From assembly GCF_040359615.1 (NCBI RefSeq), contig NZ_CP132942.1, forward strand, positions 310,001 through 374,000: 64,000 bases of DNA, written 5' to 3'. Below, one piece after another: positions 1-64,000 of the stretch; the stretch's first letter is position 1; each line of letters opens with the position of its first letter. The DNA comes from Tunturibacter psychrotolerans. GTDB lineage: Bacteria > Acidobacteriota > Terriglobia > Terriglobales > Acidobacteriaceae. Made by a program: the position numbers and the translations under genes. The notes beneath the pieces are model-generated. The model was not told the origin of the DNA, searched no databases, and saw only the letters and a program-made list of their open reading frames with translations.

Positions 1-662
1 ACTGTAAACTTCCCAGCGTTGAGCATCCAGTCCGGGTTTGGCAGCTGACAGGTCGTCAGCGTTCCATCGTAAATCTCATAGGACTGCGGCCCAGTTCGCA
101 CCACCATGCGCCCGGTAAACAGAAACGGGTTACTGCTCGAATAGGTCAACGTACGTCCGGCGCCCGCGCCCTTCAACCCCACCGAGCCAGTCACATCGTA
201 GAAGGTTGCCGTCTGGTTCTTTAGGTTCATCGTGCCGTGGCTGGCGGTGAGGTCCTCGTGATTCGCCCCTCCGCTTACGTGCAGATGCCCGGTCGCGGTG
301 AGCTCGCCGGAGTCCTCGTTGAACTCGACGTGATCGGCCTGGATCACTCGGTCTCGATAGTGGATGACTACATTTTTGTCGAGCGAGAAGACGCTTCCTG
401 TCTTACTCTGGTCTCCGTCCGACTCGAGGGTGACGTCGGTGGAATCATCGTTATTGGGCAGCACTTCTGCCACCGGATACTGCCTGGCTCCAGGTGCGTC
501 CGGCAGGCTTGATGATGACTGCTGATCTTCTGCGAGGGGGGTTGCCTGAGTCGTCACCTGCTGTGCCCACAGATGTGGATGACTTGCCGCGGGCACCATG
601 ATAGTTATCAAGAGGTAAACAGCCGCGCGGACGTTTCTGGAGCACGTTCCTCGAACGTTCAA
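1..662 (-). CDS. lptD: LptD/OstA-like outer membrane LPS-assembly protein, N-terminal part (cut by window edge)
   Basis: Hand translation of the minus strand gives an open frame that runs off the left edge. It begins with a hydrophobic stretch (AAVYLLITIMVPAAS) and an LWAQQ cleavage-like site, then a serine/aspartate-rich linker. An OstA-type beta-jellyroll segment follows (GSVFSLDKNVVIHYRDRV, then ADHVEFNEDSGELTATG, DLTASHGTMNLKN). The frame then shows a T-C-Q-L-P-N-P-D-W stretch like the LptD boundary between the periplasmic domain and the barrel. LptD inserts lipopolysaccharide into the outer leaflet of the outer membrane. The ATG at 597-599 would cut off most of the hydrophobic core, so the start is probably a TTG at 660-662 or 681-683; no strong ribosome site decides between them. 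The barrel lies outside the window. It is divergent from the RDD gene, and bamA is close by, so outer-membrane biogenesis genes cluster here. A stand-alone OstA-domain protein is the alternative. Confidence 0.7.
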   Translation of the reverse strand, partial: MNVRGTCSRNVRAAVYLLITIMVPAASHPHLWAQQVTTQATPLAEDQQSSSSLPDAPGARQYPVAEVLPNNDDSTDVTLESDGDQSKTGSVFSLDKNVVIHYRDRVIQADHVEFNEDSGELTATGHLHVSGGANHEDLTASHGTMNLKNQTATFYDVTGSVGLKGAGAGRTLTYSSSNPFLFTGRMVVRTGPQSYEIYDGTLTTCQLPNPDWMLNAGKFT

Positions 663-824
663 GGCTGTACAGGAAGCATTCAATTTGCCGGACAGCAAAG
701 CCGCTAAGAGCAGTCGGGGCTGCCAATGGGTCTTTATCCCCGGTTCGTTCGGCTTGAGACTTGTCAGACGTGCCACCCTTTGAGGCTAAACGATTTTACG
801 GAACCGAGTTTGGATTTGAGCACA

Positions 825-2234
825 ATGAACTCTGCACAGCGTGACCTGTTACCACTTGACGAAGCCCCGGCCGAAACGGAAGCGGCCGCACCCTTTGCAC
901 TGAGGGAACAGGTAGCGCAGCGCCTTGCCGCGCACCGCGCCCGGCGTACTCAGCAATCAAATTCCTCCGTCACTCCCATCGCGCATCCAAACACAGGGAA
1001 GTCACGCTCGTCCCGCATCGCCGAAACCGTCGCTGAACGCTATGCCAACTCCCCCAGTTACCGCACCTTCCTCGCCGAGCAGGCTGAAGCCGCCATTCGC
1101 GAAGCCAAAGCCGCGGCCGAGGTTGCAGCGCTCAGTGCGCAGGCCATTGCCGACGCGCAGTATCAGCTCCTTGCCGAACTCGATCAGTGGACGCTCACGC
1201 CGCCTACGCCCGCCCCGGTCCCGCCATCGCCAGCACCTAAACTCAGCACTGCAGAAACCCTGATCGTCGAAGATCTGGCGCTCGGTCGTTTGGCGGACGC
1301 TCCATCGTCGTCTCCGGGCCTCACCGTGAAGCTCTACGAAGACGTAAGCCGCGCCCCCTTTCAGGAAGCAGTCTCTTCCCCGAGCCGTCCGTTGATCTAC
1401 GAAACTCGTGGAGCCTACGCAGCTGCCAACGAAGAGGAAACGCTCGCCCTCGACGAAGAGATTGCGTTCCGCCAAGCCCCCGTGTTTGAAGAGTCCGGTC
1501 CACCGATCGAGATTCCTGCGAATCTGATCGAGTTTCCTCGCCAGCTTGTAGCTGCGCGCAAAGCCCGTCCACGTCTCGCCGAGGGCCCCCTCCGCGAAGA
1601 CGCCGACCAGGCTCCTCACAACGTCCCTGCGGCACAGCTTCGCATCTTCGAGGTTGAAGCTGCGCAGATCTCCACCTCCCCGGTTGTGGAATCTGTCACG
1701 CCCGAATGGTCCTCCATTTTGCTTGCGGCCCATCCGGTATCGGCTCCGGTCGAAACCCGCGAAGCCCCCTTCCAGCCTGAGCACAGGCCCGAAGCCGCTC
1801 CACTCAACCTGCGCCTGATGGCCTCCGTCGTCGACGGCTGCATCATCACAGCCTCCTTCTTCGTCTTCGTCGCGGCCGTCGCGTTCACAGTGGGTAAGCT
1901 CTCAGGCAATCCCGCAAGCCTCGCCGTCAGCATCGTTCCCATGAGCCTGCAGACTGCAGCTATCGGCACGGCCGGCACTCTGGCTGTCCTTACGCTGCTC
2001 TATCAACTGCTCTTCTTCACCTTCAGCGAGACCACCCCGGGTATGCGCTACGCCCGCATTGGCCTCTGCACGCTGTCGGACGACAACCCTACGCGGTCGG
2101 CCATGCGCCGCCGCATCTTCGCCACGGTGCTCGCCGCCTGCCCGCTGGGCATTGGCTTTCTCTGGGCATGGATGGACGAAGACGGCCTCGGCTGGCACGA
2201 CCGCATCTCTCGCATGTACCAACGCAGCTACTAG
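825..2234 (+). CDS. RDD family membrane protein with a long disordered N-terminal extension
   Basis: The C-terminal ~140 residues form an RDD domain. It has the Arg of LRLMASVVDG just before the first membrane helix, a second pair of hydrophobic segments, the PGMRYARIG loop and the GLGWHDRISR end. RDD proteins are small membrane proteins, some implicated in ion or solute transport; the role of this one is unknown. The preceding ~320 residues are rich in Ala, Glu and Pro, carry an alanine/glutamate-rich possibly helical patch near residues 75-115, and look disordered and cytosolic. The frame is open from an ATG at 726, but that start adds 33 residues running into the promoter space shared with the divergent lptD-like gene. 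The ATG at 825 (MNSAQRDLL) is therefore preferred, although neither start has a strong ribosome site. The gene stands alone. The domain call is firm; the start is not. Confidence 0.8.
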   Translation: MNSAQRDLLPLDEAPAETEAAAPFALREQVAQRLAAHRARRTQQSNSSVTPIAHPNTGKSRSSRIAETVAERYANSPSYRTFLAEQAEAAIREAKAAAEVAALSAQAIADAQYQLLAELDQWTLTPPTPAPVPPSPAPKLSTAETLIVEDLALGRLADAPSSSPGLTVKLYEDVSRAPFQEAVSSPSRPLIYETRGAYAAANEEETLALDEEIAFRQAPVFEESGPPIEIPANLIEFPRQLVAARKARPRLAEGPLREDADQAPHNVPAAQLRIFEVEAAQISTSPVVESVTPEWSSILLAAHPVSAPVETREAPFQPEHRPEAAPLNLRLMASVVDGCIITASFFVFVAAVAFTVGKLSGNPASLAVSIVPMSLQTAAIGTAGTLAVLTLLYQLLFFTFSETTPGMRYARIGLCTLSDDNPTRSAMRRRIFATVLAACPLGIGFLWAWMDEDGLGWHDRISRMYQRSY

Positions 2235-2410
2235 GGATTCGAGCCTCCTTGCCGAGGCCATGATCTATGCCTCATCGTCTATCCCGACCAACGGGAGGAC
2301 GGCAGCGACACAAGGGTATACATGCCACGAAGTGGCCGCCCTCAGCGGAGGAGGCTCGTCCGGCAGGACAAACGCCCCAACAGAGCGTCAATACGAACCT
2401 AACGAGAAAA

Positions 2411-2446
2411 AGCCCGCCCTCGGACAGATAGCTCCGAAGGCGGGCT
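2411..2446 (-). terminator. Intrinsic terminator of bamA
   Basis: On the minus strand a 14-bp GC-rich stem (AGCCCGCCTTCGGA paired with TCCGAGGGCGGGCT, one G-U pair, 8-nt loop) is followed at once by a run of five T. It lies 16 bases past the bamA stop codon. Confidence 0.85.
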
Positions 2447-2461
2447 CATAAACAGACCGGA

Positions 2462-5428
2462 CTAGAAGGTCGTGCTCACCGTCAGACGAAACGTCTTCCT
2501 CGGCTCGCGCAGGATGTAATCCGCCCCATAGAACTGCAGCGCCTGCTGATAGCTGAACTGGCCTGATCCATCGCTCGGGAAGTAGCTCTTGAAGGTATTC
2601 ACGTTGTCCGGACCAGAGTTCGGCACGGCAAGCTGCTGCGGAACGGTCTTGTAAAGACGCAGCGGGTTGTAGGCGTAGAAGATGCGGAACGGCGCGTTGA
2701 CCACCGGCAGAATCACCTGCAGTTCGGCGCCGAGGGAGTCGCGCGGAACGTAGTTTGTCCCTGGCACAATCGTCAGCAGGTCCGGGAACTTCACCGACTG
2801 GCCACCAAAGCAGGCGCCGTTGATAATCGTCGGGCATCCATACTGAGCGCCATTGATCAGCGACTGACCCGCCGTGCTCTGGCGCAACTGGCCGTGCTGC
2901 GCGTCGAAGGTCATACCGAAGTCGTTGAAGAAAGCAAACGTCACCTGGTTGACGATCGGAATCCGGTATTCCAGGTTCGCTACCAGCTGCGTATCTCCAC
3001 CGATGGACACCATGCGGTAGATCGGCAACGGAATCTGTACGGGACCAAGGGCCGGGTTCGTCGGATCGCGCGGAACCGAAGTTCCATCCGGATTGGTCAG
3101 AATGAACTGAACTTTATTCGGAATGAAGGTGTAAGGACCGACTGACCGGATATCGAACCCGCGAAGATCCGACTCGCCGCCGCTGTAGAGACGATGCGTC
3201 GGCGGAGCAACCTCGCCCCCAAAGCCCGACGTATGAGCCAGCTGGATACGATATCCCAGCACATTGTGGCCATCACTGCTGACCCTCAGCCCCTTCATCG
3301 GGAAGAACTGGCGGTAGCTGGCGATTGGCGAGTAGTATTTGACGTTTCCGCCTACGCCTGCCAACTGCACGGACACGTTGAAGTCCTTGCCGTGATGCGG
3401 TCCAACCGCACGATCGAGGCTCGAGAACGTAAAGCTCGGTGTCACCACCGAAGTAATGATGCCCGTCAGCTGATTCTGCCCCGCTACGCCCGACCGGAAG
3501 GCCAGCGACTGAAACACGTTGGTCGTATTCTGGTTGAACGTCGTCACCGAAGACCGCGACAGCGAGTACGAAATACCGACACGGGTCACACCGGTCCGTG
3601 AAAACAGATGCCGGAGCGGCTCACTCGACGAGACCGTCAAACCCGTCGTCGACTGGTTATAGTTGGTCAGCAGCGACTGTTGCGCCGTCGTCAGATTTCC
3701 CGCCGCCTGGCCGGTCGCGGACTGGCTCTTCGACGGATTGAAGTCATACTTGCTGGCGAACACCTGTGCGCCTATCGAAATCGGCTTATCCCGTAGATAC
3801 GGCTCAGTGAATCCCAGGCTCAGATTGCGCGACAAGTCGCCGATATTTGCCTGCACGGAGAGCGTTTCGCCCAAACCAAGGAAGTTATTGGTCTCATAGT
3901 TCAAACCAACAAAGGTTCCTGACAATCCGCTGATACCGCCGTTCAAGCCGATCGAGTTCTTACCTTTTTCCTTCAGCTTCAGCAGCAGATCGACTGTTCC
4001 GTCATCGGTATTCTGGCGGCTTTCCGAATCCTGCTCCGCTTTCAACGCTTCGAAGTAGTTCAACTGATTCAAGCGCAGGATCGAAAGGTCCCAGAGCCTG
4101 CTGTTATAGACCTGTCCCTCTTCGAGCAGCAGCTCGCGGCGAATTACCTTGTCGCGCGTAATGGTGTTGCCGGTAAACTCGATCCGCGACACATAGAACG
4201 GCTTGCCCTCATCGATATCGATGTTCAGCGTAATCGTCTTCTTCGCCTCATCGATCTGGGGCACCGGTGTTCCGACGAAGTTGATATATCCGAGCTCGCC
4301 ATAGGCTTTGCGTAACTGATCCAGCCCCTTGCCGAACTGGGTCGCGTTGAAGTATTCGCCGTCCTTCTGCACAAACTGGGACCGCAACGCCTTCGTGTTC
4401 GGCACATGCGTGTTCCCGGTGAAGGTAATTCCGCCGAGCTTATAGCGCGCGCCCTCCTCCACCGGCATCAGAATATCGATTCGCTTTCCTTTGGACGGAT
4501 GCAGCGTAAAGGGATTGATCCCGCCCGCGTCCCGGATGTGGGTCGTCGGATCGCTGGTCAGAGCCTTGAAGTAGCCGCGGTCCCGGTAGGCCTGGCGTAC
4601 GCGCTCGGTGTCTTCGTCCAGCTTGCTTGCGTCGAAGGTCCGCGCAAACAGATTCTCCAGAATGATCGAGTGCGGAATCCCGATGGGACGCAGGTTCTTC
4701 ATGGCCCCGCGCAGCGTGCGATCGCTCAGGCTATTGTTCCCCTGAAACGCGATCTTGCCCACCTTCACGGTAGGCCCTTCTTTAATATTGAAGGTAATCG
4801 CCACAGCTGCCGGCGGAATTGTCTTCACTTCGGTCCTGATCGTAGCGAACTGGTGTCCATGCTCCGCCAATAGGTCCCTGAGCACCACCTCGGCGCGCTT
4901 GATCTTGGTGGGGTCGTACTGGCTTTCGACCGACAGCGGCACCTTGGCCTTCTTGAACCGGTCCAGAATGTCAGACTGCGTGACCGCGCCGAGACCCTTG
5001 TAGTTGATCTCGCGAATCGTCGGCTTCTCTTTAACGTAGATCACCAGCTGCACGCACTTAGGGGTATCGACCCGTTCAATCCGCACGTCATCGAAGTAGC
5101 CCGTATTCCAGAGCGAGTTGAAGTCCCGCTCCACCACCAGCGGGTCGTACAGGTCGTTCTGCCGGCTGTAGAGCCTGGCCAGCACGGACTCCTTCGGGAT
5201 GCGTCGATTACCGATCACCTGAGGCTGGCATAGTGTCTCCACGTTGCCCGACGGCGATCCGGTCTGAGCGGAGAGCGACGGGGCCGAGAGCGACGAAGCG
5301 GCCATCGCCGTAAACGCAATCAAGTACGCGGCATAAGCGATGCGGGAGCGTCTGGAGCGCGTGCACACAGTCTTGGTCTTACTATTCAGGGAGCTTCCGC
5401 TCTCTCGATTCACGGTAAAGATACGCAC
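2462..5428 (-). CDS. bamA: Outer membrane protein assembly factor BamA
   Basis: This 988-residue protein is the core of the BAM machine that folds and inserts beta-barrel proteins into the outer membrane. A signal peptide (IAYAAYLIAFTAMAASSLSA) leads into a series of POTRA repeats over roughly residues 70-480, recognised from recurring patterns such as IREINYKGLGAVTQSDILDR, VGKIAFQGNNSLSDRTLRG and YVSRIEFTGNTITRDKVIRR. The C-terminal half is the 16-strand Omp85 barrel. It contains the conserved LRGFDIRSVGPY lid-lock segment and ends in a terminal Phe (RLTVSTTF), the usual barrel signature. It is longer than the ~800-residue enterobacterial protein, mainly through barrel loops. The start at 5428 gives a long positive n-region before the hydrophobic core. 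It is monocistronic, with a TATAAT box upstream and a strong terminator downstream. Confidence 0.95.
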   Translation of the reverse strand: MRIFTVNRESGSSLNSKTKTVCTRSRRSRIAYAAYLIAFTAMAASSLSAPSLSAQTGSPSGNVETLCQPQVIGNRRIPKESVLARLYSRQNDLYDPLVVERDFNSLWNTGYFDDVRIERVDTPKCVQLVIYVKEKPTIREINYKGLGAVTQSDILDRFKKAKVPLSVESQYDPTKIKRAEVVLRDLLAEHGHQFATIRTEVKTIPPAAVAITFNIKEGPTVKVGKIAFQGNNSLSDRTLRGAMKNLRPIGIPHSIILENLFARTFDASKLDEDTERVRQAYRDRGYFKALTSDPTTHIRDAGGINPFTLHPSKGKRIDILMPVEEGARYKLGGITFTGNTHVPNTKALRSQFVQKDGEYFNATQFGKGLDQLRKAYGELGYINFVGTPVPQIDEAKKTITLNIDIDEGKPFYVSRIEFTGNTITRDKVIRRELLLEEGQVYNSRLWDLSILRLNQLNYFEALKAEQDSESRQNTDDGTVDLLLKLKEKGKNSIGLNGGISGLSGTFVGLNYETNNFLGLGETLSVQANIGDLSRNLSLGFTEPYLRDKPISIGAQVFASKYDFNPSKSQSATGQAAGNLTTAQQSLLTNYNQSTTGLTVSSSEPLRHLFSRTGVTRVGISYSLSRSSVTTFNQNTTNVFQSLAFRSGVAGQNQLTGIITSVVTPSFTFSSLDRAVGPHHGKDFNVSVQLAGVGGNVKYYSPIASYRQFFPMKGLRVSSDGHNVLGYRIQLAHTSGFGGEVAPPTHRLYSGGESDLRGFDIRSVGPYTFIPNKVQFILTNPDGTSVPRDPTNPALGPVQIPLPIYRMVSIGGDTQLVANLEYRIPIVNQVTFAFFNDFGMTFDAQHGQLRQSTAGQSLINGAQYGCPTIINGACFGGQSVKFPDLLTIVPGTNYVPRDSLGAELQVILPVVNAPFRIFYAYNPLRLYKTVPQQLAVPNSGPDNVNTFKSYFPSDGSGQFSYQQALQFYGADYILREPRKTFRLTVSTTF

Positions 5429-5478
5429 ACCCTCACTGCTCTAAAATGACGCTCGCCAGCACAGTCAGCGAAGTTCTG

Positions 5479-5484
5479 ATTATA
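5479..5484 (-). promoter_or_regulatory. Probable -10 box of bamA
   Basis: Minus-strand TATAAT, a perfect -10 hexamer, lies about 50 bases upstream of the bamA start codon. The -35 region at normal spacing is poor (TCGCTA), so this is a modest prediction. Confidence 0.4.
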
Positions 5485-5648
5485 TGGGAGCGGCCAGCGG
5501 TTAGCGAGTTCGCGCCCCGGTTCAGGTCGGACAAACTCAATCCAACCAACGAATTATGCTGTGCTCGTTTGACGAAGTGCGGATCCAAAGGCATCTTCGC
5601 TCTTTATTGATGGAGGCTGTGTCACCGCCTGGCGTAAGCGTCACCGCA

Positions 5649-5834
5649 TCAGCTTTCCAGCTCCGCCGTGATCGTAAACTCCTGTGCCGACCCATCCCAG
5701 CGCACTGTCAGGACGTTCGGCTGGCAGCAAACCTGGCAATCCTCGTCGTATTGCTGCTTCGAACCGGCCGATTCATCGACAGTGGTCTCCACCCACTCCC
5801 CGCAACCTGCGCACTGAAACCCCGCTGCCTGCAT
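5649..5834 (-). CDS. CPXCG-type cysteine-rich mini-protein
   Basis: This is a 61-residue protein with two paired-cysteine knuckles, FQCAGCGEWVE near the N-terminus and EDCQVCC about 30 residues later, followed by a short beta-rich tail (LTVRWDGSAQEFTITAELE). This is the layout of the small CPXCG cysteine-rich family, probable zinc-binding proteins of unknown function. A GTG at 5846 overlaps the stop of the upstream S9 peptidase. The ATG at 5834 has GAGG six bases before it and is the better start, so the gene sits 8 bases after the peptidase stop and is probably translationally coupled. It is the last gene of the minus-strand cluster that begins at 11080. Confidence 0.8.
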   Translation of the reverse strand: MQAAGFQCAGCGEWVETTVDESAGSKQQYDEDCQVCCQPNVLTVRWDGSAQEFTITAELES

Positions 5835-5842
5835 CGCCAACC

Positions 5843-7792
5843 TCACTGGGTCTTCGTCACTCCCTTGAGATACTTCTCGAACCAGTCCACCGACCGCGTC
5901 AACTCATCGACCTGATGCTCCCGCTTGATGAACCCGTGTCCCTCTTCAGGGTAGTACACCGCGTCCACCGTCCGTCCCTCGGTCTTCAGGATCTCCACTA
6001 CCTGCTCGGCCTCTTCCTTCGGCACGCGAATATCCCGCTCGCCCTGTAGGACCAACAGCGGAGCCTTCTCATCCCGAATGTACTTCAACGGCGAGCTAGC
6101 CTCATATACAGACTTATCCTTCACCGGATCGCCCAGCAGCGTCTTCTCATACTCCTGCAGACGTGCGTCCGAGTGGGCCAGCATCGTGTACCAGTTCAGA
6201 ATCCCAAACTCATCCACCGCCGCTGCCCACAGATCGGGATTCTTACCGATCGCCATCAGCGTCATGAACCCGCCATACGATCCGCCCCAGATGCCTACCT
6301 TCTTCACGTCTATGAATCCTGTGGTCTTCAAAAAGTCGACGCCGGCAATCTCATCTTTCAAATCGGCTCCGCCCAGGTCCTTGTAATTCGCCTTTTCGAA
6401 CTCCATCCCATAACCCGTTGAACCGCGCACATTCGGCGCAATCACCACAAACCCACGTGATACCAGCAGAATCGCACGCGGACTGAAGCTGTCCAGCGTC
6501 TGCCCGGTCGGGCCTCCATGCGGCATCACCACCACGGGCGCCGTTCCGTCTCGTTTCACATTGAACGGCACCCACACGAACGCCGAGATCAACTTCCCAT
6601 CGAAGCTCTTGTAGGTCACCAACTGCGAGGAAGGCAGCGCAGCTGAGGCCAGCACCTGGCTCTCGTTATGCGTCACCAGCGTCACGGCGCCGCCTGCGCT
6701 CAACAGATAGAGATTCGGCGCATGCGTCGAGTCCTGATGCGAAAACAAATAACTTCCGTCCTCACGAAACGCACTCGGGTCGGCACCGGGAATATTCAAC
6801 CCGGCCGGTATGCCGCGGTCACTCGCCTTGAGCGTCTTCACATCCACAAAATTGATCGTCGCCCTTCCGTCCGCATTTAAGATGTAGGTAAAAGTGTCGC
6901 CCTTCGGGGAAAATCCGCCCGCCTGCGCCTCCCACTGCGTATCGGTCACCCAACGCTTCTTCTTCGACGCAACATCGAGCAGCACAACATTCTCATAACC
7001 GCCCTTCTCATTCGAAGTCATCAGCAGCGTCTTCCCATCCGGCGATACCTCTGATGCAAGCATCCGTACTTTCCCCGTGTGTGCCGTCAGGTTCTCCGCC
7101 GTCCCACTCTTCACGTCCACGCGGTAGACATCCGCGTCGTCGGTCCCCACCTCCCGTACCGCATACAAATACCGTCCGTCCGAACTCCAATCCACTGCAT
7201 CCCACGAGGCCTTTGGATCTTTCTCGTGCGTCAACAGCCGTGCCGTGCCTGCCGGCCATTCCATAATTGCGATGTTGGTCGAAGACTCCACCTTCTCTTT
7301 GCTTCCAAACGTCAGCCATTTTCCATCTTTCGAGAACAGCGGCCTACTCTCGCTTGTCTTATCGGTGTTGGTCAGATTTCTCGGCTCGCCGCCCTCAACT
7401 GAGACCGCATAGAGGTCATACAACTCATCGCCGCCCTTGTCCTGCTCGTACACGATCTCTTTGCCATCCTGGGTAAACGCCGGGCTCGCCTGCCGGTCGT
7501 TCGATTTCAGCAGCTGCCGCGCACCGGTCCCATCTGCCTGCATCACCCAAAGATTCAGCCGACCCGAAGAGTTGCTGATGTACCCAATCTGCTTTCCATC
7601 GGGCGACCACGTCGCGCCCCCAATCCGCACCGTCTGCAGTAATTCCGCCACCGGCATCGGAGCCGACGTGGCCGCATTCTCTGCTGAGATAACGCTCCTG
7701 GGATCCGTCGCCACCCGGTCGCCCGGTCCCGAAGCAAATCCGTTGAGCGAAATCAGCAACAGCAATCCGGGCAAGAGGCAGAGACGTGTCAT
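5843..7792 (-). CDS. Secreted S9-family prolyl oligopeptidase / acylaminoacyl-peptidase-like enzyme
   Basis: A signal peptide (LCLLPGLLLLISLNGFASG) is followed by a TolB/WD40-like PD40 beta-propeller over roughly residues 55-380. Repeats such as GATWSPDGKQIGYISNSSGR and ASPAFTQDGKEIVYEQDKGG mark it. The C-terminal half is an alpha/beta-hydrolase domain carrying the S9 triad: Ser in GGSYGGFMT, Asp in LQGERDIRVP and His in PEEGHGF. S9 enzymes cut short peptides after proline or remove acylated N-terminal residues, and the propeller gates access to the active site. The frame opens further upstream, but the ATG at 7792 has GGAG six bases before it and gives a clean signal peptide. The gene lies 83 bases downstream of the PLP-dehydratase gene and is followed closely by the CPXCG mini-protein. 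Substrate is unknown. Confidence 0.9.
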   Translation of the reverse strand: MTRLCLLPGLLLLISLNGFASGPGDRVATDPRSVISAENAATSAPMPVAELLQTVRIGGATWSPDGKQIGYISNSSGRLNLWVMQADGTGARQLLKSNDRQASPAFTQDGKEIVYEQDKGGDELYDLYAVSVEGGEPRNLTNTDKTSESRPLFSKDGKWLTFGSKEKVESSTNIAIMEWPAGTARLLTHEKDPKASWDAVDWSSDGRYLYAVREVGTDDADVYRVDVKSGTAENLTAHTGKVRMLASEVSPDGKTLLMTSNEKGGYENVVLLDVASKKKRWVTDTQWEAQAGGFSPKGDTFTYILNADGRATINFVDVKTLKASDRGIPAGLNIPGADPSAFREDGSYLFSHQDSTHAPNLYLLSAGGAVTLVTHNESQVLASAALPSSQLVTYKSFDGKLISAFVWVPFNVKRDGTAPVVVMPHGGPTGQTLDSFSPRAILLVSRGFVVIAPNVRGSTGYGMEFEKANYKDLGGADLKDEIAGVDFLKTTGFIDVKKVGIWGGSYGGFMTLMAIGKNPDLWAAAVDEFGILNWYTMLAHSDARLQEYEKTLLGDPVKDKSVYEASSPLKYIRDEKAPLLVLQGERDIRVPKEEAEQVVEILKTEGRTVDAVYYPEEGHGFIKREHQVDELTRSVDWFEKYLKGVTKTQ

Positions 7793-7875
7793 CGCAAACT
7801 CCATATAAGCGGAAGTGAACTCCAGAAACCGACCGCGCCAGACTAGCATGACCCAGATTTCTGTCCGTCGGCGAA

Positions 7876-8877
7876 CTACTTAGGAAGACATTGATCGCCC
7901 AACACGCGCGCAAACACGTCGCTGTCCACATTCCCACCGCACAGCACCGTTCCCACACGCGCTCCGCCGCTGGGCCGATCCTGTAACAGAGCGGCCAGGC
8001 CAACTGCGCCAGCTCCCTCCGCTACATTATGTGTATCGACGAAGTAGGCCCGCATCGCTTCCTTCACGGCCTCGTCGTCGACCATCACAATGCGATCCAG
8101 CCCAGCCTTCAATATCTCCAACGCCGTCGGATCAGGCTGCCGGCACGCAACGCCGTCGGCAATCCTTGTCGCCGACTCGTGCTCCCGCACATGGCCCGCA
8201 GCAAACGAGAGCGCATAAGCGGGCGCGTGGCTCGACACCACCCCGATGACTTTCGTCTTCAGCCCTAGCGCATTTCGCGCTGCAATCGCGCCGCATGAGC
8301 CCGATCCCATCCCGATAGGTACGTAAAACGTATCCAGTTCTGGACAAGCCGTAAACATCTCCCACGCGTAGGTCGATACACCCTTGACCAGCAACAGATC
8401 GAAGCTCGGCACACGATGCCATCCAAACTTCTCCTTGAGGGAAGCCGCGTGCTCGCTCGCCTCCTGAAAGTCGTGTCCGAACTCTACCAGCTCCGCACCG
8501 AGGCACCGCATCGCCCGATTCTTCTCCGGACTATTTCCTAACGGCACCACGATCACCACGCGAAGTCCGAGCTGCCTGCCTGCGAACGCCATCGACTGAC
8601 CGTGGTTTCCGCGCGTCGCGGATACTACTGTCTTCACCTCAGGCCGTTCGCGCCGCAGCCAGTCCATGTAGACCAGCCCACCGCGTACTTTGAACGCGCC
8701 CACCGGCGTGTGGTTTTCGTGCTTCACCCAAACCTCAACTGCTCCTGCGATCTTCGAGGCCCGCTCATTCAACAACGGCCAGCTGTACTGCGGCGTAGCC
8801 GGCATCGACTGGTAGATCAATTCCGCCGCAACCTCGATCTCTTCGAGCCCAGACAACACCGCCTCATCGGATACCAT
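7876..8877 (-). CDS. PLP-dependent threonine/serine dehydratase-like enzyme
   Basis: This is a fold-type II PLP enzyme of about 333 residues. The Schiff-base lysine is in PVGAFKVRGG, the substrate-contact loop is ATRGNHGQS, the phosphate-binding loop is GMGSGSCGAIA and the cofactor-ring segment is LCGGNVDSD. Threonine dehydratases deaminate threonine or serine to 2-oxo acids; hydroxyaspartate ammonia-lyase is a close alternative. The glycine loop (GSGSCG) and RGNHGQS deviate a little from the GGGGL and SSGNHAQ of textbook members, so substrate is uncertain. There is no C-terminal ACT domain, so this would be a short, non-feedback type. The start at 8877 has AAAGGGG before it and overlaps the end of the upstream molybdopterin gene by 14 bases, implying coupled translation. 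The upstream GTG at 8931 is less likely. Confidence 0.85.
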   Translation of the reverse strand: MVSDEAVLSGLEEIEVAAELIYQSMPATPQYSWPLLNERASKIAGAVEVWVKHENHTPVGAFKVRGGLVYMDWLRRERPEVKTVVSATRGNHGQSMAFAGRQLGLRVVIVVPLGNSPEKNRAMRCLGAELVEFGHDFQEASEHAASLKEKFGWHRVPSFDLLLVKGVSTYAWEMFTACPELDTFYVPIGMGSGSCGAIAARNALGLKTKVIGVVSSHAPAYALSFAAGHVREHESATRIADGVACRQPDPTALEILKAGLDRIVMVDDEAVKEAMRAYFVDTHNVAEGAGAVGLAALLQDRPSGGARVGTVLCGGNVDSDVFARVLGDQCLPK

Positions 8878-11080
8878 CGTGCCCCTTTCGGACCTCCACC
8901 AGCGTCGAATAAAACGTAGCCCCACCGCCAATATCGGTCAGCGTCTCCGAAGTCAACGCATTCACATTTGCGCCGTTCCCCGAGAGATCCGAACCCAGCT
9001 TATTCCAATCCAGTCGCGCTGCCACCACACCTGCAGACACCTGTGCGTTCACCAGAGCCCGCAGCGTAATGCTTCCGCGCCCGTTGAATACCTCCACCTC
9101 ATCGCCCGTAACAATCTTCCGCGCGGCTGCATCGGTCGCATGCATCTCCAAGACACCAGCGGTTCGCGCCTCCATGCGCTGATGCAGAGGAATGTTTGCA
9201 AAGGTCGAGTTCATGTAGTTGTCCGCCTTCCTCGGCAGAAACTCCAGCGGATAGGCCCCTTTTGACGCGTGCGCACGAGATTCAGTCGGTGCAGCAAACA
9301 CCGGTACTGGCACCAGTTGTCCGCGCCCACTCGGCGTGCGAAACCACTCTGCCGTGCTGAAAGGCAACACCTCGCCCTTCGCATCCACCGGCATCTGCAG
9401 TGGAATATGCCCCTCCCGCTCCAGCCGCTCCCGCGTGATCCCCGTAAGCCATGGATGCTCGGTCTCAAGCGCCTGATCGATCATCTCGTCCTCGCGATCG
9501 TCAAAGCAGGCCTCTTCAAATCCCACCCGTCGCCCCAGCTCGCCAAACATGGCGACGTTGCTGCGCGCCTCGCCGAGCGGCGCAATCGCCCGGTTGTTCA
9601 CCTGTGCGAAGAGATGTCCATACGCACCCTGCACATCCTTGACCTCAAGAAACGTTGGCGCCGGCAGCAAGATATCCGCATAGTCGGTTGTGTCGGTAAA
9701 GAACTGCTCATGCACGACGGTGAACAAGTCCTCCCGCCGTAACCCGTTCAAGACCGCATTCTGATTTGGAGCCACCGCCCCCGGATTCGAGTTGTAGACG
9801 AACAGCGCCTTCACACGCGGCCCATCGCTCTCATGGTCCCCGAGGGTCGTCAGAGCCTGCCCCAACTGACTCATATTCACTACGCGCGCCGCTCTGCCCA
9901 GAGGACTGGCCATCATCAACTCCGGCATCTGGAGCGCTTTCTCGTTGAACGGAAACGAACCTGAGGTAGAGAGCAGCAGCCCGCCGCCCTTGTACTTCCA
10001 AGCGCCCGTCAGCAGCGGCAGCATGCATACCGCTCGCGCTGCCGTGCCTCCGTTCTCACTTCTCTGAATTCCATAGTTCAACCGAATGGCCGCTGGGCCG
10101 CCGACGTTCGAACCGTGGCCAGTGTTTTGGGTCGCGCTTCGCCCCGCTGCGGCGTAGGCCCGGGCCAACCGCACAATTGTTCCAGCATCTATCCCCGTCG
10201 CCGTGGCCACATTCTCGGGGGAATATTCGGGCCGCAGCGCATGTGCCCGTAGCTCCTCAAATCCCATTGTGCACGCATCCACATACTCGCGATCCTCCAG
10301 ACCCATGCTGAGGATCACATGCATCAGCCCCAGCGCCAGCGCCGCATCGGTGCCAGGATTGATGGCGAGATGCTCATCCGCGAGCGCCGCTGTCCGTGTT
10401 CTATACGGATCGATGACTACCAGCCGCGCACCCTTTCTTCTCGCCTCTTCAATAAACGGCCAGAGGTGCACGTTATTCCCATGAATGTTCGCGCCCCAGG
10501 CGATCACCAAGCCGGCATGCACAAAGTCCTGCGGTACTGTCCCCAGCTTCACTCCGTAGACACGCTTCAGTGCAGTTCCGCCAGCTTCGGCGCAGATCGT
10601 TCGTGCCAGCTGCGAGGCCCCGAGCCGATGAAAGAACCTTCGGTCCATCGACCCATATCCCAGTTGTCCGATCGTCCCGGCATAGCTGTAGGGCAGCACG
10701 CTCTCAGGCCCAAACTCCGCCGTGATCTTCTTCAACCGCTCCGCAACTTCGTCCAACGCCTGGTCCCATGAGATCTGCTCAAACGCGTCCGCCTCGCGCC
10801 CCTGCGGCAGGGGACCTTTGGCCACACCTTTCCTGCGACGCATCGGATGCAGCAGCCGATCCGGCGAATAGACGCGGTCCAGATACTTTGCTACTTTGCC
10901 GCACAAAAATCCCCGCGTTACCGGGTGCGATGGATCGCCCTGAACCTTCACCGCTCGCCCGGTCAGCTCATCGACCGTCACCAGCACGCCGCACGAGTCC
11001 GGGCAGTCATGCGAACAGACTGCGTGCACCACCTTCATCGCGCTCAAACCTGCGCCCGGACTGGCGGAAACTGTGGTCAT
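8864..11080 (-). CDS. Molybdopterin-dependent oxidoreductase (formate dehydrogenase/BisC-like)
   Basis: This 738-residue protein is of the DMSO-reductase/formate-dehydrogenase superfamily. A [4Fe-4S] site near the N-terminus is shown by CSHDCPDSC and, about 30 residues later, RGFLCGK. Molybdopterin-guanine-dinucleotide-binding domains follow (IAWGANIHGNNVHLW, VVIDPYRTRTA, FVYNSNPGAVAPNQ). The C-terminal dinucleotide-binding domain holds LEFLPRKADNYMNST and HATDAAARKIVTGDEVEVFN. No Tat signal is seen, so the enzyme is probably cytosolic. The Mo-ligand position appears to lie in AEAGGTALKR, where no Cys or Sec is visible, which argues against a classical formate dehydrogenase. No electron-transfer subunit is adjacent. 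It heads the cluster dehydratase, S9 peptidase, CPXCG protein. The substrate cannot be told from sequence. Confidence 0.85.
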   Translation of the reverse strand: MTTVSASPGAGLSAMKVVHAVCSHDCPDSCGVLVTVDELTGRAVKVQGDPSHPVTRGFLCGKVAKYLDRVYSPDRLLHPMRRRKGVAKGPLPQGREADAFEQISWDQALDEVAERLKKITAEFGPESVLPYSYAGTIGQLGYGSMDRRFFHRLGASQLARTICAEAGGTALKRVYGVKLGTVPQDFVHAGLVIAWGANIHGNNVHLWPFIEEARRKGARLVVIDPYRTRTAALADEHLAINPGTDAALALGLMHVILSMGLEDREYVDACTMGFEELRAHALRPEYSPENVATATGIDAGTIVRLARAYAAAGRSATQNTGHGSNVGGPAAIRLNYGIQRSENGGTAARAVCMLPLLTGAWKYKGGGLLLSTSGSFPFNEKALQMPELMMASPLGRAARVVNMSQLGQALTTLGDHESDGPRVKALFVYNSNPGAVAPNQNAVLNGLRREDLFTVVHEQFFTDTTDYADILLPAPTFLEVKDVQGAYGHLFAQVNNRAIAPLGEARSNVAMFGELGRRVGFEEACFDDREDEMIDQALETEHPWLTGITRERLEREGHIPLQMPVDAKGEVLPFSTAEWFRTPSGRGQLVPVPVFAAPTESRAHASKGAYPLEFLPRKADNYMNSTFANIPLHQRMEARTAGVLEMHATDAAARKIVTGDEVEVFNGRGSITLRALVNAQVSAGVVAARLDWNKLGSDLSGNGANVNALTSETLTDIGGGATFYSTLVEVRKGHDGIR

Positions 11081-11241
11081 GCCGTAATTTTAGCCTTTCT
11101 GTCCTGCCGGACGGGCCTCCTGCGCGGAGAGCGGCCACTTCGTGGCGCGTATACCTTGTCGTGGCAAGATAGTCTGCACAGGTCCTCGCGCTGCTCGGGC
11201 CGACCGACCGGAAGGACTAAGTCTTTCTATAAGAGAAAACT

Positions 11242-11850
11242 ATGCCCCACCACGTAAGCTCACCAGCCCGCCTCGAAGCCTTCTCCGATGGAGTCATCGC
11301 CGTCATCATTACCATCATGGTGCTCGAGATAAAGGTCCCACATGAGAACGGCTTAGCCGGCCTTCACGCCATCCTTCCCACACTCGGCGTCTACGCCCTC
11401 TCTTTTGCTTTTACGGGAATCTACTGGATCAATCATCACCACCTCGTCCACCGCACCGAGGAGGCCGACACTAATATCCTTTACGCCAACCTCGTCTTTC
11501 TTTTTTTCCTCTCTCTGCTCCCCTTCTTCACCTCCTATCTCTTAGAAAAAGAGATTGACTCGTTTTCGGTCGCCATCTATGCCGCTTCTATGGTGATCAC
11601 CGGTTTCAGCTTTCTTCTCCTGCGCATCGCCATCGGCAGCCGCCTCAAAAAATCAGGCGCCATCGAGCAAGAGGACATCGCCGCCCAACGCAAACACTAC
11701 CTCTCCCTCGCGCTCTACCTCGTCGCAATCCCGCTGGCGTTCTACCACTCCTACGTCGCCCTGGGAGTCGTCGCCATGGTGACGATCGTCTGGATCTACC
11801 CCACCGCCGCCGTCAAACCCCACGAAGAAACTTTCTCTCCCCGCCCCTAG
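11242..11850 (+). CDS. TMEM175/DUF1211-family potassium channel-like membrane protein
   Basis: The protein has 202 residues. The N-terminal helix carries the family signature RLEAFSDGVIAVIITIMVLE (Arg followed by FSDG), which in TMEM175 proteins lines the potassium pore. At least five more hydrophobic segments follow, with the characteristic GIYWINHHHLVHR loop after the second or third helix. Bacterial TMEM175 proteins form tetrameric K+-leak channels with one repeat of six helices, and the length fits. The gene stands alone and converges on the acyltransferase gene with only 5 bases between. It is divergent from the molybdopterin gene, and the roughly 160-base gap must hold both promoters. 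No clear ligand domain is fused to it. Confidence 0.85.
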   Translation: MPHHVSSPARLEAFSDGVIAVIITIMVLEIKVPHENGLAGLHAILPTLGVYALSFAFTGIYWINHHHLVHRTEEADTNILYANLVFLFFLSLLPFFTSYLLEKEIDSFSVAIYAASMVITGFSFLLLRIAIGSRLKKSGAIEQEDIAAQRKHYLSLALYLVAIPLAFYHSYVALGVVAMVTIVWIYPTAAVKPHEETFSPRP

Positions 11851-11855
11851 TTTTG

Positions 11856-13040
11856 CTACAAAGCTGGCTCACGAAGCATGTCTGCATCGACGCCCTCGGT
11901 CCTTCGCCGTTCGGAGCGATCCCGCAGAACCATAAACGGGCGCTCCACCAGCCCATACAACGCCCCTGCAGCCAGCAAACAGGTCACCGCATAAATCACG
12001 ACTGTCTTCGCATCCCGCGCACCGGCAAGCGACGGAAGATACTTCCGATCCAGATGCGCAACCTCTTTATGCGTCAGATAAAGGCTGAATGCGAGCGTAG
12101 CCAGCAGCTCCGCTCCGGGCAAGCGAAACCTGCTCAGCCACCCATCGCTGCTCACGCTTGAAACCACAAGCAAACCCAACCCGGCCGCCAGCAGCGGATA
12201 GCCAACCACCGTACCCCAAGCCGCAACCTTCGTAGCATCTGCCATTCCATGATCTCGAAACATCCAGCAGACGAACCCAGTCAGCGCCAACCCCAGGATA
12301 AGAGCCGCATGTCCTCTACGGGTCATCCAGCCCCACCAACCTGGCCTGAACAGCCGCACCAACGCCAGCGTCACGCCCACAACCAGGCCGTCAAGTCGTG
12401 AGTAAGTCGGATAGTAGAGATATTTGTAGTAAAACGTGCCGAAGTCGTCGGACACTCCGCGGCCGCTCCATCCCGACGGCGCAATCAACGAAAACAATTC
12501 GTAGCCGCGAAAGCAGATCCCGAATAGAACAACAGCTCCGATCACAAGCACCGTCTTCCGCAGCGATGGTCTTCGCATCAACAAGATCACCAACAGCGGG
12601 AGAACCAGATAAAAGTGCTCTTCCACGCACAGCGACCAGACATGCGAAAAAGCATGATGGCTAAAGTCGACGAAGAACAGATTGACTGTAAACGTCAAAA
12701 ACTGCCACAACGGCGGCAGCACCGGAGACTCCCGCCATGTGGGGAATACAAGGTAAAACCACAAGACAACGAGATACGCCGGCAGAATCCGGTACGCTCT
12801 CCGCCGGTAGAACTGCCGCACCGAAGGTCTCTCTCCGTGGGCGTACGGCCTCAACAACTGCGTCCCGATTAGATATCCGCTCAGCACAAAGAACAGGTCG
12901 ACCCCAATCCAGCCAAACTGAGCGGCAGCGGTCATCTTCTCAGGAAGAAACGATTCCAAGTGATACAGCATCACAGCCACAATCGCGATTGCTCGCAACG
13001 TGTCCAGACCAGGCAATCGCGCTGAGTTCGATCGTGTCAT
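11856..13040 (-). CDS. Acyltransferase-3 family membrane O-acyltransferase (OafA/YrhL-like)
   Basis: This is an integral membrane protein of about 394 residues with some ten hydrophobic segments. Family hallmarks are LPGLDTLRAIAIVAVMLYHL at the N-terminus, containing the conserved Arg and catalytic-type His, then DLFFVLSGYLIG, FYRRRAYRILPAYL, and HVWSLCVEEHFYLVLPLL near the middle. These enzymes move acetyl or other acyl groups across the inner membrane onto sugars of LPS, peptidoglycan or exported glycans; this acceptor is unknown. The start at 13040 has AAGGG a few bases upstream. The ORF also opens at 13070 without a good ribosome site. There is no SGNH domain at the C-terminus, unlike the long OafA forms. 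Confidence 0.88.
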   Translation of the reverse strand: MTRSNSARLPGLDTLRAIAIVAVMLYHLESFLPEKMTAAAQFGWIGVDLFFVLSGYLIGTQLLRPYAHGERPSVRQFYRRRAYRILPAYLVVLWFYLVFPTWRESPVLPPLWQFLTFTVNLFFVDFSHHAFSHVWSLCVEEHFYLVLPLLVILLMRRPSLRKTVLVIGAVVLFGICFRGYELFSLIAPSGWSGRGVSDDFGTFYYKYLYYPTYSRLDGLVVGVTLALVRLFRPGWWGWMTRRGHAALILGLALTGFVCWMFRDHGMADATKVAAWGTVVGYPLLAAGLGLLVVSSVSSDGWLSRFRLPGAELLATLAFSLYLTHKEVAHLDRKYLPSLAGARDAKTVVIYAVTCLLAAGALYGLVERPFMVLRDRSERRRTEGVDADMLREPAL

Positions 13041-13257
13041 CAACACCCTTGTCAAAACAATAACCGGCAATCCTCGTTCGGTCCCGATACAGATCGACGA
13101 CTCACCGGAAGAGTGCTCGAACAGTTACCGTAATGAGGCTTGTGAAGCCGAATCTTTCACTGACATGGTCTACTATCAATCCAACCTGACAAGGCGTCCT
13201 GTTAAGCAAACATACGAAGCAGCGCCCAACCAGACAGCTTCCTCTTCGAGGTTTTCT

Positions 13258-13731
13258 ATGCCACTGCGTTCCTCTCTTCGCCTTGCTGCCGTCTTGCTCG
13301 TCCTCCTTGCGCCGGTCACCCTTCCCGCGCAAACGCCAGACCCTCTCCACACCGCCACGCGCCAGGAGCTCGACGTCATCAAAGTCCTCCTCGCCCAGGA
13401 GGCTGCATGGAACAAAGGCGACCTCACCGCCTTCGCGAGTGGTTACAAAGACTCCCCCGACACTCTCTTCATTGGTCACCAGGTCTCCCGCGGCTACGCC
13501 GGCATGGTTGACCAGTACAAGCGCGACTACCCGACACGCGCCGCCATGGGAACCCTCTCCTTCACCGATCTCGAAGTCCACCCTCTCGATGAAAACTTTG
13601 CCGTCTGCATCGGCAAATACCACCTCGACCGGGGCAAAAAAGATGGTGGGAACGCTGGAGGCATCTTCTCCCTGGTTCTAGAAAAGACCACCGACGGCTG
13701 GAAGATCATCGTCGACCACACCACCAGCTAA
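13258..13731 (+). CDS. Exported NTF2-like (DUF4440/SnoaL-type) protein
   Basis: The protein has 157 residues. A signal peptide (RLAAVLLVLLAPVTLPAQT) precedes one NTF2-like cone-fold domain: a first helix IKVLLAQEAAWNKGDLTAFA, the segment DTLFIGHQVSRGYAG, and a closing strand pair FSLVLEKTTDGWKIIVDHTT. These features match DUF4440-type proteins, which often bind small ligands or act as polyketide-cyclase-like folds; no catalytic residues are obvious and the function is unknown. GAGG lies nine bases before the ATG at 13258, although the frame is open further upstream. The 3' end overlaps the stop region of the convergent PilZ gene by four bases. The intact EAAWNKGDL helix makes the fold call fairly safe. 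Confidence 0.8.
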   Translation: MPLRSSLRLAAVLLVLLAPVTLPAQTPDPLHTATRQELDVIKVLLAQEAAWNKGDLTAFASGYKDSPDTLFIGHQVSRGYAGMVDQYKRDYPTRAAMGTLSFTDLEVHPLDENFAVCIGKYHLDRGKKDGGNAGGIFSLVLEKTTDGWKIIVDHTTS

Positions 13732-14114
13732 GGATCCCGACTCAACTCTGCAATCAGTCCCTCAAGCCCCGCCCGCACCTTAGGCGTCATCGCCTCAAAC
13801 AAAAATCCAGCTCCTCGCGTCCTCACCATCCTGCTGGTTCCATCACATTTCAGCACACGGTCGTGCGCCCGAAATACAATCTCCACTGGTGTTCCGGGAG
13901 CCAGTCGCAGCCGAGCTTCTGTCTCGATGTAGCATCCACCCGCGCTCACATCCAGCACCCGCCCGCGAAACAGCATCGTTCCATCCTTCACCATCACCTC
14001 GGCCCAGGCATCCACGGCATAGCGCGTATGCTCTCGCCTATCGACGATCCCCTCGACCGCCACGCCTCGCCGCTCCTCCTGCCCCTCCGACTCCCGGCCC
14101 TCGAACTCGTCCAC
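13728..14114 (-). CDS. PilZ-domain protein
   Basis: This 128-residue protein is a single PilZ domain after a short acidic N-terminal tail. The c-di-GMP-binding signature is present: an arginine-rich start (DRREHTRYAVDAWAEV) and DVSAGGCYIET, the D/NxSxxG motif. Strands such as RVLKCDGTSRMVRT and a C-terminal helix follow. It could act as a stand-alone c-di-GMP receptor affecting surface properties or motility, but no effector domain is attached and the neighbours do not point to a target. It is convergent with the NTF2-like gene and divergent from the zinc-ribbon mini-protein gene. Confidence 0.85.
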   Translation of the reverse strand: MDEFEGRESEGQEERRGVAVEGIVDRREHTRYAVDAWAEVMVKDGTMLFRGRVLDVSAGGCYIETEARLRLAPGTPVEIVFRAHDRVLKCDGTSRMVRTRGAGFLFEAMTPKVRAGLEGLIAELSRDP

Positions 14115-14342
14115 GCCCGCCTCCCAGATCTCGCCCCTCCCGCACGGTGAGGACGACTGATCCAGTCATCGGCACAAGTCCCGAAAGCATCACAACTTTC
14201 AGACCAACGCCAAACCCGGCGTTTCGCTAGACACCCTAATTTTTTACAAGTCAATCCCATCCAGCAATCCAACCCCACGCTCTCCACCGTAACTCTAATC
14301 AGCTTGTTGGCTGTGGACCAAGAGCAACAACGGAGGCAACCG

Positions 14343-14567
14343 ATGCAATGCACAAAATGCCACCACGGCAAACTCACAAGAACCAGGCGTGGGGGTTTCT
14401 TCGAGAACAAACTCTTCCCCTTCTTCGGCTACTTCCCCTGGATCTGTTTTGAATGCAAGAGCCGTATCCTTCTCAAGGCGCGAGGCGAACAAGTTCGCAC
14501 GACGGGCAACGAAATGTTTACCACCAACCCATCCTCACGAAAAGACGGCCTTCACCATGTACAGTGA
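14343..14567 (+). CDS. Small zinc-ribbon protein of unknown function
   Basis: The protein has 74 residues, with CTKCHHGKL at the N-terminus and WICFECKSR about 30 residues later. These are two CxxC knuckles as in a zinc ribbon, separated by an aromatic stretch (GGFFENKLFPFFGYFP). The ATG at 14343 has GGAGG six bases before it, which decides against the in-frame upstream start at 14304. The family is not recognised by name. The stop codon lies inside the inverted repeat that terminates frr from the other strand, a tight convergent arrangement. Confidence 0.65.
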   Translation: MQCTKCHHGKLTRTRRGGFFENKLFPFFGYFPWICFECKSRILLKARGEQVRTTGNEMFTTNPSSRKDGLHHVQ

Positions 14568-14575
14568 AGGCCGTC
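14544..14575 (-). terminator. Intrinsic terminator of frr
   Basis: A perfect 12-bp stem (GACGGCCTTCAC with GTGAAGGCCGTC, 8-nt loop) is followed on the minus strand by TTTT. It lies 45 bases past the frr stop. It also covers the last codons and stop of the convergent zinc-ribbon gene, so it may shape both transcripts. Confidence 0.8.
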
Positions 14576-14619
14576 CGTCTTGTAAACCGGTTCCCGGATT
14601 TCTGCGGGTCTGAAAATCT

Positions 14620-15204
14620 TCAGACCGTCATGATCTCTTTTTCCTTCGCCTTGAAAAGCTCCTCAATCCGCTTGATCTCCACGTCGGTCAACTGCTGAAC
14701 CTCTTCGTTCGCCCGCTTCTCATCGTCGGCCGAGATCAGCTTGTCCTTCGCCGCCTTCTTGATCTGATCATTGCCATCGCGGCGGATATTGCGGATCGCC
14801 GTCTTATGATCCTCGAGCGTCTTATTCAACTGCTTCACCACATCCTTGCGCCGCTCCTCGGTCATCGGCGGCACAGGCACGCGAATCACCTTCCCATCCG
14901 TCATCGGATTCAGTCCCGTCCCCGACGTACGAATCGCCTTCTCGATCGCCGACACCATCCCCGCATCGTAGGGCTGCACCAGGATCAGCGTAGGCTCGGG
15001 CGTCGACACCTGGCCCATCTGGGCCACAGGTGTATCCGTGCCGTAGTAGTCCACCTTGATCTGGTCGAGCATATGCACGTTCGCCCGCCCGGTCCGCGCC
15101 GACAGCAGATGCCCGCGAAAATCCTCTACGGAACTCTCCATCCGCGACTTCAACTGCTGATGGGTTCCCTTCAACGCCTCAATCCCTGCCATTGCTGATG
15201 CCAT
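14620..15204 (-). CDS. frr: Ribosome recycling factor
   Basis: The 194-residue protein is near the family's usual ~185. RRF releases the ribosome from mRNA after termination together with EF-G. Hallmarks are a three-helix-bundle domain with LLSARTGRANVHMLDQIKVD, the hinge and beta domain with STPEPTLILVQPYDAG, AIEKAIRTSGTGLNPMTDGK, and the conserved PPMTEERRKDVVKQ. AGGAG lies upstream of the ATG at 15204. Unlike many genomes, pyrH is not directly upstream; a small protein gene is. A strong terminator follows. Confidence 0.97.
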   Translation of the reverse strand: MASAMAGIEALKGTHQQLKSRMESSVEDFRGHLLSARTGRANVHMLDQIKVDYYGTDTPVAQMGQVSTPEPTLILVQPYDAGMVSAIEKAIRTSGTGLNPMTDGKVIRVPVPPMTEERRKDVVKQLNKTLEDHKTAIRNIRRDGNDQIKKAAKDKLISADDEKRANEEVQQLTDVEIKRIEELFKAKEKEIMTV

Positions 15205-15337
15205 ACGTTCTCCTCTGCTGCACTCGATATTTTACAGAGACGTAACCAACCGTGCGAGGCGGGCCAACAAAAACTGCCGCGCGGCTCGATATCCGGGATT
15301 TCCATAATCACGATTCCGACGCCACAAGCGTAGATAT

Positions 15338-15607
15338 CTAACTCTCTTTTTCACCAGTCTCGACAGGCCCTAACCCTAGCCCGCGATTCGGTTTCTTCTT
15401 CTTCGCCGGATAAACCTTCGCGGCCGCGGGAGGGGCCAGCGCATCCTTCACGAGCACCTCGATCCCCCGCCAGTACTTCACATCCCCGGGCAACGCACTG
15501 GGTACGGCCTGCCGCATCCGGCAGTACCAGAGCGACCACTCCAGTTCCTTCGAGTTCTTATTCTTGATCGCGGCTTCAATCCGCGTCACTTCAGAGAAAG
15601 ACGGCAT
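15338..15607 (-). CDS. Small hypothetical protein
   Basis: This 89-residue protein is not recognised. An N-terminal helical part (VTRIEAAIKNKNSKELEWSL) has a WYCRMRQA segment. A proline/alanine/lysine-rich tail (PPAAAKVYPAKKKKP) looks flexible and nucleic-acid-binding-like in charge. AAAGAGG sits just before the ATG. It starts 11 bases after the stop of the upstream aminotransferase gene and is probably co-transcribed with it; frr follows 133 bases on. Codon use matches the neighbours, which supports a real gene. Confidence 0.6.
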   Translation of the reverse strand: MPSFSEVTRIEAAIKNKNSKELEWSLWYCRMRQAVPSALPGDVKYWRGIEVLVKDALAPPAAAKVYPAKKKKPNRGLGLGPVETGEKES

Positions 15608-15618
15608 ACCTCTTTATC

Positions 15619-16812
15619 TTATAGATCTGCAGGCGACCCCATGGTCCGCAGCCGCCGGCAAGCCTCCGCCAGATCCTTATCTTTCTTCGCGAAACAAAAC
15701 CGCAGCAGATCCTCCCCCTTGCCCGGCCTGAAAAAAGCCGACCCCGCCACCGCAGCTACTCCGGTCTTCGCCAAAAGCGCCCTCGCTTTGTCAGCCGCCG
15801 TCGCGCCCGGCAGGCCTGCCGCAGAAGCCAGCACATAGTAAGCGCCATCTGGCACATGCGGCCTCATTCCCGCTTCCCGCAGCGCGTCCACGATCATGGT
15901 GCGCTTCACCTCGTGCTCCAACGCCAGCCCGGTATAAAAATCGTCTCCAAGTTGCTCCACCCCATCCGCCACGCCGTGCTGCATTGGCGCAGGTGCGCAC
16001 ACGTACGTCAGGTCATGAAAGTACCCAATCGACCCCAGCCATCGCGCATCTGCAATTAGGTATCCCACTCTCCATCCTGTCACCGAAAACGTCTTTGAAA
16101 AACCCGACATCAAGATCGTCCGCTCCCGCATCCCCGGAATCGACGCCGGGCTCAGATGTGTTGCTCCTCCATAAACGAAGTGCTCATAGATCTCATCGGT
16201 AAACAAGAACAGATCGAACTCCTCCGCAATCTTCGCCAAACCCTCGAGTTCCACCCGCGTAAACACTTTCCCCGAGGGATTTGAAGGCGTATTGATCACC
16301 ATCCCCCGCGTCCTGGGTGTAATCGCAGCCCGCACCGCCTTCAGATCGAGCCCCCAGTCTGGTGCGGCCAATGGCACCGCGACCGCCGCCACCCGCAACG
16401 AGCTCAGCGTATTCACGTGATACCCGTAGAACGGCTCGAACACCAGCACCTCATCGCCCGGATTCAGGAGGGCCATCGCCGCGGCCTGAAACGCGCCCGT
16501 CACTCCGCTGGTCACCAGCACCTCGCGTTCCGGATCGACCACAATCCCCAGCGTTCGCTCCACCTTTCCCGCAATCGCCTTTCTCAGCCGCGGAATCCCA
16601 TCCAGGCGCGTATAGATATTGAACCCATCTCGAATCGCCCGAATCGCCCCTTCGGACACGACTTCCGGCACCTCCGTATCGCAAACGCCTTGTGCCAGGT
16701 TTACTCCACCCATCGCATCGCACGCCACGCTCATCGCGCGGATCTCCGACTGCACCAACCGCGGCGCCAACTCACTCAGTGCCAATCTCGATGAAACCTC
16801 AACCTGTCCCAT
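15619..16812 (-). CDS. Class I/II PLP-dependent aminotransferase
   Basis: This 397-residue fold-type I enzyme has the PLP lysine in SGFSKTFSVTGWRVGY, the cofactor-stacking region in LVTSGVTGAFQAAAMALLNP, the substrate/PLP loop NTPSNPSGKVF, the Asp-Tyr pair in FTDEIYEHFVY and the C-terminal carboxylate-binding Arg in DLLRFCFAKKD. The pattern resembles kynurenine/methionine-type aminotransferases (KAT/YbdL group) and aspartate aminotransferase-like enzymes, so the amino donor is uncertain. No signal peptide is present, so it is cytosolic. AAGGGGG lies upstream of the ATG. The small 89-residue gene follows closely on the same strand. Confidence 0.88.
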   Translation of the reverse strand: MGQVEVSSRLALSELAPRLVQSEIRAMSVACDAMGGVNLAQGVCDTEVPEVVSEGAIRAIRDGFNIYTRLDGIPRLRKAIAGKVERTLGIVVDPEREVLVTSGVTGAFQAAAMALLNPGDEVLVFEPFYGYHVNTLSSLRVAAVAVPLAAPDWGLDLKAVRAAITPRTRGMVINTPSNPSGKVFTRVELEGLAKIAEEFDLFLFTDEIYEHFVYGGATHLSPASIPGMRERTILMSGFSKTFSVTGWRVGYLIADARWLGSIGYFHDLTYVCAPAPMQHGVADGVEQLGDDFYTGLALEHEVKRTMIVDALREAGMRPHVPDGAYYVLASAAGLPGATAADKARALLAKTGVAAVAGSAFFRPGKGEDLLRFCFAKKDKDLAEACRRLRTMGSPADL

Positions 16813-16939
16813 AACACGATCCCCCTTGAACCAAACCCAGCCCAGCGTGCAATCATCTTACGTCCAGACAATATAGAAAGGGCACAATTACCCGAGACTC
16901 GTGCAACCGACAGCCACTAATCACAAAGATCTGCCGTAT

Positions 16940-19090
16940 CTAGTGCCCCGCCCCAACCACTTCCACCAATCCATCCTCCGATACCACTTCAGCCTTCGTC
17001 CCCGTCCGGGTCAGATTCTTTGTCCTATCCGACCAATGGAACCGAGTCAGCTCCGACTTTCCCTGCTCGTACTCATACGTTGTCCCATCGTCGCGATACA
17101 GCTCAAACTCCCCATCCGCACCTGGATAGACCTTCACCTTCGCGAGCCTCTGCCGCTCATTTGTACTCTCCACCGCTTCACCTAGCGGAAGAATCGACGC
17201 CGCCTTCACAAACAGCGGAATCACATCAATCGGCGCAGCCACCATCACCGTCTGCCCGCCGTGCATCCGCTCATTCGTCCAGAAGTTATACCAATCCGTC
17301 CCAGCCGGCAGATATACCTCGCGTGAAGTGACGCCTTGCTCCACCACCGGAGCGACCAATAGCGATGGCCCAAACATATATTCATCGCCAACATCGACCA
17401 CCTTCGGATCATCGCCAAAGTCCATAAACAATCCACGCATAAACGGCGCGCCATTCTCGTGCGTTCCGTGCGCGAGCGAGTAGATGTATGGCATAAGCTC
17501 ATATCTCAACTTGAGATACTTCTCGAGAATCGGCTCAGCCTGCCTCCCATACGACCACACCTCATTCTGTGGCCGGCTGCCATGGCTCCGAAAGTTCGGT
17601 TGAAACGCCCCATACTCAAACCACCGCACATACAGCTCCGGATAGTCGTCATAGCCGCCCACATTTGCACGCGCATCCGAAGGATCGATCAACGGCGTCC
17701 GCTCAGGCTTGTGCACCGCCGGCAGATACTACCACCCGCCAATGTCCGTGCTCCAGTAGGGCATTCCCTACGCTACGAAGTTAATCCCCGTCGGGACCTG
17801 CCGCTTCAACGTATCCCAATTCGCATTGATATCCGAAGACCAGAAGACCGCCCCATTATGCTGCGCCCCGAGATAAGAATCACGAGCCAGATCAAAGCCC
17901 GCGTCTTCAAATCCCTTCTGAACCCGTCATAAAACGCCACAGTATGAAACAGCGGAAACACATTGAAGTACTACGTCCCCGGCCCGATATGCCAATAGCT
18001 CCCATTCGGCGGCAGGTCCGGCTCCGTCTCATCCGCCCAGAACGAATCGAACCCCTTCGCAACATAGTTCTCCTTCACAATTCCCCAGAACCACCTCGCC
18101 GCCTCAGGATTCGTCGAATCAATATCCGACCCCGCGCGATCGTACGGCAGCCCATTTGTCGGCGTCCCATCTGCCAATGCCTCGAACCACCCATTCGTCA
18201 AAACCGTCTTGTAGTAACGGCTCTCGGGCACAAACCGCGTCCAGACGCTGATCATCGTATGAAAGTTCATCGCGTGCAGTTGCTTGTTCATCGAGACGGG
18301 GTCAGGCCAACGCGCCGGATCCATATCCATCTCACCGATCTTCGTGTAGTGAAACCAGTCGATCACGAGGTCGTCAATTGGCAGATGGCGTCCACGATAC
18401 CCTCGCGCCACCGCCATCAACTCCTCCTGGCTCGTATACCTCTGCTTGCACTGGATGTACCCATACGCCGATTTCGGCCAGCATCGGCACATCTCCCGTC
18501 AGCAGCCGATATCCTGCGTAAATCTCGTCATACGTCTTACCTGCAATCACGAAGAACGAAACCCTCTGGCCCACATTCGACGTCCATCGCGTCACATCAT
18601 TAAACCCACGACACCGTCGTGGCCGAAGGATTATCCCAAACGATTCCATATCCTCTATTTGTAACTATGAAAGGAACACATACGCTCTGCCCCGCTGGAG
18701 CGTTGCAGTCGTGCGCACAACGAACCACATGTCCCCGCCGATCGAGATACCCTTCCTGATTTTGTCCCAGGCCGTAGTAGTGCTCGTCCTTCGGCGAAGC
18801 AAACGTAGCCCCTACCTGAAAGAAGGGCGCATCCGTAGGCCGCCGGTCAAACAAAATATCCGCGTTTCCATCCTTATGGTTCGGCACCGACATCTGCCAT
18901 CCCTGCATCTCCCGCAATGACTCCCCCTCCGGTGTCCTGATCGAAATTCCCACTCCCGGCGTAGATCCATTAAAAAACCTGGCAATATCTGCCCGCGTCC
19001 CCTTCACCCCCGGCCACCGACTCAGGCCCACGCCTACCCGCGGGCGCAACCGTCACCACCATGCGCGAAGACCGCAGCACATCAATGCAG
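16940..19090 (-). pseudogene. Decayed GH31 alpha-xylosidase/alpha-glucosidase gene
   Basis: Read on the minus strand, pieces in different frames line up along almost the whole GH31 protein encoded at 58004-60385. Examples are TRADIARFFNGSTPGVG, HYYGLGQNQEGYLD, ADETEPDLPPNGSY, and the C-terminal region through LIDPSDAR and FRSHGSRPQNEVWSYG. By direct comparison I see frame changes near 19030, 18605, 18485 and 17893. In-frame TAG codons sit at 17971-17973, 17768-17770 and 17729-17731, at positions that are Gln, Ser and Gln in the intact copy. The first ~100 residues, including the signal peptide, are missing. The catalytic Asp of the ADETEPD segment survives, but no intact product can be made. 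Frame changes are spread out, so sequencing error alone is unlikely. Its neighbours are unrelated to sugar use. Confidence 0.9.
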
Positions 19091-19284
19091 CGAACCGATC
19101 TCACGGCTCGTAGTCCCCAGAACACGCATGCAAGCATCTCCTTTGTGCACTCATCGACAAGTTATTGGCGCGCACGCTCATCTTAACCCTTCTGCTCTTG
19201 CTGATTTAGGCAATGAGAATCTCCACGAAGCAACCGCAGGCGCGGAAAGAAAGGTCAGTCTCGCTAAAGCTAAAATGAAGCTCC

Positions 19285-19758
19285 ATGGAGACTACTCTTT
19301 TGGTGCGCTCGCTTTTGCTTGTCGCTCGAACAGCGGCCACCGGCCTTCTGACTCCCGCACTCTACGCAACAACAACGGAAGAGCAAGCGGTTCTTGCGCC
19401 CGTCCAAGCGATGTTTGAAGGCATGGCCACGCGCAACGCCGCGGCGATTAAAGAACCTCTCCTGCACGACGGAACTATGGTGGTAATGCGAAATGGAACT
19501 TTGACTCAGATAACCTTCGAAGCTTTCGCAGATCGGGTGCAAACGTCGGGAAAGACACACATTGAGGAGAGAATCCATGATCCACTGATCCGAATCGATA
19601 ATGACGTCGCAATGGTGTGGGCACCGTTCGTATTTCTGATAGACGGCAAGGTAGATCACTGCGGAACGGATTTATTCAACCTCGTCCGCAAGGATGGAAA
19701 GTGGCTGATTGCGAGTCTCACAGCAGATGTCGGACGAAAGGATTGTCCAACGAAGTAG
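19285..19758 (+). CDS. Exported NTF2-like (lumazine-binding-type) protein
   Basis: The 157-residue protein has a hydrophobic leader (LLVRSLLLVARTAATGLLTP) followed by one NTF2-like domain. The first helix is LAPVQAMFEGMATRNAAAIK, the middle strand is DNDVAMVWAPFVFLIDGKVD, and the close is CGTDLFNLVRKDGKWLIASL. It is typical of small periplasmic NTF2-like proteins that follow or precede unrelated enzymes; no function is assigned. The start at 19285 gives the leader directly, but the ribosome site is weak. It sits between the decayed GH31 gene and the beta-propeller gene, convergent with the latter. Confidence 0.75.
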   Translation: METTLLVRSLLLVARTAATGLLTPALYATTTEEQAVLAPVQAMFEGMATRNAAAIKEPLLHDGTMVVMRNGTLTQITFEAFADRVQTSGKTHIEERIHDPLIRIDNDVAMVWAPFVFLIDGKVDHCGTDLFNLVRKDGKWLIASLTADVGRKDCPTK

Positions 19759-19959
19759 CCGCCCAACTCCACACCGCATCCCGCTGCGTCTGCAGATTCA
19801 TCGAGAGGACGGGACCGAGTGAGCAGAAGATTGTCATCTGGCGAAGAAGTCCGCGATCTAATCGCTTCTTTTCAGCTCGCTCGCGGACTTCTGAATCACA
19901 ACATGATTTTGCGTTGGCACAAATCATCGTTGTTCAGCACTTGAAAGAGAGACAGGACG

Positions 19960-21078
19960 CTAAAAGCTAATCTTTAGAATCTGGCCGTTGTTGCCGACAA
20001 ACCATCCAGCTTCCGGATTCGCAAATGCGACTCCCCAGTAACCGCTTACGTCTGGAAGCTTGTACCAGGTTTGGCCTTCATCGGGAGTCCAGGCGGCTGC
20101 CCCGGAGTTGAAGTTCGGCTGAGTTTCTGTCGTGATCACCACGCTCCGATCGTGTTTGTGCCCGACGTCGTCGCGATGCCACCAATCATCGTAGGGCTCA
20201 ACACCGCGCACGTACGCGAGACAGAAGATCGCTCCTGGAATGGGGGGCTTGGTGGTTAGAGTCCATTTTTGCCCGCCATCACTCGAGGTTGCGGCCTGAG
20301 TTGCATTGTCATTGGTCAAGTCGCCGCCGCCCACTATGCCATGCCATGCATCGCGGAAGGCCACCGAGAGGCCGCCCGCATTGGGGTTGCTCACGAGCGG
20401 TGTGTCGTAGGCATTCCAGGTATAGCCGCCATCCCGTGTCGCCAGGATCCGTGCAATGCTGGAGCCGCCGGTAGTAATCCAGGCGTTTTGAAATCCTTGT
20501 GTCGTAATGCAGGTTCCGCTGGACGAGAACGAAGCTTCGCCTGCCAAGGCAGCCGGCATACTGGGGGCGATCGAGTGCCAGGTTGTGCCATTGTCGGTGC
20601 GAATGTCGGGAAATACTCCGTTGACCGAATCACTGTGCGCGATGCCACGATCCGGCGACCAGAACGCGAAGCAGTCATAGAAGGCGTTCGTGGTCTTATT
20701 CGTAAACTGAATCGTCCAGTGCGCGCCAGCGTCTTCCGTCTTGTAGATGCGAAAATCGCCGGTGTTGTCCCCGATCGACATCAGATAAGCGACTCGATCG
20801 CTTACGCCCTGCACATCGCGGAATTGCAGACTTTCGGCTCCCGGCACGACACCTGATCTCCAGGTCGCACCGCCATTGGTCGTAACCACATACGTACCAC
20901 CGGTTCCAGCTGCCCAAACTACGCGGGAGTTCACCGGACTGACGGCGATCAGAAGCTGCGTCGTGCCACTATGCTGTGGAGTGAGGGTGGGTTGATGACC
21001 TTTCCATGCATCTTGTGCGTACCCGCCAGAAGCGGCAGCGGCAATCAAGAGAATGAGCGGCAGCGAGCGCTTTAACAT
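19960..21078 (-). CDS. Exported beta-propeller protein (BNR/YCF48/sortilin-like repeats)
   Basis: This protein of about 372 residues has a signal peptide (SLPLILLIAAAASGGYAQD). At least four propeller blades carry Asp-box-like motifs: TTNGGATWRSG, TEDAGAHWTIQ, TRDGGYTWNAY and SSDGGQKWTLT, plus TPDEGQTWYKL near the end. Such Asp-box propellers occur in sialidase-like folds, the photosystem assembly factor YCF48 and many exported proteins called oxidoreductases. No catalytic sialidase arginines are recognised, so an enzymatic role is not claimed. AGGAGG seven bases before the ATG at 21078 fixes the start over the longer frame from 21144. It is monocistronic as far as can be seen. Confidence 0.8.
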   Translation of the reverse strand: MLKRSLPLILLIAAAASGGYAQDAWKGHQPTLTPQHSGTTQLLIAVSPVNSRVVWAAGTGGTYVVTTNGGATWRSGVVPGAESLQFRDVQGVSDRVAYLMSIGDNTGDFRIYKTEDAGAHWTIQFTNKTTNAFYDCFAFWSPDRGIAHSDSVNGVFPDIRTDNGTTWHSIAPSMPAALAGEASFSSSGTCITTQGFQNAWITTGGSSIARILATRDGGYTWNAYDTPLVSNPNAGGLSVAFRDAWHGIVGGGDLTNDNATQAATSSDGGQKWTLTTKPPIPGAIFCLAYVRGVEPYDDWWHRDDVGHKHDRSVVITTETQPNFNSGAAAWTPDEGQTWYKLPDVSGYWGVAFANPEAGWFVGNNGQILKISF

Positions 21079-21368
21079 AGAATTCCTCCTTGGATCGGCT
21101 ATAGAGCGTGAAGAAGTATAGGAACGCCGCCAAAGCCGCGTCAAATCACGGACCTACTTTCTTATCAAGAATTCATCAGCCGGGACGAATTCGCGCTCAT
21201 GACCGACCTTCCGCGGTGCTCCGGCTGTTGCGGCAACTGGGGCTATTCCGTCAGCAGCGAAGCTGCATCCACCTGGTCGCGGTCGATGGAGCCCCGCTCT
21301 GTCGCTGTATGGCTGATCTAGTGCGCTGTACAGTCTATTGTTAGCCTATGTTTGAGTGAGAATGGATC

Positions 21369-24116
21369 ATGCCCGATACAGCCCGGAAAACCGCAGAAGA
21401 CCAACGCCTTACTGAAAACAAAGATCGCACGAAAAATTGGCAGCGATGGGGTACCTATCTGCCGGAGCGGCAGTGGGGCACTGTTCGGGAGGACTACTCC
21501 TTTAACGGTGACGTATGGAATTCGTTCCCGTATGAGATGGCGCAGTTCAGGGCCTTCCGCTGGGGTGAGGACGGCCTGCTCGGATGGACAGATCGGCAGT
21601 GTCGTTTATGCTTCAGCACGGTGCTCTGGAATGGGCAAGACCGAACCCTGAAGGAGCGGCTCTTCGGCCTCGGCAACAACGAAGGCAATCACGGCGAAGA
21701 CGTGAAAGAGCAGTTCTATTATCTGGATGCAGTTCCGACGCATAGCTACTGCAAGGCGCTATACAAGTATCCGCAGAGTGCATTTCCCTACGATCAACTT
21801 CGTGAAGAAAACAAACGGCGTGGCTACGACATGCCCGAGTATGAATTGCTGGATACAGGCATCTTCGACAACAACCGCTACTTCGACATCTTCATTGAGT
21901 ACGCCAAGTCCGACGTGGAAGATATGCTAATACGGATCACGGCGCACAATCGCGGACCGGAGGCGGCGCCGCTCACGATCATGCCGCAGCTTACGCTTCG
22001 CAACAATTGGTCGTGGAAGAATCTGGAGGCAACGGGGAAGACAAAGCCTGTCATCTCGCAGACCGGCTCCTTCCAAGTAAAAGCGGAGCATAAAATTTTG
22101 GGGACATATCGTTTTGAACCTTTGAATGGAAACACGTTGTTGCCAGAGCGTCTTCTCTTTACCGAAAACGATAGCAACATGCGCCGTCTGGACCCAAACT
22201 ACAACGGCCCAGACCATTTCAGCAAAGACGGCTTCAATCGCTACATTGTTCACGGGGACCAGAGCGCGGTGAAGGAGGGCAGCGGCACAAAGAGCACGCT
22301 GCTATACCGATGCGTTCTGGAGCCTGGCACGAGCCAAACGCTTTACCTCCGTCTCGTACGCCTCGATCGTGAGACGCCACTTCAGGACAAAACCGAGAAC
22401 TCCGCTTACATTGAACCATCAGCGATCGAGATCGCGCAGGCAGAAGTCCTATTCGCAACACGCAAGTCTGAGGCAGATGCCTTCTACGCGCAACGGATCC
22501 CAAAGGAAGTTACAGCAGAGGAACGTAACGTCTCACGACAAGCCTACGCTGGCCTGCTTTGGTGCAAGCAGTTTTATTACTTCATCGCTGAGCGATGGAT
22601 GAGCGGTGACCCCACACAGATTGCACCACCACCGGAGCGGATGAAGAAGTCGGAAGACTGGCGTCACCTCTTCTGCCGAGACATTCTTTCGATGCCCGAT
22701 AAGTGGGAGTACCCCTGGTTCGCAGCGTGGGACACGGCGTTCCACATGATTCCCATGGCGAGTATCGATCCGGAGTTTGCGAAGGATCAACTTCTCCTCC
22801 TGCTGCGCGAGTGGTACATGCACCCCAATGGGCAGATGCCCGCGTATGAATTCGCCTTTGGCGACGTCAATCCGCCCGTTCACGGATGGGCTGTATTGCA
22901 TGTTTATCGTTTAGGCGCAGATGAGAACGGCGTCGGCGATCTCGACTTCCTGGAGCGCGCCTTCCAGAAGCTCATGCTGAACTTTACGTGGTGGGTGAAC
23001 CGCAACGATGAAAAGGGCCGGAACCTCTTCGGTGGCGGTTTCTTAGGACTCGACAATATCGGTGTCTTCGATCGTTCCGTCGCTCTCCCGGACGGCGTAA
23101 ACCTGCATCAGGCTGACGGCACCGCGTGGATGGGCCTGTACTGCGCGGTCATGCTGCAGATCGCACTCGAGCTTGCCCATCATCGCTCAAAGGCCTACGA
23201 AGATATCGCCAGCAAGTTTTTTGAGCACTATATCGCTGTTATCGACGCCATCAACTCTGTCGGGGGCTCCGGTCTGTGGGACGAAGACGAGGGGTTCTAT
23301 TTCGACAAGTTAGATCACGACGATGGCCGCAGCATATCGCTGAAAGTGCGTTCTATGGTTGGTATCGCCCCACTCTTCGCCGTTTGCATTATGAAGCGCG
23401 ACACGATAGCGGGATTGAAAGATTTCGAGAAACGCAAGAAGTGGTTCTTAACTAATAAGGAGGAACTCTCGCAGTACGTCAGTACAGCCAAGTGCGCCAA
23501 CGAACGAATCGATGGATCGCAATGGATTGCCATTGCACCTCGCCATCGATTTCAACGTATTCTGCAACGAGTTCTCGATGAGTCAGAGTTTCTTTCCCCT
23601 CATGGCATACGCGCCCTGTCGCGACATCATCATGAAAATCCGTTCGAAGTAGAGCTCGCCGGCCAGCGCCTCAGAGTTCGTTACACGCCTGCGGAGGGAG
23701 ACAGCGGCATGTTCGGCGGCAATAGTAACTGGCGCGGCCCCGTATGGTTCCCTATGAACATGCTTTTGATCAATGCGTTGCAGCGTTATTCGCTGGTATA
23801 TGGAGATGATTTCAGGCTCGAATACCCCACGGGCAGCGGCCAACAACGGCCCCTCATCGAGATTGCCGAGGACATCGCACGGCGTCTGGTGAATCTCTTT
23901 CTCCCCGGACAGGATGGCCACCGACCCAGCCATGGCAGGGAAGGACGTTACGCTACCGACCCGTATTGGAAAGACCTGATCATATTCAGTGAGTACTTCG
24001 ATGGCGATACGGGGCGCGGTCTCGGCGCCTCACATCAGACGGGCTGGACCGCACTAGCTGCGACGCTCATTCAAGCCCTCTACAAAGCTCGCGAGACACG
24101 TGACCGCGCGCAGTAG
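21369..24116 (+). CDS. MGH1/GH63-like glycoside hydrolase (glucosidase)
   Basis: This 915-residue protein has an (alpha/alpha)6-barrel catalytic domain over roughly residues 390-900. It contains KWEYPWFAAWDTAFHMIPMA with its conserved WD and, late in the protein, GGNSNWRGPVWFPMNMLL, a hallmark of the GH63/MGH1 group. The N-terminal half is beta-rich (YLPERQWGTVREDYSFNGD onward). GH63 relatives hydrolyse alpha-glucosyl or mannosylglycerate linkages; the natural substrate here cannot be deduced. There is no signal peptide, so the enzyme should be cytosolic, in contrast to the exported hydrolases later in the window. The first ATG at 21369 is used; the ribosome site is modest. It converges on the efflux operon with a two-base gap. 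Confidence 0.85.
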   Translation: MPDTARKTAEDQRLTENKDRTKNWQRWGTYLPERQWGTVREDYSFNGDVWNSFPYEMAQFRAFRWGEDGLLGWTDRQCRLCFSTVLWNGQDRTLKERLFGLGNNEGNHGEDVKEQFYYLDAVPTHSYCKALYKYPQSAFPYDQLREENKRRGYDMPEYELLDTGIFDNNRYFDIFIEYAKSDVEDMLIRITAHNRGPEAAPLTIMPQLTLRNNWSWKNLEATGKTKPVISQTGSFQVKAEHKILGTYRFEPLNGNTLLPERLLFTENDSNMRRLDPNYNGPDHFSKDGFNRYIVHGDQSAVKEGSGTKSTLLYRCVLEPGTSQTLYLRLVRLDRETPLQDKTENSAYIEPSAIEIAQAEVLFATRKSEADAFYAQRIPKEVTAEERNVSRQAYAGLLWCKQFYYFIAERWMSGDPTQIAPPPERMKKSEDWRHLFCRDILSMPDKWEYPWFAAWDTAFHMIPMASIDPEFAKDQLLLLLREWYMHPNGQMPAYEFAFGDVNPPVHGWAVLHVYRLGADENGVGDLDFLERAFQKLMLNFTWWVNRNDEKGRNLFGGGFLGLDNIGVFDRSVALPDGVNLHQADGTAWMGLYCAVMLQIALELAHHRSKAYEDIASKFFEHYIAVIDAINSVGGSGLWDEDEGFYFDKLDHDDGRSISLKVRSMVGIAPLFAVCIMKRDTIAGLKDFEKRKKWFLTNKEELSQYVSTAKCANERIDGSQWIAIAPRHRFQRILQRVLDESEFLSPHGIRALSRHHHENPFEVELAGQRLRVRYTPAEGDSGMFGGNSNWRGPVWFPMNMLLINALQRYSLVYGDDFRLEYPTGSGQQRPLIEIAEDIARRLVNLFLPGQDGHRPSHGREGRYATDPYWKDLIIFSEYFDGDTGRGLGASHQTGWTALAATLIQALYKARETRDRAQ

Positions 24117-24118
24117 GG

Positions 24119-25510
24119 CTATGGCTGCCAGCCTCCGCCCAATGCCTGATACAGCTGAACGTAGTTTTGCATCTCAGTATTCCAGGCAGCAGCCAACGCC
24201 AACTCCGAAGTGAAAAACTGCTGTTGAGTAACAAGCACTTCAAGGAAGCTCGTCACTCCACCTGAAAAACGTACGTTCGCAAGACGCGCAGTCTCCTGGT
24301 AGGTGTTCGTCTGCTCTTCGATTTTCATACGAAAAAGTCGCGCCTGGTTATATCCAACCAGACTGTTGGCTACATCGCCAAAGGCGTTCAGCGCCGTCTG
24401 TTTATAGGTCAATTCCGACTCATTGCGCTGTGCCCAGGCGAGTTTGTAAGCACTCGTGATCGCGCCGCCGGCATATAACGGCTGCAGTACCTCTCCACCC
24501 AGCGACCACACCGTCGCTGGCCCTTGGAGGAAGCTGGTCAGCGCAGTGCTTGCCGCTCCAAACTGACCCGTCAAAGATATCTGTGGGAAGTAGGCCGCCT
24601 TGGCCACACCCACGTTTGCATTCGCCGCGACCAGGAGTTCTTCACTCTGCCTGACATCGGGCCGACGTTCAAGCAGGGCCGAAGGAAGCCCGGTCGGAAC
24701 AGTGGCCAGATGCGGTTGATCGACCAGGGCCATGCCACGAGCGATCGGTCCTGGGTTGCGCCCCAGAAGAATGCTGATCTGGTTTTCAGTTTGAGCGATC
24801 GATTGTTGGGCACTGATCACCTGAGCCTGGGCCTGTTGCAACAGCAGGTCAGCTTGATACACATCGGTGATTGCGCTGTCGCCACCCGTGTATTTGACGG
24901 TGTTAATCAGTACGATGTCGTTGTCAGCGGCAACGTTTCTCTGCGAAAAATCCAATTGATCGTCAAATTGCCGTAGCGCGAAGTAGGAGATTGCTATGTT
25001 AGAGATCAAGGTTGTCTGGACGACATCGCGGCCATAGGTGGTTGCGAGCAACTGTGCGCGAGCGCCTTCCGTGGCGCGGCGATATTTCCCCCAGAAGTCC
25101 ACGATGTAATTGAGCGAGATGCCCAGCGAATCCACGGTTGGCCCATTGAGGGCGAAAGCGTTGCGCTGATAATCCACGCCTCCTGAGCCAGAGACATTGG
25201 GCAACTGGTTGGCACGCGTTATTCCCACCACTGCCTGCGCCTGAAGAATGCGGGAGGCAGCAATCAGCATGTCGTAGTTGTTGATCAGGGCTTCCCTGAT
25301 GAGTGCTCGCAGCGTTTCGTCCTGGAAGACCGTCTCCCATTGCATCTCCGCAAATGGCTGCGCAGTAGGTTGGCCGGGCAGGTCAGGCGCGACGCCTCGG
25401 TATTGATCCGGCGTCACCACCATCGGGCGCTTATAGTTTGGCCCTACCTTGCAACCGTTCAACAGAAGTGCCGATGCCAGGACGGCCGCGAATTTTCTCG
25501 TGCCGATCAT
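24119..25510 (-). CDS. RND efflux outer membrane factor lipoprotein (NodT/OprM family)
   Basis: This 463-residue protein is the TolC-like exit duct of a tripartite pump. A lipoprotein signal ends in LLLNGCKVGPNYKRP, with the lipidated Cys followed by the VGPNYKRP that opens NodT-type outer membrane factors. Two internally repeated OEP domains follow, with coiled-coil helices such as VYQADLLLQQAQAQVISAQQ and the LIREALINNYDMLIAASRIL helix. LERRPDVRQSEELLVAANAN is characteristic. Its first four bases overlap the end of the pump gene, implying translational coupling. It is the last gene of the three-gene operon. Confidence 0.93.
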   Translation of the reverse strand: MIGTRKFAAVLASALLLNGCKVGPNYKRPMVVTPDQYRGVAPDLPGQPTAQPFAEMQWETVFQDETLRALIREALINNYDMLIAASRILQAQAVVGITRANQLPNVSGSGGVDYQRNAFALNGPTVDSLGISLNYIVDFWGKYRRATEGARAQLLATTYGRDVVQTTLISNIAISYFALRQFDDQLDFSQRNVAADNDIVLINTVKYTGGDSAITDVYQADLLLQQAQAQVISAQQSIAQTENQISILLGRNPGPIARGMALVDQPHLATVPTGLPSALLERRPDVRQSEELLVAANANVGVAKAAYFPQISLTGQFGAASTALTSFLQGPATVWSLGGEVLQPLYAGGAITSAYKLAWAQRNESELTYKQTALNAFGDVANSLVGYNQARLFRMKIEEQTNTYQETARLANVRFSGGVTSFLEVLVTQQQFFTSELALAAAWNTEMQNYVQLYQALGGGWQP

Positions 25511-28500
25511 GTGATAGGCCCCTTCGAAGCAGACTCTGCCTTGATCTCCGGTTCCTTCTTCTTGCCGAAGAGATTGCCGAAGCGTTCAACCACATCGAAG
25601 CTAACGGGGATAAAGAAAATCGCAAGCAGTGAAGCCGCCAGCATGCCGCCAATGACCACCGTACCAAGTACCTGCCTCGAGATAGCGCCTGCGCCCGAAG
25701 CTCGCCACAAGGGAACGCATCCAAGAATAAAGGCAAACGCAGTCATCAAAATCGGTCGAAGCCTCAGCTTTGCGCCGGAGAGCGCAGCATCGATCAACGA
25801 TTTGCCACCCTCGTATTCCGCCTTGGCAAACTCGACGATGAGAATAGCGTTCTTGGCAGACAACCCTATGAGCATCACGAGACCGATCTGCGCATAAACG
25901 TTATTGTCGAGCCGTCGCAGGTAGAGTGCGGCAAAAGCGCCAAAGACTGCGATGGGAACGCCGAGCAAAACGCTCAGCGGAAGCGTCCAGCTCTCATACT
26001 GCGCAGCCATAATTAGAAACACAATAAAGAAGGAGAGCCCAAAGACCACAATCGGTTTGACTCCCTGTGCGGCCTTAACCTCTTGGTACGACATGCCGAG
26101 ATAATCGAAGCCCATCTCATTGGGCATCGTCTTCTTGAATACATCTTGCAGCGCTGCAATCGCCTCAGACGAACTATATCCGGGGGCAGCAGAACCGTTG
26201 ATCTGAACGCATTGAAACTGGTTGTACTTCATAACGAACTCTGGCCCGCTCCGTGGACCATTTCCCGTCAACGTACTCAACGGCACCATCTGTCCGGTGG
26301 CGTTAGTCACATAAAATTTGCCAAGGTTATCTACTGAAGTTCGATAGTTGCTCTCTGCCTGTACGTAGACCTGCCACTGTCGGCCGAATCGGTTGAAGTA
26401 GTTCACCAGCGATCCGCCCATAAACGTCTGCAGAGTCTGGTAAACGTTCGCCAGACTTACCTGTTGAGTCAGCACCTTCTCCTGGTCGACGGTAATTCCC
26501 ACCTGCGGCACGCCGAACAATGCAGTCGTCATCACTCCAGCTAGTTCCGGGCGTTTGCGCGCCTCCGCCATAAACACTCCCGTGTTTTTCTCCAGGAATT
26601 CTATTGGGCTGCCAGATCGATCTTCGAGAACAAACGTGAAGCCACCTGATGTTCCGACGCCCGGAATGGCCGGGGGCGGGAAAGCGAAAGCGATCCCCGC
26701 TGTCACTCTGGAGAGCGCACCCATCAAGTGTCGCTTGATTCCGGCGTAGCTCTCTTCCGGAGTTTTGCGCTCCTCCCAATCCTTGAAAGAGACAAAGAAG
26801 AATGAGCTGTACGTGGTATTCACGCCGCTCAGCATGCTGTAGCCGATCACCGAGCTGACATACTTCACGCCCGGCGTCTCCATCATGATCTTTTCGACGA
26901 CCTTCGACGCGTTTGAGGTACGTTCGAGTGACGATGCGTTCGGCAGCTGCAAACCGCCAAACATATAACCCTGATCTTCATCAGGGAGAAAGCCCCCCGG
27001 CGTCTTGTTTCCGAAATATCCGGCACCGACTACAAACACCAGCAACAGCAGAAAAGCGAACCCCGCTTTGTGGATGAGATGTCTGCAAGCGCCAACGTAT
27101 CCATCCGTCACTCTGCCGAAGATGCGATTGAAGCCACGAAAGAAAGCTCCCAGCGGACCACGAGATTCTTTTTTTGGTCGCAGCAGCATGGCCGAAAGGG
27201 CTGGACTCAGTGTCAACGCATTAAACGCCGAGAATGCGACGGACACCGCGATGGTCACGGCAAACTGTTGATAGAGTCGTCCGGTGATTCCCGGAATGAA
27301 CGCAGTCGGCACAAACACGGCGCTCAATATCAAAGCAATCGCGACTACAGGCCCGCCTACCTCTTCCATCGCCTTGATGGTCGCGTCGTGCGGAGTCATA
27401 CCGGCTTCGATGTGATGTTCTACAGCTTCGACAACGACAATCGCATCATCGACCACCAGCCCGATCGCAAGCACAAGTCCGAACAGTGAAAGCGTGTTGA
27501 TAGAAAAACCCAGCAGCGGAAAGATCATAAACGTTCCGATAAGCGATACCGGAACCGCCAGCAGTGGAATCAGCGTAGCTCTCCATCCCTGCAGGAAGAT
27601 ATAGACCACGATGATGACGAGTGCGAGTGCTTCGAAGAGCGTGTGTTCAATCTCCTTGATCCCGGCAGTGACTGAAAGCGTCGTGTCGAGTGCCACCACA
27701 TAATCGAGATCCTGAGGAAAGCGCGTCTTCGATTCCAACATCAACGCCCGAACTCCGGCAGCAGTCGCAACCGCGTTTGCCCCTGGAGCCTGATAGATCG
27801 CGATCAGCGCAGCGGGCTTGCCGTTCAATCGGCCAATCATATTGTAGTTCTGCGCTCCCAACTCCACTCGCGCTACATCCCTCAAGCGCAGTATGCCTTC
27901 GCCCGATCTCGCCCGCACGATGATCTGACCAAACTCCTCCGCCGAAGGGAGACGACCGGGAGCCCGCACCGTGTAGGTGAACTGTTGTCCCGGCGGAGCA
28001 GGATTACCGCCGATCTGGCCTGCGGGGTTCACGTTGTTCTGCGCTTGAATCGCGCTGATAATCTCCGGAACCGTAATCTTCAGGCTCGCCAGTTTATCCG
28101 GATCAACCCAGCATCGCATCGCGTACTGACCAGCGCCAAACACTGATACCGAAGCGACGCCCGGCACCCTCGTCAGTGCATCGTTCAAATTGATCGTGGC
28201 GTAGTTCGCCAGAAAGATATTGTCGTAACTGTTGTTGGGGGAGCTGAGATCGATCAGCATCAACGGCGCCGCAGTCGACTTCTGAACTGTGATGCCTTGA
28301 TTCAGCACAGCGCTTGGCAACTGCGAGTTCGCCTGCGAAGCACGCATTTGGGTCAGGATCTGATCGGTGCTTGCGACGGTATCGATGTTGAAGTCCACCG
28401 TCAACGACATCTGCCCGTTGCTGGCGTTCAGCGAATACATGTAGTTCATGTTGTCGACGCCAGACATCTGTTGTTCGATCGGCGTCGCCACAGATTGCGC

Positions 28501-28671
28501 GACAGTCTGGGCATCCGCGCCCGTATAGTTGCCGATGACCTGGATCTGCGGATCGGCAATGTTCGGAAACTGGGAGGTGGGTAGGCTCAACATCGACACA
28601 ACGCCCGCGAGGACCATCAGTATCGAGATAACAATCGCAACGATCGGCCTATTGATAAAAAACTTCGACAT
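25507..28671 (-). CDS. RND multidrug efflux permease (AcrB/HAE1 family)
   Basis: The 1054-residue protein is the full length for the HAE1 family. It is the inner membrane proton/drug antiporter. The N-terminus MSKFFINRPIVAIVISILMV is typical. Twelve membrane helices and two large periplasmic loops are laid out as in AcrB. The proton-relay aspartate pair is present in helix 4 (GLVVDDAIVVVEAVEHH), and GRLYQQFAVTIAVSVAFSAF and IGLVMLIGLSAKNAILIVEF are conserved family segments. The gene lies two bases downstream of the adaptor gene and overlaps the outer membrane factor gene by four. Substrate range cannot be read from sequence. Confidence 0.96.
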   Translation of the reverse strand: MSKFFINRPIVAIVISILMVLAGVVSMLSLPTSQFPNIADPQIQVIGNYTGADAQTVAQSVATPIEQQMSGVDNMNYMYSLNASNGQMSLTVDFNIDTVASTDQILTQMRASQANSQLPSAVLNQGITVQKSTAAPLMLIDLSSPNNSYDNIFLANYATINLNDALTRVPGVASVSVFGAGQYAMRCWVDPDKLASLKITVPEIISAIQAQNNVNPAGQIGGNPAPPGQQFTYTVRAPGRLPSAEEFGQIIVRARSGEGILRLRDVARVELGAQNYNMIGRLNGKPAALIAIYQAPGANAVATAAGVRALMLESKTRFPQDLDYVVALDTTLSVTAGIKEIEHTLFEALALVIIVVYIFLQGWRATLIPLLAVPVSLIGTFMIFPLLGFSINTLSLFGLVLAIGLVVDDAIVVVEAVEHHIEAGMTPHDATIKAMEEVGGPVVAIALILSAVFVPTAFIPGITGRLYQQFAVTIAVSVAFSAFNALTLSPALSAMLLRPKKESRGPLGAFFRGFNRIFGRVTDGYVGACRHLIHKAGFAFLLLLVFVVGAGYFGNKTPGGFLPDEDQGYMFGGLQLPNASSLERTSNASKVVEKIMMETPGVKYVSSVIGYSMLSGVNTTYSSFFFVSFKDWEERKTPEESYAGIKRHLMGALSRVTAGIAFAFPPPAIPGVGTSGGFTFVLEDRSGSPIEFLEKNTGVFMAEARKRPELAGVMTTALFGVPQVGITVDQEKVLTQQVSLANVYQTLQTFMGGSLVNYFNRFGRQWQVYVQAESNYRTSVDNLGKFYVTNATGQMVPLSTLTGNGPRSGPEFVMKYNQFQCVQINGSAAPGYSSSEAIAALQDVFKKTMPNEMGFDYLGMSYQEVKAAQGVKPIVVFGLSFFIVFLIMAAQYESWTLPLSVLLGVPIAVFGAFAALYLRRLDNNVYAQIGLVMLIGLSAKNAILIVEFAKAEYEGGKSLIDAALSGAKLRLRPILMTAFAFILGCVPLWRASGAGAISRQVLGTVVIGGMLAASLLAIFFIPVSFDVVERFGNLFGKKKEPEIKAESASKGPIT

Positions 28672-28673
28672 AG

Positions 28674-29903
28674 TCAGTTGCCCTCGGGCACGGACGCAAC
28701 GACATATGGTTTGGCACTGACTGGTGTACCTTCCCGCACCTTCATGAAGCCCTGAACGATGACCTTTTCTCCAGGCTTCAACCCCTCCGTGATAATCCAG
28801 TTCGTCCCGACGCGATCGCCCACTTTGACCGGTCGAAACATCGCCTTGTTCTCCGGACTGACGACGACAACTTGATACATCGATTGCACTTCGATAACAG
28901 CCGCCTGCGGAACCAGCAGCGCATCTTTGGTCATTCCGGTTTCGATGCGCACGTTGCCGAAGCCGCCGGGCCGAAGTATGCCATCCTTGTTCGGAAAGTC
29001 CGCTGCAATCTGAATCGTGCCCGTCTGCGATGCAATCTCCCGACTGACAAGCATGATCTTGCCCTTCGCCGGAAAGGCGATTCCATTTGCCTGGATGAAC
29101 TCAACCGGAAAGGACGGTCTTTGTGCTCTGTCACCTCTTACGGCCTGCGAGATCGACCGCGCTCTGGCAAGATAGTCGCTCTCACTGATGTTGAAGTATG
29201 CCCGGATGGGATTGATATCCGAGACGGTTGTCATCTTAGTTGTAGTTCCCACAAGGTCGCCGACGTTCGCGTTGGAAGTACCAGCCAAGCCGTTGATGGG
29301 GGACAACACCTTCGTCCAAGACAGGTTTAACTCCGCCTGAGCCATACTCGCCTGCGCAGCGTTCACCTGGGCTACGTTGGCCGCGAGTGTGGAGATATCC
29401 GTATCCAGCTGCTTCTGCGGTATTGCGTGTTGCTCAGCAAGTGGACGATCCCGCGTGACATTATTTTCCGCCTCAGTCCGCTGCGCCACAGCAACCGCCA
29501 CCTGCGCTTTAGCTTCGTCAAGCGCCGCAATAAAAGGGCGAGGATCGATCTCGTACAGCAATTGACCTTTGTGAACGAAGAACCCCTCGGTATAGGCGCG
29601 CTTCAACAGGTATCCCTGCACCTTCGGGGTGATATCCGCATTTACCTGGCCGTTCAGCTGCGCTACCCACACCTGATAGGTGGGAACATTCTGTTGCACT
29701 ACATTGGTGACTTCAACCGCCGGGGGCATTGGAGGTGGTGCAACTTCCTTCTTCTCGCAACCGACGCTCCCAAACAGCAGGATCAGACCCGCAACGATCG
29801 CAGCAACATCAGCGCTGAGCTTCGGCTCATCCGGCAAGTAACGTACACCCAGCTTGTCCACCCTGAAGTAAAGGAGACTCCGAACCTTAGGTCGTGCGTA
29901 CAT
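28674..29903 (-). CDS. RND efflux periplasmic adaptor (membrane fusion) lipoprotein
   Basis: The protein has about 409 residues. A hydrophobic segment with a lipobox-like FGSVGCEKKE anchors it to the inner membrane. It shows the usual adaptor order: beta-barrel start, lipoyl-like half (GYLLKRAYTEGFFVHKGQLL), alpha-hairpin (AQVAVAVAQRTEAENNVTRD), second lipoyl half (SPINGLAGTSNANVGDLVG) and membrane-proximal domain. It bridges the pump and outer membrane duct encoded downstream. The n-region before the hydrophobic segment is unusually long, about 35 residues. The ATG at 29903 has GGGGGAA before it and is preferred to 29933. A perfect palindrome lies just upstream. Confidence 0.9.
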   Translation of the reverse strand: MYARPKVRSLLYFRVDKLGVRYLPDEPKLSADVAAIVAGLILLFGSVGCEKKEVAPPPMPPAVEVTNVVQQNVPTYQVWVAQLNGQVNADITPKVQGYLLKRAYTEGFFVHKGQLLYEIDPRPFIAALDEAKAQVAVAVAQRTEAENNVTRDRPLAEQHAIPQKQLDTDISTLAANVAQVNAAQASMAQAELNLSWTKVLSPINGLAGTSNANVGDLVGTTTKMTTVSDINPIRAYFNISESDYLARARSISQAVRGDRAQRPSFPVEFIQANGIAFPAKGKIMLVSREIASQTGTIQIAADFPNKDGILRPGGFGNVRIETGMTKDALLVPQAAVIEVQSMYQVVVVSPENKAMFRPVKVGDRVGTNWIITEGLKPGEKVIVQGFMKVREGTPVSAKPYVVASVPEGN

Positions 29904-29915
29904 TCTGTTCCCCCG

Positions 29916-29927
29916 CCAGATATCTGG
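29916..29927. promoter_or_regulatory. Perfect 12-bp palindrome upstream of the efflux operon
   Basis: CCAGATATCTGG is self-complementary and lies 13-24 bases before the adaptor start codon, where a repressor would block transcription or the leader. No regulator has been matched to it; its half-site differs from the TetR operator at 31100-31123. Confidence 0.3.
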
Positions 29928-30454
29928 AGCCATCTCACTGTTGAGGTACGTGCTTCTGCCTTATATCTCGCCGCTCCAAAAACTCGCTCGTGAGAGTGCA
30001 TCCTGTAGCGGTTACACATTAGTCCCGAAATTGAGGAGCCCCAGCTGACCGCTTCTCGTTCTTCGAGGAACAGCGGCGTAAGCAATTGTGATTAGGAAGA
30101 ACGGCAAAGTGGGAAACCGGGAGTTCGTTTCTGCGCCACAGCCCTTACTCCTGGATATCAAAATTTGCCGCCAGCTCGAAGTTTTCCTTATTTGAAGATG
30201 GCCATGATAGCACCATAACCATACCTTGGAGGTTATTTTTTCGCTCCTTGGCGTGAGGGGCGTCAGACGTTCCGAGACTCCAACTGTCCGAGGAGCCCCG
30301 GTCACTTGCCGAACTCGCGGATCCGATCTGTAGCCGATCGCGACGCGCCGCGGGACGCTGAACCCCGCCTACGTGGCGGAGACGAAGTAGGCAGCAGGAG
30401 AGGCGTTTGCTGTACCCATGAGCGTTGGAGGTGACGCCATATCAACTTCCGGAT
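29928..30454. other. Intergenic region between efflux operon and tetR
   Basis: I see no convincing gene here; the short frames lack domain features and ribosome sites. An inverted repeat ATAACC/GGTTAT (30215-30220 and 30231-30236) is followed by a T run on the plus strand and contains an inner ACCT/AGGT repeat. It could be a weak terminator or an operator. The efflux promoter must lie near the low end. Confidence 0.4.
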
Positions 30455-31030
30455 TCAAAAACTGGACAAGAGAAAATCTCTAACAGATGCCAGCACCTTC
30501 TCCCGCATCGCAGGCTCGGGTAGCATGCGAGCGATTTCTATGGCCCCTACCATCGTTGAAAAAATCACAAAGAAAGCACGTTCTTTTTCCGCAGCTCGCC
30601 TGCCTGGCATAAAAGGAACCAATCGATCCTTGTAGTTCACCAGCTGGGGAAAGATCTGCCCCCTCATCTTCTTGCCGACCCGCGTCAATTCGGGGGCAAG
30701 TGCCGGCAGCGGACAACCGCGCTCAGGGTGATCGCTGAAATCCAGGCTAAGATAGGCCCTCACAATCGCCTTCCACGCGGCTTCACGGGGCGACTGTTCG
30801 GCCACTCGGACCAGGGTGTCGCCGATATCGCGGAAAGCCTCGCTCAGCGACTCAAGGAGCAGATCGTCTTTGCTCTCGAAGTGTTTGTAAAAGCCTCCGT
30901 GGGTTAGACCAGTGTCGCGCATCACCGCTGCAACCGCCGCCCCATTCAGGCCCTCGGCGCGCACGCGTCTCGAGGCGTCTTCGACGATCTTCTGATGGAC
31001 TTCCGCTTTGTGTTCGGGCCGGTAACGCAC
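30455..31030 (-). CDS. TetR/AcrR-family transcriptional regulator
   Basis: The 191-residue protein has an N-terminal TetR-type helix-turn-helix: AAVAAVMRDTGLTHGGFYKHF with SKDDLLLESL after it. The C-terminal ~130 residues are an all-helical ligand-binding and dimer region (GCPLPALAPELTRVGKKMRG). The THGGFYKHF recognition helix is typical of the subgroup that controls nearby oxidoreductase genes. It is divergent from the NmrA-like gene, and the 114-base gap holds a clear inverted repeat plus an extra half-site at its own start, so it probably represses both itself and the NmrA operon. It also lies upstream of the efflux operon on the same strand, but more than 500 bases away. Confidence 0.92.
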   Translation of the reverse strand: MRYRPEHKAEVHQKIVEDASRRVRAEGLNGAAVAAVMRDTGLTHGGFYKHFESKDDLLLESLSEAFRDIGDTLVRVAEQSPREAAWKAIVRAYLSLDFSDHPERGCPLPALAPELTRVGKKMRGQIFPQLVNYKDRLVPFMPGRRAAEKERAFFVIFSTMVGAIEIARMLPEPAMREKVLASVRDFLLSSF

Positions 31031-31099
31031 GATTCATCATAGGATGCCCGAGATCATCCCACGATGCAACCGGCGCAGTCAGCGAAAGAATCTGAATCT

Positions 31100-31123
31100 A
31101 TAGGATGATATGCATAATCCTAT
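31100..31123. promoter_or_regulatory. Probable TetR operator
   Basis: ATAGGAT, ten bases, ATCCTAT form a perfect 7-bp inverted repeat between the divergent tetR and NmrA-like genes, just before the AGGAGG of the latter. A third ATAGGAT sits at 31039-31045, right at the tetR start codon. This is the arrangement expected for autoregulation. Confidence 0.65.
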
Positions 31124-31144
31124 GCGAGAAAGGAGGATTTTCCG

Positions 31145-32086
31145 ATGTCTCACACAATCTTGGTTACTGGCGCAGCCGGTGGTTCGCAGGGATCAACCGG
31201 ACGCCTGGTCGCACTGTTTCTGCTCCAGCAGAGCATTCCCGTTCGCGCATTCGTCCATAAACTTGACGCCCGGTCCGACGAACTCCGCCAGCAAGGTGCG
31301 GAGATCTTCGAGGGCGATCTCCTCAATCCCGCCTCAGTTAAACAGGCTCTGGAAGATGTGCAACGCGCGTACTTCACCTTCCCCGTCGCCGACGGATTAC
31401 TCGAAGCGGCCACCATCTTCGCTGCAACAGCTCGCGACGCTGGCCTCGAGATGGTGGTGAACAACTCACAGTCTCAGGGCACACCCGATGATCCGGCATT
31501 TCGCGATCTCAGATACGCCGCCTCATTCCGAAACCTGCAGCATCGGCTCGCCGATCGCATCTTCGATTGGGCACAAGTCGGGGCCATTCATCTTCAGGCG
31601 CCGCCCTATTACGAGAACGTACGCGCTCTTATCGGCCATAGCGTGGCAGAGCAAAACAGCGCGTTTTTACCATGGGGCGACGGTCACGCCGTCATCCCTC
31701 TCGTCGGCGCAGAAGACGTAGCCCGCGTAGCCGCAACTCTTCTGGCCGCCTCCGACGTGCCGTCTGAAAGGGTATTCCCTCTGGTGACCGAAACTCTAAC
31801 AGTGCGCGAGATTGTCGAAACTCTTGGCAGAGCGCTCAGCCGGCTAATTCGCTATGTGCCGATTACGGATGAGCAGTGGGTACAGGCAGTGAAGGAGAGA
31901 ATCAATCCACACGCTATCGATCATTTGACCCATCTTTGGCAGTACTTCAGGAGAGGTGGAAGCCGCTTCCGCACCACGGATACGATTCGTGCGGTGACTG
32001 GCCGAAATCCGCAAACGTTGGAGGAGTACTTTCGAGCGAATGCAGCGTCCTTCGATGCCCAGGCGGCCAGTTCCAGGTCGATCTGA
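31145..32086 (+). CDS. NmrA-like NAD(P)-binding protein (atypical short-chain dehydrogenase)
   Basis: The 313-residue protein has a Rossmann start, ILVTGAAGGSQGSTGRLVAL, carrying the GxxGxxG-type glycine motif. FVHKLDARSDELRQQGAEIF and EGDLLNPASVKQALEDVQ follow, as in NmrA/QOR2-type atypical SDRs. The Tyr-x3-Lys active site of classical SDRs is not obvious, so it may be a redox sensor or a quinone/aldehyde reductase. AGGAGG lies eight bases before the ATG. It is first of a two-gene operon with the membrane protein at 32131 and is probably controlled by the divergent TetR protein through the 31100-31123 repeat. Confidence 0.85.
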   Translation: MSHTILVTGAAGGSQGSTGRLVALFLLQQSIPVRAFVHKLDARSDELRQQGAEIFEGDLLNPASVKQALEDVQRAYFTFPVADGLLEAATIFAATARDAGLEMVVNNSQSQGTPDDPAFRDLRYAASFRNLQHRLADRIFDWAQVGAIHLQAPPYYENVRALIGHSVAEQNSAFLPWGDGHAVIPLVGAEDVARVAATLLAASDVPSERVFPLVTETLTVREIVETLGRALSRLIRYVPITDEQWVQAVKERINPHAIDHLTHLWQYFRRGGSRFRTTDTIRAVTGRNPQTLEEYFRANAASFDAQAASSRSI

Positions 32087-32130
32087 GTCCATCGCAATGA
32101 ATATGGTTTTCATCATCACAGGAGGTCAAA

Positions 32131-32658
32131 ATGTCACCGCAAGCAATCTTCCAAACGCATCTCGTCTTAGGCTATGTCGCGTGTCTGCTCTGCTTCGGCA
32201 CCTACATCCTGCCCAGGCTCAAGTTGATGGATTCGTTCAACGCGCAGCGCGTCATTGCCACGATCCACAGCTTCCGATTCTTAGGGCTCGTCTTCATCCT
32301 TCCCGATGTTGTTGGCCCAAATTTTCCCGCTTCCTTCGCCACGTTCGCCGCCTACGGTGATCTGGCCACCGGCACGCTCGCCATTCTGGCACTTCTTACC
32401 GTAAGGCAACGCCCGCTGTTCTGGTTGTTCGTCGTCGCCTATAACCTTGTGGGCGCGACCGACATCCTCGTCGACTACTACCACGCCATTCGACTCGGCC
32501 TTCCTCACCTGGCAGGCCAACTGGGCGCAGCCTATTTCATCCCCATCATCTACGTTCCAATGCTGATGCTTACGCACGTCGTCGCTTTCTATTGGCTCGT
32601 GCGCCCTCAGTCCAGGGCAGCTCATGCCATTCCCGACAATATTCTCATCGTTCGCTAA
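32131..32658 (+). CDS. Integral membrane protein of unknown function
   Basis: The 175-residue protein has five hydrophobic segments: QTHLVLGYVACLLCFGTYIL, RFLGLVFILPDVVGPNF, GDLATGTLAILALLTV, LFWLFVVAYNLVGATDILVD and YFIPIIYVPMLMLTHVVAFY. No family is recognised. A strong AGGAGGT seven bases before the ATG and a 44-base gap after the NmrA-like gene put it in the same operon. It may be a membrane partner in the response that the TetR protein controls, but nothing in its sequence says so directly. Confidence 0.75.
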   Translation: MSPQAIFQTHLVLGYVACLLCFGTYILPRLKLMDSFNAQRVIATIHSFRFLGLVFILPDVVGPNFPASFATFAAYGDLATGTLAILALLTVRQRPLFWLFVVAYNLVGATDILVDYYHAIRLGLPHLAGQLGAAYFIPIIYVPMLMLTHVVAFYWLVRPQSRAAHAIPDNILIVR

Positions 32659-32758
32659 ATCACCGAGCGCTCTTGGGATTCGCATAGGAACATCCGATCC
32701 CATCACGCGCTCGAAGAGTTCTGCGGAACTGCACCCAATGCGGTAAATTGTTTTCGTG

Positions 32759-34471
32759 ATGAAAAAGTTCATTAACCGCCCGGAAGACGTCGTGCAAGAA
32801 ATGCTGCAAGGGCTGACGGTGCTTCACCCAGGCTCCTCCACTCTGTCGGGACATAAAGTCGTCGTCCGCGCGAAGAGAGGGCAAGCTGCTGACCGACAGG
32901 TTGCAGTGATCTCCGGAGGAGGCAGCGGACATGAGCCCGCGCATATAGGCTACATCGGTGAAGGCATGCTCAGCGCTGCTGTGGTCGGAGAAGTCTTCAC
33001 TTCGCCAAGCGCTGATTCCGTCTTTTCAGCGATCAAGGCGGTCGCGACAAAATGCGGAGTGTTGCTGGTGGTCAAAAACTACACCGGCGATAGACTGAAC
33101 TTCGGTCTGGCTGCCGAAATGGCGCGCTCTGAAGGTATTTCTGTCGAAATGATCATCGTGGACGATGACGTTGCCTTGAAGGATGTAGAACAGGCCACGG
33201 GTGCGCGCGGTCTCGCTGGGACTGTTTTCATCCACAAGTTGATGGGGGCTGCCGCGGACGAGGGCAAGAGCCTGGCTGAATTAGCAATAGAGGGAAGAGC
33301 TGCGGTCGGGTCTTTGGCGACCATGGGTGTTTCGTTTTCGGCGGGCACCTCGCCCACAGTCGGAAAGCCGAGCTTTCAGCTCGGCGAGCGAGAGATGGAA
33401 CTTGGTCTCGGTATTCATGGAGAGCCAGGGGCAATACGGACGGAACTACAGCCAGCGGACAAATTGACGGAGACATTGCTGACCACAATTCTGAAGCACG
33501 GTAAGTTTGGCGACGAAAAGCGCGTGGCTGTGATGCTAAATAATTTAGGGGCAGTTACAGAGATGGAGCTCGCGATCGTGGCCCGCCATGCAAGACCTTT
33601 CCTCGAGAACAAAGGAATCACGGTGGAGCGAATCTATGCGGGAACATTCCTCTCGTCGCTTGACATGGCTGGCATCTCGATCTCCGTTCTCGGTGTAAAC
33701 GATGAGCGGCTGCGTTGGCTCGATGCAGCGACTTCGGCCCCTGGGTGGCCAAACGCCCCGAAACAAAGGCCGGGCAACCCGGAAACGCGAATCGCCACGG
33801 CGGTCGATACAAAGGTGAACTCGCCGACCGGCATCGGCGCGCAATCCGAGAAGGGCAGAAAAACAAAGCAGGCCATCGACGCCGCATGCAACGCGCTGAT
33901 CGCCGCCAAAGATGAACTTACGGAGATGGACCGCGTAACGGGCGACGGCGACCTGGGTATTAGCATGGAGCGCGCAGCCAGGGCTGTGCAGAGCGCGGTG
34001 GGGTCGTATCTTTTGGACGATGCTCCCGCCACGCTCAAAGCGCTTGGCCATACTCTACGACTTGAACTTGGTGGATCTTCAGGACCTCTTTACGGAGTGT
34101 TTTTCCTGCGTTGCGGCAGTGTTCTGAAGAGCTCAGGGGAAACCGGATTAGCGAAGTGGGCCGACTCGCTCGATCAGGGCTGCCGAGCCATTAGCGAACT
34201 TGGCGGCGCGAAGCCGGGCGATCGGTCCATGCTGGATGCTCTGGATCCATTCGTGAAGGCATTGAAGAAGAGTGCCGACGGAAACGTTTCGCGCAAAACA
34301 GTTATGGACGCGGTCGAAGCGGCGGAGCGCGGCGCCGAGGCAACGGCCCGGATGAAACCACATGTGGGCCGGTCCAGTTATTTAGGGGATCGCGTGCTCG
34401 GCTACCCCGATCCAGGCGCGAAAGCGGTCACCATTTGGTTGCGCTCAGCCTGCGAGGCCCTTGTCGAATAA
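32759..34471 (+). CDS. Dihydroxyacetone kinase, fused DhaK-DhaL (ATP-dependent)
   Basis: The ~570-residue protein has the DhaK substrate domain at residues 1-335 with SGGGSGHEPAHIGYIGEGML and GLGIHGEPGA, whose His forms the hemiaminal with dihydroxyacetone. A low-complexity linker follows. The DhaL nucleotide domain from about residue 370 has TGDGDLGISMERA, the Mg-binding aspartates, and GGSSGPLYG. It converts dihydroxyacetone (or glyceraldehyde) plus ATP to the phosphate ester. The fused form does not need the PTS component DhaM, and none is encoded nearby. ATG 32759 is used; a GTG at 32756 is an equal alternative, and neither has a strong ribosome site. The stop codon lies within a 7-bp hairpin (34465-34483) that lacks a T run. 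Confidence 0.93.
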   Translation: MKKFINRPEDVVQEMLQGLTVLHPGSSTLSGHKVVVRAKRGQAADRQVAVISGGGSGHEPAHIGYIGEGMLSAAVVGEVFTSPSADSVFSAIKAVATKCGVLLVVKNYTGDRLNFGLAAEMARSEGISVEMIIVDDDVALKDVEQATGARGLAGTVFIHKLMGAAADEGKSLAELAIEGRAAVGSLATMGVSFSAGTSPTVGKPSFQLGEREMELGLGIHGEPGAIRTELQPADKLTETLLTTILKHGKFGDEKRVAVMLNNLGAVTEMELAIVARHARPFLENKGITVERIYAGTFLSSLDMAGISISVLGVNDERLRWLDAATSAPGWPNAPKQRPGNPETRIATAVDTKVNSPTGIGAQSEKGRKTKQAIDAACNALIAAKDELTEMDRVTGDGDLGISMERAARAVQSAVGSYLLDDAPATLKALGHTLRLELGGSSGPLYGVFFLRCGSVLKSSGETGLAKWADSLDQGCRAISELGGAKPGDRSMLDALDPFVKALKKSADGNVSRKTVMDAVEAAERGAEATARMKPHVGRSSYLGDRVLGYPDPGAKAVTIWLRSACEALVE

Positions 34472-34535
34472 GCCCGTTATTCGCTAACTCGCCGAGGCAA
34501 TGGATCAATCTGAAAGCTTCAATCAGCTGCGTCAT

Positions 34536-34564
34536 TTGATCTGCGACTAAAAAGGTCGTATATT
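34536..34564 (+). promoter_or_regulatory. Predicted sigma70 promoter of the siderophore receptor operon
   Basis: TTGATC, 17 bases, TATATT match the -35 and -10 hexamers at ideal spacing, about 137 bases upstream of the receptor start. An AT-rich near-palindrome (GAAATAATTTTC) follows just downstream, but I cannot match it to a Fur box. Confidence 0.45.
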
Positions 34565-34700
34565 GACTTGACGGAAATAATTTTCTGACGAAGACGTTGC
34601 CAGGCGGCGACTGCTCTCTGCGGACCAAATGACCTACCTACTTTTGCCAATGCGCCTTCTTCGCGCAGCGGCCGAAGTATGTCTTAAAGGCGAATGACGA

Positions 34701-37121
34701 ATGAATCAGACCTTGTCTCCATGCGGCTTTTACCTTTGCTGCACGACTGTTCTCCTAAGCATTGTTGTTCAGGGAGCGGACGCTTTCGGCTACGCTGGCC
34801 AAAATAACGCTCTAAACTCCTCGTGTTCTGTGTCGCCTTCGGCTTCCTTCGCTGACCTTACGATTAAAGTTACCGATCCAACTGGCGCAGTCGTAGACCG
34901 GGCAGAGATCGAAGCTCGTTGTGGGGTAACGGTGGTAACCGGTATCACCAGTAGCGATGGTGCCGCGACGATCCATCTGCGCAGCGGGAACTATACTCTT
35001 ACTTCCAGTGCTCCTGGCTTCGCGAAAAAGACCCTCGAGGTTCACCTTCCTCTCAACGCGCCCCTATCGATAAAGATGGACCTGGGCTCTGCTACCGATA
35101 TCGTCAACGTCTCTGGCGACAGCGGCTTCGTTCCCTATGCGTCGAACGCTGGATCGAAGACCAATGCGCTGCTCATAGAGGTGCCTCAGTCGATCTCAAT
35201 CGTCAGCGAGCGAGAGATGGAAGCACGCGGAGTGATTACCGTAAACGAAGCGCTGCGCTATACGCCGGGTATCCAAGCCGATGAGTATGGCGTCGAGCCG
35301 CGCTTCGACTGGCTCAAGATTCGTGGCTTCGACGCCCAGACGTTCGGGATCTTTCGTGACGGCATGCGCTTCAACTCCCTCGCCGGCAAGCTCGACCCGT
35401 TTGAGCTTGAATCTGTTGAGGTGCTAAAAGGTCCGAGCTCTGTTCTCTACGGTGAACTTCCTCCCGGCGGCCTCATCAATCAGGTCACCAAGCGTCCCAG
35501 CGCCGAACGAAGCACGATGATCGAAGCCCAATTCGGCGCCTACGATCGTCGTCAAGGAGCAATCGACTCCACCGGCTCATTCGATCGCGATCAGGTCTTC
35601 CGCTACCGCCTGCTCGGACTCATCCGCGACAGTGACACTCAGACCAACTTCACCCCCGACAACCGCCGCTTGATTGCTCCTGCGCTCACCTGGCATCCCA
35701 GCGAGCGCACGAACCTCACCGTGCTCGCGGACTACCAGCACGACGGAAGCAAGTGGAGCCAGTTTCTTCCCGCCAACGGAACCCTCTACAACACGAACCC
35801 CAACGGCATCATTCCTGTCAGTACCTTCCTCGGCGAACCGGACTATGACAAAGTCACACGCGACCAGGCCTCCATTGGCTATACGGGAGACCACCTCTTT
35901 GCCGATGGTTGGAATCTTCACTCCAACTACCGCTATCAGTACATCGACTTCAAGGGCCGCACCATTGTCGGCGCGGGCTTTGACGGCGCAAGTCTCACCG
36001 ACGTCTCCCGTTATCTCTTTGCCTCACCGAATACGAACCGCTTCAATACCGTGGACACTCGAGCCCTTCGACGTTTCACCACCGGCAAGTGGGAACAGAC
36101 GGTGCTCTTCGGATACGACTACCAGCACATCGCCCAACGCGCCATGGGGTTCTATCTCTTCGGCGTCGGTGACCTTAACATCTACCATCCCGTCTACGGT
36201 CAAACCACGATTCCTACCGGCGCCCCATACCTGAACAACGATAGCGTGCTGCAGCAAAATGGCCTCTACGCACAGGATCAGATTAAGTATGGCAACCACC
36301 TGATCTTTACCGTCGGTGGTCGTCAGGACTTCGCCCAGAACGACATCACCAACTTCCTCCCGGCAGGCGCAAACTTCTCGCATCTGGACACACGCTTCAC
36401 AGGCCGGGTCGGTGTCACCTACCTCACGGACTTTGGCGTGGCCCCTTACTTCGCTTACTCCACTAGCTTTCTTCCCAACGCAGGAACATTCGTCTTCAAC
36501 GCCTCAACAGGTCTCTCTACCGACCCTGCGGTACCGTCTGACGCACGCCAGATTGAAGGCGGCGTTAAACTGCAACCTCGCACCTCTAACAGCTTCATCA
36601 CCGCGTCCATATTCCAGATCAACGAGACCAACGTTCTCGTCGCGGACTCGAACTTCAATGAGCACCAGGACGGTGAGGTCCGCTCCCGGGGCTTCGAACT
36701 CGAAGCAGTTGCGAGCCTGTCGCAGGGCCTCGACCTCCACGGCGGTTATACATTTACTGCCACAGACAACCTGAACGACGTCACAACGACGAACATCGGT
36801 AAGTGGCTCCCTCAAACGCCTCGCAACCAATTCAGTGCACTCGCCGACTACACCCGGAGCGAAGGGCGATTTGCCGGTCTCGGCGGAAACTTCGGTCTTC
36901 GTTTCGTGGGCACCAATGCAGCGGACGCGGCCAATTCGTTCTTCATCCCAAACTACACTCTCCTCGATGCCGGTCTCCGCTTCGGCTATCGCCACACGCT
37001 CTTCAGCGTCAATGCCACCAACATCGCCGATAAACGTTACGTCGCAACCTGCACCGGACTAACTTCCTGCTACTACGGCTATGCGCGAAACGTGATCGGA
37101 ACGGCGCAGTACCGTTTCTAA
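34701..37121 (+). CDS. TonB-dependent siderophore receptor with carboxypeptidase-regulatory N-domain
   Basis: The 806-residue protein has a signal peptide and an N-terminal Ig-like carboxypeptidase-regulatory domain at about residues 50-145 (LTIKVTDPTGAVVDRAEIEA). The plug has VPQSISIVSEREMEARG, ALRYTPGIQAD and WLKIRGFDAQTFGIFRDGMR. A 22-strand barrel ends in GTAQYRF with the terminal Phe. The plug pattern is that of FhuA/FecA-type ferric-siderophore receptors; energy comes from TonB-ExbBD encoded elsewhere. The PepSY reductase gene begins 10 bases after its stop, forming a two-gene iron module. The extra N-domain is common in Acidobacteriota and Bacteroidota receptors. The ligand is unknown. 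Confidence 0.92.
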   Translation: MNQTLSPCGFYLCCTTVLLSIVVQGADAFGYAGQNNALNSSCSVSPSASFADLTIKVTDPTGAVVDRAEIEARCGVTVVTGITSSDGAATIHLRSGNYTLTSSAPGFAKKTLEVHLPLNAPLSIKMDLGSATDIVNVSGDSGFVPYASNAGSKTNALLIEVPQSISIVSEREMEARGVITVNEALRYTPGIQADEYGVEPRFDWLKIRGFDAQTFGIFRDGMRFNSLAGKLDPFELESVEVLKGPSSVLYGELPPGGLINQVTKRPSAERSTMIEAQFGAYDRRQGAIDSTGSFDRDQVFRYRLLGLIRDSDTQTNFTPDNRRLIAPALTWHPSERTNLTVLADYQHDGSKWSQFLPANGTLYNTNPNGIIPVSTFLGEPDYDKVTRDQASIGYTGDHLFADGWNLHSNYRYQYIDFKGRTIVGAGFDGASLTDVSRYLFASPNTNRFNTVDTRALRRFTTGKWEQTVLFGYDYQHIAQRAMGFYLFGVGDLNIYHPVYGQTTIPTGAPYLNNDSVLQQNGLYAQDQIKYGNHLIFTVGGRQDFAQNDITNFLPAGANFSHLDTRFTGRVGVTYLTDFGVAPYFAYSTSFLPNAGTFVFNASTGLSTDPAVPSDARQIEGGVKLQPRTSNSFITASIFQINETNVLVADSNFNEHQDGEVRSRGFELEAVASLSQGLDLHGGYTFTATDNLNDVTTTNIGKWLPQTPRNQFSALADYTRSEGRFAGLGGNFGLRFVGTNAADAANSFFIPNYTLLDAGLRFGYRHTLFSVNATNIADKRYVATCTGLTSCYYGYARNVIGTAQYRF

Positions 37122-37131
37122 TCAGACGAGC

Positions 37132-38259
37132 ATGTCTTTTTTTCACGCGCTAATCCACCATCCTCGCAAGCTATGGCTACGCAGGGCGTTCTTCCAGATC
37201 CATCTCTGGGCGGGCGTCCTGCTTTCGCTCTACATTGTGATGATTGCGCTCACAGGTTCCATCCTCGTCTTCCGGACCGAGTTGACGAGAGCTCTACTGC
37301 CGAAGACTCTCACGCCTTATACCGCCGAGCGCACCGCGCCGATCGCTGAAATTCTCGATCGCTTCAGGGCCACCTATCCAGACAGTAGACTTGAGAACCT
37401 CCAGACGCCATCGCAAGAGACGCCCGTGTTTCTCCTCTTTGCGAAAGACAGTCATCAGCATTCCTTTACGCTCCTGGCAGACCCCGTCACCGCGAATCTC
37501 AAGTTGCAGCCGCACACGTGGATCTACTGGACGTACGAGCTGCACGTAAACCTTCTTCTCGGCGAAGCGCACGGCGTGCAAATAAACGGGATAGGCGCTC
37601 TGTGTCTCCTCTTGCTCGTCATCACAGGTCTCGTTCTCTGGTGGCCCGGAATCAAAATATGGGCTCGCGGGTTACGCATTGGGTTCAGACACAATTGGCG
37701 GCGCATCAACTACGACGCACATAACGCAGTTGGTTTCTGGACTCTCTTCGTCGTCTTCTGGTGGGCACTGTCAGGAATCTACTTCGCTTGGTATCGGCAG
37801 GTCACCTCCGTCGTCGCTCTTGTCTCCCCCATTCACGGGATGCTTTCGCCTTCAGTCCTAACGCCGCCGAAGCCTGGTCCCGAGCACGCGTCCCTTGGGC
37901 AGATTCTGACTGCCGTCCATCAGGAGTCCCCTCGCGGACGACTCTTCAGCCTAAGCGATCCGCTGCTCACTGGCCCAGTCGTCTATGCCCTCGTCGATCT
38001 TCGCGCACCGGGTGACTTCTCTCATCGCGACATCATCACGTTGTCAACGACAGACGCTCGCGTCCTCACCATTTGGCACTACGGTCAGAATCACACCGCT
38101 GGCGACTGGATTCTATGGGCCATGCATCCTCTCCACTTCGGCACGTTGTGGGGCATATCCGTTAAGATCCTTTGGGCTCTCTGCGGACTGGCTCTCGCAA
38201 TCCTCGCGATCACCGGCCTATTGATGTACTGGAATCGCTTTCTTCGCCATCAACTCTAG
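37132..38259 (+). CDS. PepSY-associated TM-helix protein, putative ferric-siderophore reductase
   Basis: The 375-residue protein has four or more membrane helices and PepSY-like periplasmic loops. Family markers are FFQIHLWAGVLLSLYIVMIA followed by LTGSILVFRTEL in helix 1, NLLLGEAHGVQINGIGALCL with LVITGLVLWWPGI, RINYDAHNAVGFWTLFVVFW, and the closing helix pair with LALAILAITGLLMYW. Conserved histidines in these helices can hold heme in relatives. Proteins of this type next to siderophore receptors (PiuB/FegB-like) are thought to reduce ferric iron at the inner membrane so it leaves the siderophore. Ten bases separate it from the receptor gene. Confidence 0.88.
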   Translation: MSFFHALIHHPRKLWLRRAFFQIHLWAGVLLSLYIVMIALTGSILVFRTELTRALLPKTLTPYTAERTAPIAEILDRFRATYPDSRLENLQTPSQETPVFLLFAKDSHQHSFTLLADPVTANLKLQPHTWIYWTYELHVNLLLGEAHGVQINGIGALCLLLLVITGLVLWWPGIKIWARGLRIGFRHNWRRINYDAHNAVGFWTLFVVFWWALSGIYFAWYRQVTSVVALVSPIHGMLSPSVLTPPKPGPEHASLGQILTAVHQESPRGRLFSLSDPLLTGPVVYALVDLRAPGDFSHRDIITLSTTDARVLTIWHYGQNHTAGDWILWAMHPLHFGTLWGISVKILWALCGLALAILAITGLLMYWNRFLRHQL

Positions 38260-38306
38260 TGATTAAAGACTTGATCTCGGCAGCGTTGGGACCTACCAGG
38301 TTGCCT

Positions 38307-39002
38307 TCAGTGTTCCGGTTGACTCACAGCGCGGAGGCTGAAGCTAGCGATGGCGGCGGGGCTGGAGTTCGGACGCACCTGGAGCGTGCCGAGGACCTCG
38401 ATCCGCGAGGTGGTCTGGTCGCGGAGTCGGAAGACGAGGACGCCGGGCTGAACCTCTTTGGCAGAGAGCAAATTGAAGCCTCCGGTTTGCTGCCGTAGTT
38501 CAATCTGTGCAGCCGCAGCCGCGGCGAGTGCGACGTTTGGCAGAGCGTTACCGAGAGCAGGGTAGCTTGCCTGATTAAAGGCGGCGAGCCAGCCGTAGAG
38601 CAGGCGGCCGGCAGGTGTATCGGGGATAAGACCCACTTGGTCGCCGAAACGCGGCAGACGAACGAGGATTGTGGCATGAACAGGGCTGACGTGATCTCCC
38701 CGCCGAGCGGGCACAGGAGCGTCCGCGGGATCGCCGAGTACGATGGTGTCGATCTGCGATGGATCGTCTTTCTCGTCGGCAGCCGAGGCGGCCTCCGTTG
38801 CAGCGTTGGCGGAACGACCTGAGCTGCCAGAGGCGAGATGAGCACGACCGTTGTGAGCCAGAGCATAGAGGACCGAGAAGAGCACACCGACGGCGGCTAC
38901 GATAGCGAGCGCGATGGCGACAGGGCTGAGCCGCTGGCGGCCGGTGATATAGAAGCGGGGAGCGGTCGCAGTGGAAACTCCGGTGTGGAGAGGCTGCTGC
39001 AT
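38307..39002 (-). CDS. Membrane-anchored protein of unknown function with a C-terminal globular domain
   Basis: The 231-residue protein has one membrane helix near residues 27-50 (LSPVAIALAIVAAVGVLFSV) after a short cytosolic tail, then a low-complexity Ala/Ser/Asp linker. The C-terminal domain has DTPAGRLLYGWLAAFNQAS, ELRQQTGGFNLLSAKEVQPG and IEVLGTLQVRPN. This last part resembles the accessory domain often found in front of S41 peptidases and serine hydrolases (typically xTPAGxxLxxWLxAFNxG with TGGFDL), here without a protease attached. That is pattern recognition, not a search. GAGGA lies nine bases before the ATG. Not linked in function to its neighbours. Confidence 0.6.
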   Translation of the reverse strand: MQQPLHTGVSTATAPRFYITGRQRLSPVAIALAIVAAVGVLFSVLYALAHNGRAHLASGSSGRSANAATEAASAADEKDDPSQIDTIVLGDPADAPVPARRGDHVSPVHATILVRLPRFGDQVGLIPDTPAGRLLYGWLAAFNQASYPALGNALPNVALAAAAAAQIELRQQTGGFNLLSAKEVQPGVLVFRLRDQTTSRIEVLGTLQVRPNSSPAAIASFSLRAVSQPEH

Positions 39003-39150
39003 CGTGGGCGGTCCTCAGGCGTCCTGGGGGCGAACCGGGTCGAAGGAGAGGTCCGGCGGCGTTGGCCGCACTTACAGTGTAGACGCGCTGCCAGTAGGTG
39101 ACGTGAGCTTGATCCGCAGCGAAAGCGAGACCCTGCTCCAAGGGTAGATC

Positions 39151-40281
39151 TCAGGAGCGCGACGATAGCTCATTCAACACCTGACGTAGCTGCTGTTGCG
39201 CAAAGGAATTTTCATCGACTTTTCCGATCGTGATGCGCGCCCAATTGGAATAGGGAGGAAAACTCCTGCCAATATCAACTCCGCGGGCACGCATTGCAGC
39301 TGTGACTTCAGGTTGCGGATGACCAGAATTGAAGAAGATGAAATTGGTATGAGAGTTTGTATGCGGCAACTTAAGCTCTTCCAGCGTAGAGATCCATTTG
39401 CCTCGTTCATCAATGGTGATGGATCGAATCTGGCGGACGTGGGATGTATCGGCAAGAGCAGCCGAGGCAGCGGCTATATTAAGGCGTCCCAGAGACTCCG
39501 CATCCCCGATCCCCTGTTTGCGTAGAGTGACAGCAAGGTCACGCGGAACAAGCGTGTAGCCGATAGGAAGTCCGGCAAGTCCATGAATCTTATCGAAGGT
39601 GCGAAACACAAGGACATTCGCACCTTCACGAGTCAAAGATACGGCTGAATGGGTTTCGAAGTCCGGGGTGTATTCAAGGTAAGCTTCATCAACGATTACT
39701 GGAGCACGTTGTGAAACGTCGCGAAGAAATTTCTTGAATGCATTGTCTTCGCTTATGGTGCCTGTAGGATTGTGGGGGTTAATCAGGTAGAGAGCTCGCG
39801 TCTTGTCGTTGACCTTCGCCGCCAATGCTGGCAAATCATTTTCATACTTTTCGTTCAAAGGTACTGCTACCCCAACTCCTCCGACCCGTGAGGCCGCATT
39901 GATAAGCGCGAGATACCCGGGTGTTGAGTATACGAATTCACCGCCAGGACCTTTCTCGCTTCCGAAGTAGAGACCGAGTTCTCCCAGGATTTCTCCTAAC
40001 ACCACTTGTTCCACGGAGACGCGTTCGTAAGCCGCAATCTGTTCTGCGAATGCCTGGGCAGCCTTTGCATCAGCGTAACGGGAGAGGCGGGGCAGCTCAT
40101 CTCTCAAAGCAACTTCGACGTTGGGTGACGGACCAAATGCGTTTTCGTTCAGGTTAAGGTGAATTATTTCTCCGGATCCCTGCGCGTGCGGAGTCGCAAT
40201 CGCCGACGTTGGAAAGAAACTCGCCCCCAGGGCGAGACTAGAGTTTTTCAAAAGAGACCTGCGAGTGAGCACTGATTGCAT
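39151..40281 (-). CDS. Tat-exported histidinol-phosphate-aminotransferase-like PLP enzyme
   Basis: The 376-residue protein has a twin-arginine signal (TRRSLLKNSSLALGASF) and then a complete fold-type I aminotransferase of the HisC subgroup. It has LNLNENAFGPSP, INPHNPTGTISE, VDEAYLEYTP, the PLP lysine in FRTFDKIHGLAGLPIGY and the carboxylate Arg in WARITIG. Export by Tat means PLP is bound before transport; PvdN of Pseudomonas is a known example of a periplasmic PLP enzyme. All catalytic landmarks are intact, so it is probably active in the periplasm. It starts 34 bases after the stop of the TonB receptor gene at 40316-43802 and is likely co-transcribed. The substrate is unknown; an imported amino compound is possible. 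Confidence 0.85.
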   Translation of the reverse strand: MQSVLTRRSLLKNSSLALGASFFPTSAIATPHAQGSGEIIHLNLNENAFGPSPNVEVALRDELPRLSRYADAKAAQAFAEQIAAYERVSVEQVVLGEILGELGLYFGSEKGPGGEFVYSTPGYLALINAASRVGGVGVAVPLNEKYENDLPALAAKVNDKTRALYLINPHNPTGTISEDNAFKKFLRDVSQRAPVIVDEAYLEYTPDFETHSAVSLTREGANVLVFRTFDKIHGLAGLPIGYTLVPRDLAVTLRKQGIGDAESLGRLNIAAASAALADTSHVRQIRSITIDERGKWISTLEELKLPHTNSHTNFIFFNSGHPQPEVTAAMRARGVDIGRSFPPYSNWARITIGKVDENSFAQQQLRQVLNELSSRS

Positions 40282-40315
40282 TTTTTCCTCTTACAGATAA
40301 GTGTCCTAGTTGAGT

Positions 40316-43300
40316 TCAATAAGTTATATGCAGACCAAGCTGAAGGTAGCGCGGGAAGTTGGACTGTGCCGTTATTGCACCGAAGTTTGCGCTTCCGAAA
40401 GCGGTGTTTGGGCCTGCAAATAAAGGCGTATTGAAAGTGTTGAAGGTCTGCGCGCGGAACTGGACATTCAGCCTGTCGCGAATCAAAACGCTCTTGAAGA
40501 GGGAGATGTCCCAGTTTTCATAGCCGGGACCTCGCAACGACAGGGTGCGTGGAGCGTTGCCGAAGGAGTAAGCCGCAGAGGTTGTGAATGCTGCCTGGTT
40601 GATATATCCGTTTAGCCGATCATAGAGGGTGCCTTTGGTCCCGAGTGCGACTCCCGATACAAGATTTGGACGTTGCACACCGTTACCGGCAATAGTGTTG
40701 TTGGGATTGCTGCTCTGATGGATGGAAACGGGAAAACCACTCTGGAAGGTGGGCAAAACGTTCAACTGCCATCTGCCGATGATATCGTCACCCCAACGAG
40801 TACCAGTTGAGAAGCGCTCTCCTCTGCCGAACGGAAGATCGTAAAGAACGCCAGCGACGAATCGATACGGAACATCAGTGACGGAGTGAGCATATTCGGC
40901 TTCGAGGTCGTATACGTTCTGGGGTGCGGAGATGCCTGAACTCTGAATGCTGTTCGCCGTGGCGAAGGAAGAATCCATATTGCGTGACCAGGTGAAGGAG
41001 GTCACAAGATTTAAACCGTGACCTGCGCGTTTTTCTGCCTTGATCAGAAGCGCGTTATAGTTCGCGTGCGCAGAGCTGACGAAGAGATTCACGGAAGTGA
41101 ATTGTGAGAATGGACGTAGCGTTTGCGACCGCGCCACTGTGGCTTGACCTATGATTCCAGGTCCACCCGCGACATAGTTTGGATTTGGCACCTCATCGCT
41201 GAGAGAGCTGCCGAGGCTGAAGTTTGATGGATCGAGCTGATTGAAATTGATGGGCGTGCTACCGGTGGGAGAAGGGTTGAGATTGATTGATCGCGATCCT
41301 ATATAAGAGGCATCGAGCGCGATATGGCCGGGCAACTCCTGCTCGACTCCGACCGAAAACTGTTGAACGAGTGGAGCATGAAGGTTCTGATCGTAGCTCG
41401 TAACCGAATTGCCGATTCCTGTGAATAGCCGGGCAGAGTTTCCAATTGGCTTTTGGAGTCCTGCAGGGAATGGATTGTTGATCGAGCCCGCCGACGTCTG
41501 GTTATCGTCGAAGCTGGCCACATACGAGTTAGCCGCGGTGTAACCTGGCGCTAATGCACCGATTGGGTCATAACGTAACGGGGCGTAGAGAATGCCATAT
41601 CCGCCACGGAGAACAGTCTTCGTCCTGATTTGATACGAGGCGCCAAGACGCGGAGCAAACTTAAGAAGAGATAGATCGCCAATGTCACGGCGATTGCCGT
41701 CCACACCCGCAAACAGGATTCCGCCTGTCACCGTAGCGCCATTTGCCAGCTGAGAGGTCGCGGTGCGATCGAAGCCAACCGCAAGCTGATTGTGATCTTC
41801 TTTCAACCCTGTTTCCCCCTCGTATCGAAGCCCGAGGTTAAGCGTAAGCCGCGGTGTGACTCGCCAGTCGTCCTGCGCGAAGACAGCGAAGTAGTCCAGG
41901 TAGGTATTAAGCCGCGTGGTGAGATCGACTTCTCCGGAGACAGGGTAGCCAAGCAGGAGATCAGCCAGATCGGACCCGGAGCCGTCGCCGGAGGCATTCG
42001 GACCCGACTGAGTAAATGCGCCTGAGAATGTATAGGTACCAGGAGCGTTGCTGAAATCCTGAAAGTCCATACGGATGCGGCGGTATTCCGCTCCAAAGGT
42101 CAGATTATGACGACGCTCCGTCCTGGCAAGCGTTCCATTTATGATTTGCGACTTCCAATTGTCGAGCGAACTGGTGTTCTGACCTAGTTGCGAGAAGTTA
42201 CGCAAAAAAATAGTTGGAAAGAACTTGGACTGGATCTGTGATGAGTACGAAGCGGGGAATCCAAGTACGGCGGGGTCGAAGCCCTGACTAACTTCCGCGA
42301 TAAGGTTGGGAAAGCGATTATTACCGTAACGCGCAGTCACAACCGTCTTGGGATTCAGAATCCAGGTGCTATTGATTTGAACGGCGTCGACCTGACGATG
42401 ATATGTGTAGGAATAGCTCCCAGGCAGGGTGCCGAGTGGGTTTCCCAGAGGCTGCAAGGCTTCGTAAAAGATGTAAGAGCCGCTGATGTTCCACCATGGA
42501 CGAATCTGCTGGTCAAGCTTCACTGTTACTTCCTGTGCGTGGTCGCGCACATCATCCGTTCCTGTGAAGTTGTATTGTCCCGTTGGAGTACTCAGCTGGG
42601 GAAGTGGATAGTAAGAGGCGATATTTTTTGCCTACTGTACTAAGTTGACCGACAGGGATCTTGTTCCCGGCAAACGGTGTTCGATGGGTGCCGGCTGAAT
42701 CGGTGAAGGTTTTAGTCGGATCGTAGATTACGTTCAACGAGCCGTCAGCGTTATGGCTTTTTGAAAAGTCTCCCATACGCTCGAGCGCGGTGGGGACTGC
42801 AAAACTCTCGGTGTAAGGAGAGGTCTGGATATACCCTTCCGAACCAATCCAGAAGAAGCTCTTGTTCCTGCCATCGTAGACATGTGGGATAACGACGGGG
42901 CCTCCGAGTGAAGCTCCCCAGTTGTAGTAGGGACTGTCAGGCCGCGGAACACCCTCACGGTTGGCAAAGAAATCATTTGCAAGCCACGAACTCTGTCGCG
43001 TCTCGCCAAAGACCGAGCCATGAATACTGTTCGAACCTGAACGCAGAAGTGTGTTGAAGACTCCTCCGCCAGTGCGTCCAACTTGTGCGTCGTATGTGTT
43101 TGCCTGAATTTTAACATCTTGTATGGATTCGATCGTCGGAATGACGATGGGGCGATTGTTTGTGTCCGTGATTGGTACGCCATCGACGAGGTAAAGATTT
43201 GCAGCAACGGGTCCACCCGCAACCGATGTCGTTGACGTACCGTTCTGGTCTGCGAAGCGGATAAATTGCGGATTACCCGTATTCACGAAAACCCCCGAAA

Positions 43301-43802
43301 GCTTTGCCGTAATGTATGGATTGCGACCGAGGACGGGTAAATCTTCAAGCCGCCGCTGGTCCAGGTCCGTGCTGACGGATGCGGTCGACGAGTCTACCAG
43401 CGGAGCGTCAGCAGATACTTGGACGACGCTATTTGCTGTACCTAGGGTGAGCGAAATATCGAGTGTCAAAAAATCCTGCGTCTCCAGGACGATGTGAGTG
43501 CGTTCCGCAGGACTGAATCCTCCCACTGTAACTTGAAGACCATATATCGAGGGCTTCAGAGCACTGAAATTGTAGGTACCAGCGCTATCGGATGTTGTGT
43601 TGCGTGTCTGATGTGTACTATCGTCCGTGAGTGTGATGGAAGCGCCCGCAACAGAAGCACCTCCGGGATCTGTAATGGAGCCGCGGACTCCACCACTATA
43701 GGTCTGCGCGATTGCCGGCAGATTCAGCGCAAGCAGAAGCACCAACAGGGTAGAAAGCTGACGGACGTTTAGACGTGAGTCTTTGCTTTGAGAGGAAGCC
43801 AT
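40316..43802 (-). pseudogene. Oar-like TonB-dependent receptor, frame broken by one extra A
   Basis: The first piece (43802 to 42552) has a signal peptide, a carboxypeptidase-regulatory domain (GSITDPGGASVAGASITLTD) and a TonB plug (TYDAQVGRTGGGVFNTLLRSG). It ends in junk residues and a stop after SALTVGKK-type sequence. The second piece (42550 to 40316) continues the barrel to its end (RYLQLGLHITY). At 42624-42629 there are six A on the coding strand. With five, the frame reads VGKNIASYYPLPQ, the normal family sequence, and joins both halves through FTGTDDVRDHAQ. The rest is intact, about 1160 residues. It could be a recent mutation, a homopolymer sequencing error or a slippage-regulated gene. 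AGGAGA precedes the ATG at 43802. The Tat aminotransferase gene follows. Confidence 0.85.
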
Positions 43803-44290
43803 GAGACGGTTCTCCTGAGAATGTGCTGCCGTTATGCAGACGAGTCGACACTGAACAGAGGCAACGCCACGCCCTATTAGCAAAAGGGTCGTGCGGTCAA
43901 AAGACTTGCCTGATGAGATTTATGAGGAGAGGGCTAGCAACAACAACGGACGGAAACGCCACTCAACTCGACAGGAAGGCCCTGCGAGGAGCGACAACAA
44001 TGAAGCACATTGAGGATGCGCATAGCGACAGCATAGTCTTGAACATCGCGTTGGTCAATAGCATACGCAAGCCTGTTCGTCCAGCGGCCCAAGCCGATTT
44101 CTTAGCAGAAGAAAAGAGGCCGGACGAAACAGCCATTTTGGATAGTTCAAATGAATCACGCGAGGGAAGCAGTCCTCGTTGTTGTCACCTCATGCGGCCG
44201 CGCTAAAGCCATTCAGAGGGCGAAAGAGCCTTAGGTCAAGCCTGAATTGTGAATGGTATAAGCTTTTGCTCTGGTATCGGAACCGATCGC
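43803..44290. other. Divergent intergenic region between TonB receptor and ion channel
   Basis: No gene is supported here. A plus-strand frame of 127 codons (43823-44206) contains an ATG at 44000 with GGAG before it, but its composition and lack of homologous features make it doubtful. A TATAAG stretch near 44255 could be part of the channel promoter; no good -35 accompanies it. Confidence 0.4.
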
Positions 44291-45364
44291 ATGCGAATCT
44301 TCGTTTGGCGAAACATCGTATACGTATCGATGCTGTCGTGTCTGGCGGCGCTGACTCTGGACGCCGCGACTCAGAAGAAGCCCTCGGAGAAACAGACAGT
44401 AGAGAACGCCGAGCTGCTTCAGCCTCCGTCGTTTGGTGGTCAGTCGGTCGAGGTGGCCGTTGCGCTGTATGTCACGGATTTCGTCGCCATCGACGAGACA
44501 AAAGAGACATTTGAGGTGAGCGGATACCTCACAGCGAAATGGAAAGATCCCAGGCTTGCTTGGCCGATCGCTACAACGGATCAGAAGAAGAGAGGTTATC
44601 GATTAGGTGAGATCTGGGCCCCATCAATCGAGTCGGCGAATACGATCTCACATAAGGCAATGCAGTATTGGCTTACTGCCGACAAAGATGGTGTAGTCAC
44701 ATACGTGGAGCGCTTCGATTCGATCGTATCGAATAACTTCGACTTTCGCAGGTTTCCTTTCGACACACAGTTACTTCGGCTCGAATTTCACACCTTCTTC
44801 ACTTCGGATGAAGACGTTCGCTTCGCTTTTCAGCCTTTGCCTTCGACCGGGATAAGTCGCGACCGGGACACGGAACTCTCAGGCTGGAGTTCAGGGGAAG
44901 TGAAGTACACGGTGGACAGGGTCAGAGGGGGACTCAATTTGCCGTCGACAAACGAGGCCGTGTTTCAGATTGCGATGAAGCGGCGATCAGGCTTCTACAT
45001 CTGGAAGATTCTCGTGCCTCTCGTGATGCTCGCGCTCATTCCAGGCGTGGTGTTCTGGATCGACGCAGAGATGTTTGACTGGCTGCTGAAGATCCCGATG
45101 ACGATGATGCTGTCGATGGTGGCATTCGAATTCACGATTGCGCGCGATCTGCCGCGCATCGGCTACGTCTCGTTTCTGGATGCGGTCTTCCTGGCCAGCT
45201 TTACACTTTGCTTTCTCTGCATCTTTGAGATATTGGGCGTATTTCTTCTGCAGAAGCATGGGAAGCGAGAGCGGGCAGTGAAGCTGCATAGAATGGGACG
45301 ATGGGCATATCCTCTGACCTATCTCCTTGTGATCGCCCTCCTCGCACTCGGATTTTTGGCCTGA
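44291..45364 (+). CDS. Prokaryotic pentameric ligand-gated ion channel (Cys-loop superfamily, GLIC/ELIC-like)
   Basis: The ~357-residue protein has a signal peptide (IVYVSMLSCLAALTLDAA), then a beta-sandwich ligand domain at residues ~50-232. It contains VALYVTDFVAIDETKETFEV, YLTAKWKDPRL, and the family loop FRRFPFDTQLLRLEF, where the two Cys-loop cysteines are replaced by Asn and Leu as in other bacterial members. Four membrane helices follow. M1 is FYIWKILVPLVMLALIPGVV, M2 is KIPMTMMLSMVAFEFTIA, then the M2-M3 loop DLPRIGYVSFLDAVF, M3 and a C-terminal M4. These are homopentameric channels of the inner membrane gated by protons, amines or other small ligands. The start at 44291 gives the leader cleanly. 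It is divergent from the Oar receptor operon and convergent with the MBL gene, two bases apart. Confidence 0.93.
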   Translation: MRIFVWRNIVYVSMLSCLAALTLDAATQKKPSEKQTVENAELLQPPSFGGQSVEVAVALYVTDFVAIDETKETFEVSGYLTAKWKDPRLAWPIATTDQKKRGYRLGEIWAPSIESANTISHKAMQYWLTADKDGVVTYVERFDSIVSNNFDFRRFPFDTQLLRLEFHTFFTSDEDVRFAFQPLPSTGISRDRDTELSGWSSGEVKYTVDRVRGGLNLPSTNEAVFQIAMKRRSGFYIWKILVPLVMLALIPGVVFWIDAEMFDWLLKIPMTMMLSMVAFEFTIARDLPRIGYVSFLDAVFLASFTLCFLCIFEILGVFLLQKHGKRERAVKLHRMGRWAYPLTYLLVIALLALGFLA

Positions 45365-45366
45365 TG

Positions 45367-46038
45367 CTATGCATGCGCACACTCGTAGGAGCTGCCGGGC
45401 GTTTTCAGACTGATGAAACGGACGCCAACCTTATCAAATTCTTCCGCTAAGAGTTCATAGCGATGGTCGACAAAGAAGGGCTTGGCTTGCCCGTCGTGGA
45501 CAGGGATCACGACCTGCGGGCGCATGCGCTGGACGAACCCCGACATCTCCATCTCGTTCTCCCAGGGCGCCTTGATGGGAAGCAGAAGGACGGGGGTACC
45601 GGCGAAACGATCGAGAGCGCCAGAAAAGGAATCGCCAGGGTTGAGGACCATGTCGTTGACGAGGAAGGCGGTGTTGGAGGGCGGTTCGCCGCTGAGAATG
45701 GACGCGTGAAGGGCAGCTACTGCGGTGACCCGGAAATTTCCGATGGTTCGCTCACCATCTTCAAAGAGCGATGCCCGAATGTCGGCGGATGCCAGTTCAG
45801 TGGCAGTCGGTTTGTTGGTGAGGAGCTCCGCCTGTGGATTTGCGTCAAGGATTTTTCTAAGGGAGCCAGCGTCCAGGTGATCCGGATGCCCATGACTGAG
45901 AAGGATCGCGGTAAGATTCTGGAACTGGCCGGGCTGGACAAGACCTTCGACGAAGCAAAACTTACCTGGGTCAAAGAGGATGCGTGAGTCAGCCTGTTCG
46001 ATCAGTACACAAGAGTGGATGAACTTCGAGATGCGCAT
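45367..46038 (-). CDS. MBL-fold metallo-hydrolase (UlaG-like)
   Basis: This 223-residue, single-domain metallo-beta-lactamase fold protein has the zinc motif SHGHPDHLDAG (HxHxDH) near residue 49, an early ILFDPGKF segment, a later NPGDSFSG and VIPVHDGQAK, as in UlaG-type hydrolases. No signal peptide is present, so it is cytosolic. UlaG relatives hydrolyse lactones, phosphodiesters or RNA ends; the substrate here is unknown. It converges on the channel gene with a two-base gap, so overlap of the transcripts is likely. No operon partner is adjacent. Confidence 0.85.
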   Translation of the reverse strand: MRISKFIHSCVLIEQADSRILFDPGKFCFVEGLVQPGQFQNLTAILLSHGHPDHLDAGSLRKILDANPQAELLTNKPTATELASADIRASLFEDGERTIGNFRVTAVAALHASILSGEPPSNTAFLVNDMVLNPGDSFSGALDRFAGTPVLLLPIKAPWENEMEMSGFVQRMRPQVVIPVHDGQAKPFFVDHRYELLAEEFDKVGVRFISLKTPGSSYECAHA

Positions 46039-46876
46039 GGAGGGTTCTCCGACGCCGGAAGCAGAATACTGGAAATAGCGTTGCTCAAAACAATTAGCGT
46101 TCTATTTGACAGCCGCCAGCTAGTGTCAGATTGAAAGCTATTTCGTACTGGAGAGCCGATTTCGAGCTGAATTTACAAAGATATTTTGTACTGGACTCAG
46201 AGCTATTGGATACCCGATGGGATTCTTCAATGATATTGAATACTGGCTTCACGGTAGGCAAATGTGCAACAAGCCGGTCATGCACACTCGTACCCGTGTA
46301 ACGCCGATTCTGTTTCGTGTCGATCAGCCCAACGCTTGTTGCGGAAGTGAATAGAGAAGATTCCGACTTGAGAGAGCCGATCAGCGTTTGAAACTACGCC
46401 AAATGGTAAAGAGCAGGAGCGCAGCAGCCGGCGCCGGGACCATCACTATTTTCGGAAGCTTAGTAAAACGCCAATCAGAAGGACAAGAACGAAAGCAGCC
46501 TGGACTTAACTGCCGCCATAACGACTCGCGCGATCGCCAACAAATACACACTGCATTCCACCAAGACCAGTTATACCCGTCAGCACCTTCTGGTCAGCGA
46601 CGATGTGGGACGCTGGCTCGTATTGGTCCCGAATCCAATTCACCGTTATGCTCTCAGCGATCTCAGCGGCATGAATCACGACATAGATCACTGACGACGT
46701 ACATTCAGAGCGCTCGCCAGGCGCAGACAAAAAGCCAATTGGCTCTCGGCACCAAGCAGGGCGGGTTCGGATCGCACTGCGCCTCTAATCTCCAAAGAAG
46801 GAAGTCGCCGCTGGTTTTGGACGCCGTTAGCAGTGAAAGTGCTGTAGGCAGCGACCTCCCGAACAGAGAATCGCCG
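46039..46876. other. Gene-poor stretch of about 840 bases, possibly a relic
   Basis: No gene is supported. Several short frames run on both strands. A plus-strand stretch around 46465-46692 reads as plausible codons but has no start until its last residues. An ATG at 46217 opens a 45-codon frame without recognisable features. AT content is higher at the low end than in the neighbours. This could be decayed sequence between the MBL gene and xylB. Confidence 0.4.
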
Positions 46877-48358
46877 CTAGACACCGTATTGAGTTGCCCG
46901 ATGGTGCTGATAAGCTGCGCGCGCTTGAGCGTATTGCGATGCCAAGACCGGATTAGGTGAGGCTGTTCGTTGGTCATCGAGCCTGCTGCAACGATCGCAG
47001 ATTTGGATGAAGGTCTCCGGCGAGCCCATTTCGCCGCGAGCGGCGAAGATGGCCTGAATGCAAGCGCCGAGACAGCCAGCCTCTTCTTCAAGAGGAACGT
47101 GCACATCTGTGCCACTGGCGTCAGCCAGGAGCTGACGCCAGTGCGCAGAACGTGACCCGCCTCCGATAAGCAGAATACGTTTCGCGCTTGTGCCATCCAG
47201 GATGAGATCGAGGCCTTCAAGAATGCCGAAGCTGACTCCTTCGATCGTCGCACGGATGAGATTTTCTGGAGTTAAGTTAGATGCGGAGATTCCGAGAAGA
47301 GATCCCTGTGCGGACGGGAGGTCGGGGGTACGTTCACCGTTGAGGAAGGGAATGAAGGTCAGGGCATCCGCTCCGGGGCGCGTGGTGGCGAGAGCCGATT
47401 CAATATCAATGACTGTACGGCCAAGCGTATCCAGAATCTGCGTCACGACATTGGTTGCGTTCATGGTGCAGACGAGCGGAAGCCAGCCGTTGGACGAGGA
47501 GCAGAAGGGAGCGATGCTAGGATTCGGGCTGGCTGTCGGCTTATTGCGGAAAGAGTAAACGGTGGCCGAAGTGCCAAGGCTCATCGTGACGACACCCTCA
47601 ATTACATTACCGGTGCCTATCGCTCCCATCATGTTGTCTCCGCCGCCGCTGGCGACAAGACAGGCGTTGGAGATCCCGAGATCGGCCGCTACATCTGGCT
47701 TTACAGCGCCGATGATTCGCTGCGCGGGAACGAGGGTCGGGAGAGCGCGAAGGAGATGGCCAGTACCCTGGTCGATTGAGGCAAGGACCTCAGCGGCCCA
47801 GGTGCGATTACGGACATCGAAGTATCCGGTCCCAGAGGCATCTCCGTACTCCGCAAAGAGATTGCCGGTAAGCCAGAAGTTGAGGTACTCGTGGGGAAGG
47901 AGAATGTGGCGGATTCTGGCGAAGTTTTCTGGTTCCCGCTGCCGTAGCCAGAGCAACTTTGATACGGTGTATCCGGTGAGGGGGATGATGCCGAAGCGCT
48001 CGAAGAAGGCTTGCTGGCCTCCGAAGCGGGCGATCAGTTCCTCGTTCTGCGGTGCGGTTTCGGTGTCGTTCCAGAGCTTGGCGGGACGAATGACCTGCAT
48101 GCGCTCGTCGAGGATGACCAGGCCATGCTGCTGGCCTGAGACTGCGAGGGCTTCGATGGGTTGGCCCGAAGCTTGTGCTACCGCTTGCTTGACTGAGAGC
48201 CGGAGGGCTTCAATCCACCATTGAGGATCCTGCTCGCGGGCGCCGGAGGGTCGCTGGATGACTTGGTGCGTAGCATGTCCTCGACCGTGCGCGATGCCCT
48301 GCTCATCGATCAGGAGAGCCTTTGTCCCTTGCGTGCCGCAATCGATGCCTAGATACAT
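46877..48358 (-). CDS. xylB: Xylulokinase
   Basis: This FGGY-family sugar kinase of about 493 residues phosphorylates D-xylulose to xylulose 5-phosphate with ATP. It has the N-terminal phosphate loop MYLGIDCGTQGTKALLIDEQ, VSGQQHGLVILDE typical of xylulokinases, GGGDNMMGAIGTGN with the catalytic-type Asp, MSLGTSATVYS, and the C-terminal adenosine-binding LIGGGSRSAHWRQLLAD. The frame is open for 125 codons upstream, but those codons lie in the regulator gene. The ATG at 48358, matching the family N-terminus, is the start despite a weak ribosome site. It lies 37 bases after the ROK regulator gene on the same strand. With xylA on the other strand it completes xylose entry into the pentose phosphate pathway. 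Confidence 0.95.
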   Translation of the reverse strand: MYLGIDCGTQGTKALLIDEQGIAHGRGHATHQVIQRPSGAREQDPQWWIEALRLSVKQAVAQASGQPIEALAVSGQQHGLVILDERMQVIRPAKLWNDTETAPQNEELIARFGGQQAFFERFGIIPLTGYTVSKLLWLRQREPENFARIRHILLPHEYLNFWLTGNLFAEYGDASGTGYFDVRNRTWAAEVLASIDQGTGHLLRALPTLVPAQRIIGAVKPDVAADLGISNACLVASGGGDNMMGAIGTGNVIEGVVTMSLGTSATVYSFRNKPTASPNPSIAPFCSSSNGWLPLVCTMNATNVVTQILDTLGRTVIDIESALATTRPGADALTFIPFLNGERTPDLPSAQGSLLGISASNLTPENLIRATIEGVSFGILEGLDLILDGTSAKRILLIGGGSRSAHWRQLLADASGTDVHVPLEEEAGCLGACIQAIFAARGEMGSPETFIQICDRCSRLDDQRTASPNPVLASQYAQARAAYQHHRATQYGV

Positions 48359-48395
48359 AGGATGTGAGTCTCGTGATTGTGTACGTTGAGTGGGT

Positions 48396-49664
48396 TTAGT
48401 TACCAGTCTCGGAGCGCTTGCTTGCGTTTGATTTATCTTTCGCGCCGCGGCGGGATGAGCTGTGATAGCCGGAGTGCCGCTGGAGTGCGATGGCGGCAGC
48501 TCCACGAAGGCGAGCCATCTCTCCTCCAGTTGTGATCTCGAGGCGAGGTGCAGAGCCTGCGAGAATTCCGGATACCAACTCGTCCTGCACGATGGACCCG
48601 AAGCTAGACCACGCTGTGGTGAGAGCGCCGGTGATGAGGATGAGTTCCGGAGAAAGGGCCGCGGTGACCAGACGTAGGCCTTGTCCGAGATGCAGGGCCT
48701 GCTTCTGTATCGCTTTGATAGCGAGTGGATCACCCTCTTCGGCGAGGTGCATGAGGTTTTGGATGAAGGTGACGTTTGCGTTTGGATTGAGTTCTGAGTA
48801 AAAGCGCAGGGCCGCGTCGGATGAAGCGAGTGTCTCCCAGCAACCGCGTTTGCCGCAGCCGCAGAGAGGGCCGGCAGGGTCTACCGGGATGTGGCCGAAC
48901 TCGCCAGCTAGTCCGTTGAGGCCCGAGACGATCTGTCCGTTGGCGAAGATCGCGGTGCCAAGGCCTTCGGAGAGGCTGACCAGCACGGCATTGCGCGTTT
49001 TATCCATGCGGCCAAACCAGAGTTCGGAGAGCAGGCAGGCGGTCGCATCGTTGTCGAGTTCGACCTGAAGGCGCAGCTTCTTCTGGATCGCTCCCTTGAT
49101 GTCGTAGTCCGTCCATTTGAGATTAGGGGCGAGAATGAGATGGTTTGTCTTTGGATGGACGCGACCCGGCACGCTGATTCCGATGCCTTCAAAGGTTTTA
49201 TGTGGGAAGCGATCGCGCATGGCCTGCATGGTGTCGACCATACCGGCGACGGATCGTTCGGGATCCGAGAAGATGCTGATCTCTTCGTGCGCGAGCATGC
49301 GACCGTTGAGGTCGATAATGGCTAGGATTGCCCTGCGTGGCCGCAGGTCGGCTACCAACATGACGAGATTGTCGTTGAGCGAGAGCATGGTCGGGCGGCG
49401 GCCGCGCGGCCTGCGGGCTACGGCACCCTCAACGATCCAAGTTTCCTGTAGAAGTTGCTCGACGATATTGGAGACGGTGCTAGGCTGCAAGCCAGAGACG
49501 CGTGAAAGGTCAGCACGCGAGATGGGCTGTTTGGAACGAACGATCTCCAATACGATGTCGCGGTTGATGTCACGAGCGATCTCGCTCGATGCAAGTTCAA
49601 CATAGGCGAGGTCTACGCGCCGGAAACCTTTGTCGACGTTCTCTGTTCTTTCTTTAGTAGGCAT
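48396..49664 (-). CDS. ROK-family transcriptional regulator (XylR/NagC-like)
   Basis: The 422-residue protein has an N-terminal winged helix (ISRADLSRVSGLQPSTVSNIV) followed by a ROK sugar-kinase-like fold with LVADLRPRRAILAIIDLNGR, the zinc site CGCGKRGCWE, and a DNDATACLLSELWFGR segment. The kinase-like part binds a sugar inducer; in XylR proteins this is D-xylose or D-glucose-type sugar, and binding releases DNA. It is encoded at the head of the xylB operon, divergent from the symporter-xylA operon, across a 378-base space with an inverted repeat and a good promoter. A repressor of both directions is the natural reading. The C-terminal tail is Ser/Lys-rich and unusually long. Confidence 0.9.
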   Translation of the reverse strand: MPTKERTENVDKGFRRVDLAYVELASSEIARDINRDIVLEIVRSKQPISRADLSRVSGLQPSTVSNIVEQLLQETWIVEGAVARRPRGRRPTMLSLNDNLVMLVADLRPRRAILAIIDLNGRMLAHEEISIFSDPERSVAGMVDTMQAMRDRFPHKTFEGIGISVPGRVHPKTNHLILAPNLKWTDYDIKGAIQKKLRLQVELDNDATACLLSELWFGRMDKTRNAVLVSLSEGLGTAIFANGQIVSGLNGLAGEFGHIPVDPAGPLCGCGKRGCWETLASSDAALRFYSELNPNANVTFIQNLMHLAEEGDPLAIKAIQKQALHLGQGLRLVTAALSPELILITGALTTAWSSFGSIVQDELVSGILAGSAPRLEITTGGEMARLRGAAAIALQRHSGYHSSSRRGAKDKSNASKRSETGN

Positions 49665-50084
49665 AATGCGCTCGCACGAGCTGAGAGTTCATCAGTGCTC
49701 CATAGCGGGAGTGCTGTTCCCGTAGATTGGCGTATCTCGACTTTGCAGGGATGGGTGTGAGGTCCCTGAGTTAATAAAATCGCAAGAACTATTTCTTCGA
49801 GATCCAGTATAGCGGTGCGCCGTGGCGATTTGTAGAGATAACTGGAAAGGTCTCAAAAGGATCGGAAAAAATCGCCAGACCCCTAGTTCTGTGCGGCCAC
49901 CGTGATGATAAGGGTGTTGGGTAATCTGATCTCGATTGACAACTTTGCGCAGTAGTCGATATAGTTCGGGTCGCGAGTAAAATAGGTTTTTGATGTGCCT
50001 GACGCTTCACCCACCTTTTTGGAAGGCTTTTCGTAGCAAATAATGCTTTCTCTCGCTTCCAGCTTTCCAGTACTCGGCGTCCAG
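49665..50084. promoter_or_regulatory. Divergent control region of the xylose/saccharide locus
   Basis: This contains no gene and must hold promoters for both operons. Visible elements are AAGAA-4-TTCTT (49784-49797), CGGGA-7-TCCCG (near 49707-49723) and a sigma70 promoter at 49936-49965. The repeats are candidate ROK-regulator operators; they do not resemble the Bacillus xyl operator closely. Confidence 0.45.
49936..49965 (+). promoter_or_regulatory. Predicted sigma70 promoter of the symporter-xylA-GH42-GH95 operon
   Basis: A perfect -35 TTGACA, 18-base spacer and TATAGT (one mismatch to TATAAT) lie upstream of the symporter gene, with transcription expected to start near 49972. Confidence 0.6.
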
Positions 50085-51773
50085 ATGACGCGACTCAATC
50101 CAGTCGACGTCCTCATCCTGCTGCTCTACTTCGCTCTGGTCATCTTCATTGGGTTTTATGTGAAGGGGTCCACGAACACGAGTGAAGAGTTCTTTCTTGC
50201 TGGGAGGGAGATGTCGGCGTGGGTGGCGGGACTGAGCTTCGTGTCAGCAAACTTGGGCTCGCTGGAACTGATGGGATGGGCAGGGGCAGCATATCAATAC
50301 GGGATGCTCGCAACCCATTGGTACTGGATCGGCGCAATTCCAGCAATGCTATTTCTGGGCATCGTAATGATGCCCTTCTACTACATCTCGAAGACACACT
50401 CGGTACCGGGTTATCTACATCTTAGGTTTGGCGAGGGCGCAAGAGCGCTGAGCGCAGTGTCGTTTGCATTGATGACGATCCTGATGAGCGGGGTCAACAT
50501 GTATGCCATGGCCGTCGTCATGCAGACAGTGCTTGGTTGGAATCTGACGTTCTCGATCTGGGTGGGTGCGGGAACGGTAGCGCTATATGTGATGCTCGGA
50601 GGTCTTCGCTCAGCAATCATCAACGAGGTACTGCAGTTTATTTTGATATGGGCGGGGGCAGCGACAATTCCGATCTTGGGGTTGATCGAGGCGCATGGCT
50701 GGACGAATCTTAAGACGCAGATTGCGACGAACATAGGTAACACCAACTACACGCATCTGTGGAACACGCTTGGAGGGTTCAAAGACAACCCAATGGGCGT
50801 GCATTGGACAGGCATCGTCTTTGGGCTGGGGTTTGTTATCAGTTTCGGCTATTGGACGACAGATTTTCTTGTGGTACAGCGGGTGTTGAGTGCGAACAGC
50901 CTGCGATCCGCAAAGATGGCACCGGTGATCGGGGCAGCGTTCAAAATGGCAATTCCTTTGATCGTGATTCTGCCCGGTCTGATTGCGCTTGGGCTGCACA
51001 ACGCCGATGGCTCCATGGTGTTTCACCTGGTGCCCGGAAGTGTAGCGAAGGCGACCGGACAACACAGCTACGACGACGTGCTGCCGCTGATGTTGGTCCG
51101 CTACTGCGGGCCAGGGTTGTTGGGGCTCGGAATCACGGCGTTGATAGCGGGCTTTATGAGCGGCATGGCGGGCAATATCAGCGCCTTCTCGACTGTCTGG
51201 ACCTATGACCTCTACAGCGCCTTCATCAACAAGAGAGCGTCGGACAGGCACTATGTAGCGATGGGACGATGGTCAACAGTTATCGGAATGCTTGTGTCGA
51301 TTGCAACGGCTTACCTGGTGATGAACGCGGCTTCGATCATGGATTACGTTCAAGCGTTATTTAGCTTTTTTATCGCGCCACTCTTCGGCACCGTCATCCT
51401 GGGGATGCTGTGGAAGAGGGCGACAAGAGCTGGCGGATTCTGGGGGTTGTTAGCCGGAACCACAGCTTCGATAGGAATGTTTGTTTGGGTTCGTTTGAAT
51501 GCTGACGGCCTGCGATACATCGCGATGAGTCCTGATGCGCGTCCGATGGCGGAGAACCTTTATCGCGCTCTGTGGAGTTGGCTGATCTGCGTTGTGGTTA
51601 CAGTGACCGTGAGTCTGATGACGAACGCTGTGCCCACCGCCCAACTTGCTGGGCTGGTCTACGGTGTAACTCCGCTACCTAGCGACGGCGCCGAAAAACT
51701 TTGGCAGAAGCCTGCCTTCTGGGCAGTTGTCGTGATCGTTGTGTTTTTCATTCTGAATATAGTGTTTTTTTAG
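50085..51773 (+). CDS. Sodium:solute symporter (SSS family), putative sugar transporter
   Basis: This protein of about 562 residues has at least 13 hydrophobic segments. The start NPVDVLILLLYFALVIFIGF, TSEEFFLAGREMSAWVAGLS and SANLGSLELMGWAGAAYQYG are typical of SSS/SGLT symporters, as are the LRSAIINEVLQFILIWAGAA region and GLGITALIAGFMSGMAGNIS. It likely moves a monosaccharide such as xylose or galactose with Na+, judging by its place in front of xylA and the glycosidases. Two starts are possible, ATG 50043 and ATG 50085; the second matches where family members begin, although neither has a strong ribosome site. A small two-helix protein gene follows 22 bases later. Confidence 0.9.
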   Translation: MTRLNPVDVLILLLYFALVIFIGFYVKGSTNTSEEFFLAGREMSAWVAGLSFVSANLGSLELMGWAGAAYQYGMLATHWYWIGAIPAMLFLGIVMMPFYYISKTHSVPGYLHLRFGEGARALSAVSFALMTILMSGVNMYAMAVVMQTVLGWNLTFSIWVGAGTVALYVMLGGLRSAIINEVLQFILIWAGAATIPILGLIEAHGWTNLKTQIATNIGNTNYTHLWNTLGGFKDNPMGVHWTGIVFGLGFVISFGYWTTDFLVVQRVLSANSLRSAKMAPVIGAAFKMAIPLIVILPGLIALGLHNADGSMVFHLVPGSVAKATGQHSYDDVLPLMLVRYCGPGLLGLGITALIAGFMSGMAGNISAFSTVWTYDLYSAFINKRASDRHYVAMGRWSTVIGMLVSIATAYLVMNAASIMDYVQALFSFFIAPLFGTVILGMLWKRATRAGGFWGLLAGTTASIGMFVWVRLNADGLRYIAMSPDARPMAENLYRALWSWLICVVVTVTVSLMTNAVPTAQLAGLVYGVTPLPSDGAEKLWQKPAFWAVVVIVVFFILNIVFF

Positions 51774-51795
51774 AAGCGAGCTGCAAGGAGACACG

Positions 51796-52050
51796 ATGAA
51801 AGACAATCGTTCGCAAGAGCAAAATCGGCAGACACGCAGAGCAAGGCTCTCCATATGGTTTTTCTGCGGCATCTTGATGCTGGCTGACGGTCTGGTTCTA
51901 TTAGGTCAAGGCATCTTCGAGCGCTTTGGACAAAAGGCCGCCACCGTTCTGGCGAATCTACAGCCGACGCTCTGGTGGGGCGTTCTATTGACCATCTTCG
52001 GGGTGTTCTATACGGTACGGTTTCGGCCAGCAACGCACTCGACGGATTGA
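51796..52050 (+). CDS. Small two-helix membrane protein between symporter and xylA
   Basis: The 84-residue protein has an N-terminal basic cytosolic tail (KDNRSQEQNRQTRRARL), a first hydrophobic segment SIWFFCGILMLADGLVLLGQ, a short loop, and a second TLWWGVLLTIFGVFYTVRF. No family is recognised. AGGAG lies six bases before the ATG. Its position, 22 bases after an SSS symporter and 50 before xylA, and its two-helix shape recall the small accessory subunits of some SSS symporters (DUF4212 or YhdT type). That link is inference from context only. Confidence 0.75.
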   Translation: MKDNRSQEQNRQTRRARLSIWFFCGILMLADGLVLLGQGIFERFGQKAATVLANLQPTLWWGVLLTIFGVFYTVRFRPATHSTD

Positions 52051-52100
52051 GTTCTTGTGGCAGTACACAGCACAAAGGCACATTTTCATTTGGGGGATCT

Positions 52101-53417
52101 ATGGGGCAATCAATTTTCGATAGCTTTCCGGTAGTGGAATTTGAGGGAACCGAGAGCACATCCGATCTAGCGTACCGCTGGTACGATGCGGATCGAACAG
52201 TGTTGGGAAAGCCGCTCCGCGAGCATCTGCGATTTGCAGTCGCCTATTGGCACAGTCTGACGATGAACGGTAGCGATCCATTTGGCGCGCCGACGATTCG
52301 TCGTCCCTGGATGGACCGCAGCGATGCGATGCAGGCCGCGCAAGACAAGGCAGACGCTGCCTTTGATCTTTTTCGTATTCTTGATCTCCCCTTCTACACA
52401 TTCCATGATCGCGATATCACTCCTGACGGCGAAACCCTGCGTGAGTCAATTACCAATCTTCACAGCATGTCGGATTACCTGGCGAAGAAGATGGAGTCGT
52501 CAAAGACACGGCTGCTCTGGGGTACGGCGAACCTGTTCAGCCATCCGCGATTTATGTCAGGCGCCGCGACCAACCCGGACCCAGAAGTCTTTGCTTATTC
52601 TGCAACGACCATTAAACATTGCATGGATGTAACGAAGAAGCTCGGCGGCGAAAACTATGTACTGTGGGGCGGCCGTGAGGGCTACGAGACGCTGTTGAAC
52701 ACCAGCTTGAAGCGCGAGCTGGAGCAGATGGGCCGCATGCTCACGTTGGTGGTGGAGTACAAACACAAGATTGGATTCAGCGGCCAGATACTTCTTGAAC
52801 CGAAGCCGAAGGAGCCGACCGTACATCAATACGACTTCGATACGGCGACGGTATTTGGGTTTCTAAAGAGGTTTGGCCTGGAGAGCGAAGTGAAAGTGAA
52901 TCTCGAGGCTAATCATGCATTGCTGGCGGGGCATACCTTCGAGCATGAGATCGCCACGGCAGCTGACCTGAGGATTCTCGGTTCGCTCGATATTAACCGC
53001 GGCGACCCGTTGCTTGGTTGGGACACGGATCAGTTTCCGACAGATCTATACTCGATGACCCTAGCGATGTATCACGTGATCCAGGTTGGGGGGCTCGGGC
53101 AGGGCGGAATGAACTTCGACGCGAAAGTGCGACGACAGTCAACGGAGCCCGAGGATCTGCTTCATGCGCACATCGGCGGCGTGGATATGTGCGCTCGTGC
53201 GTTCCTGATTGCTGCGAATATTCATGAGGAAGGGCGCTTGGCCGACATTGTGGACGCACGCTATGCTGGTTGGAATCTGCCAGAGAACAAGGCGATGCTT
53301 GCGGGCAAGGAACCGCTGGAGGCAATCGCTGCCCGAAGCGAAGAACGCAACATCAATCCCCAGCCGCGATCAGGGCGGCAGGAACAATTGGAAAATCTGA
53401 TCAACCGCTACCTGTAG
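52101..53417 (+). CDS. xylA: Xylose isomerase
   Basis: The 438-residue protein is the usual length of class II xylose isomerases. It interconverts D-xylose and D-xylulose with two divalent metals in a TIM barrel. The catalytic His is in PFYTFHDRDITP, the conserved Trp-rich start is LRFAVAYWHSLTMNGSDPFG, metal ligands are in KVNLEANHALLAGHTFEHE and LGSLDINRGDPLLGWDTDQF, and NFDAKVRRQSTEPEDLLHAH is characteristic of the class. The frame is open upstream to 51975, within the small membrane protein gene. The ATG at 52101 has GGGGGA before it. It is the third gene of the operon, upstream of GH42 and GH95. Confidence 0.97.
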   Translation: MGQSIFDSFPVVEFEGTESTSDLAYRWYDADRTVLGKPLREHLRFAVAYWHSLTMNGSDPFGAPTIRRPWMDRSDAMQAAQDKADAAFDLFRILDLPFYTFHDRDITPDGETLRESITNLHSMSDYLAKKMESSKTRLLWGTANLFSHPRFMSGAATNPDPEVFAYSATTIKHCMDVTKKLGGENYVLWGGREGYETLLNTSLKRELEQMGRMLTLVVEYKHKIGFSGQILLEPKPKEPTVHQYDFDTATVFGFLKRFGLESEVKVNLEANHALLAGHTFEHEIATAADLRILGSLDINRGDPLLGWDTDQFPTDLYSMTLAMYHVIQVGGLGQGGMNFDAKVRRQSTEPEDLLHAHIGGVDMCARAFLIAANIHEEGRLADIVDARYAGWNLPENKAMLAGKEPLEAIAARSEERNINPQPRSGRQEQLENLINRYL

Positions 53418-53478
53418 CTGAGGCAAGGGCAGCATCGAACAGCGAATATCGATGTGACCCTCGAATGAAGGAGTTTCG

Positions 53479-55554
53479 ATGATTTTGCGGCCTTGGGTTG
53501 CGCGATTTGCATTTGTTCTATCGACCTTGAGTGTCCATGCTCTTGCTCAGGTTGCGTTGCCCGCGGATTCTCGACGCCCTGCATTGGGGCTTGGAGCGGC
53601 GTGGTATCCCGAGCAGTGGCCGGAAAGCAGGTGGGACGCAGACCTCACCTTGATGGAACAAGCACACGTAAATTTTGTACGAGTGGGCGAGTTTTCCTGG
53701 AGCACCATCGAGCCACATGAGGGCGAGTTTCATTTGGAATGGCTTAAGCACGCCGTGCGTGCAGCGGAGAGGCATCACATCGCGGTTGTGATGGGCACGC
53801 CATCTGCCGCACCGCCAGCTTGGCTTACGCAGAAGTATCCTGAGACTCTGCGCACCATGGAAAACGGCAGGCAGGATGGGCACGGAAATCGCCAACAGTT
53901 CGACTGGAGCGACCCCAAGTATCGCGAACTGAGTCGGAGGATCGCGGAGAAGATGGCCGAGGCGTTCGGTCATGACGCGAATGTGATCGGCTGGCAGATT
54001 GACAACGAATACGCCAATGAGAGCTATGGAGAACCTACCCAAGCACAATTTCAAAACTGGCTTCATGCCAAGTATGGGACGCTTGAGAATCTAAATGCGC
54101 GGTGGACCACAGCTTATTGGAGTGAGACCTACCAGGAGTGGAACCAGATTCCGATCGCTGAACATGGGGGCAACCCTGGTCTGATGCTGAACTGGAAAGA
54201 ATTCGTCTCCGACACTTGGCGGAGTTATCAGAAAAACCAGTTGGATGCGATTCGCGCGCATGCTGAGCCTCGACAAATGATCACTACAAACATGATGGGG
54301 TGGTTCGACGCATACGATCACTACACCGTAGCGCAGGATTTAGACTTTGCCTCATGGGACGATTATGTGGGGACGGGACATCTGGACCCGGTGCGCAATG
54401 GCGCGACACATGATTTAACTCGTGGATTTTTGCGCAAGAACTTCTGGGTGATGGAGACGCAGCCGGGCTTTGTAAACTGGCAGACGGACAACAATGCTCT
54501 CGATAAGGGCGAGGTTCGGGCGATGGCGTGGAATGCGATTGGCCATGGCTCGGAGGCAGTGGAGTATTGGCAGTGGCGGAGCGCGCTGAACGGACAGGAG
54601 CAGTACCACGGTACGCTGATTGGAGCCGATGGGACACCCGTCCCGCTATACGGTGAGGTGAAGCAGATTGGGGCAGAGTTCGAGAAATCTGCTTCAGTGC
54701 TGGCTGGAACGACCGTGAGGTCGGAGGTTGCGGTGCTGCAGGACTACTCTAGTCGATGGGCTATCAATTGGCAGAAGCACAATAAAGCATTTGATCCGGT
54801 GGATGCTCTCTTGAGTTACTACGCTCCGCTGCATAAACTTGCTGGCTCGGTTGATGTGGTCGCGGATACAGCGCCGCTGACCCAGTACAAGTTGGTCGTA
54901 GCTCCGGCGTTGAACGTATTAACACCGGAGGCCGCAAAGAATTTGGAGGCTTACGTTCGTACAGGTGGCAATCTTGTGCTGGGGCAGCGGAGTGCCATGA
55001 AGGATGAAGACAACAGTCTATTTCCAGAGCGGCAGCCGGGACCACTCGCCGCAACGCTGGGAGCGAGGGTTGAGCAGTTTTACGCACTGGATCAACCTGT
55101 GCCGGTAAGCGGCGCGTGGGGAGATGCACAGGATACGACGTGGGCCGAACAGCTTGGCGTAACGGATCAGGCTACGCAGGTTCTGATGCGTTACGGAACG
55201 AGCAACGGCTGGTTAGACGGACAGCCCGCGGCTGTGACACGCAAAGTTGGGCGGGGAACGATTACATACATTGGCACTCAGCTTGATGCGGCTGCAATGA
55301 GACGTGCTGCGGAGTGGATGCTCAAGAACAGCTACGTCGCAATGGTATTGCCTGAGATTCCTACAGACGTGGATGTGGCGGTACGGTCGAACGAAAAGAC
55401 ACGAGTTTTCATTCTGACGAACTATGGATCGGAGATGCGTGTCATCAGACTGCCACATGCAATGCGTGATGTGCTCAACGGTGGGGACACAACAAGCGTC
55501 TCGCTTCAGCGATTTGATGTCGTGGTACTGCAGGAGTCGGTCGGTAGTAACTAG
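53479..55554 (+). CDS. GH42 beta-galactosidase, exported
   Basis: The 691-residue protein has a signal peptide (FAFVLSTLSVHALAQVALP) and a GH42 (beta/alpha)8 catalytic domain. It opens with LGLGAAWYPEQWPESRWDAD. The acid/base Glu is in VIGWQIDNEYANE and the nucleophile Glu in FWVMETQPGFVNW. A trimerisation-like middle domain and a C-terminal beta domain (VLPEIPTDVDVAVRSNEKTR) follow. It removes terminal beta-D-galactose from oligosaccharides, acting in the periplasm. GH42 enzymes are usually cytosolic or intracellular, so the signal is notable. It is downstream of xylA by 62 bases and 11 bases before GH95. In this locus the likely substrate is the galactose of a xyloglucan side chain. Confidence 0.93.
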   Translation: MILRPWVARFAFVLSTLSVHALAQVALPADSRRPALGLGAAWYPEQWPESRWDADLTLMEQAHVNFVRVGEFSWSTIEPHEGEFHLEWLKHAVRAAERHHIAVVMGTPSAAPPAWLTQKYPETLRTMENGRQDGHGNRQQFDWSDPKYRELSRRIAEKMAEAFGHDANVIGWQIDNEYANESYGEPTQAQFQNWLHAKYGTLENLNARWTTAYWSETYQEWNQIPIAEHGGNPGLMLNWKEFVSDTWRSYQKNQLDAIRAHAEPRQMITTNMMGWFDAYDHYTVAQDLDFASWDDYVGTGHLDPVRNGATHDLTRGFLRKNFWVMETQPGFVNWQTDNNALDKGEVRAMAWNAIGHGSEAVEYWQWRSALNGQEQYHGTLIGADGTPVPLYGEVKQIGAEFEKSASVLAGTTVRSEVAVLQDYSSRWAINWQKHNKAFDPVDALLSYYAPLHKLAGSVDVVADTAPLTQYKLVVAPALNVLTPEAAKNLEAYVRTGGNLVLGQRSAMKDEDNSLFPERQPGPLAATLGARVEQFYALDQPVPVSGAWGDAQDTTWAEQLGVTDQATQVLMRYGTSNGWLDGQPAAVTRKVGRGTITYIGTQLDAAAMRRAAEWMLKNSYVAMVLPEIPTDVDVAVRSNEKTRVFILTNYGSEMRVIRLPHAMRDVLNGGDTTSVSLQRFDVVVLQESVGSN

Positions 55555-55564
55555 GAGGATCGCT

Positions 55565-57967
55565 TTGTCTGCTTTCGCGAAGGCGAAACGATGTGGCGCG
55601 CTCACATTATTGCTGGGCTTCAGCTCGATGCTTGCAGCCCAGAGCTTCGTGCCTTCCAGCGACCTACTGGTGCGCTTCGGTGCGCCGGCACGCGTCTTCG
55701 AGGAGGCTATGCCAACGGGCAATGGACGACTAGGAGCGACGATGTATGGCGGTGTCTCTGAGGAGAGACTGGACCTGAATGAGAGTTCGATGTGGTCCGG
55801 CTCACCTCACGATTCGGATCGCACAGACGCTGCGAAAGAGCTTCCAGAGATCCGAAAGTTGTTGATTGCGGGCGACAATGTAGCCGCCGAAGGTCTGATA
55901 AATAAAAGCTTCACATCGGCGGATGCGGGAAGCAGCGACCCTCGCTATGGTTCGTACGAGGAGTTGGGTAAGCTGCTGCTCTCGTTTGACGGGATGAAGG
56001 ATGCGAACGCCAGCAAATATCACAGATGGCTTGATCTCGATGGTGCCGTAGCGACGACGAGCTTTGTTGCAAATGGGGTGCGCTATAAACGCGAAGTATT
56101 CACAAGCGCCCCGGATCAGGTGATTGTGGTGCACCTGCGGGCGAGCCAATCCCATTCGCTTTCGTTGCGCGTTCGTCTGAGCAGAGTAGAGCGTTTCCAG
56201 ACGACGACCGATGGTAAGGATGGCTTGGTAATGACGGGCACGCTGGATTCGGGAGCGCACGACGTGGCTGGTCTTCGGTATGCCACGCGTATGCGAGCGT
56301 TCACTCGCGGTGGCACCATAAAACCAGTCGATGGCGATTCTCTTTTGATCTCCCGCGCTGACGAGGTTACGCTACTGGTGACCGCGGCAACCAACTATGG
56401 AGGTTTCGCAGGCCGTCATAGCCATGACGCCGCATTCGCCGCTTTGCAGGATATGCGCGGCGCTGCTAAGCGGCCTTATCCGCTGTTGCTGGCGCGTCAC
56501 CAAGCGGATTATCGCGGCTACTTCCGCCGAGTGTCGCTTGCGATGGGGGACGGCGAAGCAACGCTGGAGCAAAGTACTGCCGCAGACCGCTTAGCCGCGG
56601 CTCATCGAGGAACGAACGATCCTGGTTTGGCGGCACTCTACTTTCAATTCGGGCGATACCTGTTGATTTCGTCGTCTCGTCCGGGTGGCCTGCCGGCGAA
56701 TCTTCAAGGACTTTGGGTAGAGGGGATTCATCCTGGATGGAAGGGCGACTGGCATCTGAACGTCAATGTGCAGATGAATTACTGGCCCGCGGAGCCGACG
56801 GGACTAGGCGAGCTTACCGATCCGCTGTTCGCTCTTATGGAAGGATTGCAGGTGCCCGGCGCACATACAGCACGTAGCTACTATGACGCCGATGGATGGG
56901 TCGCGCATGTGATGACGAATGCGTGGGGCTTCACGTCACCCGGAGAAGAGGCTTCATGGGGTTCGACTATTATCGGTTCGGCGTGGCTATGCCAGCACAT
57001 ATGGGAGCACTATCTCTACACAGGCAACGTGGAGTTTCTACGACGCATGTATCCCATGATGAAGGGTGCTTCGGAGTTTTATCTTTCGATGCTGGTCCGC
57101 GAACCGAAGCATGGATGGCTTGTCACTGCACCCTCCAATTCGCCGGAGAACACTTTTTACATGCCCGATGGACGGAAGGCCAGCGTTTGCATGGGACCTG
57201 CGATCGACGAGGAGAATCTGCGTTACCTCTTCGGCGCGACGGCAGAAGCGGAGGCTAAGCTTGGGCTGGACGAGGATCTACGAGCGAAGCTAATCCGGAC
57301 GCAGACGCAGCTTGCTCCGATTCAGGTGGGCGCCGACGGCCGCGTGATGGAGTGGCTTGAACCATATCGCGAGGTCGATCCCCATCACCGTCATGTTTCG
57401 CATCTTTGGGCCGTGTATCCCGGAGGAGAGATCGACCCTGAAACAACTCCGAAGCTAGCTGAGGCGGCGCGACAATCGCTGGAGATGAGAGGCGATGGTG
57501 CAACGGGTTGGTCACTTGCTTACAAGATGTTGCTGTGGGCACGGCTAGGAGACGGCGATCATGCGTATGCCTTGCTTCGAAACCTCTGGAATCCCGTGGA
57601 TCCGATTAAACAGAGTTCGGCGGGCAGCTTTCCGAATTTGTGGGATTCGCATCCGCCGTTCCAAATCGATGGCAACTTCGGCGCTACCGCGGCGATCGCA
57701 GAGATGCTGCTGGATAGCCGTCCGAATGAAGTTCGCGTACTACCGGCGTTGCCCTCCGCATTGCCCGAGGGCCGAGTTGACGGTCTCAAGGCGATGGGAG
57801 GAGTGACAGTTGGAGTGACTTGGAAAGCTGGGCGAATGACTGAGTTGAGATTACAGTCAGAGCGCGACGCGGTTGTCAGAGTTCGCTATGGATCGGTGGT
57901 TCGGGAGCTGAAGATGAAAGCTGGCGCGAGGAAAGTACTCGACGAATCGCTGCGGACGCTTGGCTAG
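55565..57967 (+). CDS. GH95 alpha-L-fucosidase, exported
   Basis: The 800-residue protein has a signal peptide (CGALTLLLGFSSMLAAQSF), a GH95 N-terminal beta domain (FEEAMPTGNGRLGATMYGG) and an (alpha/alpha)6 catalytic domain. Key sites match known GH95 enzymes: the Asn pair in NVNVQMNYWPAEPTGL, a Glu in APSNSPENTF as candidate general acid, and QIDGNFGATAAIAEML near the end. The family cleaves alpha-1,2-linked L-fucose, the linkage found in fucosylated xyloglucan. The start is TTG at 55565, chosen because AGGAGG lies seven bases before it; the frame is open 47 codons further upstream inside GH42. It is the last gene of the symporter-xylA operon and converges on GH31. Confidence 0.92.
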   Translation: MSAFAKAKRCGALTLLLGFSSMLAAQSFVPSSDLLVRFGAPARVFEEAMPTGNGRLGATMYGGVSEERLDLNESSMWSGSPHDSDRTDAAKELPEIRKLLIAGDNVAAEGLINKSFTSADAGSSDPRYGSYEELGKLLLSFDGMKDANASKYHRWLDLDGAVATTSFVANGVRYKREVFTSAPDQVIVVHLRASQSHSLSLRVRLSRVERFQTTTDGKDGLVMTGTLDSGAHDVAGLRYATRMRAFTRGGTIKPVDGDSLLISRADEVTLLVTAATNYGGFAGRHSHDAAFAALQDMRGAAKRPYPLLLARHQADYRGYFRRVSLAMGDGEATLEQSTAADRLAAAHRGTNDPGLAALYFQFGRYLLISSSRPGGLPANLQGLWVEGIHPGWKGDWHLNVNVQMNYWPAEPTGLGELTDPLFALMEGLQVPGAHTARSYYDADGWVAHVMTNAWGFTSPGEEASWGSTIIGSAWLCQHIWEHYLYTGNVEFLRRMYPMMKGASEFYLSMLVREPKHGWLVTAPSNSPENTFYMPDGRKASVCMGPAIDEENLRYLFGATAEAEAKLGLDEDLRAKLIRTQTQLAPIQVGADGRVMEWLEPYREVDPHHRHVSHLWAVYPGGEIDPETTPKLAEAARQSLEMRGDGATGWSLAYKMLLWARLGDGDHAYALLRNLWNPVDPIKQSSAGSFPNLWDSHPPFQIDGNFGATAAIAEMLLDSRPNEVRVLPALPSALPEGRVDGLKAMGGVTVGVTWKAGRMTELRLQSERDAVVRVRYGSVVRELKMKAGARKVLDESLRTLG

Positions 57968-58003
57968 AACACGTTCGAGTAACTCGTCTAGAAGGTGCGA
58001 CTA

Positions 58004-60385
58004 CTATCGGTTTTGTACCTCCACCACCGAGTCATCGGGGATGCTCCATGCGTCCGGACCGCTATGGGTCAGCTTCCCTGTTGCGTTGGACCAGTGAAGA
58101 TGAGTGATTTGGAACTGACCCTTCTCATAGTTGTAGGTATTGCCATCGTCGCGATAGAGATCGAAGTCTCCATCGGCACCAGGGTATATGCGAACACGAT
58201 CTATCTTTTGATCTTCATTGGTACTTTCAATAGCGCTTCCAAGCGGAAGAATCGAACCCGCGCGAACGAAGAGAGGAATCGTGTCGATGGGAGCATCGAC
58301 AGTGATAGTCTGCCCACCATGCACCTTAGCGTTCGTCCAGTAGTTATACCAGTCGGTTCCAGCGGGCAGATAAACCGCGCGTGAAGTACTTCCCTGTTCT
58401 GTTACAGGAGCGACCAGCAGAGCTGGTCCGAACATATATTCGTCACCAATGTTGGCAACCTTAGGGTCGCTTCCAAAGTCCATGAACAGGCCTCGCATGA
58501 AGGGAGCACCGGTCTGGTTGGTCATGTGGCCAAGGCTATAGATGTACGGCATAAGCTGATAGCGAAGGCGCAGATACTTCACAAGGATTGGTTCGGCCTG
58601 CTTACCGTAAGACCACACCTCATTCTGAGGACGGCTTCCGTGACTACGGAAGTTGGGCTGAAAGGCTCCGTACTCGAACCAGCGGACATAAAGCTCAGGA
58701 TAGTCATCGTAGTGGCCAATGTTTTCGCGGGCGTCAGAGGGGTCGATGAGCGGAGTGTGCAGCGGCGTGTGGTGCGAGGGAAGATACTGCCAGCCACCGA
58801 TATCAGTGCTCCAGTAGGGCGTACCCGAGGCGACGAAGTTAATGCCGGTTGAGACCTGACGTCTCAGCGTGTCCCAATTTCCGCTGATGTCGGAGGACCA
58901 GAAGATGGCGCCGTTGTGCTGCGCGCCAAGATAGGCGTCGCGAGCGAGGATGAGTGCGCGAGTTGGAAGATCTTCGCGAAAGCCGTTGTAGAAGGCCGCA
59001 GTGTGGAAGAGAGGGTACGTGTTGAAGAACTGCGTGCCAGGGCCGATGTGAAAGTAGCTTCCGTTTGGCGGGAGATCAGGCTCAGTCTCGTCGGCCCAGA
59101 AGGCGTCGAAACCTTTGCTGACGTAGTTCTCTTTGACGACGCCCCAGTACCACTTTGCAGCGTCCGGGTTAGTCGTGTCGATGTCTGAGCCGGCGCGATC
59201 GTATGGCAGTCCGTTGGTAGGTGTGCCGTCGGCGAGATGCTCGAACCATCCATTCTTTAGGAGGGTGCTATAGAAGCGGCTCTCGGGGACGAAGCGAGGC
59301 CAGATGCTGATCATGGTATGGAAGTTCATGGAGTGCAGTTCCTTGTTCATCGCCATAGGGTCTGGCCACTTGGCGGGATCCATGTCCATCTGCCCCATGA
59401 TGGTGTAGTGAAACCAGTCGATGACGAGGTCGTCGATCGGGTAATGGCGTTCGCGATATCCGTGCGCGACACCGAGAAGTTCGGCCTGACTGGTATAGCG
59501 CTGCTTACTCTGAATGTAGCCGTATGCAGATTTCGGGAGCATGGGGGTTGAGCCCGTGAGCAGACGGTAGCCGGCGTAAATCTCATCGTAGGTTGTACCA
59601 GCGATCACGAAGAAAGAGACTCGTTGGCCGACATCCGATGTCCAACGTACTTGATCGTTGAATCCGAAGGCGACGGTGGTCGCAGATGGATTGTCCCAGA
59701 GAATGCCGTAACCTTTGTTTGTAACTACAAATGGCACACATACACTTTGACCAGAGGGTGCGTTGTAGTCATGGGCACAACGGAGCACATGGTTGCGATG
59801 GTCGAGGTAGCCTTCCTGATTCTGACCCAAGCCGTAATAATGCTCATCCGGCGGAGAAGCAAAGCTGGCGCCGACCTGGAAGAAGGGTGCGTCAGTGGGA
59901 CGGCGGTCGTAAAGGATATCGGCATTGCCGTCCTTATGATTGGGAACCGACATCTGCCAGCCCTGCATGCGAACAAGGTCTGCATTATCGCGGGTCCTGA
60001 TGGAGAGGCCAACGCCTGGGGTGGAGCCGTTGAAGAACTTCGCTATATCGGCGCGGGTTCCGGTGGGAATCCACTTCGGTCCCTGGGGTGAGACCGTGAC
60101 GACAAGACGGTTGGAACGCAAGGTGTCACCTGACGTCTCGCTCCCGGCTGTCCATCCCGTAGGAGCTGGCGTCGCTACGATGCCATACCCCGGGGCGGCG
60201 AGTGCATCCTCGCGCCGCAGGCTAATGGAGACGCGCACGATATTTGGCGCGTAGGGCTCGACGAGCACCGTGGCGTTATCGCGAGAGAGCGACAGCTGCT
60301 GAGCGCGAGCCACCGGAGTCGCCAGGAGCGCGCCGAGACAAGTAAGCGGAATCAAGTGAATAGCAGTGCGGAGGTGTCCGAACAT
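58004..60385 (-). CDS. GH31 alpha-xylosidase/alpha-glucosidase, exported
   Basis: The ~793-residue protein has a signal peptide (LIPLTCLGALLATPVARAQQ), a GH31 N-terminal beta domain (HYYGLGQNQEGYLDHRNHV) and a (beta/alpha)8 barrel. The nucleophile Asp is in DAFWADETEPDLPPNGS and the acid/base Asp probably in SSDISGNWDTLRRQV. A C-terminal beta domain ends in EVQNR. GH31 enzymes of this locus type are often alpha-xylosidases that remove the xylose of xyloglucan oligosaccharides; alpha-glucosidase is the alternative. The ATG at 60385 is chosen over 60442 because it gives the leader and clears the GH3 stop. It is last of the right-hand operon. The decayed copy at 16940-19090 is a close relative. 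Confidence 0.93.
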   Translation of the reverse strand: MFGHLRTAIHLIPLTCLGALLATPVARAQQLSLSRDNATVLVEPYAPNIVRVSISLRREDALAAPGYGIVATPAPTGWTAGSETSGDTLRSNRLVVTVSPQGPKWIPTGTRADIAKFFNGSTPGVGLSIRTRDNADLVRMQGWQMSVPNHKDGNADILYDRRPTDAPFFQVGASFASPPDEHYYGLGQNQEGYLDHRNHVLRCAHDYNAPSGQSVCVPFVVTNKGYGILWDNPSATTVAFGFNDQVRWTSDVGQRVSFFVIAGTTYDEIYAGYRLLTGSTPMLPKSAYGYIQSKQRYTSQAELLGVAHGYRERHYPIDDLVIDWFHYTIMGQMDMDPAKWPDPMAMNKELHSMNFHTMISIWPRFVPESRFYSTLLKNGWFEHLADGTPTNGLPYDRAGSDIDTTNPDAAKWYWGVVKENYVSKGFDAFWADETEPDLPPNGSYFHIGPGTQFFNTYPLFHTAAFYNGFREDLPTRALILARDAYLGAQHNGAIFWSSDISGNWDTLRRQVSTGINFVASGTPYWSTDIGGWQYLPSHHTPLHTPLIDPSDARENIGHYDDYPELYVRWFEYGAFQPNFRSHGSRPQNEVWSYGKQAEPILVKYLRLRYQLMPYIYSLGHMTNQTGAPFMRGLFMDFGSDPKVANIGDEYMFGPALLVAPVTEQGSTSRAVYLPAGTDWYNYWTNAKVHGGQTITVDAPIDTIPLFVRAGSILPLGSAIESTNEDQKIDRVRIYPGADGDFDLYRDDGNTYNYEKGQFQITHLHWSNATGKLTHSGPDAWSIPDDSVVEVQNR

Positions 60386-60428
60386 AATTTTCTCTTCTTC
60401 GTTCAAGTATCTAATGGAGGGCGGGTAA

Positions 60429-62603
60429 TTAACGAGCGACATTCAAGGTTTTGCTTAGCTTGATATCGTCCGAGCTGGCCCCGATTCGAAGTTCGATGGG
60501 GCCAGGTTCAACAACAAAGGCGTGTTGCGTTTCGTTCCAGTAACCGAGCGACTGTGCGGGTAGGTGAAGAGTGACGACTTTGGATTCACCAGCGCGAAGG
60601 TGCGTGCGTTCGAAGCTCTTAAGCTCTTCGATGGGACGCGAGACGGCGGAGTGAGGATAGGCAACGTAGAGTTGAACGACTTCGTCACCATCTCGCACAC
60701 CCGTGTTGCGGATGTCGACGGAGACCGTCAGATCGCCGTTCGGCGCGAGGCTGGATGTGCTGATGTGCAGATTCGAATAGCCGAAAGTCGTATAGCTGAG
60801 ACCGAAGCCAAAAGCATACAGAGGTTTCTGCTTCAGATAAAGGTAAGTACGACCGTGGCGAAGATCGTAGTCCATCATGGGAGGAAGCTGATCGATGGAG
60901 CTAACCCATGTCTGAGTTAGGCGGCCCGCCGGGTTGTAGTTCCCGAAGAGCACGTCGGCGAGGGCGTTTCCTTGCTCTTCGCTGTTGTGAGTGATCTGGA
61001 GGATGGCTGGTATATGATCCTGGGTCCAGTTAGTCGTATAAGGAAAGCTCGTTTGCAGTACAACAACGGTCTTTGGATTGGCAGCGTAGACAGCCTTGAC
61101 GAGCTCTTCCTGCTCCAACGTAAGACTCTTGCGATCAATCGCTTCTTTGCCCTCGCTCGGCAGTGCGCATTTGAACCATCCGGCGTCGCAAGTAGGGTGG
61201 TTGCCAACAATCACGATGGCGACATCAGCTTTGGCTGCGAGAGCGGCGGCTTCGTTTGCATCATCGCCTTTCGAGAAGCTGACAGAGGAAGATCCAGCAC
61301 GTGTTCGGATTCCTGCGAGCGGCGTCACGATATAGGGGGGAGTACCGCTATACCAGTCAAGCGCTACCCGATCAGCGAGTGGGCCGATGACTGCGATGTT
61401 CTTTACGTTGTCGGCACGAAGGGGAAGCATATCGTTTTGGTTTTTCAAAAGCACAATGGACTCATCGGTGACCTGACGCACGAGAGCCTTTCGCTCGGGC
61501 CAGTTCCATGGATCGCCCTTTGCCTGATCGACTGTGCCGATTTTGGCGTAGGGAATCTGCTCGAGTGGGTCCAGCATACCCAGCCGGAGCATGACGCGGA
61601 AGACACCGCGTATGTTGGCGTCTATCTCCTCTTCGGTGATGAGGTTTTGTTTGAGAGCGTCCATGACGGGCTGGCGGTAGTCATCAAGAAACTGATTGAT
61701 ACCCGCGTGAATCGCAGCGGCGGCAGCCTCAGACATAGTTTTGAAGGCGTGGTGATGGGTGACAAGATTCGTGAGGGCACCACCGTCGGTGCAAATAATG
61801 CCGTCGAATCCCCATTCCTTGATGACCGTAGCGCGAAGCACAGGACTCTCAATCATCGGAACTCCGTTCCAGCCGTTGTACGCAGTCATCATGGCGTTGG
61901 CGCCCCCTTGCTGGATGGCCATGCGAAACGGTACGGAGTAGTACTCGCGGAAGAGGCGATCGTCGAAGTTCGATGAGGACCCATCGCGACCGTCTTCGTT
62001 GCTGTTGGCGAGAAAGTGTTTGAGGAGCGAGGAAGTAAGCCAGACGTGGGGATCATCGCCCTGCAGTCCACGGGTAAAAGCAGTGGCCATTGTTCCGACC
62101 AGGAACGGGTCTTCTCCATAAGACTCTTCACTTCGTCCCCAGCGCGGATCGCGGCTGAGATCGGCGTTTGGCGCGCGGACGACCATACCGCCGCGATGGT
62201 ATTTACCATACGCATAACGAGTCTCATAGGCTTCAGCAGCAGCAGCCTTCTGAATGAGCTCGGGATCCCAGGTCTGGCCGAGTCCCCGCGACTGTGGGAA
62301 CTGAGTCGTAGGAATGACGGGGAGGTTTTTCCCCTCCCATCCTCCAGGGCCTCCGAGGGCGAGCCCATGAAGCCCTTCAACGTGCTGTGTTCCAACGACA
62401 CCGAGCCTGGGTATAGTTGGGTTTGTGCTGAGCGCCTGCACTTTTTCCTCGAGCGTCATATGGCCGATCAGGTCGGTGATACGTTCTTCGGCAGGGAGAT
62501 GTGTGTCCTGAAAGCGGTACCTCTGCTGCGCCTGGAGGAGTTGCGGGATGGAGACGATAGCGAGTAAGGACGCGATGGAGACGGATCGGTTGAACCTGGG
62601 CAT
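60429..62603 (-). CDS. GH3 beta-glucosidase/beta-xylosidase, exported
   Basis: The 724-residue protein has a leader (SVSIASLLAIVSIPQLLQAQ) and the GH3 N-terminal barrel with LPAEERITDLIGHMTLEEKV, NADLSRDPRWGRSEESYGED, KHFLANSNEDGRD, and the nucleophile Asp in DGIICTDGGALTN. The second alpha/beta sandwich has IAVIGPLADRVALDWYSG and GNALADVLFGNYNPAGRL. The C-terminal fibronectin-III-like domain contains RTHLRAGESKVVTLHLPAQS. It removes terminal beta-linked glucose or xylose; in this setting the xyloglucan glucan backbone fits. It lies 68 bases after the SGNH gene and 43 before GH31, on one operon. Confidence 0.93.
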   Translation of the reverse strand: MPRFNRSVSIASLLAIVSIPQLLQAQQRYRFQDTHLPAEERITDLIGHMTLEEKVQALSTNPTIPRLGVVGTQHVEGLHGLALGGPGGWEGKNLPVIPTTQFPQSRGLGQTWDPELIQKAAAAEAYETRYAYGKYHRGGMVVRAPNADLSRDPRWGRSEESYGEDPFLVGTMATAFTRGLQGDDPHVWLTSSLLKHFLANSNEDGRDGSSSNFDDRLFREYYSVPFRMAIQQGGANAMMTAYNGWNGVPMIESPVLRATVIKEWGFDGIICTDGGALTNLVTHHHAFKTMSEAAAAAIHAGINQFLDDYRQPVMDALKQNLITEEEIDANIRGVFRVMLRLGMLDPLEQIPYAKIGTVDQAKGDPWNWPERKALVRQVTDESIVLLKNQNDMLPLRADNVKNIAVIGPLADRVALDWYSGTPPYIVTPLAGIRTRAGSSSVSFSKGDDANEAAALAAKADVAIVIVGNHPTCDAGWFKCALPSEGKEAIDRKSLTLEQEELVKAVYAANPKTVVVLQTSFPYTTNWTQDHIPAILQITHNSEEQGNALADVLFGNYNPAGRLTQTWVSSIDQLPPMMDYDLRHGRTYLYLKQKPLYAFGFGLSYTTFGYSNLHISTSSLAPNGDLTVSVDIRNTGVRDGDEVVQLYVAYPHSAVSRPIEELKSFERTHLRAGESKVVTLHLPAQSLGYWNETQHAFVVEPGPIELRIGASSDDIKLSKTLNVAR

Positions 62604-62671
62604 GAAGGCGACATTTCCTATCGTTGGGTGTGAACAGAGAGCGAATACATTCGCTGAATGTGGAATGCTGC

Positions 62672-63490
62672 TTATTTGGCGATTGTGGGCGCCGTCGTCT
62701 GGTTGACCGCCTGTTGTATGGCCTTCTCGGCAAGCGGTGCCATGATGGCGTAGCCGACTGCGTTTGGATGGACACCATCGGGGGAGACGGCAGCGTCGAG
62801 GCCTCCCTGATCATTGGTCATCGCGGAGTAGTAGTCGAGGTAAACAAATCCGTTCGACTGTGCGTAGTGTTTGATCCATTCATTGAGCTGACGAATCTCG
62901 GCGGCGGGATGGAGACCGCGACGCCATGGATAGTCGCTTACCGGAAGAACAGATGCCAGGATGACGCGAATGCCATGAGCTTTCGCGGATTCGCTCATTG
63001 ATTGCAGGTTATCTTCGATCATCTGAAGCGACGAGAGACCAGTATTTCCCGCGAGGTCGTTGGTTCCGGCCAGGATCACGACCGCTGTTGGCGAAAGGTC
63101 GATGACATCCTGGCGGAAGCGTACAAGCATCTGACCTGTGGTCTGGCCGGAGATGCCGCGATTGATGTAGGGCTTGCCGGGAAAAAATGGAGCGGGGACG
63201 TTGCGGCCCCACGAGTCAGTGATCGAGTCGCCCATGAAGATAATGCGAGATTCACCTGTTTCAGGCGGAGCTAGCTTTACGTTCTCATCGCGATAGCGAC
63301 CGAGCTGTGGCCAGTCGGCGCCGAGTTTTTGGAGTATAGATATCTGCTCAGTGCTCAATGCGGCGGGGGGAAGCGTGTAAACGGGATCGATGGCCTGGGG
63401 CGATCTGGGAACGGTTGGACTCTGAGCAATACCAGCAGAAACGATGAACGAAAGAGAGCCGAAAAGCAGGAGACTAGTTGCAACCTTCAT
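62672..63490 (-). CDS. SGNH/GDSL hydrolase, exported esterase
   Basis: The 272-residue protein has a signal peptide (VATSLLLFGSLSFIVSAGIA) and the SGNH order: block I IIFMGDSITDSWG with the catalytic Ser, block II Gly in INRGISGQTTGQML, block III LAGTNDLAGN, and block V DGVHPNAVGY with the Asp and His. This family contains acetyl esterases that deacetylate plant polysaccharides as well as lipases. The ATG at 63490 has GGAG six bases upstream; the longer frame to 63598 is less likely. It follows the TonB receptor gene by about 113 bases and leads GH3. Removal of acetyl groups from xyloglucan galactose is the inferred role. Confidence 0.88.
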   Translation of the reverse strand: MKVATSLLLFGSLSFIVSAGIAQSPTVPRSPQAIDPVYTLPPAALSTEQISILQKLGADWPQLGRYRDENVKLAPPETGESRIIFMGDSITDSWGRNVPAPFFPGKPYINRGISGQTTGQMLVRFRQDVIDLSPTAVVILAGTNDLAGNTGLSSLQMIEDNLQSMSESAKAHGIRVILASVLPVSDYPWRRGLHPAAEIRQLNEWIKHYAQSNGFVYLDYYSAMTNDQGGLDAAVSPDGVHPNAVGYAIMAPLAEKAIQQAVNQTTAPTIAK

Positions 63491-63603
63491 TGAGTTCTCC
63501 GAAAGGTTTCGATCGGGGGTTGTAGAGAAAACATGAGACGAGCCCGGCCGGCAGGGCAGATAGCGACAGAGCTCGTCCAGTCCAGCAAGCAAGAACATCT
63601 GCG

Positions 63604-64000
63604 CTAGAAGTGGTACTTGATTGCAAGCAACAGAGTGCGTTGAGTGTACTTCGCGTCGGTAATGCCACGGTCGACATTAGAGACCTGGGATGCGAAGGAA
63701 CTGTTATTTGGAGTCTGAAGCTTCAGCGTCACCAGATCCGAGGTACTGTAGCCGGGCAAAGGGTGGTTGAGGAAGTTGAAAGCCGATCCACGAATCTCTA
63801 ACGCCTGGCTCTCCGTGATGTGGAAACTCTTGTAAATGCCGAGATCGGAGTCGAAGAAGGATGGGCCGCTAAGATACGGGGCCTGACGGTCTCCCACCTG
63901 CCCGATCTGTGGCGCGGTGAAGCAATCGAGGTTGACGTGCTGATTGTTTTTTAGGCCCGCAGTCGGATTGCAGATGGTGATCGGCAGCACACTGTTGAAT
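63604..64000 (-). CDS. Oar-like TonB-dependent receptor, C-terminal end (cut by window edge)
   Basis: The last ~130 residues of a barrel are visible, with the frame open to the right edge. NPTAGLKNNQHVNLDCFTAP, GPSFFDSDLGIYKSFHITES, and LEIRGSAFNFLNHPLPGY are the closing strands typical of Oar/CarA-type receptors of Acidobacteriota. It ends in LLLAIKYHF with the terminal Phe. It is the first known gene of the right-hand operon and is the likely outer membrane importer for the oligosaccharides, replacing the SusC/D pair of Bacteroidota; no SusD-like gene is seen here. The ligand is inferred from context. Confidence 0.85.
   Translation of the reverse strand, partial: FNSVLPITICNPTAGLKNNQHVNLDCFTAPQIGQVGDRQAPYLSGPSFFDSDLGIYKSFHITESQALEIRGSAFNFLNHPLPGYSTSDLVTLKLQTPNNSSFASQVSNVDRGITDAKYTQRTLLLAIKYHF

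Follow-up and report, generated by a model that had tools for sequence, protein, structure and literature searches.

A stretch of 64,000 nucleotides from Tunturibacter psychrotolerans (contig NZ_CP132942.1), here called the window, carries on its forward strand a gene for a pentameric ligand-gated ion channel (pLGIC). The reading frame at 44291-45364 begins with ATG and runs for 357 codons uninterrupted by stops; an in-frame GTG at 44249 is an alternative start that would add 14 residues. The gene has a single match in its own genome (5.64 Mb). The features of the gene and its product are listed below, where model 2 denotes the better of two structure models.

44291..45364, + strand: pLGIC gene P0001, 357 aa (open reading frame and translation, PF02931, GLIC match, single genome match)
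44291..44368, + strand: N-terminal hydrophobic leader, a probable signal peptide, aa 1-26 with an inferred boundary (sequence; low-confidence helix 8-20 in model 2)
44420..44986, + strand: periplasmic ligand-binding beta-sandwich, about aa 44-232 (PF02931 at aa 42-232; strands 53-231 in model 2)
44753..44764, + strand: Pro-loop tip FPFD, aa 155-158, without both Cys (sequence)
44990..45058, + strand: M1 helix, aa 234-256, with the conserved P243 (model 2)
45074..45142, + strand: M2 pore helix, aa 262-284, FDWLLKIPMTMMLSMVAFEFTIA (continuous helix in model 2; ungapped alignment)
45173..45256, + strand: M3 helix, aa 295-322 (model 2)
45266..45358, + strand: M4 helix, aa 326-356 (model 2)

The product matches the PF02931 ligand-binding domain at 4.4e-19 over aa 42-232. 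The match to the PF02932 transmembrane domain (3.2e-5) lies below the curated cut-off (24.8 vs 28.1 bits). A phmmer search against solved structures returned a GLIC chain at 2.8e-34 over residues 44-355, and the family profile found ELIC as its first match in the PDB (1.8e-42). Both the ligand-binding sandwich and the four transmembrane helices of the pLGIC fold are present.

In its Table 1, the survey of Jaiteh et al. 2016 (PMC4795631) gives [F/Y]PxD at the beta6-beta7 tip, with the Pro absolutely conserved. The tip of the window protein is FPFD, as the earlier note on this DNA had described it, and Cys occurs only at 17, 307 and 310, so that neither Cys-loop Cys is present. In an alignment of 117 rows, P156 is invariant and D158 is kept in at least 90%. 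F155, P156, D158, W199, R231, P243 and P288 make up all seven of the most conserved superfamily positions named in PMC4795631. Among them are W199 in beta9, R231 before M1, P243 in M1 and P288 in the M2-M3 loop; R231, P243 and P288 are invariant and W199 is found in at least 90% of the 117 rows. The product of 44291-45364 is an intact member of the pLGIC, or Pro-loop receptor, superfamily.

Register and residues of the pore helix

The M2 of the window protein aligns ungapped to GLIC and ELIC, and the alignment to GLIC is ungapped from M2 to M3. Its M1-M2 linker is two residues longer than that of GLIC; the same linker length is found in five of six other Acidobacteriota pLGICs (L013, L015, L016, L017 and L019), and M1 to M3 align with zero gaps to these five and to the P0164 type. 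Because the ungapped M1-M3 alignment fixes the register, D263 is placed at -2', K267 at 2', P269 at 4', T271 at 6', L274 at 9', F281 at 16' and R285 at 20'. The pore line proposed in the earlier note (Asp-2', Lys2', Thr6', Leu9', Phe16') stands as it was written, and the gaps that might have shifted Lys and Pro away from the pore are not needed in M2. If M2 is drawn as an ideal helix with 9' turned towards the pore, positions -2', 2', 16' and 20' fall within 20 degrees of the 9' face (-2' at -20, 2' at +20). Position 4' lies at -140 degrees and would therefore not line the pore. Pro4' is thus present and odd, as had been claimed, but its place in the pore lining has to be given up.

An AF2 monomer with a pLDDT of 88 superposes on GLIC at 1.8 Å over 304 residues. 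Model 2, a monomer built from 117 rows (43 of the clade described below and 74 from outside it), has a GLIC/GABA-A-like fold in which M2 is one continuous helix, 262-284, with a block pLDDT of 89-95. It supersedes the weaker model 1, which was built from a shallow set of 77 clade rows (pLDDT 73) and has the M2 helix broken at 266.

The clade was tallied as the query plus 120 sequences listed among 314 homologues, all 120 at least 52% identical to the query. One of them, the fragment P0011, has a gap in M2, which leaves 120 rows for most clade counts. The outside tally of 162 rows combines all 42 matches of one search with the best 120 of 1177 of another; both searches scored the 8000 candidates sharing most words, and the tally represents a few clades rather than the whole superfamily. 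Among the matches listed, the nearest outside row is about 33% identical to the query. Four pore-helix residues set the clade apart, with all counts referring to the matches listed.

45077..45079, + strand: Asp263, -2' ring (clade D 121/121; outside D 1/162, G 130/162)
45089..45091, + strand: Lys267, 2' ring (clade K 120/120 covering rows; outside K/R 0/162)
45095..45097, + strand: Pro269, 4', off the pore face (clade P 120/120 covering rows; outside 0/162)
45143..45145, + strand: Arg285, 20', outer ring (clade R 118/121, H 2, gap 1)

The motif Phe-Asp-Trp-x-x-Lys-x-Pro is invariant wherever it is covered in the query and the 120 homologues listed of 314: Phe-3', like Asp-2', is found in 121/121 rows, and Trp-1', Thr6' and Leu9', like Lys2' and Pro4', in 120/120 covering rows. 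At 2' the 162 outside rows listed carry Ser (118), Gly (20), Asn (14), Ala (5), Gln (2), Asp (2) or Thr (1), which bears out the suspicion that a Lys there would be unusual. Their 20' is D in 64, E in 48, T in 27, S in 11, A in 6 and other residues in 6, with R/K in none. At -1', where the clade has Trp, Asp is found in 135/162 of the outside matches listed. Position 0' is Arg (122), Gln (31) or Lys (9) in all 162 outside rows listed, whereas the 121 clade rows listed have Ile (48), Leu (41), Val (21), Thr (8), Gln (1), Met (1) or a gap (1). For comparison, the dataset of Jaiteh et al. is described in the relevant part of PMC4795631 as having Arg/Lys at 0' in 79%. Lys2' and Pro4' are not there by chance, since they are kept in 120/120 covering rows, and the window gene and its orthologue in L003 differ in aa 260-290 by synonymous changes alone (5, against 0 nonsynonymous).

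In L007, a distant relative that belongs to neither tally, 2' is His and 4' is Cys, so an ionisable residue at 2' is not absolutely unique to the clade. The pLGIC-like part of L007 (1-2148) is the C-terminal portion of an open reading frame of 715 residues or more, which is incomplete at the edge of the locus, and its long extra N-terminal part resembles, by eye, a periplasmic-binding protein. Another relative, L018, is a very divergent PF02931 protein on a tree branch longer than 4; in the alignment it has an insertion before M2 and an M2-M3 loop without Pro.

In a midpoint-rooted tree of 46 rows, in which L018, GLIC, L015, ELIC, P0140 and L019 were flagged for long branches, the 17 clade rows form one group, supported at 100/100, with a branch length of 1.57. 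It is joined to the ELIC group at 95/87, and the tree places the clade beside the ELIC group, not within it. The clade is monophyletic, has rearranged pore charges and is known so far from Acidobacteriaceae. The window protein belongs to a known superfamily and, within it, to a clade whose pore is distinctive.

Pore charges were tallied by helical-wheel arithmetic, which does not amount to a calculation on the pore itself and gives results that vary with the angle cut. Within 60 degrees of 9', the sum is +1 per subunit in 118/121 clade rows listed, against 0 or a negative value in 162/162 outside rows listed (GLIC -1, ELIC 0). Widening the cut to 80 degrees gives +1 in 117/121 clade rows and 1/162 outside rows among the matches listed. 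When every position between -2' and 20' is counted, both included, the 121 clade rows listed sum to -1 in 3, 0 in 73 (the sum of the query as well) and +1 in 45, and the outside rows to -2 in 6, -1 in 117, 0 in 33, +1 in 5 and +2 in 1; the contrast between clade and outside is weaker over all these positions than by face. By helix face, the predicted pore charges are opposite to those of the bacterial cousins.

Distribution, neighbouring genes and selection

Carriers of the clade are patchy, being found in 6/62 genomes of the genus and in 5/399 genomes of the class, the latter all in the genus. Matches to the protein query occur in 4/200 genomes of the family, one of them (L007) outside the clade, and PF02931 in 12/396 genomes of the phylum, 5 of which carry the clade. 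P0063 and P0072, the two homologues recorded with an organism name, and the loci L001-L003 come from Acidobacteriaceae. Eight of 72,556 plasmid records match, all at 23-26% identity and one covering at least 80% of the query; in viral contigs, 18 pattern matches contained 0 relatives. A literature search over mostly titles and abstract openings, with few subscription journals, found no report of a Lys2' clade, and a search of the same scope found none of an anion-selective prokaryotic pLGIC. A search pairing Acidobacteri- with pentameric ligand-gated, again with few subscription journals, found no paper.

The neighbours of the pLGIC gene in the window are an Oar-like outer-membrane gene, which is split, and a gene for an MBL-fold protein. 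The Oar/TonB-type gene (40316-43883, - strand) is split into two frames, 42552-43883 and 40316-42550, which both match PF25183; the L003 stretch that matches it is in shorter open reading frames. At L001 (2511-7050), L020, L021 and L022, a Ser/Thr kinase-TPR open reading frame directly precedes the pLGIC gene on the same strand; this frame was identified by Pfam on L001 and by BLAST for the other three. The neighbourhood of L002/L023 differs again. Ten neighbour proteins were scanned with Pfam, and no conserved partner gene was found among the compared loci. As the neighbours are unconserved, neither an operon nor a partner points to the ligand. Repeats are limited to short imperfect pairs; 1 promoter-like site was found vs 1.0 expected, and 4 terminator-like sites vs 1.8 expected.

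The pLGIC gene is under purifying selection. Compared with L003, the orthologue from Edaphobacter lichenicola X5P2 (91% identical), dN/dS is 0.18 overall and 0.09 in the extracellular domain. Together with the PF02931 match, the phmmer match to GLIC and the AF2 fold, the overall ratio confirms the view of the earlier note that the gene encodes an intact bacterial pLGIC.

The leader, aa 1-40 (44291-44410), is the only tested stretch with a dN/dS above 1. Its value of 1.4 against L003 comes from few changes, 3 synonymous and 13 nonsynonymous.

Comparison with known channels

The window protein is 25% identical to GLIC and differs from it in the pore by Lys2' for Thr, Pro4' for Val, Leu9' for Ile and Arg20' for Thr. 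ELIC lacks the Lys2', Pro4' and Arg20' of the clade, which in turn is without the Arg0' of ELIC. Other Acidobacteriota pLGICs (L008, L013, L015, L016, L017 and L019), of the same phylum and, by sequence, the same protein family, are 26-32% identical and have Ser/Gly at 2', Ala/Gly/Ser/Cys at 4' and Arg/Lys/Gln at 0'.

Y38, I79, E131 and F133 are given as ligand contacts of ELIC in the part of PMC9674596 on the pocket, and F19 and V40 matter by mutation according to the corresponding part of PMC3119659. Among the clade rows listed, ELIC F133 corresponds to Phe169 (121/121), Y102 to Tyr138 (120/121), F19 to Tyr60 (116), E77 to Glu114 (111) and Y38 to Tyr79 (Tyr in 84, Phe in 31). The site of E131 is Gln in 66, His in 50 (H167 in the query) and Glu in 3 of the rows listed, and that of I79 is Ala in 115. 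Columns 178-182 of ELIC loop C are gaps in the clade, and 178-181 are gapped in most outside rows too. The loop C aromatics of ELIC at 175 and 188, which we take to be ligand contacts, are missing in the window protein, which has G213 and T220 instead. The combination of an aromatic pocket, loop C aromatics and Glu131/Phe133 that defines an ELIC-type amine receptor is incomplete here; what survives is an aromatic half-pocket, not the ELIC amine cage.

With respect to the animal GABA-A and glycine receptors, the window protein is without the Cys-loop Cys, the basic 0' and the long M3-M4 domain. The disulfide Cys pair around the Pro-loop that marks Cys-loop receptors is absent. The animal anionic motif is stated in PMC4795631, in its part on selectivity, as A-[R/K] ending at 0', where the window protein has W-1' L0'. 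A filter built on Lys2' would, though we are less sure of this, be a different solution from the animal A-[R/K] filter.

Possible functions of the pore

The best explanation, which we believe to hold with a probability of roughly 0.48, is a homopentamer that binds a periplasmic ligand and has an anion-favouring filter of Lys2' and Asp-2'. Five subunits would come together in the inner membrane, their beta-sandwiches on the periplasmic side, and a small periplasmic solute would bind between subunits. The resulting pull on the Pro-loop, the pre-M1 Arg and the M2-M3 loop would open a hydrophobic gate of Leu9' and Phe16'; this standard pLGIC gating is assumed because of the membership in the family. 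With less assurance, the Lys2' ring, together with Arg20' at the outer mouth and with Asp-2' one turn below the lysines, would bias the open pore towards anions. Of the single readings, permeability to anions is the likeliest, and the protein is a candidate bacterial anion channel. Somewhat more tentatively, the clade might be a natural group of prokaryotic channels that became anion-selective independently of the animal glycine and GABA receptors, through a shift of the basic ring from 0' to 2' accompanied by Asp-2', Pro4' and Arg20'.

As a counterpoint to the anion-permeable pore, Asp-2' forms an acidic ring at the site of Glu-2' in GLIC, and pairing of Asp(i) with Lys(i+4) could cancel the charge of Lys2'. 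The dependence of the charge tally on the cut and the M2 break at 266 in model 1 count against it as well, and the genomic context offers no hint. The authors of PMC4795631 state, in the passage concerned, that sequence is there generally insufficient to decide selectivity, a judgement we share. When arginines were placed in the M2 of the AChR, the channel conducted chloride at positive potentials, but its current at negative potentials was still carried by sodium, as summarised in PMC6800317. That precedent has two arginines at another M2 position, whereas the window protein would have five lysines at 2'. The AChR position is, we presume, 9'. In ELIC, the mutant E229A conducts small anions too, according to the part of PMC3119659 that deals with it.

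The main rival is a cation-permeable or weakly selective pore, which we consider a real but lesser possibility. Asp-2' would serve as the filter as in GLIC, and Lys2' would be salt-bridged with it, within the helix or between subunits, as a cytoplasmic latch or desensitisation gate. The joint invariance of the two residues among the clade matches listed and their position four residues apart on one face speak for such a pair; GLIC with its Glu-2', and ELIC, are solved relatives described as cation-selective in the available part of PMC3119659. A cation pore is harder to reconcile with Arg20', where Asp/Glu are commonest outside (112/162 listed), and with Trp-1' in place of the common outside Asp, a charge shift in the same direction as that of Arg20'.

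A barely conducting receptor, with its pore blocked by the lysines and the bound ligand sensed in some other way, seems unlikely to us. It would fit a Lys2' ring without counterpart in the 162 outside matches listed, and the kinase-TPR open reading frame just upstream in L001, L020, L021 and L022, four of the six genus carriers if L001 is counted among them, is a conceivable, unproven read-out. However, the clade retains Leu9' and Phe16' of the hydrophobic gate as well as the coupling residues, and a homologue of the kinase frame is absent from the compared stretches of the window and L003.

Still less probable is an M2 rotated or kinked by Pro4', with Lys267 facing the M1/M3 bundle or the cytoplasm and replacing the lost basic 0'. 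The clade did lose the Arg/Lys/Gln0' found in 162/162 outside rows listed and gain Lys2', and the weaker model breaks the helix at 266, but the better model keeps M2 continuous and no gap or shift separates M1-M3 from outside sequences of the same length. A degenerate or spurious gene, which the patchy carriage in the genus might suggest, has a negligible chance given the dN/dS against L003, 314 homologues at E 1e-3 or better and a match free of internal stops in 6/6 genus carriers. A frame artefact or pseudogene was rejected on account of the intact frames in the six carriers and of purifying selection.

With a pore charge pattern that is fixed and inverted by helix face, in a small protein that has neither a Cys-loop nor a long intracellular domain, the clade makes the origin of charge selectivity in the superfamily directly testable. 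Should the channel conduct cations instead, this would be informative as well, since five lysines would then encircle a pore that passes cations.
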